64,000 nucleotides of DNA, from assembly GCA_036852015.1 (NCBI GenBank), contig JAANDG010000483.1, positions 1 to 64,000 of the forward strand, read 5' to 3'. The position numbers and the translations under genes are program-made. Source of the stretch: Pelodera strongyloides. Lineage: Eukaryota; Nematoda; Chromadorea; Rhabditida; Rhabditidae. The notes under the pieces were generated by a model. The model had not been told where the DNA came from and did no database searches. It was given only the letters and a program-made list of their open reading frames with translations. Below, piece after piece: positions 1-64,000 of this stretch (within the stretch, counting starts at the first letter, position 1; the number at the start of each line of letters is the position of its first letter).

Positions 1-19
1 AGCGAAGCATGCATCAGAG

Positions 20-250
20 ACAGACTGTCGATCGCGCTTCTGCTTCAGAATCTATGACGTCAAAAACAAGTAGACGTGCAAAGTTCACCGTAGATCAAAA
101 GTAACGATGCCAAATGAAGCGAATGCATCCTCGAAAGGACGTCAAAACGTGCAAAGTTCACCGTAGATCAAAAGGATTCACGATCGCGTTTCTTCTTCAG
201 AATCTATGACGTCCAAATAAATCGACATGCAAATTTCACCGTAGCTTTGG
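20..250. repeat. Degenerate direct repeats at window start
   Basis: Two related blocks recur: one containing cttcagaatctatgacgtc (near 43 and 193) and one containing tgcaaagttcaccgtag (near 78 and 150, and a weaker copy near 228). No reading frame or known family was recognised. The stretch from 250 to 690 shows nothing further that I can support. Confidence 0.6.
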
Positions 251-689
251 CTTAGGAGTCGAGATAGAGACTTGGGCCCTATGATCACCATTGCTCAGAA
301 ATAAGAGATAAGTTTAATGGGCGTGGTATCTTAAGGTCACCTTTTGAGATGTGTTAATTGTTAATTACATTTCCTCAATAAACCTTTATATAATCGATCT
401 GTCCGTAAATGAATTTTGTGTGTAGGGTCCTATCGTACAACTGGGCCTATTCCCGTATAGTATTTACACGAATTGAGTGGCGGCGGTCTTCGTTGAGCTG
501 TACGAGATTTGGTTCAGGTATCGGTTGTGCTGTCTACTTGATCTTCGTAAAATCTGCTTGGCCTTCGTATTTTACAGTGGGTCAAATGTAAATTAACATG
601 AAAAGAGAGAAACACACAGAGGCTGAGCACATTCAGGAGGCTCAGCTTTTCACGCGGTGTAAAAATTGCAAGAAACGAAAAATCACAGT

Positions 690-1070
690 ATCGTCGTCGT
701 AAGATGTACGTTACAGTTTTGTATACTGTCGTCGTCGTAAGATGTACGTTACAGTGGGTATACTGTCGTCGCCGTGAGCTGTACGTTACAATGGGTATGC
801 TGTCTTCGTCGTAAGCTGTACGTTACTGTTTTGTATACTGTCGTCGTCGTAAGATGTACGTTATAGTCAACGTGGGTGTACTGTCGTCGGCGTAAGATGT
901 ACGTTCCAGTGGGTTGGGTATACTGTCGTCGTCGTGAGCTGTACGTTACAATGGGCATACTGTCGTCGTCGTAAGATCGTCGTAAGATGTACGTATAGTC
1001 ATCGTGGGTATACTGTCGTCGTCGTAAGCTGTAAGTTACAGTGGACTGTCGTCGTCATAAGCTGTATGCG
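690..1070. repeat. GTCGTCGTC-rich minisatellite
   Basis: About nine imperfect units of roughly 35-45 bp, each built from tactgtcgtcgtcgtaag followed by a gtacgttacagt-type block. Unit length varies because a ttttg or gggta spacer and short additions differ between units. The small open frames here on both strands are consequences of the repeat and are not called as genes. Confidence 0.8.
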
Positions 1071-2384
1071 ATCTACCGTGCTGTATTCATTGTCATACTG
1101 TAAACTGATCCGGCGGACCGTATATTTAATGAATTTAACCTTGCGGGTAAGAATTAGTCAGGTTCTCTTGTCATACCGTACACGAGTGTCAGTTTTGACA
1201 TTTGCCAAGCTAGTAGTGTGCGGTGCGGAACGTTTACATAGTCACTTCGTTATCGTAATGTGTTGTGAATGTGACAAGTCTGTTGCAAATTACACTTGGT
1301 AGTCTACCGTATGGTATGACTAACGGGAGTTGATCTGTATCTGTAATAGCCGGCCTGTAATGTTTACCAATAACTCTTATCCTACGCTTCTATTCTGCAC
1401 GTCCTACTCTCTGATGCATCTATAAGTTCTAACTATAAACCTAGAGGTCTGTTATACCGCGCGAAATGGCGCGAAATGCAACACGGCCATGCAATACACC
1501 CCCAATATTCACTCAATAGCGTATGCTTAATTCGTTACTACTTGCTGTGAAGAAGCCCCAAAATGCTCCCGTCCCCGCTGCGCGTGGACTAGAGTAATTC
1601 ATCGTAGACCCAACCGAATGCAATAATGGTGTAACAGAGAGTAAGTAAGGCACCCATATCCCTTGTCGTGAGTGGCCACTCACTCCGCCCCATTTCGTAA
1701 TTTTGCTCGGTATGTACACGTACTCCATGGAGCTTATTGATGTGAGCTGATTTCCAGTGAACACCTTCCCGCTGAATCTTCATTTGGGGGAGTTGCATTT
1801 GCTGTTTCTGCATACATCGCAAATTGAGCTACCGGGGTCACCAGAAAGGACCGCCGCAAGATATATTTCAGCTTAAACTGATCTCACCAGTGTTATATAG
1901 AAGAAACACCGTGGTGAGATATACACTACTTTTTGTTATACACTACTTTTTTTCATCATTTCATTGTGATGCACACCCTGTGTTGTTTAATAAATAAATA
2001 AAGTATGCGTAAAACAATTGCACCTTTATTTCCTTCCCGAGGAAATCTGGCTATATAGACAGAGATCCTGAGTATCTACAAACAGAGATAGATACCCGCG
2101 GGACACACGCGGGACACACGATAATAAAATAAAATAAAGATGCCATTGTTTCACACCTACGGTATACAGTTCCGTAAAATCGACGCTGAAAACTACATCG
2201 GCCGCACCGTTTACACAAATTATGAACAACCAATAAATATAGGTCAATTTTCGTGGGCCGATCCTGCCACACAATTCTTGCAAGTTATTTTGCAAGCACT
2301 TAGAAGATAAACAGATCAACCATAGGTTTGGTGAAATTCTTTATTACCATCACGACCGTTCGTAGGCAAACTTGCAGCACCGAG

Positions 2385-2471
2385 TTACAATGCGTGTTTA
2401 CATAAGCCACAGGCTCGGAGGGAGTTATCGACCCCAGTCCATTCTGCAAAGTCGTGAGCTAACGTTGCTCC
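2385..2471 (-). CDS. Lectin copy 1, exon 8: CTLD2 C-terminus and stop
   Basis: Acceptor CATTTTCAG, then 28 codons and TAA: HDFAEWTGVDN, ACGLCKHAL. The W...C-x-x-C-K ending is the expected close of a CTLD. In copy 2 this exon keeps the same length and cysteines while several other residues differ. Confidence 0.75.
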   Translation of the reverse strand, partial: GATLAHDFAEWTGVDNSLRACGLCKHAL

Positions 2472-2619
2472 CTGAAAATGTTGGCATTTTGAACCAATTT
2501 CTAAAACTAACGTGTACTGTGTCCTGGTTGACATAAATGCGTGCATATAGTATAGAAAAAAATCGGATTTTTTACATTTTGAATTGGCAGAGTGAAGCAC
2601 TTCCTATGGTGCTCGTTAA

Positions 2620-2795
2620 AGCGAAATACCGGCCGGTTTTTGAAACGCACTGCGTACACCTGCTTTCTTGTGCAGCGTGTGCAAATGAGCAAAAATTAGA
2701 ATAAACACTAGACCCCCAATTAGACTCCACGTTGCATAGTTGCATAGGAAGGCAAGTACTTGAGATGCGTTTCAAAAACCGGTCGGTATTTCGCT
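2620..2795. mobile_element. Foldback MITE, AGCGAAATACCGGCC family
   Basis: Inverted termini AGCGAAATACCGGCCGG... and ...CCGGTCGGTATTTCGCT flanked by TTAA on both sides. Other copies are at 19,446-19,619, 43,197-43,370 and 63,941 to the window end. It abuts another element that starts AGGGACAGGCTGACGAG at 2,800. Confidence 0.8.
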
Positions 2796-3734
2796 TTAAA
2801 GGGACAGGCTGACGAGAATTTTTTTGTTATGTGCGTCTAATAATGAAAGTCTGAAACTGAAATGTACTATTACTAATCATATTTTTATGCCTAGTTTCAG
2901 TCGTTCAAGTTTCAAGCGGGCGCTGCTGAAATTGAAAGGGGAAGGAAGCCACGCAGAGAATCTTTAAAGTTTCCTGCTCTCATACCGAAGAATCTCATAT
3001 CTCATACCTGCTCTCATACCGAACTGCTCTCATACAGAAATCGAGCTATGGACATAATATTCGATGCTTTCCATATTGATCCCTTACCCTGTTAACCCAA
3101 ATGAGTCTGTACCAAAGACTCCACAGCCTTAGACAGTTGACGAAGAAGATCCGACGCAGAACACGTCCTAAACCGCTACCAATGCTACAAGCCATGCTGC
3201 CTAGATTTGCATGTCCTTTGTATTTTATTCCTAATTCCTCGAGAGATTATTTTATTTGACTTCGAGTTCTTTAGATAAATTAATTCCTCCAAACGAAAGC
3301 GCTGAACCTTACAATGCTTTTTTTTTTTGGAAGGTCAAACCATCATCCTTCGATAAAAGGAAAAAAATATAGGGTGTAGTTTTCGTGATTCTCCTCCTTT
3401 TTCAAGACGAGGCGAAAGTGCACAGTTTATGCACGCTCGAGAAAAATTAAAGTCGCTCGAGAAGGAAAATAGTCCAGTGGCTACCTGCTGCGGGACCATT
3501 CTTGGCGTCTATAGTTGTTCTCGTGTAGTGCTAATCTACGGTAAATTTTCCCATACTTGGAAGCAAAAATCGGCAATTTTTACCATGCATTGAAACCCCA
3601 TAATGCAATGAGGCGCAGCTCAAGAGTGCGCTGCGCAGTTGGCATTTCTCGAGGATACGTTTCACAAGGTTCTTATTAATTCATCCGAGAAAAGCAAGGA
3701 CATTTTCACATGTATACCGAGTCCAGCATACCCT

Positions 3735-3802
3735 CGGTTGCCCATTGGAAACATCCGCGCTTCGCAATCAGCCGACCCGTGTTCGAATCCAGCCACATAC
3801 AC
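3735..3802 (+). tRNA. tRNA-like sequence (pol III box B)
   Basis: A degenerate tRNA-like stretch ending in gtgttcgaatcc (box B-like), present in both duplication copies (second near 44,487-44,555). No convincing cloverleaf could be drawn, so it is probably a SINE or decayed tRNA. Confidence 0.3.
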
Positions 3803-4526
3803 TCAATGCCACCGAGGCGAAGCCAAAAAAAAACCCGACTACTGTCCAAAGTAAAGATATTTATATATCTACCGACTCCTCTCTGTCGCTAAGTTGTTAT
3901 CTAATAGTCCCTACTGTATAGCCACAACGCCATGTTTCCATCCTATTCCTGTTCTCCATACGGCTTAAACATGATAGCGTTTTGCATAGCACGGGTATCC
4001 TTTACCATAGTTTTTTTAATCAGGGGCATGCAAATTTAAATGTGCCGAATGCGCCGATTTGAGAACGAGAGCCATTATGGGGTCTCGATGTATGCCGGAT
4101 TTTGCTTCCAAGTATGGCTTTAATTACCGTAGATTGGCACTACGCGAGAACAACTACATACCGCCAAAAAATGGTCCCGCAGCGGTCGCCACAGGACTAT
4201 TTTTTTGCGAGCGTGCATAAATTTTCCATTCGCCTCCTCTAGTATTATCAATGGTGCATTTTCTAACTTTCAAAGGTGTATGCAAAATCGTACACGAGAT
4301 GCACATTTGATACTTGGAAGCAAAATGCGCTGTTTTTGCCATACATCGAGACCCCATTAGAATGTTCAAATTTACATAAACTTCTGTTTTGAAAGAGAAA
4401 ATATGGTAAAATAGAATGTCCGTAGCTACCAATTATGTTGCTGACTAGCATATGTATACTATGCAACTATATTATCATGTGTAACCTCGTGCGGATAGTA
4501 GGAAAAATACGACCCTTTAAATTTAC

Positions 4527-4783
4527 TGACATATTTTTCGGGCTGCGTGTGAAGTGCGAAGATGTAACGTAGAATATCGCGCCAGTAACGAATTTGTGGA
4601 ACACACAATTGTAATCATCTCTGTTACGCACTAGATTAATCGAGCATCCGTCGCGGGGGCAGTCCCCTTTGAGATTTACTTTCATTGTGTAGTTCATGGG
4701 CGTTCCATCCTCCCACATCCACGCTTTTGCGTTAACGTCCCAAAAAGCTCCTATCCAAGCTTCAAGACCGTTATTTGCCAAAC
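4527..4783 (-). CDS. Lectin copy 1, exon 7: CTLD2 core
   Basis: Acceptor AAATTCCAG. Begins LANNGLEAWIGAFWDVNAK, then AWMWEDGTPMNY, and cysteines in GDCPRDGC and DDYNCVF. The donor is placed at TCA|GTAAAT (4,527), giving phase 0 to exon 8. The 3' part (HFTRSPKNMS) is less CTLD-like, so an earlier donor is possible. Confidence 0.8.
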
Positions 4784-4949
4784 CTGGAATTTATTCATGT
4801 AACAATTCGCGACTGAATTAATTATTATAGTTGGCACTCCCTAACATACAGAGCACAAATTAAAGGGATGGGATCAGTAGAACTAGTCTTAGGTTTACTG
4901 TTCCTTTATTTGCTAAAGCGTATTCTGTTTTATTATCTCTTGTCGAAAA

Positions 4950-5367
4950 TAAGGAAACCTCAAAGGAACGTCACGATAAATTCGTCATTTTTATTTATTA
5001 AATACTGGAAGGTGTGAAGGAAGATATGGTACCAATATGAAGCTAAAGTGAGACGAATTCAGCGAGGTAACTCACTGAGAATGGGAGTGACTGGAAAACA
5101 ATATATTGTGAATGAAAGCAATTGCCCATTGCGGCCGAGATTGAATACCCTGCAGTGACAGCACATCACAATTGTCTAACACTGCAGGGTATTTATTATA
5201 TTATAATGAGCCTTTTCCCAGACAATTGTGTATCTACTGTAGTCGAGTAACTCCCATTCACAGTGAATTCTCTCCCCGAGTTTTTTTTCTGAAACTTGGC
5301 ACAGGTGTCGAATGTTAAAAAAATTAAATAAATAAAAATTGCGAAAATATCGTGACTGCGTTCCTTT
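4950..5367. mobile_element. Foldback MITE, AAGGAACG...CACGAT family
   Basis: Outer arms aaaggaacgtcacgataaattcg and cgaaaatatcgtgactgcgttcctt are imperfect inverted repeats. The copy 2 version (45,694-46,517) has a Helitron inserted inside it. A lone end lies at 33,690-33,727. The interior has smaller inverted repeats and no gene. Confidence 0.65.
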
Positions 5368-5738
5368 AAAGGGTCGGGCTCACGAGATAAACAATATTTT
5401 TATACTCTAATATAATATTCCTATTCTCCATACGAATCTACACATGGGAACGACATTTTGTAGATTTAGCTACTAGGCACGGCAATTATAATGTCCAGAC
5501 ACTTCGTATTATCGTACATTTGCGTTTAACATACATGCGAGTTAATCAGACTATATGCAAATTTAAAGGGATGGGTTCACTACAAAATCACCTTGCTTTA
5601 GTTTGATTGTACAAAGGTAGACTTAAACAAAGAGCATAACAAATGTTTCTTGAATTACTCCCTAGGGAAGATATTAGGTAAAAAGTATTGATCGGTCTTC
5701 CGATAACATGAGTAAACAAGATAAACTAAGGAAGTTAA

Positions 5739-6183
5739 AGGGAGTGGCCCATGAGGAAAAAGTTTACCTCAATTTACTTGCACAGAATGTCTGGAATTTT
5801 GGAAATATTACTGTAAAAACCGCATTTCTTTGCACCTAGAACTCACAGAGTTATTCCCCGGCAAACAGTTCGGCCAGGTACCGTAGCCAGAATCAATTTT
5901 AGCGTTTTTAGGGCATTACAATATTAGAAACGCTTTTTTATTATCTTAGGAATGTTCTTCATTCATTTAACAATTATTATGTAGAGAAATAATGCTAATG
6001 GACGGATATAAACCGTAAAAACGTATTTTGACGTTGCTGCCTACGGTACCTGGCCGAACTGTTTGCGGGGGAATAACTCTGTGAGTTCTAGGTGCAAAGA
6101 AATGCGGTTTTCACAGTTCATGAAATTCCGGACATTCTGTGCAAATATATTGAGGAACGCTTTTTTCTCGTAGGCCTCTCTCT
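5739..6183. mobile_element. Foldback MITE, AGGGAGTGGCCCA family
   Basis: TTAA-flanked. The arms carry cagaatgtctggaatttt... and ...aaattccggacattctgtgc, with a second inverted pair around cagttcggccagg and ggccgaactgtttgc. The copy 2 counterpart is 46,784-47,232. Confidence 0.75.
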
Positions 6184-6227
6184 TTAAGAGATATGGCTGA
6201 AACACACTGTTTTGAGCAAAATGTTTT

Positions 6228-6993
6228 GACGTATGACCTTGGCAAGCGTCACGGGCTGACAGCGAGTGCCAGTCACAACCGTTTATTTCTCAGAGAAAAT
6301 CTACAACGTTTTTACCTGTCAGAGTTGGAGATAACTCTGCTGCCAGTAACAACCGTAGATTTCTCAACGAGAAACCACCCACGTTCGCACCAGTTAGAGT
6401 TGAAGATAACTCTGTCTAGTACAAACCGTGAGAACGGTTTAGTGCCTAAATCTGCAGCAGTCAGGCGGCGCCGAGACTCTGTTCAGAACGTATCAGTTTC
6501 AAGGAAGAAGGCGGTGCCGATCTATCCCCTCTAGAACTTCAACGTAGCACAAGTCTGTACAAGCAAGGCGGCGCCGATGCTTGTAACAGAGAATAAGAAG
6601 TAGAAGCGAACTCCTGAACGCCAGTGTTGTGTATCAAGGGTATTACTTCTGATACAACAGAACTGAGCGACAAGAGAGTGAGACGATCTTCGAATAACGG
6701 ATTTATTAGCGATGAAGACGGGCGAGGCGATATAATGAGCGAGATGATAAGCTGATGAGTGTTTAGGCCGTAGCCCTTATATACGGATGCCTACGTGCAG
6801 ATCAAACACCAATAATATAAACACTAATAACTTGCGGATATTTGCAATTAGTTAATTTGCCAACGGCAAGACATAGTGTACTCCACTGATCACTAAGGAC
6901 GAAAAGATCAGTGAGCAGATGTGAGTGAGTAACACGTGAACAACATAAGTAACAAAGTAACAAACTACAAACATCTTACCGTAATACCTAACA
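6228..6993 (-). repeat. Gypsy 3' LTR
   Basis: 766 bp, nearly identical to 10,458-11,388 apart from a foldback insertion in the latter. On the minus strand it starts TGTTAGGTATTACGG and ends near GGTCATACGTC. The exact 3' edge is uncertain because the expected CA end falls a few bases inside the shared region. Confidence 0.88.
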
Positions 6994-7053
6994 CCTCCAA
7001 CCTTAGTATTTAAGTTATACTTAAAACAAGAAAACAACAATTATACTAATGGT
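6994..7053 (-). other. Gypsy segment between pol stop and 3' LTR
   Basis: About 60 bp of AT-rich sequence. Some polypurine runs are visible (aaaacaag on the plus strand), but I cannot name a clear polypurine tract. Confidence 0.5.
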
Positions 7054-9042
7054 TTAATAACGCTTATTTGACGGGTTGATCTCCACCTTCGTCGTTGTCT
7101 TCCTTGCACGGCTGGATCGACGTAGTGGCGGTGTAGTTGTCACATCGGCTGGCGGCGCCGTAGAGGCAGCATCTTGGAAGATCTCCTCATCGTCCGGAAC
7201 TTCTTCTGGTACAGAGTGTTCAGCATCCTCAACTGTGTCTGTGACAGTTAGCGGTGGAGTCATTGACTTCGGGGTAGACTCCTTCAGGTTCGACTTCGGT
7301 CGTGGTGGGATATCGAATGCATCCAGCAAGATGTGATAGGCTCGGCTTTGGTTGGCAACAGTCCTCAGCCTCATCTGATTAGCATGTCGACGGATAAGGT
7401 TCTTGCGTCCTTCAATCCTCGCATCGTACATCACACTACCGTTCTTCTTGACTACTGTAGCTTCGATCCAAGTAGGTTTACTCTGGACCTTGTAGTCAAG
7501 AATGTAGACTAAGTCTCCGGGATGGAAAACTGTAGCCTTCGAACCGTGTTTCCTGTTAAACTGCTTCTCCATACGTTCGTCCTTGACGATCTTCCTCTCA
7601 GGCCTGGGTTTCAACAAATCCCACGATGTGCGCAGCTTTCTATTCAGAAATGCTTCAGCTGTCGACTTGCCTTCGGGAACGTTAGATGACGGCGTCATAA
7701 GGTATGAGAGCAGGAACGTCTGAAGATTCTCTACAGGGCTTCCCTCCCCCTTCAATTTCAGCAGCGCCCGCTTGAAAGTGTCAACGAACCTCTCCGCTTG
7801 TCCGTTTGATTGCGGGTGGAATGGTGGTGATCTGATATGTTTGATCCCATTCTTTGCACAGAACAACGCGAATTCAGCACTGGTGAATTGCGTTCCATTG
7901 TCTGTTACCAGCGTCTCTGGCATGCCGAATTGTGAGAAAATCTTCTTCAGGTTGGATATCGTAGCAGACGTAGTGGTTCGATCCATAGCAACGATTTCTG
8001 GCCACTTACTATATGCGTCAACGACAAGCAAATAGTATTTTCCTTCAAGTGGTCCAGCAAAATCAGCGTGTACTCGTTCCATAGGTTCACTTGCCTTGCT
8101 CCACGATTCCAAATTCGTCTTTGTCGGTGCTTTCTGAGCACGATTGCAGTTAGCACAGGACTTTACCATGTTCTCAATGTCCTCGTCAATGAATGGCCAA
8201 TAAACTAGCGATCTTGCGTCTTGCGAGTGTCTTGGTGCACGCAACTTGTGCAATTCCTTTATGAACCTGCCGTAGTAGTTGATCTTGCCGATGAAAGAGC
8301 GTAGCTGACTGCGGTCTTTCGGTTCGGGCATCCTCAAGATTGGCTCTATCTTGGATGGATCAGACTTGCGACCTTCTGCCGAGATAATCATCCCAAGGTA
8401 CCTTATCTCTCTTGCAGCAAAGATGCACTTCTCGAAGTTGACGTGGAAACCATACTCCGAGATCCTTTTCATGCAGGCATCTAGGTTCCGATTGTGTTCC
8501 TGTAGCGTTCTACCAGAAACTATCACATCATCAAGGTACGCGCAACAACCTCCGAGACCGGCAATCATAGCGACCATGATCTTTTGGAAGATTCCAGGAG
8601 CTGTCTTGACTCCAAAACACAGTCTGTTGTAACGGTACAATCCTCGATGAGTATTGATGACGAACAAGTCCTTGGAGTCGTCCTCTAGCTCAACTTGTAG
8701 GTAGGCGTCCTTAAAGTCGAGCGTACTGAAGATGGTTCCACCGTTGTTCAGTGTTGTCATTATATCTTCTGCTGTTGGAATCGGATGTGTGAAGTCTTCC
8801 AGTGCATCGTTCAGTCCCGTACTGCAATCGGCGCAGACTCTCACACTACCATTCGATTTCTTTACACAGAGAATCGGAGCGGCCCACGGAGAATATGTGT
8901 CGCGCTCAATGACTCCAAGTTGCTCTAGCCGGTCCAGCTCAGCTTCCACGTTTTCCTTGTAATGAATTGGTACCATTCTCTTTCGGCGAAAAACGGCGTT
9001 TGCCACTCTCTTGAGCTGAGGCACGCTTTGGTCTTCTTGCAC
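7054..9042 (-). pseudogene. Gypsy pol: reverse transcriptase joined to integrase, RNase H missing
   Basis: A 662-codon open frame. Residues about 1-230 are a Ty3-type reverse transcriptase: SPWAAPILCVKKSNG, FSTLDFKDAYLQVEL, LCFGVKTAP and the catalytic YLDDV. After FIGKINYYGRFIKELHKL the frame jumps to the end of an integrase zinc-binding region (VYWPFIDEDIENMVKSCANC), so the RT end, all of RNase H and the first zinc ligands are gone in frame. The integrase core follows (HADFAGP, VTDNGTQF, QAERFVDTF, giving the D-D-E triad), then the C-terminal RKHG...FHPGDLVY domain and an acidic/Pro-rich tail ending SSRARKTTTK. The element cannot be autonomous because it lacks RNase H. Confidence 0.9.
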
Positions 9043-9203
9043 AGACCAAGCTCGGTGGAGAATACATCAGAAAACTGCGTCTTGAACGTAGCAACGTACG
9101 TCGCAGCAGAGTCCTTCGGTGGTGATGTAGATATGGAAGGTTTTCCGGAGACCCGATTACATACAGCATCCAATATAGATCTGAATGACGGTAGACGTTC
9201 CAA
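9043..9203 (-). pseudogene. Gypsy pol, N-terminal spacer with frameshift
   Basis: Continues the protease frame after an in-frame TAG (9,204-9,206) with LERLPSFRSILDAVCNRV... and KTQFSDVFSTELGLCKKTK, typical of the segment between protease and RT. Homology then passes into the RT frame near 9,045, so a one-base frameshift lies there. Confidence 0.75.
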
Positions 9204-9488
9204 CTAGTCCAGGCCTAGGAGATTCATCCTAGCGGTGACGCGCACGACCTCGACGATCTGCTCATCCTGGTAAGAAGCGTTGCACTCGAACGAACCAAAC
9301 AATTCGAGCTGCTCTCCATTGGCTGCGGTCGCGACTATGCTTGGGGTTTTCAAGTTTGGTCGACCCAGCATCTTCCATGTGGCCTCGGAGATAAACGTTA
9401 GATCCGAGCCGGTGTCCAGTTGAAGTCGCAACTTCTTTCCATTCATCAGAATGTTAACGAATCTGCTTCCGACAGATCGCGAAGACAC
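9204..9488 (-). pseudogene. Gypsy aspartic protease
   Basis: Encodes LRLQLDTGSDLTFISEATW with the retropepsin D-T-G-S catalytic motif, then a hydrophobic C-terminal part. It is in the same frame as gag upstream and ends at an in-frame TAG. Confidence 0.82.
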
Positions 9489-10433
9489 TTCATGGACTTT
9501 TCTGTTGCTTTTGTTGTTGTCTTTCTGTTGACAAACAACGGCGTAATGCCCTCTTCTTCCACACTTGTTGCATGATACAGGCCTTCCACAGTACCTTCAC
9601 TTCACTTGTGTGGGCTTTCTTTCGTCTCTCTTGTGCTCTCGGTGATGGGGTTTATTGACGCGATTAACAGCAACGGGGTTCACGGGTAGGTCAATGTCAT
9701 CCTTGTGCTCGTGGTACTCGTCGACGGCCTCAGCGACATCGTCGAGTGTCATCTCTGGAGTACGATCCAGGGTTTTGATGAGCCATGCACGCATCTCCAT
9801 ATCCTCCGGATTGCGCAGGCTATTCAAATAATTGAGCACGCGGAACTGTGAACCAGATGGTTCGATGAATGCAAAATCATCGCAGGCCTTGTTGACGACA
9901 CCGATGTGAGTCTTGTAGTCAACGCCGTGTTGCTTGATGACGTGTAGGCATTCAATTCGTTTCCGGAACAGCGATTTCTTCGTGATGAAGACAACTTTCA
10001 TTTTCTCGAGAACCTAATCCAGACTCATATCCATTGGCTTCTTCGGCAGACAGCGCAATTTCAATAGCTTCTCCTGGTGAGGACCGAGACGAGACAACAG
10101 GAATCGAATTATGTTGCTCTCCGGAACACAAGCGGCTTGAACTTCTAGCAGATCTTCATGATCTTCGTACCAGTCCGTGAAACTAGCACCTTCATCGACA
10201 TTGAATTCAAACGTACGGATGTTCTTGTACAACACATCCAACATTCCCCTTGCTTCGGCGGTCAATGGCTCACTTTCTCGAATTCTTTCGAAAGTAACAT
10301 TTGCTTGAGTTTCTTCTTCCTTCTTCTCTTCCAGACGTTGCAATCTCGCAGCCGTAATCGACTGACTCCCTTTGAGTGCGTTCAGAGAAGTCAGGATGGC
10401 TTGGAGCATTTCCTCAGTGGACTGGACAGCCAT
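9489..10433 (-). pseudogene. Gypsy gag with zinc knuckle, two in-frame stops
   Basis: Starts at ATG 10,433 (MAVQSTEEMLQAILTSLNAL), although the frame is open back into the LTR. It holds a capsid-like helical region (EFNVDEGASFTDWYEDHEDLL), then TAG at 10,011-10,013, further gag sequence (KHGVDY-type and PEDMEMRAWLIKTLDRTPEM), TGA at 9,597-9,599, and a CCHC knuckle CNKCGRRGHYAVVC at 9,531-9,572. All pieces are in one frame, so the stops look like simple nonsense mutations. Confidence 0.82.
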
Positions 10434-10457
10434 GTTGACGAGCTCGGTCACGTCGGC

Positions 10458-11388
10458 GACGTATGACCTTGGCAAGCGTCACGGGCTGACAGCGAGTGCC
10501 AGTCACAACCGTTTATTTCTCAGAGAAAATCTACAACGTTTTTACCTGTCAGAGTTGGAGATAACTCTGCTGCCAGTAACAACCGTAGATTTCTCAACGA
10601 GAAACCACCCACGTTCGCACCAGTTAGAGTTGAAGATAACTCTGTCTAGTACAAACCGTGAGAACGGTTTAGTGCCTAAATCTGCAGCAGTCAGGCGGCG
10701 CCGAGACTCTGTTCAGAACGTATCAGTTTCAAGGAAGAAGGCGGTGCCGATCTATCCCCTCTAGAACTTCAACGTAGCACAAGTCTGTACAAGCAAGGCG
10801 GCGCCGATGCTTGTAACAGAGAAGAAGAAGTAGAAGCGAACTCCTGAACGCCAGTGTTGTGTATCAAGGGTATTACTTCTGATACAACAGAACTGAGCGA
10901 CAAGAGAGTGAGACGATCTTCGAATAACGGATTTATTAGCGATGAAGACGGGCGAGGCGATATAATGAGCGAGATGATAAGCTGATATAGCCCGTATTCT
11001 CGGGTCGACGGGAATGTTCCGGGAGCTCATTCGTATGCAAATTTTTCCTCCAGCTAATCTAGATAGTCGAGAAATTTGCATACAAAGGATTTCTCAAACG
11101 GAACGTTTCCGTCGACCCGAGAATACGGGCTATAATGAGCGATGAGTGTTTAGGCCGTAGCCCTTATATACGGATGGCTACGAGCAGATCAAACACCAAT
11201 AATAAAAACACTAATAACTTGCGGATAGTTGCAATTAGATAATTTGCCAACGGCAAGACATAGTGTACTCCACTGATCACTAAGGACGAAAAGATCAGTG
11301 AGCAGATGTGAGTGAGTAACACGTGAACAACATAAGTAACAAAGTAACAAACTACAAACATCTTAGGTATATACCGTAATACCTAACA
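10458..11388 (-). repeat. Gypsy 5' LTR with a foldback insertion
   Basis: Matches the 3' LTR but is 165 bp longer, mostly because of a palindromic element at about 10,989-11,130. The LTR runs almost directly into gag: only about 25 bp separate its shared edge from the first gag ATG, and no primer-binding site starting TGG is obvious. Confidence 0.88.
10989..11131. mobile_element. Palindromic MITE, AGCCCGTATTCTCGGG family
   Basis: Perfect outer arms agcccgtattctcgggtcga and its reverse complement, with inner arms gtatgcaaattt and aaatttgcatac. A second copy sits at 56,051-56,198 inside a Helitron. The target duplication is short and AT-rich, so its exact length is ambiguous. Confidence 0.85.
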
Positions 11389-12028
11389 GGCGGCTATCTG
11401 GGCCTTGACAGGTTCGCCCCGCACAAGTGGCGCTATTCGGCGAGGATAAACCCGCCGCGAACTCGCAGAGACTGGCGAAAATGCTGCGGCTATCATATAA
11501 CCGCCGCGAACTAGCCTGTTTCAGGCGAAAATGCGGCAGTTATCGGGCGGCTATCGCGTTTTGTGCACACCAGGGTCGCCGCTGGTTTAATTACCCAAGT
11601 TTGAGGTTAGCAGTAACCCCGAGACTCCGAGACCTAACAATGCGTCTCGATACAATTTTTTAACGTGTGCCTTCGGGTATTTTTTGGGCAATGCATTTTT
11701 TTTTCATTCGGTCATTGTATTTTTGTGACAAAGGTATGTTTCTCTGTCCAGAGAACGGGCCCAAGCCTACTATCCAAATAGTGTAACTGAGAATAACATA
11801 TGTTACGTGTGTGTATCCCTTATACAAAGAAAAAGTAAGATGGGAGAAATAGTAAAATTTGGAACAGTACGGTATGGCTTGGCAAATACAGCATATATAG
11901 ATATGGGCAATCTGAAACGTGAACTGGGATGCTCCCTCTCTATGCACATAGTAGCATTTTCACAGAATTAGAGCACATACGACACAGTAACTGAGAATAA
12001 CACATGTTACGTGTGTGTATCCTTTTTA
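11389..12028. other. Intronic DNA flanking the Gypsy element
   Basis: Matches 47,806-48,418. Contains ggcggctatctgggccttgac and short gcgaaaatgcggc repeats near 11,470-11,560, and a duplicated block gtaactgagaataacayatgttacgtgtg at about 11,784 and 11,982. No gene recognised. Confidence 0.6.
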
Positions 12029-12032
12029 TTAA

Positions 12033-12442
12033 AGGGTCAGGCCCATTTCAAATGACCCCTATTTTTGATGATTCCATCTGATTCTCCATGTCAAATATAG
12101 TAGGCTGAATTTTTTTTCCAATTTTCGGTAACAATATTCACGCAGTTTTCAACAATTTACCATGGCCGGTCATACACAAAATCAATCGCAGTTGTCACGC
12201 CCGTTCGCGCTGATTGGCCTATATCGCAATTGCCACGCCCAATAGAGCATATTGCACAATTAGCGCGGAGGGGCGTGACACATGCGATATATAGTTGGGT
12301 ATGACTGGTCATGGTAAATTGCTGAATACTGCGTGAATTTTGCTCCTGAAAATTAGAAAAAATATCGTATCCTACTATATATGACATGGAGAATCAGATG
12401 GAATCATCAAAAATAGGGGTCATTTGAAATGGGCCTGACCTT
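12033..12442. mobile_element. Foldback MITE, AGGGTCAGGCCCATTTC family
   Basis: Long inverted arms (about 190 bp each) flanked by TTAA. In copy 2 (near 48,415) the site is empty: ttttattaagaaacag there corresponds to ttttattaA...TTaagaaacag here, giving a single TTAA. Related copies: 20,688-21,095, 23,558-23,963 and 60,404-60,793. Confidence 0.9.
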
Positions 12443-12664
12443 TTAAGAAACAGTTGTATCAAGACTTAGAATAGAGATATCCTCCGAGTTCACGTTTCAG
12501 CTTGCCTATATCTGCTCTATATCTATAGCATCGGCCACACTCGACAATTTTCCAATTTCGTTATTACTTCCATGTTACTATTCCGTTTTTTTTATTCTCG
12601 TGGAGAGCCAAATACATAAAGATACAGTTCAAGACAAAAAGAAGCAGTGAAACCGAACCCTTAC

Positions 12665-12764
12665 TGGCCACTAAGTTGTTTTCCTCCGATGAGTGCACTG
12701 AGGCCAGAACCGATCCAATACTAGCACACGTGCGTTTGGCGTTAGTGTATGTGGCCGACCCAGA
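12665..12764 (-). CDS. Lectin copy 1, exon 6: CTLD2 helix region
   Basis: Acceptor ATATTTTGCAG and donor GCCA|GTAAGG. Encodes SGSATYTNAKRTCASIGSVL followed by ASVHSSEENNLVA, matching the A-x-x-x-C...L-A-S-V-H-S-x-E-E-N CTLD pattern. The phase-1 A joins exon 7 to make Ser. Confidence 0.88.
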
Positions 12765-13032
12765 CTGCAAAATATTCGTTTAGCGAAATACGGGTAGCAG
12801 TCAAGTCCGAACTAACTTTTTAAATATTTTATTGAATTTCGATACTTAAAGTGATAAAGTGTAAAGTGTACCGGGCTATATCAACCGAATCCGCAGAAAC
12901 GGTGCACCGGGGTCCGGTTCATTTCTGAAGCCGGACGAACTGGCCTTTAAACTTCCCGGAGGCCAATTTTCTCGGGAAGCCGATTTATCTCCGCCGGTTT
13001 TACCCAGCTACCAACTTTTACACCTTTGGCAG

Positions 13033-13112
13033 GGTTCCGGGCAAGGCTCGAACCAGCGACCGGTGGCGTGGAACAAGGCGCTTGCCACTGATCCACACCA
13101 TGTCTTGCAAGT
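13033..13112 (-). tRNA. tRNA-like sequence
   Basis: Minus strand reads GTGGATCAGTGGCAAGCGC (box A-like), then GCTGGTTCGAGCC (box B-like). The duplicate is at 49,012-49,088. Acceptor pairing is poor, so this is a pol III-type remnant or SINE head. Confidence 0.4.
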
Positions 13113-13136
13113 GTTTATTTGTGAAAAATTGTATAT

Positions 13137-13555
13137 TAAAGGGCATGTCAAGGGGGATTCTGCGCAGAAAGGCATCTCCTGGCGCGGATTAAGTAAATCT
13201 CGAACGGCGCACAATACAGTATCCCCATAAAAATGGCCGCAGATTAAAATATTTCAAATTTTGTCATAAACGTGGACAAAACCTCCATCGGGTTCAACAA
13301 TAGGGTCGGAATTCAACAATAGGGTTGCGCTGCAGTCGCGTCCGCGCTGTTCAAACCCCGTCGCCTCATAAAAACCAACACGTGAAGCAAAAAAACCGAA
13401 ATCCCATAGTGAAGGCATTTTTTGGAGGGGTTTGAAATTTTTTTTATCCAAAAGTTTTTGTTTATTTTTATTTTCACTTTCACTCTCGCTACCTAAAAAA
13501 AATAAGCTTTTTTTAGCCCAATATGCAAAACCGGCTTGACATTCCCTTTAATGCT
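13137..13555. mobile_element. MITE, AGGGCATGTCAAG family; empty site for the Penelope insertion
   Basis: TTAA-AGGGCATGTCAAG... to ...CTTGACATTCCCT-TTAA. In copy 2 the Penelope-like element interrupts this MITE just after gggcatgtcaa, so the copy 1 sequence gggcatgtcaagggggattctg shows the site before insertion. A related element spans about 14,125-14,485. Confidence 0.8.
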
Positions 13556-14124
13556 TGATGTGGGCAATTATTTGACTGTCGATAGTTTGTCGATAGAAAA
13601 CGACTGACGAAACGCTGGTTGTTTAAACAAAAATGGCGAAACACCTGACTAAAATTGTTGTAACTGGTGTTGCGCGTGATTGTCGCGCCTGAAGACTTAT
13701 CTCTTGTCGCCGAATAGCCGCCTAATAGCTGCCCGATAGCCGCAGTCCCAAACAGTTCCAAAATTAGCGAGACCCATGGCGTAGTCTATGTTCATGTTAT
13801 GCTGGTGGCCAGCGAAACTATTTCTTTGGGCGAACCCGTCAGTGAAAATAATTGCGCCTGACGTACGCGTGAATGAAAATAGAATTACTTTCCAATTCAC
13901 CCGCATTCACTGTGCATAATCAGAGTTTTTTCTCCGCTCCCGTATGCTCTGTTAAATGTTAAATATATTAAATTTTAACTATAAATAACATAAACCTTCT
14001 GGTATAAATGCACTACATTCAAACAAAACAGCAGCCATTTCCTTACCATGATCACAGGTTATTGTGATCCTTCCTTATGTCATTTATATGTATTTTATCC
14101 AATCCAATTTATTTAATGGTATTA

Positions 14125-14485
14125 AAGGGCATGTCAAGCCTGATTCACAGATATTCTATAACACGCTGTCACAGCTACCGTAGTCCGTAGTTTACACAAT
14201 TTCTCTCGCGCTCTCCTCTTTTTCTTTGCTGACTTAAACAAATTTCTCTCGCGCCCTCCTCTTTTTCTTTGCTGTCTAACAGCAAACGGTCCGGCGGCAG
14301 AGAATAGTTCTGATTTTGTCCACACGACTCGAATCCCATACTGAAGGAGTTTTTTGGAGGGGTTTGAAATCGTTTTTCTTCTTATATGAAAGTTTTTGTT
14401 TATTTTTATTTTCACTTTCCTTACCTTCAAAAGGCAAGCTTTTTTCTGAGCCCAACATGCAAAACCGGCTTGACAGTCCCTTTAA
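14125..14485. mobile_element. MITE, AGGGCATGTCAAG family, second copy
   Basis: TTAA-AGGGCATGTCAAGCC... to ...GGCTTGACAGTCCCT-TTAA. The corresponding copy 2 position (56,000) lacks it: ttaatggtattaaaggaaggcagtcac is continuous there. Confidence 0.75.
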
Positions 14486-14527
14486 AGGAAGGCAGTCACT
14501 TCAAATTCGTCATTTTACTTTGTGCAA

Positions 14528-15047
14528 TCTTATTATATAAAGGAGAAGAGTTTACTTTTTTGTTTGTGTGAACGTAACGAAACCCGTACATAAAGTTTAA
14601 ATATCTTCGAAATCGAACATCTTATTATATAAAGGAGAAGAGTTTACTTTTTTGTTTGTGTGAACGTAACGAAACCTGTTCATAAAGTTTAAATATCTTC
14701 GAAATCAAACACACAAAACATTTGCCTCGGATTTGGTTCGAACCTGCCACCTCTGCCTTCATAGTCCAGCGCTCTACCTACTGCGCTATGCTGGGTTGTG
14801 ACGAGAGAATCTTTCCGCTCTACACAAGAAACGTTCAGTGTCAAATTGTTAAATTTGCATGACACAATACAATTAGACGTTTCCAGGATCGATAATTATA
14901 CGTTTTCCCCACTAATATATGACTATATCGTGTGAAGCAGAGAGGGAAGGGGGCATACTCATATTTTTTCTTTAATTAGGGTACCAATCGGCCGAAGGCC
15001 GATACCTCCAGTCTGAGAAGAGCCCGTAGGGCTCTTCGAACGGCTGG
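14528..15047 (+). mobile_element. Non-autonomous Helitron A with doubled 5' end
   Basis: Starts TCTTATTATATAAAGGAG at 14,528, repeats that 5' end from 14,620, and finishes with hairpin gaagagccc-gta-gggctcttc followed by gaacggCTGG at 15,047. It is inserted between A and T. It carries a tRNA-like segment (14,730-14,796) and no protein gene. The copy 2 counterpart is 56,044-57,291. Confidence 0.88.
14730..14796 (-). tRNA. tRNA-like sequence inside Helitron A
   Basis: Minus strand: CATAGCGCAGTAGGTAGAGC (box A), loop CTATGAA, and GCAGGTTCGAACC (box B). The anticodon position would read ATG. The anticodon stem is imperfect and the acceptor stem is not complete, so it is a tRNA-derived sequence rather than an evident functional tRNA. 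Confidence 0.5.
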
Positions 15048-15059
15048 TATTGAATATAG

Positions 15060-15365
15060 GAAAGAACTGAGCAAAATAGTTTACCAAAACCAATTTATTT
15101 AAAATCTAACGCAGGGATTGCACTACTAGGCAAGCGGCGTTACTAGATATCCGCACGTCGCATCAGCGCGAAGGGACGTGACAACTGCGACAGATTGCTC
15201 AGATTGATCCCATTGATGTGCATGATTGGCCATGGTAAATTGCTGGTAATTGCGTGAACGTTGCGCTTGAAGTTTGGAAAAAATTGCATCCTACCATATT
15301 TGGTACGGAAAATCAGATAGAGTTATATAAAATAGGTGTTATCTGAAATGAGCCTGACCCTTTAA
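15060..15365. mobile_element. Partial AGGGTCAGGCCCA-family foldback
   Basis: Only one arm is clear: ccatggtaaattgctg... to ...aatgagcctgaccctttaaa. It is shared with 57,305-57,610, so it was present before the duplication. Confidence 0.6.
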
Positions 15366-15507
15366 AGACTTTTCTTGCCTCCTTCTTATCGCCTAATAGT
15401 CGCCGATAGCCGCCGCGTACTTCCTTCAATCATCATAGTAACTGGAAGTCTCAAAAATACAGAATGCGTCTACATCATAGTTTGAATATATATATTGAAA
15501 ATATTAC

Positions 15508-15566
15508 CAGTAGATAGCAGGCGTTTGTGTCGGCCAAGTACGACCACCCTGGAGGGCAGCTGTCCC
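15508..15566 (-). CDS. Lectin copy 1, exon 5: CTLD2 start (59 nt)
   Basis: Acceptor TTTTTCAG and donor CTG|GTAATA. The two leading bases complete Trp with exon 4, then DSCPPGWSYLADTNACYLL, the classic C-P-x-G-W-x-Y...C-Y opening of a nematode CTLD. It is shorter than any usual ORF cutoff. It ends in phase 0, as exon 6 requires. Confidence 0.88.
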
Positions 15567-15714
15567 CTGAAAAAGAAAAACTTGCAAGAAATTCTACCCC
15601 TATTCAAAGGAGATACTTTTCCTTCCTTTTTATCGAAATATGATGGTGCTAGCTTCCAAGAAACATGACTTATGAAGCACCATCTTTTAATTAGAAGCAA
15701 TAACACAGGAAAGT

Positions 15715-15885
15715 GAAAACCCCGATTTTGCCCCGATTATTTTCAAAAAACCTCGATTTCGCCCCGATTCTTTCAAAAAAAAAACCCTCAAAAAAGCAGA
15801 TCACTTCCCGATTACGCCCCGATCACAAATACTCGGCATAAATGGGAACAAGGCCCGATTTCGTCCCGATATCTGTTTCTCATTG
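15715..15885. repeat. CCCCGATTT minisatellite, short allele
   Basis: Imperfect repeats of ccccgattttgccccgatt...tcaaaaaa. The copy 2 equivalent at 57,960-58,262 is nearly twice as long, so the array length changed after duplication. The open frames through it are repeat artefacts. Confidence 0.8.
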
Positions 15886-15959
15886 TGTGTGTGTCTCGAG
15901 GGAGGGTAATAAAATCGGGCCATAATGTAGTCCAGGCCCATCGCGGCTCATTTCTGATT

Positions 15960-18900
15960 TAAAATGCAAGTAATTAAGGGAGGAGGCTCACGAGAATGAA
16001 GTGCTCAAATAGTTTCCTTTTATCGACAGACAACGGTATTAAATCCCGAAAGACATGCTTTACAAAGTAAAAGCTTTTAATTGGAAGGAGTAAATCAATA
16101 TGAGACTATGAAGTCTATAAAAATTTTGGATCGTAGTAAATAGTTCAAAAGACGTGGTTTTGGTCTTATTTGAGCTCCAGGAGCTTGATATTATCTATTA
16201 GCATGTATGGATTTTTGAGAGTTTTACGGGAAGGAACATTGTTATGAGCTCCAGGAGCTCGATGTTAGCATGTGTGAACTGAGGAGTTTACGGGAACGCA
16301 TCAGACGATATTTATTTCCGGTATATGAGCCCCAGGAGCTTATATTTCTGCATGTGAATTTGAACATTTGTGGGATCGAGGAGTGCACGTAGTTCGTGAG
16401 CGGAGTATATGTATTATTATTATTTTCTTTTGCTTTTGCAGAGCTTTTGTGCTTGATGATTTAAGGAGTTTTTGTTATCACGTCTAGTGAGCATTTGGGA
16501 AACCAATTAGATAGTCGTTTTTCCCCTTACTCTTTTTATTATTTTTATTTCCGTTTATTCTGTTAGTTTATGAGCTCTAGGCCCTAGAAGGACGTTTTGG
16601 GTGAGTTTGAGGTAGTTGAGAACTTGCGGATTAACTTGCGGAGCATTGTGAACTCGAGAGTTTTGTGAGCTGACGAGCTCCAGGAGCTCGATATATGTTT
16701 TGTACAAGTTGACCGTTTGTGGAGGTTCGCTAGGACGTATGGTGAATTATTGAAAACGACGACTAATTGTAAGAATACATTTTTATTTATTTTTTCTCCG
16801 GTCGTTATGAGCTCCAGAAGAATTTTTTGTCTGGAAGTTGGACCATTTAAGAACCAGAGTGGTCTACGGACCAGGAGGGGTTTTCCGATTTTTTGTGAAC
16901 TTCAGAGGCTTGACTTTTGTGTAAATGTTACCTTTTGTAAATTTGTAAATCAGGATGTTTGGAAGGCGCAGTTGACGTTTTTCGTTATTTGCGAGTTACA
17001 GAAACGATTTTTTTTCTGTGCTAATAGAAGCATTTGTGAGCTCGAGGTGTTTTAACGAGCATGTGCGTCACGAGAATGTCGTCGGTCGCTGATCCGTCGA
17101 GGGTTTTTGAAATGTCACGCGTGACTTTGAGGATGTATGAGATTCAGAGGTTAACGAAGGGGAAGCTTATGAGAAGTGAGGTGATTAAATGTGCTTTTCC
17201 TTTGTTATATGTGGAACAGTTGTGCGCTGGAGGTTGCAAGACGGTCGCAATCCTTGTTGCGTCCTTTAGGTTAGAATAAGCAGAAGTAAGTCAGATAAAA
17301 GATGACTTGAATCGTCTACAAAATATATGAAATAGGGCGATTGCCAAATGTAATAGTGTTGTGATATCTTACACCCTTGTTTTTTCGGGTGCAAAAGGCT
17401 AATTCGAGTGTCGACAATTCCTGTAGTTTACCAAAGCTGCATCGAGGCAGTTACCGATTTTGCGATTCGATGTTATATGCTGCCCGGAATTGCGGGCTGG
17501 CAAAAATAGGATAACTATAGGAAGGGTATTCATGAAAGTTGCCCGACTTGCGGGAGTCAGCGAAAGTACCATGTTTATGTTTGAGGTGGCTGGTACGTCA
17601 GTCATGTCGGGAGAAGTACGGTAGCCCGGCTGGCGGAAGCTAGAGGAAGTATCGTGGTTATGTTTGAGGTCAGTCATGTCAGGAGAAGTACGGTAGCGTT
17701 CGCAAAAGAGAAAACCTCGCCGAATGTCCATTGTCAGTTAATGATAGTCAGTCTTGTTCAATATTTAATTTGGCCGATGCGGCGTCTCGGATTGCCCACC
17801 ATCTTGAGCGAGCGAAATAACTAGCGAAAGTGTGTTTGTTGCCTCTAATGTAAGGTAAGGCCAGAACGTGCTACAGCCAACGGGACGACTGGGTTTCTCA
17901 ATTCCATTACGATGGTTTACTGTTTAGCGCGGAAATTGTCAAAGTGCTTTGTCTATCCTGGTGCGATCTTTGTTAGATAAACGCCCGGCGACGGATCGTA
18001 AAACACCACTAACACATTTGTTTATGGAATTCACCATGCGTAAGAAGCAGCATTGTATTTGAGGGTACGAGGACGCGATGGTAATCTATAATTGTGTTTT
18101 GCGTTCTTCCGATGAAGAAAAGAACAGTGGGTTGTGAATAGACATGAGCGGAAAAGAGAATATGGTATTTTTGACTGAGAATTTGATTGGTTCTTACCCT
18201 ATCTGGTGGTACGCGAAAGACCGAAGGGCAGTCGGAGTGGTTGCACGGTGTGAGTTACTCCAAGCGGAGTCATTACCAAAAGGCGTCATAAACAAACTGC
18301 TACGAGGCTATTACAAGTATTATGCTGCGCGGTTGAGTGACAGCGTTCCCATAATCAGCTCTAGAAATGTACGGTATAACGAAGTTTCGTAATTATCTGT
18401 TTACCCAGTTTTGCAGAGATGACCCACGGTAAGGGGTTTAATCACAACATTGGACTATGAGACCGAAAGGAGTATTGTATTGCAAACGTAGTTCGGCGAT
18501 AGTTATAGATTATAGCAATAAGCCACTAAGACCTCACCGCTGGTGAGAGGTGAGGTGTTCGTCAACTGGAAATGAGGGAGCTTAGTATACGCAATATGCC
18601 AGTTTACTCGCTATGCTCCGAGGCGGAAACAAGCGTTGACTTGGGTTGCGTTTAGCATACCATCGTTAAGGAAGGTCGGATATACGCGTAAGGGGCACCG
18701 CTGATGAGCGCGATTAGCATTTTAAGTGGGCAGAAGGCAGAACTATAAATTCAGAACTACAGCAGGTATTCCGTGAGCCGATAGCTGGCGAAACAAAATT
18801 TTCACTTTGATGTTCTACCACCTAAAAGCCCAGTACTTTCGAATAAACTTTTGTATAATTATTACTGTTGTTTTTCCTTGTACAATATACGCAAAATGTA
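15960..18900. other. Copy-1-only block without a recognised gene
   Basis: Absent from copy 2, where the match resumes at about 58,440. Between 16,160 and 17,060 the phrase gagctccaggagctcgat recurs imperfectly every 80-150 bp. Around 17,590-17,700 a gtcatgtcgggagaagtacggtagc block is duplicated. Open frames of about 70-110 codons occur (for example 16,717-17,055), but none resembles a protein I know. It may be a large degenerate mobile element; no ends were identified. Confidence 0.5.
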
Positions 18901-19091
18901 GTTTTTCGCGTAGCGAACTGGTGAGCGGAACTGAATAAGCGTAGCGCATGAAGTAGAGCGAGCAGTGAGCGTAGAGAAAAGTGCAGTTTTGCGGATATTG
19001 TACAGTAGTCGGCGAACCGCGGTCGCCAAATGTTGCGAAGTGCGAACGCGTTGCGTGTTACGTCATTCTAGGCTCTGCATTGAGTTTCCAG

Positions 19092-20165
19092 AGGCCGTAT
19101 TCACCACTCCGTTTCCCTGCAGGGAATCGCTCCCTGGGGACAATTTTCAAAAAATTAATCCCTGGGGAGCAATTCCCCGTCAAAATAGTGATTCACCATT
19201 TTTCCCTATTTCCCCAAATGCTGCCAGGGAGTAGGGAATCTGTCCCCACCTTTGGCTCGGGGTCTAATGATTCCCTGGGCACTTTTTCTAATGTTTACGT
19301 TTTTTATTTGTTTTTTTCTTATGTTTAATTAAGGGAATTTGCCCTATTAAAGCGTTTATAAGAACATAGTACAAATTCTAGACAAAACGGGCCTCAAATT
19401 TTTCTGTCGAAAATTATGATTAACCAAATTTGATTAGGTACTTAAAGCGAAATACCGGCCGGTTTTTGAAACGCATCGAGTACTCCCTGCTTTCCTATGC
19501 TTCATATTCAAATGAGCATTATTTGAATAAAAAATAGACCCCAATAGACCCCTTTTAGCATAACTGCATAAGAATGCTGACATTTGAGATGCGTTTCAAA
19601 AACCGGCTGGTATTTCGCTTTAAACTTGATCAGGATATGCGGCCCTGCCTCCTACACTATTAGATAATCAATATTTTTCTGTTATTGGTTGTATTTTTTT
19701 TAAATTAAATTATACCTACAAAAAAGATTTATATTATATTATATTATATTCGCTGAAAACGAGATTATAACTCACGAGTACAAGTAAAAAAAATAGAACG
19801 GAACGCTCCAAACACCTTTTCAAAAATTCAACGTTAGCCCCCCCCCAAATTTCGAAAATGACAAAATTTACTTGGCACTGATTTCTTAGCAGAAAATTTA
19901 AAATTAACAAAAAAAATGCGAAAATGGAGTTTGCTCAGATGGAGAGGTGCACTAATAATTTAAATTTTCTGTTAGAGTTTAATTTCGCCGCATATTTTGT
20001 TAATCCCTAGGGAAAAAATCCCTATCTCCCCAAATGAGTGTGAATCGGTTTGCAGTTCGGGGACAGGGGAATTTTTCCCTGTAGGGATAAGATCCCTCAG
20101 GGATTTTGTCCCCGGGGATTTTTTGTCCCTGGGGACAAATTCCCCGTGAGTGGTGAATACGGCCT
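19092..20165. mobile_element. 1.07-kb TIR element, AGGCCGTATTCACCACTC termini
   Basis: Inverted termini aggccgtattcaccactc and gagtggtgaatacggcct. The empty site in copy 2 (58,460-58,490) reads gagtttccaggttgat; here it is gagtttcCAG[element]CTGgttgat, a 3-bp duplication (CAG/CTG). The interior has runs of ccctggggac-type inverted motifs, a nested AGCGAAATACC MITE (19,446-19,619), and no transposase. Confidence 0.88.
19446..19619. mobile_element. Nested AGCGAAATACCGGCC-family MITE
   Basis: TTAA on both sides. The arms agcgaaataccggccggttt and its imperfect inverse enclose about 130 bp. It lies inside the 19,092-20,165 element, so it is the younger insertion. Confidence 0.85.
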
Positions 20166-20687
20166 CTGGTTGATATCAACAATTATTTTTTCTTAAAGGG
20201 ACAGGCCCATCAAAGTAAACCCATATTTACGATTTCGTCTTAATTTTTATTAAGTGTTTATTACAATGTGCAAACCAAATTGTATCGACATTCACCCCGG
20301 GGAACTTTTTCCGACGAGCGCGTCCGCAAATGTACACCGTTGCCTGGCCCTTCATCTCGTTGTATATCCGCTCTGGTTGTCTGCTCTCTCGGTTTTTTTC
20401 TCTGGCGCCTCTTTATTAATGGGAATGTCAACCCGGTTTTGCGTGTTGGGCTCAAACGAAAGCTTATTTTTTGTAGGTAAGGAAAGTGAAAACAAAAATA
20501 AACAAAAACTTTTAGATAAAAAGAAAAACAATTTCAAACACCTCCAAAAAATGCCTTCACTATGGGATTTCGGTTTTTTGCTTCAATTTTTTGGGTTTCT
20601 GAAGCAAAAAACTTGTATCAAAATTAATTGTATACAAGGAGAACTAATTAGAATTCATAGATGTACTTCAATCCTTTTTAGCTTTAA

Positions 20688-21095
20688 AGGATCAGGCCCA
20701 TTTTAAATTACCCCTACTTTTGATGACTCCATCGGATTCTCCGTTTCAAATATAGTAGGCTGAATTTTTTTCCAGTTTTCAGTCGCAAAATTCACGCAGT
20801 ATTCAGCAATTTACCATGGCCAGTCATACCCAACTATATATCGCAGTTGTCACGCCCCTCCGCGCTAATTGGGCAATATGCTCTATTGGGCGTGGCAATT
20901 GCGATATTGGCCAATCAGCGCGAATGGGCGTGACAACTGCGATTGATTGTTGTGTATGACTGGCCATGGTAAATTGCTGAAAACTGCGTGAATATTGCGA
21001 CTGAAAATTGGAAAAAAATTCGGCCTACTATATTTGAAACGGAGAATCCGATGGAGTCGTCTAAAATAGGGGTAATTTGAAATGGGCCTGACCCT
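20688..21095. mobile_element. Foldback MITE, AGGGTCAGGCCCATTTC family
   Basis: It interrupts the RT fragment: agctTTAA[element]TTAAacttaaaa here versus agctTTAAacttaaaac at 59,165-59,180, an exact TTAA empty site. Confidence 0.92.
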
Positions 21096-21313
21096 TTAAA
21101 CTTAAAAGACAAGAATTCTACAAAAAACTTCGAAGTAATGGTTATTGGTTACCCATGCCAAATTATCAAAATGTTAGGTATAAGGATACCTAAGAATGTC
21201 TAATACTGAAACGTACTGTTACTACTCATGTATCATATTATCTTGTGTCTAGTTCAGTCGTTGGTTTAACATATTTACATAGTATTAGCATATGGCGTAT
21301 TTACATATTAGAA

Positions 21314-21715
21314 TCTTATTATATAAAGGAGAAGAGTTTGTCACGGGTTTGTTTTTATGTGCACAACGAAATCCCTTCCTAAAGAAAATTTTATATTCGC
21401 AATCGAAAGCGAACATACAAAATCTTTGCCGCTTGCGGGATTCGAACCCACAGCAGTACCCAATATCTTGATTCACAGCCCAACGCTCTACCTGTTGAGC
21501 TATGCTAGCTTATGATACAGGAAGCCCGCTGCTCTACATAGAGCACCTTCAATGACAAATTTACATTAGTCGAAAGGAGATCCGGACTCATATTATACGT
21601 TTCCCCTATCATAAATTACTTTGTAGACGCATGAATGTTTTAAATAGGGTAACAATCGGCCGAAGGCCGATTCCTCCAGTCGGAGAAGAGCCCGTAGGGC
21701 TCTTCGAACGGCTGG
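21314..21715 (+). mobile_element. Non-autonomous Helitron A
   Basis: 402 bp. Begins TCTTATTATATAAAGG after A and ends gaagagccc-gta-gggctcttc-gaacgg-CTGG before T. It contains a tRNA-like segment (21,437-21,510) and stem-forming tcggccgaaggccga near the 3' end. Confidence 0.9.
21437..21510 (-). tRNA. tRNA-like sequence inside Helitron A
   Basis: Minus strand: CATAGCTCAACAGGTAGAGC (box A), loop CTGTGAA with GTG (His-type) at the anticodon position, a longer variable part, and GTGGGTTCGAATCCC (box B). Confidence 0.55.
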
Positions 21716-22139
21716 TAGACATATATACCCGCTACGAGTTGTCTATCGGATTGGATTTGCCCGTCTACTATCCAAGAGTAAAGATATTTAATATCTGCCG
21801 TCTCCTCTCTGGTGCTAATATCTGTTGTCTAGCAGTCCCTACTGTACAGATACAACACAAAACAACATTTAAAGAAACTTTTCAACAAATACCCTATAAT
21901 TATGCATAAATACGACACTACATCCAAGTCACTCTGCACCTGGGTTGACAAACAAATGAGCTAACAATAAGTCTATGTTTCCTTTCTTTTCGATAACACA
22001 CTACCGTAGTCCAGCCACCGCTGTACATTTACCCTAGCAATGCGACCAGGTACCCTTTGCACTGATCACTGTTATGCCGTGCACCCACTTATTGATCTGC
22101 CGATTATATTCCTAGCTCACCGCTGTATTGTTAATGTTG

Positions 22140-22310
22140 GTAAGTACAAGTTTTAGTTATTTTTTCGGCTTACGCAAAAGGTAAGCATTTATTAAATTTC
22201 AGGAAGCTGTTGTACCTAGGCAAGGTAAGCGTTTTTTGTTTGTTACTTTTCAGGAGAATGCTGTAGCAGTAAGGTAAGCGTTTACTACCTTTTCATTTAC
22301 ACTTATAATA
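22140..22310 (+). repeat. Short tandem units carrying splice-like signals
   Basis: Three units of about 45-50 bp, each with aaggtaagc and two followed by a (t)ttcag: ttcaggaagctgttgtacct and ttcaggagaatgctgtagca. They are shared with 59,470-59,645. Read literally they would be 20-22-nt micro-exons between GTAAGC and TTCAG. Confidence 0.55.
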
Positions 22311-22378
22311 ATATATATATATTATACATTCATTATTATAAACCAACTTTAATTGCCCTCTCTCCTATTTCCTTTAAA

Positions 22379-22906
22379 GCGAAATGGTACCCAATTTGGG
22401 TTTTTTTTCGTTAAAAATAGTTTAACTAGTGTTATTACAGAAAAACAACATACAAAACAACGTAAGTGAATAGAAACAGGAAAAATAACTAGGCAAAGAA
22501 GCATTTTTCACATTTTGTATGGAAATAAATGGACTTGTACGAACCGCCATACATTGGACTCGACTGAAATCGTACAATGGGGACACGCCCCCAAAACTTA
22601 AATCTCCCGCTCAATAACCATTCCCAGATTTGTAGTTAGGATTTACTCGTAGTGTTGATTTCAAATCGGTTATGCTTTACTGAAACTTCATCCGTCAACT
22701 TCCCAATACAAAGTCCGTCATTGAACTCATAGCAGAGTGGTAGCGCTCTCGCCTACGGTACCAGAGGTCGCTGGTTCGAATCCGCCTGCCGACTAACTAT
22801 TTTGCATGAAATATTATGTTCCGAATAAGAGCAAGGATAATTTCCCGTTCGGCGCCCATTTACTTCATTTGCGCATTTCGTGAGAAAGGAGCCGTCAGTT
22901 CGCTTT
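22379..22906. mobile_element. MITE-like element with tRNA-like core
   Basis: Present in copy 1 only. It starts ttaaagcgaaatgg and ends gttcgctttaa; copy 2 (59,752) reads cctttatggccg without it. The interior contains a tRNA-like sequence (22,726-22,795). Confidence 0.75.
22726..22795 (+). tRNA. tRNA-like sequence
   Basis: TAGCAGAGTGGTAGCGC (box A-like) and GCTGGTTCGAATCCG (box B). The anticodon arm pairs imperfectly, so no isotype is assigned. Confidence 0.4.
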
Positions 22907-23015
22907 AAGGCCGTCGCACTGACGCCCATATTTCTAATATGGGCCATATTACTTCTCTTTTTATTATTATTGCACTAGTACATATGTATTATAATTTTCC
23001 TTTTATTCCCTTTAA

Positions 23016-23395
23016 AGGGACAGGCCCATCAAAGTAAACCTATATTTACGATATATTCATAATTAATATAAAGCATTTTTATTACAATATATACAAACCA
23101 AATATCACCTACATTTACCCTGGGGAACTTTTTCCGATAAGCTCATCGTATATGTATACCGTAAAACCGCAGATTACAGAGAGGTGTATGCAAATTTTGA
23201 TCGCATCCTAATTTCACTATAAATTTGCATGGATAGCTTTGATATCTGGAGTTTTATGAATATACGATGAGCGCATCGCAAAAAGTTTCCCAGGGTGAAT
23301 GTAGGTGAAATTAGGTTTGTATATATTGTAATAAAATGCTTTATAATCATTGTGAACGTATCGTAAATATAGGTTTACTTTGATGGGCCTGTCCC
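23016..23395. mobile_element. Foldback MITE, AGGGACAGGCCCATCAAAG family
   Basis: Long inverted arms ending agggacaggcccatcaaagt and its complement, with TTAA/TTAT flanks. Other copies: 34,314-34,702 and 59,861-60,241; partial arms at 20,197 and 58,504. Confidence 0.88.
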
Positions 23396-23557
23396 TTTAT
23401 TAGTACAACTGTGTTATAACATACTCAAATTAAACGATTTATTGGGACTAAATTGATGCAACTATGGTACCCATACACCATAAACTAGTCGGAAAAAGTA
23501 CCCTGTAGTGAATATCGATAAAATTTAGTTTGTATATATTGTGATAAACACTATTAA

Positions 23558-23963
23558 AGGGTCAGGCCCATTTCAAATTACCCGTATTTTTGATGACTCC
23601 ATCGGATTCTCCGTTTCAAATATAGTAGGCTGAATTTTTTTCCAATTTTCAGTCGCAAAATTCACGCAGTATTCAGCAATTTACCATGGCCAGCCATGCC
23701 CAACTATATATCGCAGTTGTCACGCCCCTCCGCGCTAATTGGGCAATATGCTCTATTGGGCGTGGCAATTGCGATGTTGGCCAATCAGCGCGAATGGGCG
23801 TGACAACTGCTATTGATTGTTGTGTATGACTGGCCATGGTAAATTGCTGAAAACTGCGTGAATATTGCGACTGAAAATTGGAAAAATTCTGCCTACTATA
23901 TTTGAAACGGAGAATCCGATGGAGTCATCAAAAATAGGGGTAATTTGAGATGGGCCTGACCCT
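23558..23963. mobile_element. Foldback MITE, AGGGTCAGGCCCATTTC family
   Basis: TTAA flanks and about 190-bp arms. It is shared with 60,404-60,793, so it predates the duplication. Confidence 0.88.
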
Positions 23964-24039
23964 TTAATGAAAAATAAGAAGAAATCGTAAATATACGTTT
24001 ACTTTGGTGGGTCTGTCCCTTCAAACTGCTAGCACTCAC

Positions 24040-24216
24040 ATTTTGGCAACGGTGGCTTGGTCGTTATGACGGGTCTCACTGGCGGCTCCAGGCAGACAAA
24101 AGCATTTTCAGAGTTGTCGTTCGCCGTCGTCCACACAGCTCCAGCAGAGGCGTCCAGGAGCACAGAGTCCAGCCGGGGTTCCCCTGAATGGAGCATGTTG
24201 TATAATCGGACGAGGC
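24040..24216 (-). CDS. Lectin copy 1, exon 4: CTLD1 end and linker
   Basis: Acceptor TTCTTGGAG and donor AAAT|GTGAGT. Encodes the CTLD1 C-terminus (VLLDASAGAVW, then NAFVCLEPP) and a Pro/Thr linker (VRPVITTKPPLPK). The residue before VLLDA is Ser where CTLDs usually have Cys, so one conserved disulfide may be missing. Ends in phase 1. Confidence 0.8.
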
Positions 24217-24264
24217 CTCCAAGAACCAAAAGATATTTTTCTCATGAATTGTATGTGTGCGTAA

Positions 24265-24297
24265 TAAATTATTATTATTATTATTATTATTATTATA
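24265..24297. repeat. (ATT)n microsatellite
   Basis: About eleven tta/att units in lectin intron 3. Copy 2 lacks this block, going directly from accaaaagga to gataggccgata. Confidence 0.9.
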
Positions 24298-24902
24298 GGC
24301 CGATAGGCAATAGGCGCGCTATGCGGTAAAAAGGACATGGTAAAGCTTTGAAATATTTCTACTAATGATAGTAAAATACATTACCAAATCAAGTGGCGAA
24401 CCTTTTCTTAAAAAAAGATAATATTTATTTCGAAAATTGATCGTTAGCGTCTATTCTGCACACCTGCGAAATTGCCTTTTCTTTATATGTTTTGGCTTGG
24501 TCATGATCTATGTTTAGGGCGACGGACTCACCCACAGCATGAACTTTTTTTGCCGCCGGATGCCATCAACGTACAATTTGTTATTTTTATAGCTTAAGCT
24601 TATATCGTGCAATGGAAATGGAAATCTGGCTACTTTCCAAGAGCTATGGGGACACAGTTTTGCGAATAACTTCCATATTTCACTACAGTAGGGAATGCGT
24701 TTTTTTGCCATCATACTTGCAAAAATCTGCAGTTTTTCATAAAACAAAAATAGTAGTTGGGTTTTATTTCGTGGGCATGTGCTTTTAAAAGGTAGAAAGA
24801 AGCAGGAATGATGTTTGCAAAAGACACCAGTTATGATACAGGCATGCATAATAGACGCTAACGAGCAATTTTACCTGACGACATCCCAGAACACATTCTT
24901 AC

Positions 24903-25004
24903 CACTGGCCCACTTGAGGTAGTCCGCACTATGCCCATCTGTCCAAATAAAGGTTCCGTTATCATCTCTATAAAGCCCAATCCAAACGGGCGTCTTATGC
25001 TGAT
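24903..25004 (-). CDS. Lectin copy 1, exon 3: CTLD1 WIGL/WTDG core
   Basis: Acceptor TATTTTAG and donor AGTG|GTAAGA. Encodes QHKTPVWIGLYRDDNG, then FIWTDG and LKWASG, the CTLD hydrophobic core. Phase 1 in and phase 1 out. An alternative acceptor at 25,154 (CACTAG) keeps the frame open and would add about 50 residues between the exon 2 and exon 3 sequences. The shorter form gives a canonical CTLD and is preferred. Confidence 0.85.
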
Positions 25005-25378
25005 CTAAAATACATATCTTACAATTATTGTTAACGTAAGTCAAACGCGTGAAAAGCGAGCCTGTACTTGTACTTTCTAGCTTTCTTTCTCCAGCGAAAA
25101 TGGCGACGTGGTATCCATGATCTATATTTAGGGCGGCGGACTCACTATCCGTTGCTAGTGTTGTTGCTACTGCGCACTTAATAACTTTCGGTTAATAACT
25201 ATGTCTCTTTTATAAATATGGCCTATTCTCTGGAGCGCACTACTTCGGAAGACCAGAGCGGACTGCAGGGACAGAACAGTCCTAGCTTTAACCTTTTTTT
25301 AACCTCACAATATAAACTAACCAACAAACAAACCATGCTTTGTGTGTTTTACCTGTTTTTTTTACCTATATAATAGGA

Positions 25379-25420
25379 CCAGACGGCTATCGCCGCCTGA
25401 GGCGACTTTCCAATACTGCG
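25379..25420 (-). mobile_element. Helitron B 3' terminus
   Basis: Minus strand ends in a gtcgcctcaggcggcg hairpin, then atagccgtCTGG at 25,379. It is the same terminal signature as the complete Helitron B at 53,177-53,573. I could not find its 5' end. Confidence 0.65.
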
Positions 25421-25954
25421 CAGGCGATAATTCAAAGCCTCACAAAAATGGCATACATGAAATGTTTGAAACGTATTGCCTATAGTTAAGGTACTGAAGC
25501 TCATTTTGCTTATTTTACGGAAATAGCGCGCCGCGCTATCCAGTCGGGACCTCAATGAGAAAAGCGCCGAGGAAATTGCCTGGAAAACGCTTTATGAGTT
25601 TTGCCGCGGGGCATCGTCGAATAGAAAGCTCGGCAAATCGCTGCCTAGATTTTGCCGGGGCGGCGTTTTCGAGGCAGAACCTCGGCATTTCCAAGGCAAT
25701 AACGAATATAGTGGACACTACTTTCAAGGACACTATTTTTCGTCATCGTTTTACTCGCTGTTGCCGCTTTTCTTGCAAAACATTTTTCCAACACTATGCT
25801 TTATAAATTATGCAGATAATAAAAAACAAAGTATACATTAGGGCCAAAACGGTGACCGCGTCCCTTTGAGACATTATATTACATATTATATTTCATGTAT
25901 CACACATCACATAACATATTCTATGAATAAACACTTATAGGACATAAGAACATG

Positions 25955-26017
25955 GGTGGAATTGAACCCTTCCACTCATGTGTAGTCAGCGCCTTCAACC
26001 ACTCAGCCATAAAGAAC
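25955..26017 (-). tRNA. tRNA-like sequence (Leu/Ser-type box A)
   Basis: Minus strand: ATGGCTGAGTGGTTGAAGGC and GAAGGGTTCAATTCCACCC. The box A/D-arm shape resembles tRNA-Leu or tRNA-Ser, but the anticodon arm is degenerate. Confidence 0.45.
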
Positions 26018-26389
26018 ATGTGGCAAAAGAGCGGAAAGACAGACGTCGCTCCGCTGGCAGTCATTTGGACGATCTCCTAAGCTTTAGGGGCGCTATCTGA
26101 GCATTTTCGAGGCACCTTTGCCTTCGCATTGTCGAAGCATTGTCGATGTGAACCTCGGCGTTTGTGAGACAGCTTTCTTCAGTGCCTGTCGCACGCTGTG
26201 CGATAATGACAAAACTGTCCAAAAAAACTCCACAAATCCGAGAAAAAGGTGCGTGGTGAGCTTGCCACATCAACTCTAGGTCGAATTTTGCTAGCTAAAA
26301 GCAGGATACGCTGGGAAATGGAACGCAAAATTTGGCTCCAATTTTTCCTTTTTACTTGTTTTCCGCATGTTTGTCTGAATTATCTTTAT

Positions 26390-26475
26390 GGCAGCCGGTT
26401 AAAGAGCCCTAACGCCCCTAACTGCCTCTTCTCCGACTGGAGGAATCGGCTTTCAGCCGACTGATACCCTATTTA
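26390..26475 (-). mobile_element. Degraded Helitron A 3' end
   Basis: On the minus strand the 3' pattern ccgattcctccagtcggagaagag...ggctctttaaccggCTG is recognisable, but the hairpin loop is expanded and the terminal CTGG is mutated. Confidence 0.6.
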
Positions 26476-26621
26476 AAAAAGAATGAATATTTTATATTTC
26501 GGCAAAGTTAAACAGACAACTTTCGCTGTTTCTTTATTTTTTTCTAGTTGTAAGTACCTTTGTCCCTGTTTTCTTTTTTTTTCTCCCTCTCCCTTTCTCT
26601 CTGGCTCTTTTTTTTCGTTAA

Positions 26622-27093
26622 AGGGATAGGTTCACCTCGAATTGCACCTTTTTATAATTTATATTGATAGTATGACCTATGGCGGTCAAAATGCGAAAAT
26701 TGCAGTAAATTTCCCTTGCTCCCCGAAGTAGGAGAGCTTGCTCAAAAAACTAAACTACCTCGAATTTATAAAACAATTGGAGTACCGCAGCCATGGTAAG
26801 TGGGAAATAGCGTAGCAGGGCTGGAGACGCTAGAAGATACAGGGCCCTTTTATCATCCTGTGTCTATCACAACAGTCTCTGCACCTCCAACCCTTTCAAG
26901 CTATTTCCCATTTAGCTAGGCTGCGGTACTCCAATTGTTTTATAAATTCGAGGTAGTTTAGCTTTTTGAGCAAGCTCTCCTACTTCGGGGAGAAAAGGTT
27001 ATTTTATGTACTTTTCGTGCATTCTGAAGCTTTTCGCCCATACTATCAATAGAAAGCATTCAAAAACGTACAAATCCTAGTGAACCTATCCCT
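26622..27093. mobile_element. Foldback MITE, AGGGATAGGTTCACCTCG family
   Basis: TTAA flanks. Arms agggataggttcacctcgaa and its complement, with a second strong inverted pair around ctcctacttcgggg and ctaaactacctcgaatttat. Second copy 33,837-34,309. Confidence 0.88.
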
Positions 27094-27454
27094 TTAAAGG
27101 AGGAGGCTCACGAGATCTAAGTGTACGATTTCTTTCTTCTTATCGATAGGTGATGGTAGTTGCTTCCAAGAAACACGCCTTATGAAGCAAAAGCTTTTGA
27201 TTAGAGGGAATAAATCAATGTGATGTTTCAAATTCTATCAAAATTTCTGACCATACATAGCCATCGTACTTATGAGTGTCCCGAGGGTATCTGGGGACTC
27301 AAAATAAGAAAATAAGGGTGCAACTGTGGCTAGATACCCTCGGGACACATATAATAAGAGCCATATATCCTCGGGACACAAAGGCTACGGTCAAGAATTT
27401 TGATAAAATTCTCTTCTCCGTATCTTCAACGTTCATACATCTCTCGTCACTCTT

Positions 27455-30400
27455 TCGTCTCTAAGCCATTCATATCCTTGGCTACTGTACACACTGAATA
27501 AACAGTTATACTTCGAACAACAGTACTTTCAACACGGTTATTCCTACCAACTGGAGCTGGTCGGGAAGACTGGAGCTGTTTGGGAAGACCCCGCTACCCT
27601 GTACAGCCCGTCACTCTTTCGTCTCTAAGCCATTTATATTCTTGGCTACCGTGCACACTGAATAAAGATACACTTCGAACAACTGTACTTTCAACACGGT
27701 TAATCCTACCAACTGGAGCTGGTCGGGAAGACTGGAGCTGTTTGGGAAGACCCCGCTACTCTGTACACCCCGTCACTCTTTCGTCTCTAAGCCATTTATA
27801 TTCTTGGCTACCGTGCACACTGAATAAACAGTTATACTTCGAACAACTGTACTTTCAACACGGTTAATCCTACCAACTGGAGCTGGTCGGGAAGACTGGA
27901 GCTGTTTGGGAAGACCCCGCTACCCTGTACACCCCGTCACTCTTTCGTCTCTAAGCTATTCATATCCTTGGCTACTGTACACACTGAATAAACAGTTATA
28001 CTTCGAACAACTGTACTTTCAACACGGTTAATCCTACCAACTGGAGCTGGTCGGGAAGACTGGAGCTGTTTGGGAAGACCCCGCTACCCTGTACACCCCG
28101 TCACTCTTTCGTCTCTAAGCCATTCATATCCTTGGCTACTGTACACACTGAATAAACAGTTATACTTCGAACAACTGTACTTTCAACACGGTTAATCCTA
28201 CCAACTGGAGCTGGTCGGGAAGACTGGAGCTGTTTGGGAAGACCCCGCTACCCTGTACACCCCGTCACTCTTTCGTCTCTAAGCCATTTATATTCTTGGC
28301 TACCGTGCACACTGAATAAACAGTTATACTTCGAACAACTGTACTTTCAACACGGTTAATCCTACCAACTGGAGCTGGTCGGGAAGACTGGAGCTGTTTG
28401 GGAAGACCCCGCTACCCTGTACACCCCGTCACTCTTTCGTCTCTAAGCCATTCATATCCTTGGCTACTGTACACACTGAATAAACAGTTATACTTCGAAC
28501 AACTGTACTTTCAACACGGTTAATCCTACGAACTGGAGCTGGTCGGGAAGACTGGAGCTGTTTGGGAAGACCCCGCTACCCTGTACACCCGTCACTCTTT
28601 CGTCTCTAAGCTATTCATATCCTTGGCTACTGTACACACTGAATAAACAGTTATACTTCGAACAACTGTACTTTCAACACGGTTAATCCTACCAACTGGA
28701 GCTGGTCGGGAAGACTGGAGCTGTTTGGGAAGACCCCGCTACCCTGTACACCCCGTCACTCTTTCGTCTCTAAGCCATTCATATCCTTGGCTACTGTACA
28801 CACTGAATAAACAGTTATACTTCGAACAACTGTACTTTCAACCACGGTTAATCCTACCAACTGGAGCTGGTCGGGAAGACTGGAGCTGTTTGGGAAGACC
28901 CCGCTACCCTGTACACCCCGTCACTCTTTCGTCTCTAAGCTATTCATATCCTTGGCTACTGTACACACTGAATAAACAGTTATACTTCGAACAACTGTAC
29001 TTTCAACACGGTTAATCCTACCAACTGGAGCTGGTCGGGAAGACTGGAGCTGTTTGGGAAGACCCCGCTACCCTGTACACCCCGTCACTCTTTCGTCTCT
29101 AAGCTATTCATATCCTTGGCTACTGTACACACTGAATAAACAGTTATACTTCGAACAACTGTACTTTCAACACGGTTATTCCTACCAACTGGAGCTGGTC
29201 GGGAAGACTGGAGCTGTTTGGGAAGACCCCGCTACCCTGTACACCCCGTCACTCTTTCGTCTCTAAGCCATTCATATCCTTGGCTACTGTACACACTGAA
29301 TAAACAGTTATACTTCGAACAACTGTACTTTCAACACGGTTAATCCTACCAACTGGAGCTGGTCGGGAAGACTGGAGCTGTTTGGGAAGACCCCGCTACC
29401 CTGTACACCCCGTCACTCTTTCGTCTCTAAGCCATTCATATCCTTGGCTACTGTACACACTGAATAAACAGTTATACTTCGAACAACTGTACTTTCAACA
29501 CGGTTAATCCTACCAACTGGAGCTGGTCTGGAAGACTGGAGCTGTTTGGGAAGACCCCGCTACCCTGTACACCCCGTCACTCTTTCGTCTCTAAGCATTC
29601 ATATCCTTGGCTACTGTACACACTGAATAAACAGTTATACTTCGAACAACTGTACTTTCAACACGGTTAATCCTACCAACTGGAGCTGGTCTGGAAGACT
29701 GGAGCTGTTTGGGAAGACCCCGCTACCCTGTACACCCCATCACTCTTTCGTCTCTGAGCCATTTATATTCTTGGCTACCGTGCACACTGAATAAAGATAC
29801 ACTTCGAACAACTGTACTTTCAACACGGTTAATCCTACCAACTGGAGCTGGTCGGGAAGACTGGAGCTGTTTGGGAAGACCCCGCTACCCTGTACACCCC
29901 GTCACTCTTTCGTCTCTAAGCCATTCATATCCTTGGCTACTGTACACACTGAATAAACAGTTATACTTCGAACAACTGTACTTTCAACACGGTTAATCCT
30001 ACCAACTGGAGCTGGTCGGGAAGACTGGAGCTGTTTGGGAAGACCCCGCTACCCTGTACACCCCGTCACTCTTTCGTCTCTAAGCCATTCATATCCTTGG
30101 CTACTGTACACACTGAATAAACAGTTATACTTCGAACAACTGTACTTTCAACACGGTTAATCCTACCAACTGGAGCTGGTCTGGAAGACTGGAGCTGTTT
30201 GGGAAGACCCCGCTACCCTGTACACCCCATCACTCTTTCGTCTCTGAGCCATTTATATTCTTGGCTACCGTGCACACTGAATAAAGATACACTTCGAACA
30301 ACTGTACTTTCAACACGGTTAATCCTACCAACTGGAGCTGGTCGGGAAGACTGGAGCTGTTTGGGAAGACCCCGCTACCCTGTACACCCCGTCACTCTTT

Positions 30401-31300
30401 CGTCTCTAAGCCATTTATATTCTTGGCTACCGTGCACACTGAATAAACAGTTATACTTCGAACAACTGTACTTTCAACACGTTTAATCCTACCAACTGGA
30501 GCTGGTCGGGAAGACTGGAGCTGTTTGGGAAGACCCCGCTACCCTGTACACCCCGTCACTCTTTCGTCTCTAAGCCATTTATATTCTTGGCTACCGTGTA
30601 CACTGAATAAACAGTTATACTTCGAACAACTGTACTTTCAACACGGTTAATCCTACCAACTGGAGCTGGTCGGGAAGACTGGAGCTGTTTGGGAAGACCC
30701 CGCTACCCTGTACACCCGTCACTCTTTCGTCTCTAAGCCATTTATATTCTTGCTACCGTGCACACTGAATAAACAGTTATCTTCGAACAACTGTACTTTC
30801 AACACGTTAATCCTACCAACTGGAGCTGGTCGGGAAGACTGGAGCTGTTTGGGAAGACCCCGCTACCCTGTACACACCGTCACTCTTTCGTCTCTAAGCC
30901 ATTTATATTCTTGGCTACCGTGTACACTGAATAAACAGTTATACTTCGAACAACTGTACTTTCAACACGGTTAATCCTACCAACTGGAGCTGGTCGGGAA
31001 GACTGGAGCTGTTTGGGAAGACCCCGCTACCCTGTACACACCGTCACTCTTTCGTCTCTAAGCCATTTATATTCTTGGCTACCGTGTACACTGAATAAAC
31101 AGTTATACTTCGAACAACTGTACTTTCAACACGGTTAATCCTACCAACTGGAGCTGGTCGGGAAGACTGGAGCTGTTTGGGAAGACCCCGCTACCCTGTA
31201 CACCCCGTCACTCTTTCGTCTCTAAGCCATTTATATTCTTGGCTACCGTGCACACTGAATAAACAGTTATACTTCGAACAACTGTACTTTCAACATGGTG
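27455..31300. repeat. 164-bp satellite array in lectin intron 2
   Basis: About 23 units of 164 bp, spaced by the recurring tcctaccaactggagctggt. Units are over 90 percent alike by eye, and two subtypes alternate: ccattcatatccttggctactgt and ccatttatattcttggctaccgt. A few units have a five-base change (aaagatacac for aaacagttatac) or single-base losses near 30,710-30,790. Each unit contains aataaa, so it may derive from part of an LTR. Copy 2 keeps about one unit (62,450-62,605). The open frames ending at in-unit stops are artefacts. Confidence 0.95.
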
Positions 31301-31309
31301 AATCCATCG

Positions 31310-31481
31310 TGAGCAGGGATTAACAATTAATTTCATTATTTTTTTTAGTTTCCACGGATTTGAATAAAATTTATTGAGTTTGCCACCGAAGGGCCACGGC
31401 GGAATTGTCATGAAGCCTTTAATGCCTCTTTGATCTTTGGATACGTGTAGCTGAAATTAATATTACTCATTTGTAACTTAC
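31310..31481. other. Intron 2 proximal segment
   Basis: Follows the satellite and matches 62,605-62,797. AT-rich; no further feature. Confidence 0.5.
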
Positions 31482-31589
31482 TTGAGAAGAGAATGCTTGC
31501 AATGATGGTGTTCTCGAACGCGTTGTGAATGGAGACCAAGTGCCCACCACCTTCTTGACACACCCGTTCCGCATTGAACATGGATTTTT
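31482..31589 (-). CDS. Lectin copy 1, exon 2: CTLD1 N-terminal half
   Basis: Acceptor ATGTTTAG and donor CAA|GTAAGT. The phase-1 base from exon 1 completes Glu. The exon encodes KSMFNAERVCQEGGGHLVSI and then HNAFEN, the conserved A-E-x-x-C...G-G-H-L-V-S-I-H start of a CTLD. It ends in phase 1. Confidence 0.85.
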
Positions 31590-31913
31590 CTAAACATTCC
31601 TTTGAAATGTTTAGTAAATGCTGCCGCTAGTAAGCAGAAGTGAAATAGCAGCAGTTTTGTGATGTCTGTGCAAGGATATGTGATCTTAAAATGGCAGGCC
31701 CAATCCGGGTAACTTCTACTTTTGTTACCCCCATCTGATTCTCCGCGTCAACTATGGTATATTTCATTGATATGTGTAAGGTAAGCTAACAATAAGTAAA
31801 GGAGAAAACTTCTGGACTCGAATTAGGGCCCATTTATTTGAAGTGAGCCATCTTTTTAACTAGCGTGCGTTTAAATCTCAGGGAGCAGAATGGCGTGATC
31901 TTTTATAACTTAC

Positions 31914-32070
31914 CTTCAGGGTGAAAGGCTACACAACACTGAAAGATGTCTTCGTATACGGAACCATTCACACATGGGGGTGCCGCAGTTGGATCAACAT
32001 CCCCATGAACCTTGAGAAGCAGAATGGAAAGGGGGATCCAAAATACTGCCAAAATATCCAAATTTGACAT
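31914..32070 (-). CDS. Lectin copy 1, exon 1: signal peptide and CTLD1 start
   Basis: Starts at ATG (32,070) with MSNLDILAVFWIPLSILLL, a short polar N-terminus followed by a hydrophobic core, typical of a signal peptide, with likely cleavage near VHG-D. CVNGSVYEDIFQCCVAF follows, giving the first CTLD cysteines. It ends GAAG|GTAAGTT in phase 1. The start is favoured because a TTTTCCAG acceptor lies six bases upstream and copy 2 has the same arrangement. Confidence 0.85.
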
Positions 32071-32085
32071 GTGTGACTGGAAAAC
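32071..32085 (-). promoter_or_regulatory. Acceptor site just before lectin ATG (possible trans-splice site)
   Basis: On the minus strand GTTTGTTTTCCAG is followed by TCACAC and then the ATG. An acceptor this close to the start with no upstream coding exon fits spliced-leader trans-splicing in nematodes; an acceptor of a 5' UTR intron is the alternative. The same sequence precedes the ATG of copy 2. Confidence 0.6.
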
Positions 32086-32621
32086 AAACGTTTCAATGCC
32101 ATTGGCTTAAATGATACTCGCTGACATGCCAGCTGCTCACTTGATGCTAATAACTACTTCAATTCCGCGGTCATTCATCGACACTTTCTGAGAATAGTAA
32201 TGAGAATGACATGAATAATAATACCACTCTGGGTCTGAAAAGATCACAATAAATACATAGTTATAAATACCCAGAAGCAATATGTTATTTTAGTGGAACT
32301 AAATAGGGACGAAAAACATGCTAACATGCAAAGCCGAGCAGTAAAAAAGGGTCTTCGGCTTCAGTCATATTTCAGTCAAATGTTAATGGTCCATGACATT
32401 GTAAAAATAAGCTGAAGCTATAGGACTGCATATTTGTCATTGTTTTGCTTATTTTGCTTTCATAATGTGTTTCTTATTTTTTTATTTGTAGATTATGGCA
32501 ACAATCTTTATATGTATGTATGTCTTTATATGTATCATGTTATCTAATTGTAGGAACGAGAATATTGGAAAGGAAAGTTATAACAGACGTGCACCAGCCA
32601 CTTTACTGATCTAAAGCGCAT

Positions 32622-33175
32622 ATAGATAAATGGCTAATGCCTCTTTAAAAATTGGGCAGCAAAGTCCGCATAAAAGAGGGGAATCATATGATATGAAGAG
32701 GTAAGTCGAATACCGTAAACACTGATAAGGGATACCACTTTATTCAGACATACAATCATCACACATAGACTTAAGCATGTAGAATCCAGGGTCCCGTTTG
32801 CTCTCGAAGTCGGGGATCTTCATTTTTAGCTCCAATCCAAGGCGGTGTCTCTTAGCCGATGTGTCCCATAGAGTGAAGTAGACGGTAGAAGACGGCACAG
32901 AAGATAATACAGAGCGAAAGGTCCGTCCTAAGGCTAGGCAAGGGGAGCGCCTTAACTTTATTCCCGACGCCGTGGCATGTTTGCAAGATGGTAGCACTGG
33001 GCGGGATTCGAACCCGGGTCGTATGGGTGAGAGACGAGAACTTTGCCAGTGAGCCACGACGCCCCTTAATGGCTAATGCGTCTTTAAAAATTGGGGAGCA
33101 AAGGCCACATAAAATATGGAATCATATGATACGAAGAGAAAAATCGAATACCGTAAACACTGATAAGGGATCAGT
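32622..33175 (-). mobile_element. tRNA-headed repeat between 108-bp direct repeats
   Basis: tggctaatgcctctttaaaa...aataccgtaaacactgataa at 32,627-32,730 recurs at 33,069-33,167. Between them, on the minus strand, lies a tRNA-like head (33,064-32,990), about 230 bp of body, and gaataaag near 32,745 close to the other end. The layout resembles a SINE with a polyadenylation signal, but the long direct repeats are too large for a target duplication. Confidence 0.55.
32990..33064 (-). tRNA. tRNA-like sequence
   Basis: Minus strand begins GGGGCGTCGTGGCTCACTGG (box A) and has GACCCGGGTTCGAATCCCG (box B with a T-stem of four pairs). The anticodon arm is not convincing. Confidence 0.45.
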
Positions 33176-33404
33176 GATTGTAACTGGAAGAAGGCTAACG
33201 CCCCGTTCCTGTGTGCTTTCAAGATATTACCGAATTTCCCAAAATGTGTCGTAAATGAAAAGCGTTACCGAAACTAACTTTTGAAGCAGAGTGAGTGTCA
33301 CTCTTAACATTCGCTGGCGGCCGTGCATGCTCCGCGCTACCAATAACCCTAATTCTGATGCGTTAGGGACTCTCTCAGGTCGAACATCGAGGATCGTGGA
33401 AAAT

Positions 33405-33413
33405 ACGCACACA

Positions 33414-33465
<52 letters not shown>

Positions 33466-33524
33466 CACACACACATGCACACACACACACACACGCACAC
33501 ACACAGACACAGACACACACACAT

Positions 33525-33559
<35 letters not shown>

Positions 33560-33570
33560 CACATACACAC
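33405..33570. repeat. Compound microsatellite (ACGC)n (AC)n (AT)n
   Basis: acgc units, then acac, then tatata runs. Open frames of alternating Cys-Val, Thr-His or Tyr-Ile are artefacts of this. Confidence 0.97.
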
Positions 33571-33836
33571 ACACATGTTATCTAGTAACTCTCATTCTCA
33601 GTGAATTCTCTCCCTGAGTTCGTTTTTCTATAACTTGCAACTGCTGCCACATTTTCTACAGATAATCCTGCATTTAATAAAAAATCAAATAAAAAAATAC
33701 GAAAATATCGTGACTGCGTTCCTTTAAAGAAAGTTGTACACTCAGGCCCTCATGCGGACCTGATATGTAGCATTTTTAGGCAAACGTTTTTTGACACTGT
33801 CGAATCATAATATGAAACAAAGCAAAACAAGTTTAA

Positions 33837-34309
33837 AGGGATAGGCTCACCTCGAATTGCACCTTTTTTATAATTTATGTTGATAGTATGACCTATGACG
33901 GTCAAAATGCGAAAATTGCAGTAAATTTCCTTTGCTCCCCGTAGTAGGAGAGCTTGCTAAAAAAAAGCTAAACTACCTCGAATCTATAAAACAATTGGAG
34001 TACCGCAGCCATGGTATGTGGGAAATAGCGCAGCCGGGCTGGAGACTTAGAAAATACAGGGCCCTTTTATCACCCTCTGTCTATCACAACAATATCTGCA
34101 CCTCCAGTCCTCCTGCGCTATTTCCCACATACCATGGCTGCGGTACCCCAATTGTTTTATAGATTCGAGGTAGTTTAGCTTTTTTTGAGCAAGCTCTCCT
34201 ACTACGGGGAGCAAAGGAAATTTTCTGCAATTTTCGCATTTTGACCGTCATAGGTCATACTATCAACATAAATTATAAAAAAGGTACAATTCGAGGTGAA
34301 CCTATCCCT
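33837..34309. mobile_element. Foldback MITE, AGGGATAGGCTCACCTCG family
   Basis: Second copy of the 26,622-27,093 family. It shares one TTTAAA with the element that follows, so the two sit end to end. Confidence 0.88.
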
Positions 34310-34313
34310 TTAA

Positions 34314-34702
34314 AGGGACAGGCCCATCAAAGTAAACCTATATTTACGATACGTCCATAGTGACTATCAAGCATTTTTATTACAATATATGCAAACTAAA
34401 TTTCACATTTATTTGCCATGGGAAACATTTTTCCGATGCGCTCAGATCAAATGTATACCGTAAAGCCGCAAATATCCTTGTCGTCAATGCAAATTTATCG
34501 TGAAATTATAATGCGATTAAAATTTGCATATACAGCTTTGAAATCTGCAGTTTTATGGTATACATATGCGTGGAGCGCATTGGAAAAAAGTTGTCTAGGG
34601 CGAATAATGGTGAAATTTAGTTTGTATATATTGTAATAAAAATGCTTGATAGTCATTATGAACGTATCGTAAATATAGGTTTATTTTGATGGGCCTGTCC
34701 CT
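34314..34702. mobile_element. Foldback MITE, AGGGACAGGCCCATCAAAG family
   Basis: TTAA flanks, same family as 23,016-23,395. It is inserted directly against the preceding MITE. Confidence 0.88.
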
Positions 34703-34706
34703 TTAA

Positions 34707-35470
34707 ATAAAAGCAAGGAAAGAGCATATTTATAAATCCACAGATGAGTTGAGTTTATGTGATTAATGCGAGATACATTTAATATGTTATCGCTGGCAAA
34801 CATTTAGCACTTTTTTTGCAAAGGTTGTTCTTCTCTGGGCGGCGTGGGAAATTGGCATCTGTAAATTAAATAGTGTCTACGAGCTGCAGGCTTGCTTTTA
34901 ATAAGTTCCTTATCAACGAATTGACGAAAATACATATGTGGCAAAGTCTTTTCCTCTCCTAAACGAAGGGGTGAACAGACTACAACGAAACACAAGAGTT
35001 GCGCGCGGCAACAGTTTGGGGGTGTTTCCCGCAAAAGAATTTGATGCGCGCCGCAAAAGTTTTTCCACCGACTCTGGTTGCCGTTTTGGTGCGGGAAACA
35101 CCCCCAAACTGTTGCGGGAAACACCCCAAACCGTTGCCGAAAAGGTGCGGAAATCCGCACCGTTTCCGCACCTTTTCGGGAAACACTTTGCGCGCCATTT
35201 CTATTCCGCGCGCATTTTGTTTCCCATTCCTTTGCGGCGCGCAGTTTGTTTCCCGAAATGGTGCGGCGCGCAATTCATCGGCTCTCAGTGCATGCTCTGA
35301 TTGTTTGGTTGAATAACCACAGATGAAACTTGTCCGGTGCGCGGCCCGCACCAGACCCGAAATGGGTGGGCCGCCATGTGTGGGCACACTTTTTTTGTAG
35401 GCCGCGCACCGGCCATACGCCTGCCGCGCACCGGTCAAATTTTATCCAAATTCCCATGTCACCGAAAAGT
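34707..35470. repeat. GC-rich block with TTTCCCGCA-type inverted repeats
   Basis: ggtgtttcccgc and gcgggaaacacc motifs recur in both orientations at 35,015-35,290 (for example gtttgggggtgtttcccgc and gcgggaaacacccccaaac), as do gtgcggaaatccgcac and cgcgcc blocks. Overlapping open frames on both strands follow from the palindromes. It is probably a foldback element; ends are not defined. Confidence 0.55.
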
Positions 35471-36063
35471 AATCAATGAACGTGAAGTGAAGTTGTGAGG
35501 TTTTGAAACTTCGCTTTAATATAAATACTTAGCAGTAACAACTATAACCAATAACATAAATACAATAACAGGGCAACAACAACAAAAATAGTATGTACGC
35601 GGTTCCAAATAAACATTCATGTTTTCAGTCTTATTCAAAGTTATACTGTATTAACTTCTAATATGTAAACGTTGTTCGTCTCTCGATTATTATGATGCTT
35701 CTTTCTATTATACAATATTTATCGCCATATATCATATATTCTCCATTGAACAATGGTTTCGCGACACGAACCGTAGTTTCATGAATTAAGTGCGGCGCAA
35801 AGCTAGTGTGCATAGCGTTTACATTCTCACTTCATTATCGTACTATTGCATAGATGCATGTTGCAAATTTCACTTGCCGGCCTGTAACGTGTATCCAAGA
35901 ACTCTTACTCTACGCCTACACGCCCTACCCTCAGACGCCTACACGCCCTACCGTCTGTAAGTTGTTTGCGCAATTTGGTCCCTTCCCCCTTTTCATCGTT
36001 CCCTACTATATAATTGCAGTTCTTTTTATTCTAATAGTAATAAGATATAATTGGGATATCATG

Positions 36064-36119
36064 CATAACATTTATTACGACAACTTGCGCGATACTTTGT
36101 TGTCGTAATAAATGTTATG
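36064..36119. other. Perfect 20-bp hairpin
   Basis: cataacatttattacgacaa and its exact reverse complement, separated by 16 bases (cttgcgcgatactttg). No terminator role is implied; it may be a very small foldback element. Confidence 0.85.
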
Positions 36120-36178
36120 TTATGTGTTATGTAGTTCTTTTTATTCTAATGGTAATAAGATATACTCTGTTCGTCTTA

Positions 36179-36268
36179 GGCGGGTCGCCAGCTAAAATAT
36201 TTGCACCCGCGAACCCGCCCAGCTAAAATATTTCTACCCGCGAACCCGCCAGCTAAAATATTTCCATT
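36179..36268. repeat. Three tandem units of ccagctaaaatattt
   Basis: About 38-bp units with gcccagctaaaatatttctacc and cgcgaacc spacers. Confidence 0.85.
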
Positions 36269-36682
36269 GCCTAATTCGCTGGCGAAAGTAAACTACTGTA
36301 GGCGCTTCGCGGGTTAAAATTAAGTGGGAAATTGTGTGGATATACTGTAATATCGTGCATCACAGAACAACATTTTGGTCCGATTGATTTTCAAAAACGT
36401 CATAATTTTTTCTTCAGTTTTGAGTTGTTTCTATGTTCTTCTTTGTTGTGTAAGTATTCGTTGTTGTTATTTTTAAAGTGTATGAAGAAGATGGCAGTGT
36501 TTTTACCTGGCCTGAATTTCAGAAACAAAGTACACGTTTTCTTCGGTTACTTAGGAGTTCAGTGAAATGACTTATACGTTATAATAAATTATTCTTTCTT
36601 TAGCTATTTCTCCTCGTTGATATCCGTATTATTCCATGTAGTTTACTACATTTATGGTGAACAAAGAGTGTTTTCTTTTTAG

Positions 36683-37560
36683 GCTCGGAACCTAGCCTGG
36701 TTGGCCGTCCGTTCAGGCACAGACAGTCTAATGAAGAGGGATTCGAAAGGAAGAGACGACAAAAACATGCCACAATGAAGAAGGACGGTACGTAATTGAA
36801 AATGGGAATAGATAGAATGTTCGAACTTCATATGACTTTTTTACGGTGTGTACGGAAAGAATTGGTTTTATTTAAGTCCAAACATCTTACGGGGTGCCAC
36901 CCCGTAAGGGGGTGCGTAAAAAACTCGAGGTTTCTACCCAGTCTATACTTACAATTTACGCATAGTGTTAGTTAAGGGGTGTACGTGCGTGAGGTTACCG
37001 CCCCTCATCAGTCATGACCATGAACCCGCAGTCATGTCAATTTTAAAATGTATTAGTGTATACGTTTTTTAGGCAACGTATGACGGCGAACGACCACATG
37101 AAGCTAAGCGAACCACGTACCAACCCTGTTACTATGCGAAGGACAAAAGTAAAGCTAGAAGATGTCGCTATGCTACGCACAAGGTTTGTTTATGTCGTAT
37201 TTCGAGTCATTTAATTTTTTTTTTGTGCGCGTTGTGTCTCTATCGAATTATTTTACTTAGTCGCCGCACACAATTTTGGCACTCCATTGATTCGTAGAAC
37301 AGGTACACGCACGTGTATCCAAGCAGACGCAAGGCTGAGTTTTATATTATGTATTGCACCTAGTAATGATAGAATGGTTGTTCTGTAACCGTATCTAATT
37401 ATATTACTGACGTGATGGTTTTTCAGGGAAATGGGAACTTGGACCTACGATGGGCGGAGAAGGGTCAGCCTTAATCAGCAGGATTGCAGAAGCCGCAGTA
37501 TTCTATTGTGTGCCAGATCGCCTTCCTCGAGCATCTTGCACAGCCTAATTATTTATTTCA
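36683..37560 (+). other. Weak candidate exons, unresolved
   Basis: Three blocks look exon-like: about 36,683-36,787 (acceptor tttttag, donor gtacgt), 37,074-37,181 (acceptor tttttag) and 37,428-37,548 (acceptor tttttcag, ending in a stop). Each has an open frame: RPFRHRQSNEEGFERKRRQ, then either GERPHEAKRTTYQPCYYAK or HMKLSEPRTNPVTMRR depending on frame, then GGEGSALISRIAEAA. I could not make the phases agree across all three, and I recognise no family. Confidence 0.25.
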
Positions 37561-38330
37561 TGTGGCGTTATTTTTTCAGTTGGAATTTAGTCGCCATGTG
37601 TTAACATTAGTTAACAAATTAGCTTTAACTTTGTTCATTATTAATAATTTAAGCTATGCTATCTTGTGAGCTCTCTGATTTCGATATTTGGCATGCTTGT
37701 TATTGTTTATGTGACATTTACATTGTCTCCCGACCATAGGAATAGAATTTGTAAATTCAATTACAAACATTAGCAGCGCGGTCCTCTTCATCCCTCAGTT
37801 TATATTTTACTTTGGATTAAATAGGATAGTTGTGCTTCACATGTCTTTATTTTGAATGGTTGTCTAACGTTACGTTTGGTCAGAAATGGCTACATTGTGT
37901 GTTTATTTTGGAACTCGGTTGCGTTTTTATTGAATTGTTTACTTGTTATTAGCATATAAAAGAATTCGCGCCTCATTTGTTGGTTATGGATGTGGCTTTA
38001 TTTGTGTGGAGCGTGTATTACATAAGTCGTAATTTATAGTGTGGTTATTAAACCCCTGTCTGCGTCTCTCCGGCGAGAGGGGATGCTACACTATTTGTAG
38101 CAAAAACAGCGAAGCGCCTAGCGAAAATTATTCAATTGACACATCCGCCATGCAGGTGGACAGGCGGTTCGCCATTATTTTCGCTGGGCGGCCCGCCAAA
38201 AACGAACGCAGTAATTGGGATATCATACAAGGTAATTTGAATCCTTTGTTAGCGCGATAGCGTTAACATAGTTGGGGTTTGATCCGAGAGCCCTTTTTTC
38301 CAGTTTTCACCCTGAATTTGGTCCGTACTA
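37560..38330. other. No recognised gene
   Basis: AT-rich. Holds a 38-bp piece cctttgttagcgcgatagcg... (38,243-38,280) that also appears as an insertion at 59,655-59,692, where copy 1 has none. Confidence 0.5.
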
Positions 38331-38399
38331 CCAGTCGGCTACCGCCGCCTGAGGCGTCTTTCCAATATTCGCTGATGGTCGCTATGTTTCACTGGGCTA

Positions 38400-39330
38400 T
38401 ATCTATAAGTAGAAGCAACTATTTCTCGCAAGAATAGTTTCCTGGGGATAGAACTTAGTTTTGGTTCGCCCATTTTAGGACGTTGACTACCTCCTAAATT
38501 GCCTGTAAATCGTTGGACTAATATAGCGTCCAAAAAATTTCCAAAACCGAAAGGCAGCGGAATAAGCGCGTGGCTGATACGCCGAATTTTTCGCTGGGAT
38601 ATATAATTAGAAGCAAACATTTACATAAAGGAAATGGTTTTATCTTTGTTATTTTTCCTTTGAAACCTACACCGATATCAACACGGGGATAGATCTTAGT
38701 TTCTGTTGACTGTTTACCTCCTAAATTGTCTGCAACTTGTCTACTCTAGGACCGAAAAAATGCCAAGCATAAAAGCAGCTTAATCTCGCGTGGCTGATAC
38801 ACCGCAATGTTTCGCTGGCTACATAACTTAGGAAGAAAATTTGTCTGCAAAGAGACTCCAGTCTCTCATTTTCCTTTTGAACCCATACCAATATTAAACA
38901 CGGGTTAAAACTTAGTTTCTGTTGACTATTTACTCCTAAATTGTCTGCACTTGCTGGACTTATAAGGCGAAATTCCAATCCTAAAGCACTAATCGGTGGC
39001 TGATAGCGAATGTTTCGCTGGTCTATATAAGTTAGAGAACATTCTCTAAAGAGTCTCCAGTCTCTCATCTTTCCTTTTAAACCATACCAATATTAACACG
39101 GTTAGAACTTAGTTTCTGTTGACTATTTTTCTCCTAATTGTCTGCACCTGCTGGACTCTATGTCTATAACCTAAAACAATTTCCAAAGCCGAAAGCATCG
39201 GATAAGTGAACTTTTTAAACCTCTACGAATGTTAAACATGGATCGAACATAGTTTAGTGTGCCTTTATATAACTGTGAACTATCCTCCTAAACTGTCTGC
39301 AAATCGTTAGAAGCAGAAAAAATCCCAACT
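38400..39330. repeat. About 200-bp degenerate tandem repeats
   Basis: gttgactatttactcctaaattgtctgcac-type blocks at about 38,480, 38,706, 38,925, 39,118 and 39,275, each followed by variable sequence including ctggctgataccgcaatgtttcgctgg. Confidence 0.7.
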
Positions 39331-39362
39331 CCTAAAAAAATTGTCACAGATCTTTTCCTTAA

Positions 39363-39734
39363 AGCGAAATATCACCCGGTTTGGGGTTTTTTCACCAAAA
39401 ATGGTTTAAGAACAGTTATCAACGAAAATAAATATAAAAACACAAACAAATAAGTGCGTATTGCAAAAAAATGTGTGCAAACTAAGAATTTTGTTTGATT
39501 TTGCATGGAAAAATCCGCATATGGCGGAAAACCTAGTAAATAGCTGAAAAAACGCCATCTGGGAATTTGAAATAATTAAACGTTCGGCGGAATCCAAATG
39601 ACGAAATGTTGGCAAAATATTTTGAATTTGCTAGTAAAATAAGCAAAAAAACGCACGGTTTAAATGCACTCAACGCACAGTTGTTTACTCCTCCTATTTT
39701 TCTATTTTTTGTTGAGACCGACCGCTAATTCGCT
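39363..39734. mobile_element. MITE, AGCGAAATATCACCCGG variant
   Basis: TTAA flanks. Termini agcgaaatatcaccc and gctaattcgct are only partly inverted, similar to the 22,379 element. Confidence 0.65.
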
Positions 39735-40789
39735 TTAACTGTATTAAACTAAAGAATGTCGCCGAACGTTTCAGGTGATACCGTGTATTATCCATATTAA
39801 AGCAAAAACTACGCGAAATTAAGAAATTCTGTTGAATGTTCTTTCGTTCGACCGAAACATCGCTCAAGATTGGACGCTCGTTTCATGGGAAATAAGGGAA
39901 ATGTGCAGAGAATTACTCAATGCTTTGTTGCAAAATATGTCGACTAAATCTTTGTGAAATGAGTAAATGAAAAATTAGACTACGAAGTGATTACAAAAAG
40001 TATTTCATAAAAAGTTGTCAAATATTGTGATTTGGTAGTTCTTTGAGTTGTGAGTGTTCTTTGTTTCTTAAAATGAGCTGCGCGCCACCGCGCCCGAACG
40101 ATACACCACACATATTCCACATATGCAGCCTTTTTTGGACGTTCGTGAGAGGGGCGCTCGGGAAGTGAGATGGCTCAGTGCACGGGAACGTGAACTACTG
40201 AACCCAATCCTACAACCTGAGCGTAACGCACATCATCCAAACGTACACTCAAACAAACGCACAAACAAGCAAAGCTCCCAACTTTATATAATAATATTGC
40301 ATAGATGCATGTTGCAAATTTCACTTGCCGGCCTGTAACGTGTATCCAAGAACTCTTGCCTACACGCCCTACCCTCAGATGTACCCTATAAGTTCTGAAT
40401 ATAAACCTAGAGGTATGTTGTACTGTACCCTAAAATGGCAAGAAATGCAAGCTGCGATCGTGCATAACACGGTCATACAGTACACACCCAATATTCACTC
40501 AATAGCGTATCAAGCACGTAATCGATGCACCCATATCCCTCGTCGTGAGTGGCCATTCACTCCGCCCCATTTCATAATTTTGCTCGATATATACAAGTAC
40601 TCCATGGTGCTTATTGATATGAGCTGATTCCCAGTGAACACCTTCCCTATGAATCTTTATTTAGGTGAGTTGTATTTGCTTTTTCTGTGTAGCAACTAGC
40701 ACACATCAATTCGCAAATTGAACTGCCGGGGTGCTTTCACCTAGAAAAGTCCGCGGCAAGATATATTTCAGCTTAAACTGATCTCACCA

Positions 40790-41545
40790 GTGTTATATAA
40801 AATGGCACTCCTACCCTCTGCACTCCTACCCCCTGCACTCCTACCCTCTGCACTCCTACCCTCTGCACTCCTACCCTCTGCACTCCTACCCTCTGCACTC
40901 CTACCCTCTGCACTCCTACCCTCTGCACTCCTACCCTCTGCACTCCTACCCTCTGCACTCCTACCCTCTGCACTGGCACCGAGCGGTTGTGTGTCCACCA
41001 AAATGATCTACTCCACCGACCAAAATGCAACACCTATTTCTCGTCCTGATATTTCTATTCGTCAAACAAGCGCCGAACTATTCTCTGATTTGAAGACATT
41101 CATTCGAGAAGAACTAACCGAAACATTCCGCCGCAATGACATCAAAAACCGCTTCGTAATACTCAACGTGAAGGAGGATAACCGGGTGAGTGACTTTGAT
41201 TTTGTTTCTAAGATCATGTCATTGTCTAGCTTCTCACCCGGCTCCTTTCTCCTTACGGGCCGTATAAGCAAACACCGTAACAACTATAATCGCCCAATCA
41301 TGTGTTGTATGGATTCTGGCTTTCGCCTTCCCTATTTTAAGGAACTGGCCATCAAGCTCAAGTCTACTCCTGAACTCTCTCACAGCATGGTTCGCCGTGC
41401 CGAAACAACGCAGCAACGTCACGAAGGATTTCTTCGTCGTCAAGCTGCACGAGCACAGTCAGAGGTCAAAGTTCAACCCGAAACATCAGCTGAGTTGCCC
41501 ATGATCCCCACAGGCAATGGAAGAACCTCGACAGGAAATAAATGA
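40790..41545 (+). CDS. ORF1-like protein of a non-LTR retroelement (tentative)
   Basis: Residues about 4-62 are a Pro-Ser-Ala-Leu-Leu repeat from a 15-bp minisatellite. After it comes a globular part: SDLKTFIREELTETFRRND, FVILNVKEDNRVSDFDFV, LTGRISKHRNNYNRP, FKELAIKLKST, then MVRRAETTQQRHEGFLRRQA. The order (helix, a beta-rich RRM-like segment with a basic loop, a C-terminal basic helix) resembles ORF1 proteins of LINEs. A frameshift near 41,545 leads into ADPMLDIIACIAQTLTKSL before a stop. The start is uncertain because the repeat runs to the insertion edge. No RT is nearby, so it is a truncated or non-autonomous copy. Confidence 0.5.
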   Translation: MLYKMALLPSALLPPALLPSALLPSALLPSALLPSALLPSALLPSALLPSALLPSALLPSALAPSGCVSTKMIYSTDQNATPISRPDISIRQTSAELFSDLKTFIREELTETFRRNDIKNRFVILNVKEDNRVSDFDFVSKIMSLSSFSPGSFLLTGRISKHRNNYNRPIMCCMDSGFRLPYFKELAIKLKSTPELSHSMVRRAETTQQRHEGFLRRQAARAQSEVKVQPETSAELPMIPTGNGRTSTGNK

Positions 41546-41913
41546 ACAATTGCCCCGCCCAATTTATCACCCGAAGTGACACTGCAATTATCCTCCCCTC
41601 AGGTGCTCGTAAATGAGGCAATTGCCGATACTGAACAATTGCCGTCAGCTGACCCAATGTTAGACATTATTGCTTGTATTGCACAAACATTAACAAAATC
41701 GTTAGATAAAGGCGGTAAATGAAGATGTTGTAAAAGTTGAGAAATGAACATATAATTTATATAATTCATTCTTTATAGTATTGAGTATGATTTTATAGTA
41801 ATATGTATTTTAGTTTGGACCCTTGTTAGTAGGAACTGTTGTGAAGCCGTTCGTCTTAGGGTATCCTTTTGATCGCATGTTTCGATGTGTGTATTCAATA
41901 AACTATTATTATA
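40799..41913 (+). mobile_element. Short retroelement insertion with A/T-rich 3' tail
   Basis: Interrupts gtgttatatagaagaaacacc, which is intact at 1,890-1,915 in copy 1. The right end carries aataaactattattata, like a LINE-type 3' tail, and the flanks repeat ttata. The body holds one ORF with a minisatellite at its start. Confidence 0.72.
40806..40973. repeat. 15-bp minisatellite (tgcactcctaccctc)n
   Basis: About eleven near-perfect units; one has a cccctg variant. It keeps the reading frame because 15 is a multiple of three. Confidence 0.95.
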
Positions 41914-41967
41914 GAAGAAACACCGTGGTGAGATTATTTAACAAAAAAAGTTATATTTTTTATTAGA

Positions 41968-42397
41968 TTCCCCGTGTCTGTATCTACCAGAATAACTAAA
42001 GCAAATTTTTCAGAATATTATTTCCAACGAAAATATTTCCAACGAAAAAAAATGGCCCCCCAGTACCATTATTACGATAAGCGCTGCCAGGGTCGGGTGC
42101 ATGATAAACCGCGGGAACTGAAAAAGGGGCGGGATTCTGACTGTGCGTTTGTTGCATTTTTAAACCATGCGCTTTATTTTATTTTCCAAGCTAACCCATG
42201 TTTGATCCTGTCTTCGTCATTTGTATGATACCGTAGTTATTTTGCAACTTATTTTTTTTCGTTGTATTTTTTTTTTGAAATTTTTCAAAAAATTGTTTTC
42301 ACAGCCAAAACGTAAAAAAGGTCCAAGACTACCGTAATCAGAAATAATTTTCTGCCAATTTTGTTTTAGTTTTTCTGGTGGATACAGACACGGGGAA
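41968..42397. mobile_element. TIR element, TTCCCCGTGTCTGTATC termini
   Basis: Inverted ends ttccccgtgtctgtatctacc and ggtggatacagacacggggaa. Absent from copy 1. No transposase. The flanks are AT-rich and the target duplication is unclear. Confidence 0.8.
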
Positions 42398-42967
42398 AAC
42401 TTTTTTGGTTTCTGAGGTGGACCTCACCCTTTCTGCCTCGGTGTTTCTACTTTCTTACGCTGTTTCACGCTACTTTCTTTTCATCATTTCATTGTGATGC
42501 GCACCGTGGTGTTATTTAATAAATAAATAAAGTATGCGTAAACCAATTGCTCATTTATTCCCTTATCGTGTGTCCCGAGGAAACCTGGATATATAGACAT
42601 AGATCCTGAGTATCCACAAACAGAGATAGGTACCCTCGGGATACACGATAATAAAATAAAATAAAGATGCAAGTGTTTCACACCTACGGTATACAGTTCC
42701 GCAAAATCGACGCTGAAAACTACAGCGGCGGGTAACTGATATTGAAAAATAGTTTGTAGATATTGTAATAAGCACCGTTTACACAAATTATGAACAACCA
42801 ACAAATACAAATATAGGTTAATTTTTTGGTGTGCCGATCCTGCCACTCAATCCTTGCAAATTATTTTGCAAACACTTAGAAGATAAACAGATCAACCATA
42901 TGCATAGGTTTAGTGAAATTCTTTATTATCATCACGACCGTTTCGTAGGCAATCTTGCAGCACCGAG

Positions 42968-43054
42968 TTACAAAACGTGTTTACATAAACCACAGGCTAG
43001 GTAGGCGTTATCGATCCCAGTCCATTCTCCAAAGTCGAGATTTAACGTTCCTCC
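42968..43054 (-). CDS. Lectin copy 2, exon 8 with stop
   Basis: GGTLNLDFGEWTGIDNAYL then ACGLCKHVL and TAA. Length and cysteine spacing match copy 1 although several residues differ. Confidence 0.75.
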   Translation of the reverse strand, partial: GGTLNLDFGEWTGIDNAYLACGLCKHVL

Positions 43055-43196
43055 CTGAAAATTTTGGCATTTTGAACCAATTTCTAAAACTAACGTGTAC
43101 TGTGTCCTGGTTGACATAAATGCGTGCATATGGTATAGAAAAAAATCGGATTTTTTTGAATTGTCAGAGTGAAGCACTTCCTATGGTGCTCGTTAA

Positions 43197-43370
43197 AGCG
43201 AAATACCGGCCGGTTTTTGAAACGCACTGCGTACAACTGCTTTCTTGTGCAGCGTATGCAAATGAGCAAAAATTAGAATAAACACTAGACCCCAATTAGA
43301 CTCCACGTTGCATAATTGCATAGGAAGGCAAATACTTGAGACGAGTTTCAAAAACCGGTCGGTATTTCGC
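43197..43370. mobile_element. AGCGAAATACCGGCC-family MITE
   Basis: Duplicate of 2,620-2,795; the right TTAA is mutated to TATAA. Confidence 0.8.
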
Positions 43371-45261
43371 TATAAAGGGACAGGCTGACGAGAATTTTTT
43401 TGTTATGTGCGTCTAATAATGAAAGTCTGAAACTGAAATGTACTATTACTAATCATATTTTTATGCCTAGTTTCAGTCGTTCAAGTTTCAAGCGGGCGCT
43501 GCTGAAATTGAAAGGGGAAGGAAGCCACGCAGAGAATCTTTAAAGTTTCCTGCTCTCATACCGGATGGCGCCGTCACTGAGTACTCCTAAAGGAAAACGC
43601 CAGCTGAAACATTCTTGAATAGAAAGATGCGAACATCGTTTGATTACTAAAACCAAAGGTAGAACAACAAGGATGATCGAATAGAAGAGCAATTCAATAA
43701 GAAGCACGGTTCGAAAGTTCGAAGGCTAGAGTTTTCAGCCCAGGAGACCTTTATCAAATAAGCCTGCATGGGTGGAAGCTACTGTCGCCAACAGAAATCG
43801 AGGGACATAATGTTCGATACTTTCCATATTGATCCCTTACCATGTTAACCCAAATGAGTCTGTACCAAAGACTCCACAGCCTTAGACAGTTGACGAAGAA
43901 GATCCGACGCAGAACACGTCTTAAACCGCTACCAATGCTACAAGCCATGCTGCCTAGATTTGCATGTCCTTTGTATTTTATTCCTAGTTCCTCGAGAGAT
44001 TATTTTATTTGACTTCGAGTTCTTTAGATAAATTAATTCCTCCAAACGAAAGCGCTGAACCTTACAATGCTTGTTTTTTTTGGAAGGTCAAACCATCATC
44101 CTTCGATAAAAGGAAAAAATATAGGGTGTAGTTTTCGTGAGTCTCCTCCTTTATCAAGACGAGGCGAAAGTGCACAGTTTATGCACGCTCGAGAAAAATT
44201 AAAGTCGCTCGAGAAGAAAAATAGTCCAGTGGCTACCTGCTGCGGGACCATTCTTGGCGTCTATAGTTGTTCTCGTGTAGTGCCAATCTACGGTAAATTT
44301 TCCCATACTTGGAAGCAAAAATCGGCAATTTTTACCATGCATTGAAACCCCATAATGCAATGAGGCGCAGCTCAAGAGTGCGCTGCGCAGTTGGCATTTC
44401 TCGAGGATACGTTTCACAAGGTTCTTATTAATTCATCCGAGAAAAGCAAGGACATTTTCACATGTATACCGAGTCCAGCATACCCTCGGTTGCCCATTGG
44501 AAACATCCGCGCTTCGCAATCAGCCGACCCGTGTTCGAATCCAGCCACATACACTCAATGCCACCGAGGTGAATCAAAAAAAAAACCCGACTACTATCCA
44601 AAGTAAAGATATTTATATATCAACCGACTCCTCTCTGTCGCTGTTGTCTAATAGTCCCTACTGTATAGCCACAACGCTACGTTTCCATCTTATTCCTGTT
44701 CTCCATACGGCTTAAACATGATAGCGTTTTGCATAGCACTGGTATCCTTTACCATAGTTTTTTAATCAGGGGCATGCAAATTTAAATGTGCCGAATGCGC
44801 CGATTTGAGAGCGAGAGCCATTATGGGGTCTCGATGTATGCCGGATTTGTATGGCTTTAATTACCGAAGATTGGCACTACGCGAGAACAACTACATACCG
44901 CCAAAAATGGTCCCGCAGCGGTCGCCACAGGACTATTTTTTTGCGAGCGTGCATAAATTTTCCATTCGCCTCCTCTAGTATTATCAATGGTGCATTTTCT
45001 AACTTTCAAAGGTGTATGCAAAATCGCACACGAGATGCACATTTGATACTTGGAAGCAAAATGCGCTGTTTTTGCCATACATCGAGACCCCATTAGAATT
45101 TCAAATTTACATAAACTTCTGTTTTGAAAGAGAAAATATGGTAAAATAGAATGTCCGTAGCTACCAATTATGTTGCTGACTAGCATATGTATACTATGCA
45201 ACTATATTATCATGTGTAACCTCGTACGGATAGTAGGAAAAATACGACCCTTTAAATTTAC

Positions 45262-45518
45262 TGACATATTTTTCGGGCTGCGTGTGAAGTGCGAAGATGT
45301 AACGTAGAAGCTCGCGCCTGTAACGAATTTGTGGAACACACAATTATAATCATCTCTGTTACGCACTGTATTAAGCGAGCACCCGTCGCGGGGGCAGTCC
45401 CCTTTGAGATGTACGTTCGCTGTGTAGTCCATGGGCGTTCCATCCTCCCACATCCACGCTTTTGCGTTAACGTCCCAAAAAGCTCCTATCCACGCTTTAA
45501 GACCGTTAGCTGCCAAAC
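45262..45518 (-). CDS. Lectin copy 2, exon 7
   Basis: LAANGLKAWIGAFWDVNAK, MWEDGTPMDY, CPRDGCSLN. 257 nt as in copy 1. Confidence 0.78.
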
Positions 45519-45923
45519 CTGGAATTTATTCATCTAAAGATTCGCGACTGAATTAATTATTATAGTTGGCACTCCCTAACATACAGAGCATAAATTAAGG
45601 GGATGGGATCACTAGAACTAGTCTTAGGTTCATTCCTTTATTTGCTAAAGCGTATTCTGTTTTATTATCTCTTGTCGAAAATCAGGAAACCTCAAAGGAA
45701 TGTCACGATAAATTCGTCATTTTTATTTATTAAATACTGGAAGGTGTGAAGGAAGAAATGGTACCAATATGAAGCTAAAGTGAGACGAATTCAGGGAGGT
45801 AACTCACTGGGAATGGGAGTTACTGGATAACAATATATTGTGAATGAAAGCAATTGCCCATTGCGGCCGAGATTGAATACCCTGCAGTGACAGCATATCA
45901 CAATTGTTTAGCACCACAGGATA

Positions 45924-46332
45924 TCTTATTATATAAAGGAGAAGAGTTTGTCACGGGTTTGTTTTTATGTGCACAACGAAAGCTGTTCATAAAGAAAATT
46001 CTTCGATCGAAAGAGCATACAAAATCTTTGCCTCTGGCGAGATTCGAACCAACAGTAGCACACAACCTCTCGATTCACAGTCCAATGCTCTACCAGTTGA
46101 ACTATGCTAGCTTATTGGACTGGATCTGATAGGAGATAGAAGAGCAAGTGCAATAGCAAATTTGCAAATTTGCATGAAATCCAGATCCATATTATACGTT
46201 TCCACATGAACGTAAATGAACATATTTTTAACGTTTGAAGAAATTCCTTTGTTTTTTTAAATAGGGTAACAATCGGCCGAAGGCCGATTCCTCCTGTCGG
46301 AGATGAGCCCGTAGGGCTCTTCGAACGGCTGG
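45924..46332 (+). mobile_element. Non-autonomous Helitron A with exact empty site
   Basis: 409 bp. Copy 1 (5,185-5,205) reads ggtatttattatatt; here the same site is ggata[TC...CTGG]tttattatatt. The insertion is between A and T without target duplication, starts TC, and ends with the hairpin and CTGG. These are the defining Helitron features. A tRNA-like segment lies at 46,030-46,112. Confidence 0.95.
46030..46112 (-). tRNA. tRNA-like sequence inside Helitron A
   Basis: Minus strand: CATAGTTCAACTGGTAGAGC (box A), loop CTGTGAA (GTG, His-type position), then TGTTGGTTCGAATCTCG (box B). The variable region is longer than normal. Confidence 0.55.
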
Positions 46333-46783
46333 TTTATTATATTATAATAAGCCTTTGCCAGACAATTGCGTATCTACAATCTACTGTAGTCGAGTAACTC
46401 CCATTCACAGTGAATTCTCTCCCGAGTTTGTTTTTCTGAAACTTGGCACTGGTATCGAATGTTTAAAAAAAGTTAAATTAAAAAAAATTGCGAAAATATC
46501 GTGACTGCGTTCCTTTAAAACAAACGACTATTCCTAGTGATCCCATCCCTTTAAAGGATCAGGTCCACGAGATAGACAATATTTTTATGCTCTAATATAA
46601 TATTCCTATTCTCCATACGAATCTACACATGGGAACGACATTTTGTAGATATAGCTATTAGGCACGGCAATTACAATGTCCAGACACTTCGCATTATCAT
46701 ACATACAGTTAATCAGGCTATATGCAAATTTAAGATTGTCGTTTATAATACTAGAAAGATGCTTTGGTTTGCATACAACTTAA

Positions 46784-47232
46784 AGGGAGAGGCCCACGAG
46801 AACAAAGTTTTTTTCAATTTACGTGCACATAATGTCCGGAATCTCAGAAATATTGCTGTGAAAACCGCATATATTTGCATCGTGAACTCGCAGAGATATT
46901 CTATGCTAAACAGTTCGGCCAGGCACCGTAGTCAGAAAGGCTAAAATACCTTTTTATAGTTTATAGCGGTCCATTAGCATTCTTTCTCTACATAATAATT
47001 GTTAAATGAATAAAGAAATTACTACCATTATACCAAAGCGTTTCCAATACTGTAATGCCATAAAAGAGCGAAAATTGTTTCAGACTACGGTGCCTGGCCG
47101 AACTGTTTAGCATAGAATATATCTGCGAGTTCTAGATGCAAAGAGATGCGGTTTTCGCAGTAATATTTCTGATCTTCCGGACATTCTGTGCAAGTAAATT
47201 GAGGAAAACTTTTTTCTCGTGGGCCTTTCCCT
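46784..47232. mobile_element. Foldback MITE, AGGGAGAGGCCCACGAG family
   Basis: Duplicate of 5,739-6,183, TTAA-flanked. The region 47,237-47,770 is a further AGGG-type repeat with no gene; the Gypsy element occupies this position in copy 1. Confidence 0.75.
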
Positions 47233-48626
47233 TTAAAGGGAATATGTAGGCCCTTTTTGAAGTTAATCTGTATTAATAGAATGCGTGTTCCCCACTAAGG
47301 AAACAATAACAAAAGTTGTCTGCAATTACCCGCCTGAAAGAAAATGAATTACAAAGTTCGCCTTTTCCATAGTAAACGCATTAATCAGACCCGTGGCATA
47401 AATTTGGGTCTGATGGAGCAAATTTCAACTTATATGGCAAATAGCAAGATTCAAGATGCATGGCATGCAAATTCGTATTTACATATTCAGTCGCCTATTT
47501 AAATTAACGTCTGGTATGGAAACGCTAGTTTCGCGTTTTTTGCTTCATTTTGAGTGCCTACATATTCTCTTTAATGCATACATACTGCTTCCGCCCTAAT
47601 GTACGAAAAATACGATAATATGGAGTGTCCATACATTATATTTGCTGACTCTAATTGCTGTATCTGAGCAATGACATCATTTCCATGTGTAAACTCGTAT
47701 GGCCGTATGGCGAATAGGAATATTATATTAAAGTATAAAAATATTGTTTATCTCGTCAACCTGATCCTTTAATTGCTTAATTCTCTGATGATTGACGGCA
47801 TGTTCGCGGCGGCTATCTGGGCCTTGACGGGTTCGCTCCGCACAAGCTATTCGGCGACGATAAACCCGCCGCGAACTCGGAGAAACAGGCGAAAATCACG
47901 TTTTGTGCACATCAAAGGATACGGCTCACGTAGCTCGCATAAATGCAGGATCGCCGCCGGATTAATTACCAAAGTTTGAGGTAAGCAGTAACCCCGAGAC
48001 TCCGAGACTCTGAGACCTAACAATGTGTCTCGATACAATTGTGTAACGTGTGCCTTCGGGTATTTTTTTGGGCAATGCATTTTATTTTCATTCGGTCATT
48101 GTATTTTTGTGGCAAAGGTATTTTTCTCTGTCCAGAGAATGGGCTCAAGTCTACTATCCAAATAGTGTAACTGAGAATAACATATGTTACGTGTGTGTGT
48201 ATCCCTTATACAAAGAAAAAGTAAGATGGGAGCAATAGTAAAATTTCGAACATTGCGATATGGCATGGCAAATACAGCATATGTAGATATGGGCAATCTG
48301 AAACGTGAACTGGGATGCTCCCTCTCTATGCACATAGTAGCGCTTTCACAGAATTAGAGCACATACGACACAGTAACTGAGGATAACACATGTTACTTGT
48401 GTGTATCCTTTTTATTAAGAAACAGTTGTATTAAGACTTATATCCTCCGAGTTCACGTTTCAGCTTGCCTATATCTGCTCTATATCGACAGCATCGGCCA
48501 CACTCGACAATTTTCCAATTTCGTTATTACCATCTTACTATTCCGTTTTTTTTTATTCTCGTGGACAGCCAAATACATAAAGATACAGTTCAAGACTAAA
48601 AAGAAGCAGTGAAACCGAATCCTTAC

Positions 48627-48726
48627 TGGCCACAAAGCCGTTTTCCTCCGATGAGTGCACTGAGGTCAGAACCGATCCAATACTAGCACACGTGCGTTTG
48701 GCGTTAGTGTATGTGGCCGACCCAGA
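48627..48726 (-). CDS. Lectin copy 2, exon 6
   Basis: SGSATYTNAKRTCASIGSVL then TSVHSSEENGFVA; same 100-nt length, TTTGCAG acceptor and GTAAGG donor. Confidence 0.82.
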
Positions 48727-49202
48727 CTGCAAAATATTCGTTTAACGAAATACGGGTAGCAGTCAAGTCCGAACTAACTTTTTAAATATTTTATTGAATT
48801 TCGATAGTTAAAGTGATAAAGTGTAAAGTGTACCGGGTTATGTCAAACGAATCCGCAGAAACGGTGCACCGGGGTCCGGTTTATTTCTGAAGCCGGACCA
48901 ACTGGCCTTTAAACTTCCCGGAGGCCAATTTTCTCGGGAAGCCGATTTATCTCTGCCGGTTTTACCCAGCTACCAGCTTTTACACCTTTGGTGAGGTGAA
49001 GGGGTTCCGGGCCGGGCTCGAACCAGCGACCGGTGGCGTGGAACAAGGCGCTTGCCACTGATCCACACCATGTCTTGCAAGTGTTTATTTGTGAAAAATT
49101 GTATATTAAAGGGCATGTCAAATAAAAGAGGAAGCAAATTGGGAAGATATAAGTGAATAAATTCAACAAACTAACATGAATATACCATATGTAATACGGT
49201 AA

Positions 49203-49271
49203 CCCCGTTTCGACCCTTCGCATACGAGGATTTTGCCACCGTTGGGTCACATCAGTGCGATGACGGTAGGC
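49203..49271 (-). ncRNA. Hammerhead-like ribozyme, left copy (permuted strand order)
   Basis: Order along the minus strand: extra helix GCC(U)ACCG; stem I UCGCA; core CUGAUGU; stem II GACCC; AA; extra helix CGGUGGC; AAAAU; stem III CCUCGU; A (cleavage position 17); stem I UGCGA; A; stem II GGGUC; GAA; stem III ACGGGG. All pairings are Watson-Crick except one G-U in stem III and one bulged U. The core has one deviation (A9 is U), so this copy may be inactive. Predicted cleavage is between plus positions 49,223 and 49,222. Confidence 0.7.
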
Positions 49272-49398
49272 TTAGGCAGTGAGTGAAAGAAAGGGATAGA
49301 GAGACAAATGTTATAGAGTACGTAAAGATATAACGTTATAGAGTAAAAAGGGTACAAAAATAATAGTAAAAACCGAATAAAACCGAACCTTGATACCA

Positions 49399-49546
<148 letters not shown>

Positions 49547-49925
49547 TGTAATAGTACCTGAATATCCTTACAAAAAGGGACAAGTAGAGAATAAATAAAC
49601 AAAATGCAGAAGAAAGTATAAAACTAACCTTGTATATGTCCTCAAGCCTCAAAATAACTAGGTAGGAATACATCAATAAGTAAGAAGTACTACGAAAGGG
49701 TATGGAGCAATGCAAGACGAGAGCAATGGGAAAGGGATGTAGTGTGTGTGTAGTATTGATTGGGTAAGAGTGCATGACATAAACCTAGTGTTAGAATATG
49801 TAGGTAAAGTTTATGAACTATGTGGTCTGTTGAAAAGAATTAGTTATCCATAAGTGAAAATATAATGTCGTAGATTATTGTTACAAAGTTATGCATAATA
49901 GAGAAGAATCGACAGAAATGCAAAA

Positions 49926-51430
49926 TTAAAGGTTGTCGACCCAACTGTTGAGACTTTTAGTAGAAGTATCGTATTTATAACTAATAATAGGGTACTTATT
50001 AAATGATTTTTTGATAGTTTTGAGTACAACGTCTTTGGGGTAATTGTTGGAGAGCAGCTTGATAATGAATGAATGGATTTTGGATTTGAAAGAAATAAGC
50101 TGGGAAGTGCATCTATAAATACGTATTACTTCACCTTGGATACAGTTTACTTTAATATGGTCACATATATGACTGTCATACATAGGAAATCTTATAACGT
50201 CAAAACTATAATCATCAGTTTTATTGTATAAATTGATAGTCCAATTATGTGTAGACCTAACAAGGGCGAGATCGAGAAAGGGAGCGGAGGAATCAACAGT
50301 ATTGGCCGCTTCGAGAATGAGAGAGCTAGGATAGATGGAATCAAGTATATCGAGAATGTTATCATCATTATAGAAAATAGCTATGTCATCCATATATCTG
50401 AACATGGACATCTTATAGCCGAGGGAAGAATTCAAAAAGTTTTTAAAGTATTTAAATTCAATCATACAAAGAGTTAAATCAGCAAGTAAAGGAGAGGAGT
50501 TACCTCCCTGAGGAACTCCTTTGATCTGGTGGAAAATAATGCCCTGGAATACTAGATAACTATTTTTAACTATGTAGCGTACCATGTTTTTAACTTCATT
50601 TGAAGAGAAACAGTTAGTAGACGGAGCATCAGTATAGTAACTTTTCGTAAATCCTACGTTAATAAGAGATCTACCGGGGTTTTTAAAGTATATATATCCG
50701 TTAGTTCTAGGATGCTATCAATGACACAATCATGAGGTAAGTTGGTAAAGAGACTACTAAAGTCCAAGACTTTGACTTTATGGAAACGATGTATAAGTGT
50801 AGAATTACTAATGCAAATGGAATTATCTATAGAAATGAAATTAGTTTTATTACTGCTCCAAGTTTTACTAGCATTACAGTAGTTTTTAAAATGCAAACGG
50901 AAATGTTTCAGTATTTTCTGAAGAGTAATCGAAAGGTTTTTGAGAGAGCTGTGTTTAGCAGCTGTGATGTAACGCATTTTAATCGATTTTTTATGCAATT
51001 TAGGAACTGCGTAAATGTTAGGAAGTTTGCGATCGGTATCAGAGCATTTTATATTAAGAATGTTGGAATAGTAAATATGACGGGATACAATACTGTCCTG
51101 TGACTCGAGATGATACGGAGAGTAAGTACGTTACCTTTATATTCGAATGAACCGTTTTCGTTCTTAGCAATACCCAATTCTTTGTGAAGGAAGTGTGAAT
51201 ATAAAAGAGGGCAAGAGAAAAAAAAGTTAGCGGACGCCTTATCTACGCACTAATAATAAACTGTCTCTTAATATGGTTAATTTCTTTGTAAATAGAGCAG
51301 TTAGAGTTAACATGAGGTTTACGAAAACCTTGGATGACTTCATTTAACTTTTCCCATATGGGAACAGAACAATTAAGCGTACTAGTGTATTCATTGAGGT
51401 TTTTAGACAAGTCATTGAAAAGTACGTGTA
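49926..51430 (-). pseudogene. Penelope-like reverse transcriptase (frameshifted)
   Basis: Pieces in order: LEEHLHVLFNDLSKNL... (51,430-51,250); a DKA motif with an FSCPLLYSHFLHKELGI segment (about 51,240-51,185), the Penelope counterpart of DKG; LPNIYAVPKLHKK (about 51,010); KVLDFSSLFTNLPHDCVIDS (about 50,750); QIKGVPQGGNSSPLLADLTL (about 50,520); and the catalytic MFRYMDDIAIF (about 50,400). The C-terminal thumb (NLYNKTDDYSFDVIRFP, CIQGEVIRIYRCTS, SFNKYP) runs to the stop at 49,926. Frame changes near 51,245, 51,050 and 50,655 mean it is not translatable as one protein. The last 110 residues match the fragments at 20,617 and 59,015. Confidence 0.88.
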
Positions 51431-51439
51431 AATGTTCTT

Positions 51440-52723
51440 CTAGTTTTTACTGGAAAAAGGTTCTCTGAACTTGGTTCCTTTTGAAAGAAAAGTTGTGGCT
51501 CTAGGGAAGCGGGATTCAAATATTTTGCAATTTCCAGAGATTATATGAAGAGAACCGTCGATATCGATTTTTTCTTTAGTGTTACAAAAAGAAAGGTAAT
51601 CCTTACAATTACAATGAACGTGGTTAACAGTAGGGTTGTTAGCAACAGTCTTGTGATTAAATAGGCGAGGTCCTAAAGGAATGCTATATTGATTTTGGTA
51701 GCAAATACGAGGTAAAAATGGAAGTGGGATATTATTAGAGATGAAAGTGTTACGGATGAATCTATTTATGGCGTATTTGAGATTAAACCCTTTAGAATCG
51801 GTACAAATAAAGGGAATTTTGATGCGAAAATCCGGTTTAGACGGCTTGGTATTTCTATCTTTCAGAGTTTTAGAAGCGCAAGAATTGCCACATATTGCTT
51901 CTACATTACGTCTGAAATAACTAGAGTGTTCATTAGAGAAATAATTTCGAACCAGGATCTTTTTAGTAGATTTAGCCAACCGGTTTTTGAGAGAAACAAG
52001 TGTTTGGAAATCAGTAGGATGAGAGAGGTTTGGAGGAGTAGTATTAAAAGACAATCTACGTTTTATTTTATTACGGGGACCTCGGTTTTTAGGTGGCCGA
52101 ATTATGTTACGACAGAAATATGGAATGTTATTATTACCAAGATTTTTCTTAGAGTAGTCACTAATGAGTCCGAAACCTTTAATATGATCGTTTAAGCCGT
52201 ATGGGTAAGCAGTGTTAAGAAGCCTAATCCAACAGAGTTCTTTATCCTTGCGAATACAGTTGTTCTTGTTTTCATTTAAACAGTCTAATATATGTATAGT
52301 AAATAGTTTTACATCGGAATTTGCTTGACAATTTGAGAAATGACGATACAGAATGGTTTCTTGTAAATTTTTATTGAGATGATATCGATGTTGACTAAAC
52401 CTGTTTTTCAAAGAGCGCTTTGTCTCACCTACATACTGCATATTGCAGTTATCACAAGTTAGACTATAGATAACCCCTTCGCTGGAGCAATTACTAATAC
52501 TAGAGGCGAAAGTATGAGAGAAGTATCTTGTTGTGCTGCTACGAATGAGTTTTTCAAAAGAGATCAATGGGCAAATTTTGCAACGGGACGATTTACAGGG
52601 ATTGCCAAAAGACTGTGTGCCTTCAATAGACGTAAGCTTTAGATTCGGGCCAATCTTTTTAGAGCTGAAACAAGTTTGGGTGTGGTAGTTTGCTGTGGTA
52701 TTGTTAGGGCATAAGAATTCACC
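51440..52723 (-). CDS. GIY-YIG endonuclease ORF of the Penelope-like element
   Basis: Open from 52,723 (no ATG before 52,567). Near the N-terminus is a zinc-finger-like PCKSSRCKICPLIS, then the nuclease: GVIYSLTCDNCNMQYVGETK (GIY and YVG), SLKNRFSQHRYHLNK (catalytic Arg/His region) and LYRHFSNC. About 190 further residues follow, including NKIKRRLSFNTTPPNLSHPT and a Cys/His-bearing end (NHVHCNCKDYLSFC). It likely nicks target DNA for retrotransposition. The domain lies upstream of the RT. The true start is uncertain: the frame's ATG would cut off the cysteine cluster, so an upstream or non-ATG start, or a preceding frameshift, is likely. Confidence 0.85.
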   Translation of the reverse strand, partial: GEFLCPNNTTANYHTQTCFSSKKIGPNLKLTSIEGTQSFGNPCKSSRCKICPLISFEKLIRSSTTRYFSHTFASSISNCSSEGVIYSLTCDNCNMQYVGETKRSLKNRFSQHRYHLNKNLQETILYRHFSNCQANSDVKLFTIHILDCLNENKNNCIRKDKELCWIRLLNTAYPYGLNDHIKGFGLISDYSKKNLGNNNIPYFCRNIIRPPKNRGPRNKIKRRLSFNTTPPNLSHPTDFQTLVSLKNRLAKSTKKILVRNYFSNEHSSYFRRNVEAICGNSCASKTLKDRNTKPSKPDFRIKIPFICTDSKGFNLKYAINRFIRNTFISNNIPLPFLPRICYQNQYSIPLGPRLFNHKTVANNPTVNHVHCNCKDYLSFCNTKEKIDIDGSLHIISGNCKIFESRFPRATTFLSKGTKFREPFSSKN

Positions 52724-53176
52724 TCAGTCCGCCGCCCTCGGCTTCAGAGGATAGGTTGGGTAATGGAAAGAGCTTTTAGAATCTGAGAAACTTACATGGC
52801 GGGTTCAAGCTAGAGAACTCTACCACGTTGACACGAAGGACACCGAGCGACATTCTCCCACTTTCCGTTTACAACCATGAACCGGAGAATGCCTCTTACA
52901 GTGTTAGTGGAATACTTGAGTATAACCACTACCTCCATCGTGCCGTGTGGAAACCGATATCAGATAGTAAGTAAAAATAAGTAGGTTTTAAGATAGAGAC
53001 TATCCGGGGATCAAAGCAGTCCGAAAGATGGAATTATAAAGGGCTAGCAGTAGAAATTACTGCAAAAGTGACGGTAATACAAAAATTACCTAATAATATT
53101 ATAAATGTTGAAATTAACAAGTATAAAGTAACAAGAAATTAACAAGAAATTAAATTAACAAACAACATGAAAATTA

Positions 53177-53573
53177 TCTTATTATATAAAGTTGGGAGCT
53201 TTGTTTGTTTGTTTGTTTGTTTGATTGATTGATTGTGTGTTTGGATGATGTGCGTTACGCTCAGGGAGTAAGATTGGTTCAGTAGTTCATGTTCCCATGC
53301 ACTGAGCCATCTCACATCCTGAGCGCCCCTCTCACAAACGTCCAAATAAGGCTGCATATACGGAATATGTGTGGTGTATCGTTCGGGCGCTTCCGCGGCG
53401 CTAAAAGTACTTCGATTAAAATACAAGGAACATGCAAATCTAGAGCAACAAAAGAAGCAATAACGCGAGGATTTTACATATGCAAATTTTTTAATCACTT
53501 TTGAATCCACGTTTCACGTATGTATGAAATAAAAATGTAGTAGAAGGTCGCCTCAGGCGGCGCAGCCGTCTGG
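53177..53573 (+). mobile_element. Non-autonomous Helitron B nested in the Penelope-like element
   Basis: Starts TCTTATTATATAAAGTTGG after A and ends with hairpin gtcgcctcaggcggc, gcagccgtCTGG, before T. It contains a tttg/attg microsatellite near its 5' end. It shares a 5' signature with Helitron A but has a different 3' hairpin. Confidence 0.88.
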
Positions 53574-53739
53574 TAATATAAAAAAGACACAAATATAATA
53601 AGTAAAAAGAAAAAAAAAGGGGAAGAAAAAACGTAAAGAAAGTAAGGGCCCTTGAAAGTAGTGAATAAACGGGACGTGTTTGTCGCGCGTTATTCAGTGT
53701 AGAATGATGAATAGTATAGCAGACTGAGCAAGGCTCAGA

Positions 53740-53809
53740 CCCCGTTTCGACCCTGATCTTAGACGAGGATTTTGCGGTGGTTGGGTCTCATCAGTAAGAT
53801 GGCCGCCGC
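53740..53809 (-). ncRNA. Hammerhead-like ribozyme, right copy (permuted strand order)
   Basis: Minus strand order: extra helix GCGGCGG; CC; stem I AUCUUA; core CUGAUGA; stem II GACCC; AA; extra helix CCACCGC; AAAAU; stem III CCUCGU; C (position 17); stem I UAAGAU; CA; stem II GGGUC; GAA; stem III ACGGGG. Every invariant core base of a hammerhead is present, with G10.1-C11.1 and A15.1-U16.1. The extra helix has one A-C mismatch. Predicted cleavage is between plus positions 53,762 and 53,761. Confidence 0.75.
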
Positions 53810-55023
53810 TTGGAATATGAATATGGAATAATGGATAGGAGTAGTTGTCCTGTGGTATGGGGAGCGAGTGTGAGTGGCTCTGTGTTCTTGGGTGTTGTGG
53901 TTGGGTGAATAAGAGTGTCCATGTGTCTCTGCCGTGTCTGCGCTCTCTCTCCTACCCATGTGGCCCTGGGCCCTGGTCTTTGAGGGAGAATCAATGGCAC
54001 ACAAAGGGGTGATGAGAAAACTGTCCAAATGACTCGGTGAAAGCCGAGACACTCCCGGGCGACAAGAAGATGTATTCCTCGGAATTATGGGTCGAGAAGA
54101 GGTCGAGACAGTGTTTGAAGGTTGTAAAATGATTGAAAGAAAAGCGATGGCGGCAAAATAACTTTAAAATTGAGGTATTAAACTTAATTAAGGATAAAAG
54201 AAAGAAAAGCAGAAGCATGTATAAGAGTGAAGGAAACATAGTTCTGTAACATATGAACAAGAATAAAGAAAAGGAAATATAGCAAAAAGTAAGTAGAATA
54301 GAATCATGAGAAATGTAATCAGTCAAGTAAGTACATTATTAGGACTAAAAATAAGCATGTCAATAATGACATGAATTCCATGTAGCAACAATGTTTAGTC
54401 ACAAGGACAAAACACCGTACAGTACACTACTTGGGTATAATTATGCCACGAGGGCACGGGTAAAATTATGCCACGAGGGCACGGGTAACATTATGCTACG
54501 AGGGCACGGCTATCTAGATAGATTCTAGATAACAAGAAGCAAGAAAATAGTCTAAGTAAGGAGACAGAGAAAACCTAAGTCTAGAGAGGGGTGCAAGGTG
54601 TAGGAAAAACAAATAAAGCTGAGATACATATAAGCTCACATTACGAGTAGAAATAAATAGTTGGATATACAACGATAATGGAAAGGGGAACATGAAGTAC
54701 TGTGTGATGTGATGTGTGGCGACCAACTAGGCTAAAAGGAAAGGAAGCAAATATAGTGCGAAAATTAGTAAGTATAAAAGAGTATTCAACATGGAGAGGG
54801 GATATCATAGAATTGTCAGCGTGGAAAGAAATAGATAAAACATAAAATATTACAAAATATGGTAAGGAGAGGAAGATCTTATAGCAAGCTAGGGGGGCAG
54901 CGAAGCCTCCAACAGATGCGAGCCAAGATCCAATAACAAATAAAAGAGGAAGCAAATTAGGAAGATATAAGTGAATAAATTCAACAAACTAACATGAATA
55001 TACCATATGTAATATGGTAACCC
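53810..55023 (-). repeat. Right terminal region (pseudo-LTR) of the Penelope-like element
   Basis: Mostly A/T-rich with no frame I trust. Contains three tandem tatgccacgagggcacggg units at 54,440-54,510. The outer 85 bp match the left end of the element. Confidence 0.65.
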
Positions 55024-56050
55024 CGGATTCTGCGCAGAAAGGCATCTCCTGGCGCAGATTAAGTAAATCTCGAACGGCGCACAATACAGTATACCCATAA
55101 AAATGGCCGCAGATTAAAATATTTCAAATTTTGTCATAAACGTGGACAAAACCTCCATCAGGTTCAACTATAGGGCTGCGCCGCAGTCGGAATTCAATAA
55201 TAGGGCTGCGCCGCAGTCGCGTCCGCGCTGTTCAAACCCCGTCGCCTCAGAAAAACCAACACGTGAAGCAAAAAAAACCGAAATCCCGTAGTGAAGGCAT
55301 TTTTTGGAGGGGTTTGAAATTTTTTTTACCCAAAAGTTTTTGTTTATTTTTATTTTCACTTTCGTTACCTAAAAAAATAAGCTTTTTTTTAGCCCAACAT
55401 GCAAAACCGGCTTGACATTCCCTTTAATGCTTGATGTGGGCAATTATTTGACTGTCGATAGTTTGTCGATAGAAAACGACTGACGAAACGCTGGTTGTTT
55501 AAACAAAAATGGCGAAACACCTGACTAAAATTGTTGCAACTGGTGTTTCGCGTGATTGTCGCGCCTGAAGACTCATCTCTTGTCGCCGAATAGCCGCCTA
55601 ATAGCTGCCCGATAGCCGCAGTTCCAAACAGTTCCAAAATTAGCGAGACACATGGCGTAGTCTATGTTCATGTTATGCTGGTGGCCAGCGAAACTATTTC
55701 TTTGGGCGAACCCGTCAGTGAAAATAATTGCGCCTGACGTACGCGTGAATGAAAATAGAATTACTTTCCAATTCAACCGCATTCACTGTGCATAATCAGA
55801 GTTTTTTCTCCGCTCCCGAATGCTCTGTTAAATGTTAAATATATTAAATTTTAACTATAAATAACATAAACCTTCTGGTATAAATGCACTACATTCAAAC
55901 AAAACAGCAGCCATTTCCTTACCATGATCACAGGTTATTGTGATCCTTCCTTATGTCATTTATATGTATTTTATCCAATTTAATTTATTTAATGGTATTA
56001 AAGGAAGGCAGTCACTTCAAATTCGTCATTTTACTTTGTGCAATCTTATT

Positions 56051-56198
56051 AGCCCGTATTCTCGGGTCGACGGTAGCGTTCCGTTTGGGAAATCCTTTGT
56101 ATGCAAATTTCTCGACTATCTAGACTAGCTGGAGGAAAAATTTGCATACGAATGAGCTCCCAAACGGAACATTCCCGTCGACCCGAGAATACGGGCTA
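56051..56198. mobile_element. Palindromic MITE, AGCCCGTATTCTCGGG family
   Basis: Inserted in the Helitron 5' end: ctTATTA[element]TATTAtataaagg versus cttattatataaagg in copy 1. This is compatible with a 5-bp TATTA duplication (a shorter one is possible). Confidence 0.88.
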
Positions 56199-56549
56199 TT
56201 ATATAAAGGAGAAGAGTTTACTTTTTTGCTTGTGTGAACGTAACGAAACCTGTTCATAAAGTTTAAATACCTTCGAAATCGAACATCTTATTTAAAGGAG
56301 AAGAGTTTACTTTTTTGTTTGTGTGAACGTAACGAAACCTGTTCATAAAGTTTAAATATCTCCGAAATCGAACACACAAAACATTCGCCTCGGATTTGGT
56401 TCGAACCTGCCACCTCTGCCTTCATAGTCCAGCGCTCTACCTACTGCGCTATGCTGGGTTGTGACGAGAGAATCTTTCCGCTCTACACAAGTAACGTTCA
56501 GTGTCAAATTGTTAAATTTGCATGACACAATACAATTAGTCGTTTCCAG

Positions 56550-57127
56550 AGGTCGTTTTCACCAACATTTACTTCTGTCAAAAAGGGTACTTCAGTCAAA
56601 AGCGCGCGGTACTTCTGGTTTCACCAACATTTACTTCTGTCAAAAAGGTACTTAGGTTAAGTACCTTTTTGACAGAAGTACGCTTTTAACACGGGAGGCG
56701 TACTTCCACCAAAAAGGTGAAAGTAAGCCTGTACTTCAGTTTTTTCTCCTTTATGAAGACTAATTAACTTAATTTGTTTAATTATTGTATGGTTTTTATG
56801 GTAAATAAGTTTTGTAAACATTAATTGACAATGATTTCAGTTTTTGGATCACATTTCACATATTAATAAAGTGATTACACGCTTGATTATTTATATATTT
56901 CTTGTTTACATGGTAAACAATTTCTAGTAATTACTTAGATATGTATCATATTCGTTTTAAAACGTAATCTAACTGTTATCCAACGTTTTCCTTAAAAAAA
57001 AGTAAATGTTGGTGAAATCCATCAAAAAGCGTGTGGCAGCGTACTTCAGTCATAAATTTACTTAACCTAAGTACCTTTTTGATGGTCAGAAATTTATGAC
57101 AGAAGTAAATGTTGGTGAAAACGGCCT
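56550..57127. mobile_element. 578-bp TIR element, AGGTCGTTTTCACCAAC termini
   Basis: Inverted ends aggtcgttttcaccaacatt and aatgttggtgaaaacggcct, about 35 bp. Empty site in copy 1 (14,888): tttccaggatcg; here tttcCAG[element]CAGgatcg, a 3-bp duplication. Repeated acttctgtcaaaaaggtac blocks fill the ends. No transposase. Confidence 0.92.
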
Positions 57128-57751
57128 CAGGATCGATAATTATACGTTTTCTCCACTAATATATGACTATATCGTGTGAAGCAGAGAGGGAAGGGGGCAT
57201 ACTCATATTTTTTCTTAAACTAGGGTACCAATCGGTCGAAGGTCGATACCTCCAGTCTGAGAAGAGCCCGTAGGGCTCCTCGAACGGCTGGTATTGAATA
57301 TAGGAAAGAACTGAGAAAAATTGTTTACCAAAACCAATTTATTTGAAATCTAACCCAGGGAGTGCACTACTAGGCAAGCGGCGTTACTAGATATCAGCAC
57401 GTCGCATCAGCGCGAAGGGACGTGACAACTGCGACAGATTGCTCAGATTGATCCCATTGATGTGCATGATTGGCCATGGTAAATTGCTGGTAATTGCGTG
57501 AACGTTGCGCTTGAAGTTTGGAAAAAATTGCATCCTACCATATTTGGTACGGAGAATCAGATAGAGTTATATAAAATAGGTGTTATCTGAAATGAGCCTG
57601 ACCCTTTAAAGGCTTTTCTTGCCTCCTTCTTATCGCCTAATAGTCGCCGATAGCCGCCGCGTACTTCCTTCAATCATCATAGTAACTGGAAGTCTCAAAA
57701 ATACAGGCTGCGTCTACATCATAGTTTGAATATATATATTGAAAATATTAC

Positions 57752-57813
57752 CAGTAGATAATAGCAGGCGTTTGTGTCGGCCAAGTACGACCACCCTGGA
57801 GGGCAGCTGTCCC
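57752..57813 (-). CDS. Lectin copy 2, exon 5 (62 nt)
   Basis: As copy 1 but three bases longer, giving ACYYLL in place of ACYLL. The in-frame indel and unchanged splice sites are compatible with past protein constraint. Confidence 0.82.
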
Positions 57814-57959
57814 CTGAAAAAGAAAAACTTGCATGAAATTCTACCCCTATTCAAAGGAGATACTTTTCCTTCCTTTTTATCGAAATATGATGGTGCTAGC
57901 TTCCAAGAAACATGACTTATGAAGCACCATCTTTTAATTAGAAGCAATAACACAGGAAA

Positions 57960-58262
57960 GTGAAAACCCCGATTTTGCCCCGATTATTTTCAAAAAACCC
58001 CGATTATTTCAAAAAAACCCTCAAAAAACCCGATCACGTCCCGATTACGCCCCGATCACAAATACTCGGGGCATACTTGGGAACAAGGCCCGATTTCGTC
58101 CCGATTATTTCAAAAAACCCCGATTTCGCCCAGAACATTCGTCGAAAAACCCCGATTTCGCCCCGATTATTTCCCAAAACCCCGACTTCGCCCCGATTTT
58201 TTTCCAAAAACCCCGATTTCGCCCCGATCACGGCCCGATTTTTTGAGGGACTTGATCGGGGT
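57960..58262. repeat. CCCCGATTT minisatellite, long allele
   Basis: About a dozen ccccgattwcgccccgatta-tttcaaaaaa units, versus about half as many at 15,715-15,885. The 106-codon frame across it is a repeat artefact. Confidence 0.85.
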
Positions 58263-59014
58263 TTTTGGTTTCCCTTGTAATCAATCTAATACTTTGAATT
58301 AAATCAAAAGTACATCGTACTCTTTGCATGTCCCGAGGATATCTGGTTCTCATTGTGTGTGTGTCTCGAGGGAGGGTACTAAACTCGGGCCCTAATGTAG
58401 TCCAGGCCCATCGCGGCTCATTTCTGATTTAAAATGCAAGTAATTAAGAAAAAAAAGCTCTGCATTGAGTTTCCAGGTTGATATCAACAATTCTTTTTGC
58501 TTAAAGGGACAGGCCCATCAAAGTAAACCCATATTTACGATTTCTTTTTTCTGTGGCGCCTCTTTATTAAAGGGAATGTAAACCCGGTTTTGCGTGTTGG
58601 GCTCAAACGAAAGCTTATTTTTTGTAGGTAAGGAAAGTGAAAACAAAAATAAACAAAAACTTTTAGATAAAAAGAAAAACAATTTCAAACACCTCCAAAA
58701 CATGCCTTCACTATGGGATTTCGGTTTTTTGCTTCATTTTTTTGGGTTTCTGAAGCAAAAAACTTGTGCCAACACGGTCTTTATACATGAGTTGCAAAAA
58801 AGATTTTTTTTAATCGCGCGTAATAGGCAGCATATAAAAAATGAGGATGCCGACAGACAAACAAAAATAGATGCAAGCAGAAGACGCACTAAAATCTGTG
58901 CTGTCGCAGGTCTTTTGTTTTAAACTCGATTTTTGAGAGCGCGTGGAACAGTATCCATATGAATCTGCGTTGACGCTCAACTGCTTTCCTCGATCTTTTT
59001 CTTACTAGGTCCAT

Positions 59015-59335
59015 ATGTCCATAAATTTGTATAACAAAACCGACGACTATAGTTTTGATGTTATACGCTTTCCCATGTTTGATAATAACATATGCAACCG
59101 TATCAAAATTAATTGTATACAAGGAGAACTAATTAGAATTCATAGATGTACTTCAATCCTTTTTAGCTTTAAACTTAAAACACAAGAATTTTACAAAAAA
59201 CTTCGAAGTAATGGTTACCCATGCCAAATTATCAAAACAACATTTAAAAAAACTTTTCAACAAATACCCTATAATTATGCATAAATACGGCACTACATCC
59301 AAGTCACTCTGCACCTGGGTTGACAAACAAATAAG
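59015..59335 (+). pseudogene. Penelope-type RT C-terminal fragment
   Basis: NLYNKTDDYSFDVIRFPMFD, CIQGELIRIHRCTS, KKLRSNGYPCQIIKT, then a stop after FQQIPYNYA with further homology (SLCTWVDKQ) in the next frame. It is the uninterrupted counterpart of 20,617-21,960. It belongs to a related but different subfamily from the 49,122-55,024 element. Confidence 0.85.
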
Positions 59336-59860
59336 CTAAGTCTATGTTTCCTTTCTTTTCGATATTTACCCTAGCAATGCGACCAGGTACCCTTTCCACT
59401 GATCACTGTTATTCCGTGCACCCACTTACTTATTGATCTGCCGACTATATTCCTAGCTCACCGCTGTATTGTTAATGTTGGTAAGTACAAGTTTAGTTAT
59501 TTTTTCGGCTTACGCAAAAGGTAAGCATTTATTAAATTTCAGGAAGCTGTTGTACCTAGGCAAGGTAAGCGTTTTTTGTTTGTTACTTTTCAGGAGAATG
59601 CTGTAGCAGTAAGGTAAGCGTTTACTACCTTTTCATTTACACTTATAATAATATCCTTTGTTAGCGCGATAGCGCTAACATAGTTTGGGTTTATATATTA
59701 TACTTTCATTATTATAAACCAACTTTAATTGCCCTCTCTCCTATTTCCTTTATGGCCGTCGCACTGACGCCCATATTTCTAATATGGGCCATATTACTTC
59801 TCTTTTTATTATTATTGCACTAGTACATATGTATTATAGTTTTCCTTTTATTCCCTTTAA

Positions 59861-60241
59861 AGGGACAGGCCCATCAAAGTAAACCTATATTTACGATATG
59901 TTCATAATTAATATAAAGCATTTTTATTACAATATATACAAACCAAATATCACCTACATTTACCCTGGGGAACTTTTTCCGATAAGCTCATCGTATATGT
60001 ATACCGTAAAACCGCAGATTTCAGAGAGGTGTATGCAAATTTTGATCGCATCCTAATTTCACTATAAATTTGCATAGATAGCTTTGATATCTGGAGTTTT
60101 ATGAAAATACGATGAGCGCATCGCAAAAAGTTTCCCAGGGTGAATGTAGGTGAAATTAGGTTTGTATATATTGTAATAAAATGCTTTATAATCATTGTGA
60201 ACGTATCGTAAATATAGGTTTACTTTGATGGGCCTGTCCCT
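59861..60241. mobile_element. Foldback MITE, AGGGACAGGCCCATCAAAG family
   Basis: Duplicate of 23,016-23,395, flanked by TTAA on both sides. Confidence 0.88.
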
Positions 60242-60403
60242 TTAATAGTACAACTGTGTTATAACATAGTCAGATTAAGAGATTTATTGGGACTAAATTG
60301 ATGGAACTACGGTACCCATACACGATAAACTAGTCGGAAAAAAGTACCCTGGAGTGAATATCGATAAAATTTAGTTTGTATATATTGTGATAAACACTAT
60401 TAA

Positions 60404-60793
60404 AGGGCCAGGCCCATTTCAAATTACCCCTATTTTTGATGACTCCATCGGATTCTCCGTTTCAAATATAGTAGGCTGAATTTTTTTCCAGTTTTCCAGT
60501 ATTCAGCAATTTACCATGGCCAGCCATGCCCAACTATATATCGCAGTTGTCACGCCCCGCCGCGCTAATTGGGCAATATGCTCTATTGGGCGTGGCATTG
60601 CGATGTTGGCCATTCAGCGCAAATGGGCGTGACAACTGCGATTGATTGTTGTGTATGACTGGCCATGGTAAATTGCTGAAAACTGCATGAATATTGCGAC
60701 TGAAAATTTTAAAAAATTCAGCCTACTATATTTGAAACGGAGAATCCGATGGAGTCATCAAAAATAGGGGTAATTTGAAATGGGCCTGACCCT
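60404..60793. mobile_element. Foldback MITE, AGGGCCAGGCCCATTTC family
   Basis: Duplicate of 23,558-23,963, TTAA-flanked; about 16 bp shorter because of small deletions. Confidence 0.88.
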
Positions 60794-60863
60794 TTAATGA
60801 AAAATAAGAAGAAATCGTAAATATACGTTCACTTTGATGTCCCTTCAAACTGCTAGCACTCAC

Positions 60864-61040
60864 ATTTTGGCAACGGTGGCTTGGTCGTTATGACGGGTCT
60901 CACTGGCGGCTCCAGGCAGACAAAAGCATTTTCAGAGTTGTCGTTCGCCGTCGTCCACACAGCTCCAGCAGAGGCGTCCAGGAGCACAGAGTCCAGCCGG
61001 GGTTCCCCTGAATGGAGCGTGTTGTATCATCGGACTAGGC
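60864..61040 (-). pseudogene. Lectin copy 2, exon 4 with in-frame TGA
   Basis: Boundaries as in copy 1, but the fifth codon position reads CGA TGA where copy 1 has CGA TTA. Downstream the frame is still open (VLLDASAGAVW, FVCLEPPVRP). Confidence 0.78.
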
Positions 61041-61630
61041 CTCCAAGAACCAAAAGGAGATAGGCCGATAGGCAATAGGCGCGCTATGCGGTCAAAAGGA
61101 CATGGTCAAGTTTTGAAATATTTCTATTAATGATAGTAAAATACATTACCAAATCAAGTGGCGAACCTTTTCTTTAAAAAAAGATAATATTTATTTTGAA
61201 AATTGCTCGTTAGCGTCTATTCTGCCTACCTGCATCATAACTCACAACTGGTCTTTTACACACAAAACTTTTCTTTTACGTATTTTTTTTGCCGCCGTAC
61301 CGGGCGGATGCCAGCAACGTACAATTTTTTTTATTTTTATAGCTTATATCGTGCAATGGAAAGAATTCTTCCAAGAGCTATGGGGACACAGTTTTGCGAA
61401 TAACTTCCATATTTCACTACAGTAGGGAATGCGTTTTTTTGCCATCATGCAAAAATCTGCAGTTTCATAAAACAAAAATAGTAGTTGGGTTTTATTTCGC
61501 GGGCATGTGCTTTTAAAATGTAGAAAGAAGCAGGAATGATGTTTGCAAAAGACACCAGTTATGATACAGGCATGCATAATAGACTTTAACGAGCAATTTT
61601 ACCTGCCGACATCCCAGAAAACATTCTTAC

Positions 61631-61732
61631 CACTGGCCCACTTGAGGAAGTCCGCACTATGCCCATCTGTCCAAATAAAGGATCCGTTATCATCTCTATA
61701 AAGCCCAATCCAAACGGGCGTCTTATGCTGAT
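61631..61732 (-). CDS. Lectin copy 2, exon 3
   Basis: 102 nt with TTTTAG acceptor. QHKTPVWIGLYRDDNGSFIW and LKWASG; Ser for Thr and Phe for Tyr relative to copy 1. Confidence 0.82.
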
Positions 61733-61841
61733 CTAAAATACATATCTTACAATTATTATTAACGTAAGTCAAACGCGTGAAAAGCGAGCCTGTACTTTCT
61801 AGCCTTCTTTCTCCAGCGAAAATTGCGACGTGATAATCCAT

Positions 61842-62324
61842 TGTTTGAACTTTGAACTAGGTTCAACGGTGGAAAGCACGATGCCAGCATCTATTTATTA
61901 ATCAATAAGGGGGAGAGAGTTTGACGAGTCGGTCTTCTGGGTCTTGGGTCCTCAGGAAGCAGGGGCACCAGGCTCTCTGCTACTTCCCTTTCGAAGCCGG
62001 GGGATCCTTCCACTCTGCGACACGGACGGCCTCCACACGACGTCTTCAGCCTCTCCAGCGGTCAGGCAGCTTAAAGGTACTCTGCCACCTTGTGCGGGTA
62101 TTTTAGAGAGGACTCCCGCCACTTGGTAGAACTCTGTCACCAGTGCTTCCACAATCTCTAATCTTAGTCAACAGTATTTATACATTAGTTAAGAGGCGAA
62201 CACAGTACGTAATTACTGATATTGCATAAACATCATCAATACTAGACATATGTAATAACCATGTTTTAGACTACGTTTCGTAGATAAATCTATGTATTTA
62301 TAGTTGCAACTTAGAGTTGCAACA
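61842..62324 (-). mobile_element. Solo LTR in lectin copy 2 intron 2
   Basis: 483 bp. On the minus strand it starts TGTTGCAACTC and ends AAAGTTCAAACA, with 5-bp flanks tccat and tccac on the plus strand. Copy 1 lacks it (ggtatccatgatctat at 25,108-25,123). It contains aataaat near the 3' side, suitable as a polyadenylation signal. No internal region remains, which suggests LTR-LTR recombination. Confidence 0.85.
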
Positions 62325-62449
62325 TCCACGATCTATGATTAGGGCGGCGGACTCACTATCCGTTGCTAGTTTAGTTTGTTGCTACTGCGCACCCCCCCCC
62401 CCCTACAACTGAGGTAACGGTACACAATTTATTCAAGGCAAGGTGCTCT

Positions 62450-62605
62450 GAACAACTGTACTTTTAACATGGTTAATCCTACGTTCTGGAGCTGGCCGGG
62501 AAGACCCGGCTACCCTGTACACCCCGTCACCGCCATTCATATTCTTGGCTACCGTGCACACTGAATAAACGGTTATACTTTCAACACGGTTTATCCTTCT
62601 TGGGC
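62450..62605. repeat. Single residual unit of the 164-bp satellite
   Basis: gaacaactgtacttttaaca...ctaccctgtacaccccgtcac, then a partial unit. It is the copy 2 position of the 23-unit array. Preceded by a 13-base C run at 62,391. Confidence 0.85.
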
Positions 62606-62797
62606 AGGGATTAACAAATAATTTAATTTCTTTAAATCAATTTGGGTTATTTTTTTAGTTTCAGTTTCCAGGGATTTGAATAAAATTTATTGAATTTACC
62701 ACCGAAGGGCCATGGCGGAATTGTCATGAAGCCTTTAATGCGTCTTTGATCTTTGGATACGTGTAGCTGAAATTAATATTATTCATTTATAACTTAC

Positions 62798-62905
62798 TTG
62801 AGAAGAGAATGCTTGCAATGATGGTGTTCTCGAACGCGTTGTGAATGGAGACCAAGTGCCCACCGCCTTCTTGACACACCCGTTCCGCATTGAACATGGA
62901 TTTTT
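62798..62905 (-). CDS. Lectin copy 2, exon 2
   Basis: 108 nt, identical boundaries to copy 1 (GTTTAG acceptor, GTAAGT donor). Encodes the AERVCQEGGGHLVSIHNAFEN segment. Confidence 0.82.
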
Positions 62906-63227
62906 CTAAACATTCCTTTGAAATGTTTAGTAAATGCTGCCGCTAGTAAGCAGAAGTGAATAGCAGCAGTTTGTGCTATCCATGCAAGGATATGTGGTCT
63001 TAAAATGTCAGGCCCAATCCGGGTAACTTCTACTTTTGTTACCCCCATCTGATTATCCGCGTCAACTATGGTATATTTCATTGATATGTGTAAGGTAAGC
63101 TAACAATAAGTAAAGGAGAAAACTTCTGGACTCGAATTAGGGCCCATTTATTTGAAGTGAGCCATCTTTTTAACTAGCGTGCGTTTAAATCTCAGGGAGC
63201 AGAATGGCGTGATCTTTTATAACTTAC

Positions 63228-63384
63228 CTTCAGGGTGAAAGGCTACACAACACTGAAAGATGTCTTCGTATACGGAACCATTCACACATGGGGGTGCCGC
63301 AGTTGGATCAACATCCCCATGAACCGAGAGAAGCAGAATGGAAAGGGGGATCCAAAATACTGCCAAAATATCCAAATTTGACAT
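63228..63384 (-). CDS. Lectin copy 2, exon 1
   Basis: Signal peptide exon with the same ATG, TTTTCCAG acceptor six bases upstream and GTAAGTT donor as copy 1. The main protein difference is Ser for Lys before VHGDVDP. Confidence 0.82.
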
Positions 63385-63424
63385 GTGTGACTGGAAAACA
63401 AACGTTTCAATGCCATTGGCTTAA

Positions 63425-63654
63425 AGGGATCGGCTCACCTCAAATCGTGTCTGTTTTTTTGTTGTTGTCCTGCTTTGTTTGTATGGGACATATAACACTT
63501 TTTCATTTCGGGCCGATCGATCCACCACTTTATCACCTAATATCTTCGTGAGTATTGAAATATAACACTACTTTTTGTATTCCAAATTTTTATTATCCCT
63601 TATAGAAAATAAAGAAACAAAAAAACAGACACGATTTGAGGTGAGCCGATCCCT
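63425..63654. mobile_element. TTAA-inserted MITE upstream of lectin copy 2
   Basis: 230 bp. Arms agggatcggctcacctcaaa and its complement. The empty site in copy 1 (32,105-32,120) reads ggcTTAAatgat; here ggcTTAA[element]TTAAatgat. It lies about 40 bp upstream of the lectin copy 2 start codon. TTAA duplication with AGG termini fits Kolobok-type elements better than piggyBac (CCY termini); TA duplication with AAGGG ends is formally equivalent. Confidence 0.93.
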
Positions 63655-63940
63655 TTAAATGATACTCGCTGACATGCCAGCTGCTCAGTTGATGCTAATA
63701 ACTATTTCAATTCCGTGGTCATTCATCGACACTTTCTGAGAATAGTAATAAGAATGACATTAATAATAATACCACTCTGGGTCTGAAAATAGCACAATAC
63801 ATACATAATTATAAATCCCCAGAAGCAAAATGTAATTTTAGTGGAACGACACGAGGACGAAAAACGTGCAAAGCGTGCAGTAAAAGCCTTCGGCTTCAGT
63901 CAAATGTTAATGGTCCATGCCATTGTAAGAATAAGCTTAA

Positions 63941-64000
63941 AGCGAAATACCGGCCGGTTTTTGGAACGTATCTCAAGTAGTTGCATTCCTATGCATATAT
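63941..64000. mobile_element. AGCGAAATACCGGCC-family MITE, cut by window end
   Basis: Begins after ataagcTTAA. Copy 1 (32,406) reads ataagctgaagc without it, so it is specific to copy 2. Confidence 0.75.

Follow-up and report, generated by a model that had tools for sequence, protein, structure and literature searches.

Eckert et al. (2023; PMC10085705) divided the hammerhead ribozyme into three blocks, C, S and G, of which six orders are possible, and searched metagenomes, metatranscriptomes and RefSeq 85. Their type CSG is described there from two similar sequences, from metagenomes only, with no host given and with modest covariation; RNAs of 77–78 nt of this type cleave in vitro as single copies at the expected site, at 0.004 and 0.03 per min; in these RNAs stems I and II are apparently drawn towards each other by an additional helix. 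A second paper on type CSG was not found in the open-licence PMC literature searched. Among the mobile elements known to carry hammerheads, the retrozymes of Jatropha have LTRs of about 330 bp and 697–776 bp between their sites, and the metazoan repeats are described in the same paper as having no PBS or PPT except for tRNA-Gln in schistosomes (PMC4918200). Penelope-like elements have been named as strong candidates for mobilising metazoan retrozymes (PMC7229834). The literature searched yielded no report of LTR-type retrozymes in animals or of retrozymes with a non-circularly permuted ribozyme. Thus, for the motif discussed here the C-S-G order and the extra helix are already known, and what is new is their host setting in nematode mobile elements.

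The motif lies in a stretch of 64,000 nucleotides of the nematode Pelodera strongyloides (contig JAANDG010000483.1; hereinafter the window), for which a first-pass annotation had proposed a hammerhead core with a non-standard strand order. Base-by-base reading of the minus strand confirms its claim that the three junction strands are present with their invariant bases and bears out the non-cyclic, pseudoknotted succession of core, cleavage and GAAA strands; its coordinates, strand and predicted cleavage site all agree with our reading (Table 1). Its remark that it knew of no described class with such an order does not hold, as Eckert et al. (2023; PMC10085705) had described this order under the name type CSG, apparently with the bridging helix included. 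Read 5′ to 3′, the motif runs P0–I–CUGAUGA–II–P0′–III′–U C–I′–II′–GAAA–III, and as this order is not cyclic it falls outside hammerhead types I–III. The window copy has all the invariant hammerhead bases, the A15.1–U16.1 pair and a C at H17, and its stems I, II and III pair over 6, 5 and 5 bp, respectively (stem III with one G.U, the A-U pair being extra). Of the 7-bp extra helix said to link stems I and II, the helix itself (here P0) is present, but with six Watson–Crick pairs and a C.A mismatch (C53805/A53778) in the window copy (L001), where the sister copy L002 has U-A. The linkers P0–I, I–II and II–P0 are CC, CA and AA, 2 nt each, and AAAAU connects P0′ to III′; such short linkers suggest, as a reading of the sequence rather than a computed model, that P0, I and II would meet as a three-way junction opposite the core. 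Rfam at gathering scores reported no hammerhead within the window, and a search of the genome with RF00163 was empty, as it also was in control genomes, so that this result is not proof of absence. Judged by its sequence and structure, the window motif is almost certainly a type-CSG hammerhead.

Table 1. Features of the window bearing on the predicted ribozyme and its host elements
Feature	Position	Strand	Basis
Motif read as a type-CSG hammerhead	53740..53809	-	direct reading, scan, pattern, covariation; cleavage site predicted, 53762/53761
Block C: stem I 5′ strand + CUGAUGA core	53788..53800	-	direct reading, scan
Block S: stem III 3′ strand, U16.1, C17, stem I 3′ strand	53756..53768	-	direct reading, scan
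Block G: stem II 3′ strand, GAAA, stem III 5′ strand	53740..53753	-	direct reading, scan
P0 bridging helix 3′ strand, CCACCGC	53774..53780 (53780-53774)	-	direct reading; P0 pairing statistics
P0 5′ strand, GCGGCGG	53809-53803	-	direct reading
Stem I 5′, AUCUUA	53800-53795	-	direct reading
Core, CUGAUGA	53794-53788	-	direct reading
Stem II 5′, GACCC	53787-53783	-	direct reading
Stem III 3′, CCUCG	53768-53764	-	direct reading
U16.1	53763	-	pairs with A15.1 at 53745
C17	53762	-	predicted cleavage 3′ of C17
Stem I 3′, UAAGAU	53761-53756	-	direct reading
Stem II 3′, GGGUC	53753-53749	-	direct reading
GAAA	53748-53745	-	direct reading
Stem III 5′, CGGGG	53744-53740	-	direct reading
430-bp LTR-like insertion, TGTCTCG...GCGACA	53681..54110	-	missing from C62 Penelope-like copy; 84.6% like L013 repeat; ends + TSD
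TSD AACAC, upstream copy	54111..54115	-	element ends + TSD reading
TSD AACAC, downstream copy	53676..53680	-	element ends + TSD reading
Penelope-like element, interrupted by stops and insertions	49100..55025, limits approximate	-	match to C62 tandem copy
GIY-YIG endonuclease frame, upstream of RT	51440..52567	-	PF01541, 23.3 bits, cut-off 22.6
Reverse transcriptase (RT) frame	49926..50585	-	PF00078, 29.7 bits, cut-off 29.6
Penelope-like element's own predicted type-CSG motif, core CUGAUGU (last A to U)	49203..49271	-	direct reading

The genome was searched with a sequence-only pattern, which prescribes the core, H, GAAA, a portion of stem II and two of the stem III pairs and leaves the 5′ strand of stem I and P0 free. 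It recovers 354 places in 160 Mb as against one for the reversed control (240 as against one for a first version whose gap was narrower). Scanned for the structure on both strands, the window contains a single motif of this kind, and 100 resamples of it drawn from a first-order Markov model contain none; the window motif is not a product of chance. The viral_contigs collection has no pattern match. A pattern in the type I order matches 95 places in the genome versus one for its control; these mostly coincide with CSG loci, where CGT comes after GAAACGG, and 24 of the 25 on contigs C3–C84 start at the same base as a CSG-pattern match. We rejected the type I reading of these matches as canonical hammerheads, the bases after CGTA in the L062 family being unpaired with stem I. 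Separately, six tandem type-I-order matches on the minus strand (G000:C463:17731-18920) follow one another in steps of 186–187 bp, with one of 383; this array is possibly satellite-like, with a Penelope-type motif and near the metazoan retrozyme in monomer size.

The first-pass association of the motif with Penelope-like elements is right in general, but the window copy sits in a 430-bp LTR-like insertion within such an element. The enclosing element aligns with C62 to the left and right of 53683-54110, a segment that C62 is without. We read this insertion, which has no match in the plasmids collection, as the solo LTR of an LTR-retrozyme-like element, nested in the Penelope-like element and probably without a role of its own. 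A second CCCGGGAG/TGTCTCGG junction lies 62 bp inside it, suggesting that its LTR may exceed that of L006 in length. Three small elements (L006, L022 and L030) have two direct repeats of 342–357 bp with the motif in each, in units of 839–899 bp; the repeats are 100% identical and, therefore, young. The small elements start with TGTCTCG and end with GCGACA (TG...CA), and a perfect 5-bp TSD is seen in 8 of 20 delimited copies, including that of the window; among the remaining 12 some are mis-delimited at an inner TGTCTCG and others are truncated or truly TSD-less. The TSD of L022 is AATTG once one ambiguous base is assigned to the flank. The PBS-like TGGTGCAC comes after the first repeat in all seven two-repeat copies listed, the genome has 30 instances of the LTR-end/TGGTGCAC junction, and the tract preceding the second repeat is weakly purine-rich. 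Predicted cleavage sites are 839–894 bp apart in four of five small elements, with one site found by script in L008. Judged by ORF length only, the longest ATG frames in the five have 64–172 aa, a frame of 66–125 aa being common to three related elements. Comparison of the units with Penelope-like copies gave no match placeable inside the units, the motif region aside. From these features we read the small elements as putative LTR retrozymes, for which a circular RNA would be the expected further trait.

The short TSDs and LTR-like ends favor an LTR-type integrase over the Penelope-like machinery for the small elements. Contigs as far as C84 carry 15 LTR-end/PBS junctions; four have no listed motif close by, and none of these four is near an integrase match among those listed (at least 150). 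No helper element emerged from this comparison. These motif-less junctions (C39:340413, C51:173239, C74:7908 and C84:110900 of G000) have exactly the sequence seen in the small elements and would mark either candidate helpers or diverged copies. The window itself contains an LTR retrotransposon at 6228-10986 (minus strand) with 529-bp direct repeats that are 99.8% identical and RT and integrase domains; its protein relatives are spread over nematodes, flatworms, insects and other groups, which does not discriminate between hosts, and its flanks have no TGGTGCAC junction. The genome shows 120 matches to the N-terminal domain of nematode cuticle collagens as against none in control genomes, six of which are prokaryotes, in agreement with a nematode host; an insect cuticle family gave no match in the genome or in its controls.

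The enclosing element and its relatives display features expected of Penelope-like elements, namely apparent RT and GIY-YIG domains, tandem copies and terminal repeats. The placement of GIY-YIG upstream of RT is reportedly that of the Chlamys/Nematis group, as given by Craig et al. in 2021, and Cervera and De la Pena are said to have described Penelope-like elements with hammerheads in 2014. In the window, the terminal repeat piece at 54937-55025 is 97.8% like 49119-49207. The motif of the element at 49.2 kb is matched in other loci by 19 sequences that differ from it in having A in place of the U of CUGAUGU; a predicted type-SGC ribozyme with the same A-to-U core change is reported to cleave in vitro (PMC10085705). 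The upstream terminal-repeat piece starts at 55025, a base that corresponds to 49207; this point falls about 15 nt 3′ of where the 49.2-kb motif is predicted to be cleaved, and such a start may stem from templates whose 5′ ends were made by the ribozyme and then shortened by a few bases. Three further observations concern the body and end of this element: a run of about 150 C, broken up by a few A, in its 3′ part (49400-49550, minus strand), which is absent from the C62 copies as aligned; a second insertion relative to the C62 copy at 53122-53574, part of which is 87.5% like 40090-40297; and two copies of a GGTGCACCGGGGTCCGG-containing repeat at 48863 and 12901, the first adjoining the 3′ end.

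The RT search gave 150 relatives among the matches listed, 15 of them in open frames of at least 900 aa, and protein relatives number 159 at E up to 0.001; viral_contigs yielded no RT relative. One of the 159, P0001, passes the Pfam cut-offs for both GIY-YIG (residues 55–143) and RT (556–768); P0004 and P0073 show this domain order too, with one domain or both falling short of the cut-off. On contigs C3–C84, 21 of 37 RT matches are followed by a motif 235–624 bp downstream on the same strand and 16 have no motif by pattern, while an opposite-strand motif within 3 kb is found for none of the 37. Contig C62 has two tandem RT copies with motifs 4829 bp apart.

We consider it probable that the motif is a cis-folding type-CSG hammerhead that cuts element transcripts to unit length, and that the small elements are LTR retrozymes with an LTR retrotransposon as helper. 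Stems I and II would lie side by side, with the core closing one end and the P0 three-way junction closing the other in place of the usual loop–loop contact, and cleavage would occur 3′ of C53762. Transcripts spanning two copies would thereby be cut to unit-length RNAs, of 839–894 nt in the four small elements measured and, in the case of the C62 Penelope-like element, of about 4.8 kb. Circularisation and reverse transcription of these RNAs may follow, and the small elements would be mobilised by an integrase-bearing LTR retrotransposon. The steps differ in strength: cleavage in cis is very likely, the production of unit-length element RNA by it somewhat less so although still likely, and the chances that a circular RNA is the reverse-transcription template appear evenly balanced.

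The alternative that fares best, though improbable, is that a canonical type I (C-G-S) hammerhead is assembled across tandem copies or from two RNAs, one copy supplying the core and GAAA strands and another the cleavage strand, the order within a copy being incidental. Tandem copies do exist, spaced by 839–901 bp and 4.4–5.4 kb, and vertebrate retrozyme hammerheads are described as having to act as dimers (PMC7229834). However, each copy has its three blocks tied to one another by P0 and short linkers, the stem I–stem II linker being parsed as 0–6 nt long in 46 of the 47 distinct sequences, and the published type-CSG RNAs of 77–78 nt cleave singly (PMC10085705).

A slightly less probable alternative is that the motif is a decayed or inactive relic, its order arising from rearrangement and its copies having spread as passengers without need of cleavage. 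The Penelope-like copy of the window is broken and has the core CUGAUGU, and the window motif itself belongs to a solo LTR and has the C.A mismatch in P0. Against this stand the 100% identical, young repeats of the three small elements and a core that is invariant in the aligned set save for its n position; however, as the search pattern itself requires the core, pairing constitutes the sole independent evidence against a relic. The wider of the two CSG patterns, applied to the loci and the window, gave 108 matches whose upstream sequence was complete (some places being counted repeatedly where loci overlap), of which the 47 distinct ones were all aligned. Position H17 is occupied by A in 33 of these and by C in the other 14, the core and H being required by the pattern. 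In this alignment 91.1% of structure cells are paired, compared to 85.1% on shuffling (0/500) and 33–48% on sliding; the covariation score is 0.207 versus 0.107 (0/500) and cells with both sides changed number 92 versus 37 (0/500), in shuffles that leave uncorrected the relatedness of sequences that all come from one genome. There is no excess in the number of pairs changed on both sides (9 versus 7.5; 95/500) or of further pair types (25 versus 25.9; 405/500). Changes on both sides affect six of the seven pairs of P0, three of the six of stem I, and none in stems II and III, which lack covariation support because they scarcely vary.

As the alignment misplaces P0 in several families, this helix was also evaluated per sequence. 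Its mean duplex energy of −14.3 for a sequence's own partner weakens to −8.2 when partners are swapped and to −6.2 when they are shuffled, and a foreign linker is better than the own one in 208 of 2092 cross pairs; the weakest value (−4.8) is that of L051, a copy that stands apart from the others in the sequence 5′ of its core. Among 21 representatives less than 85% alike, the own-partner mean is equalled by none of 2000 partner permutations, the own linker ranks first in eight and within the top five in 20, and at least five stem I pairs are kept in 16, as compared to 159 of 376 cross pairs. The P0 helices include GCGGUGG/CCACCGC, GCCCGGG/CCCGGGC, CCGCGGG/CCCGCGG, GCUGUGG/CUACAGC and AGUCAGGGUG/CACCCUGAUU. 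Thus, as far as sequence comparison can tell, P0 and stem I keep their pairing as sequences change, and this pairing in 21 dissimilar representatives argues against a relic. The first-pass annotation had named homologues with unpaired stem I, stem II or extra helix as the observation that would count against it; in this one genome stem I and the extra helix stay paired, and stem II is hardly tested by the homologues because it is nearly invariant. Finally, a chance likeness of three short motifs, for which one could cite the single genome match of the reversed pattern and two matches, both stemless, in the prokaryotic genomes collection, is contradicted by 354 places versus one, 0 of 100 resampled windows and the pairing statistics, and we regard it as negligible.

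Together with the preferred reading of a working, cis-folding ribozyme, we lean towards the view that type CSG serves a nematode retroelement community, being common to autonomous Penelope-like elements and to LTR retrozymes otherwise unrelated to them in sequence (in the comparison made), and that it has passed between unrelated elements as a module. That both kinds of element carry the same rare ribozyme type fits such a shared module. Several hundred copies with a covarying stem I and bridging helix offer a biological setting for type CSG, and dozens of natural variants are now on hand for work on activity and structure. Further, the findings suggest that descriptors based on cyclic orders can overlook ribozymes in animal retroelements, and confirmation of the small elements would mean that LTR-type retrozymes occur in animals as well.

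As described in PMC10085705, type CSG shares with the present motif the C-S-G order, the conserved core, stems I–III, a helix joining I and II and a similar size. The two are likened by description and not by sequence, and they differ in that hundreds of copies are present here in one animal genome, within defined elements, with cleavage being a prediction. The 5′ product of CSG-1 has 48 nt, and 53809-53762 likewise amounts to 48 nt, an agreement that leaves the construct flanks unaccounted for and is, hence, not proof. Type SGC of the same report resembles the motif in its non-cyclic order, bridging helix and short I–II linker; in contrast, its block order differs and its 583 sequences come from hairpin-ribozyme contigs of metatranscriptomes. 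Among mobile elements, the plant LTR retrozymes, as presented in PMC4918200, are non-autonomous, as the small elements appear to be, and likewise have the ribozyme in direct repeats of 300–400 bp and solo LTRs, with a PBS where the small elements have a PBS-like site; but theirs is of type III with a 4-bp TSD, whereas the elements described here have type CSG, a 5-bp TSD and 839–894 bp between sites. The metazoan non-LTR retrozymes of PMC7229834 share the animal host, the tandem motifs and the coexistence with Penelope-like elements; however, they are described as having type I hammerheads, RNAs of about 170–400 nt and no LTR, PBS or PPT. Lastly, the hammerhead-bearing Penelope-like elements covered in PMC11167929 parallel those described here in their tandem arrangement, their RT and GIY-YIG domains and the location of the ribozyme in a terminal repeat, but the ribozymes of the known ones are minimal type I hammerheads.
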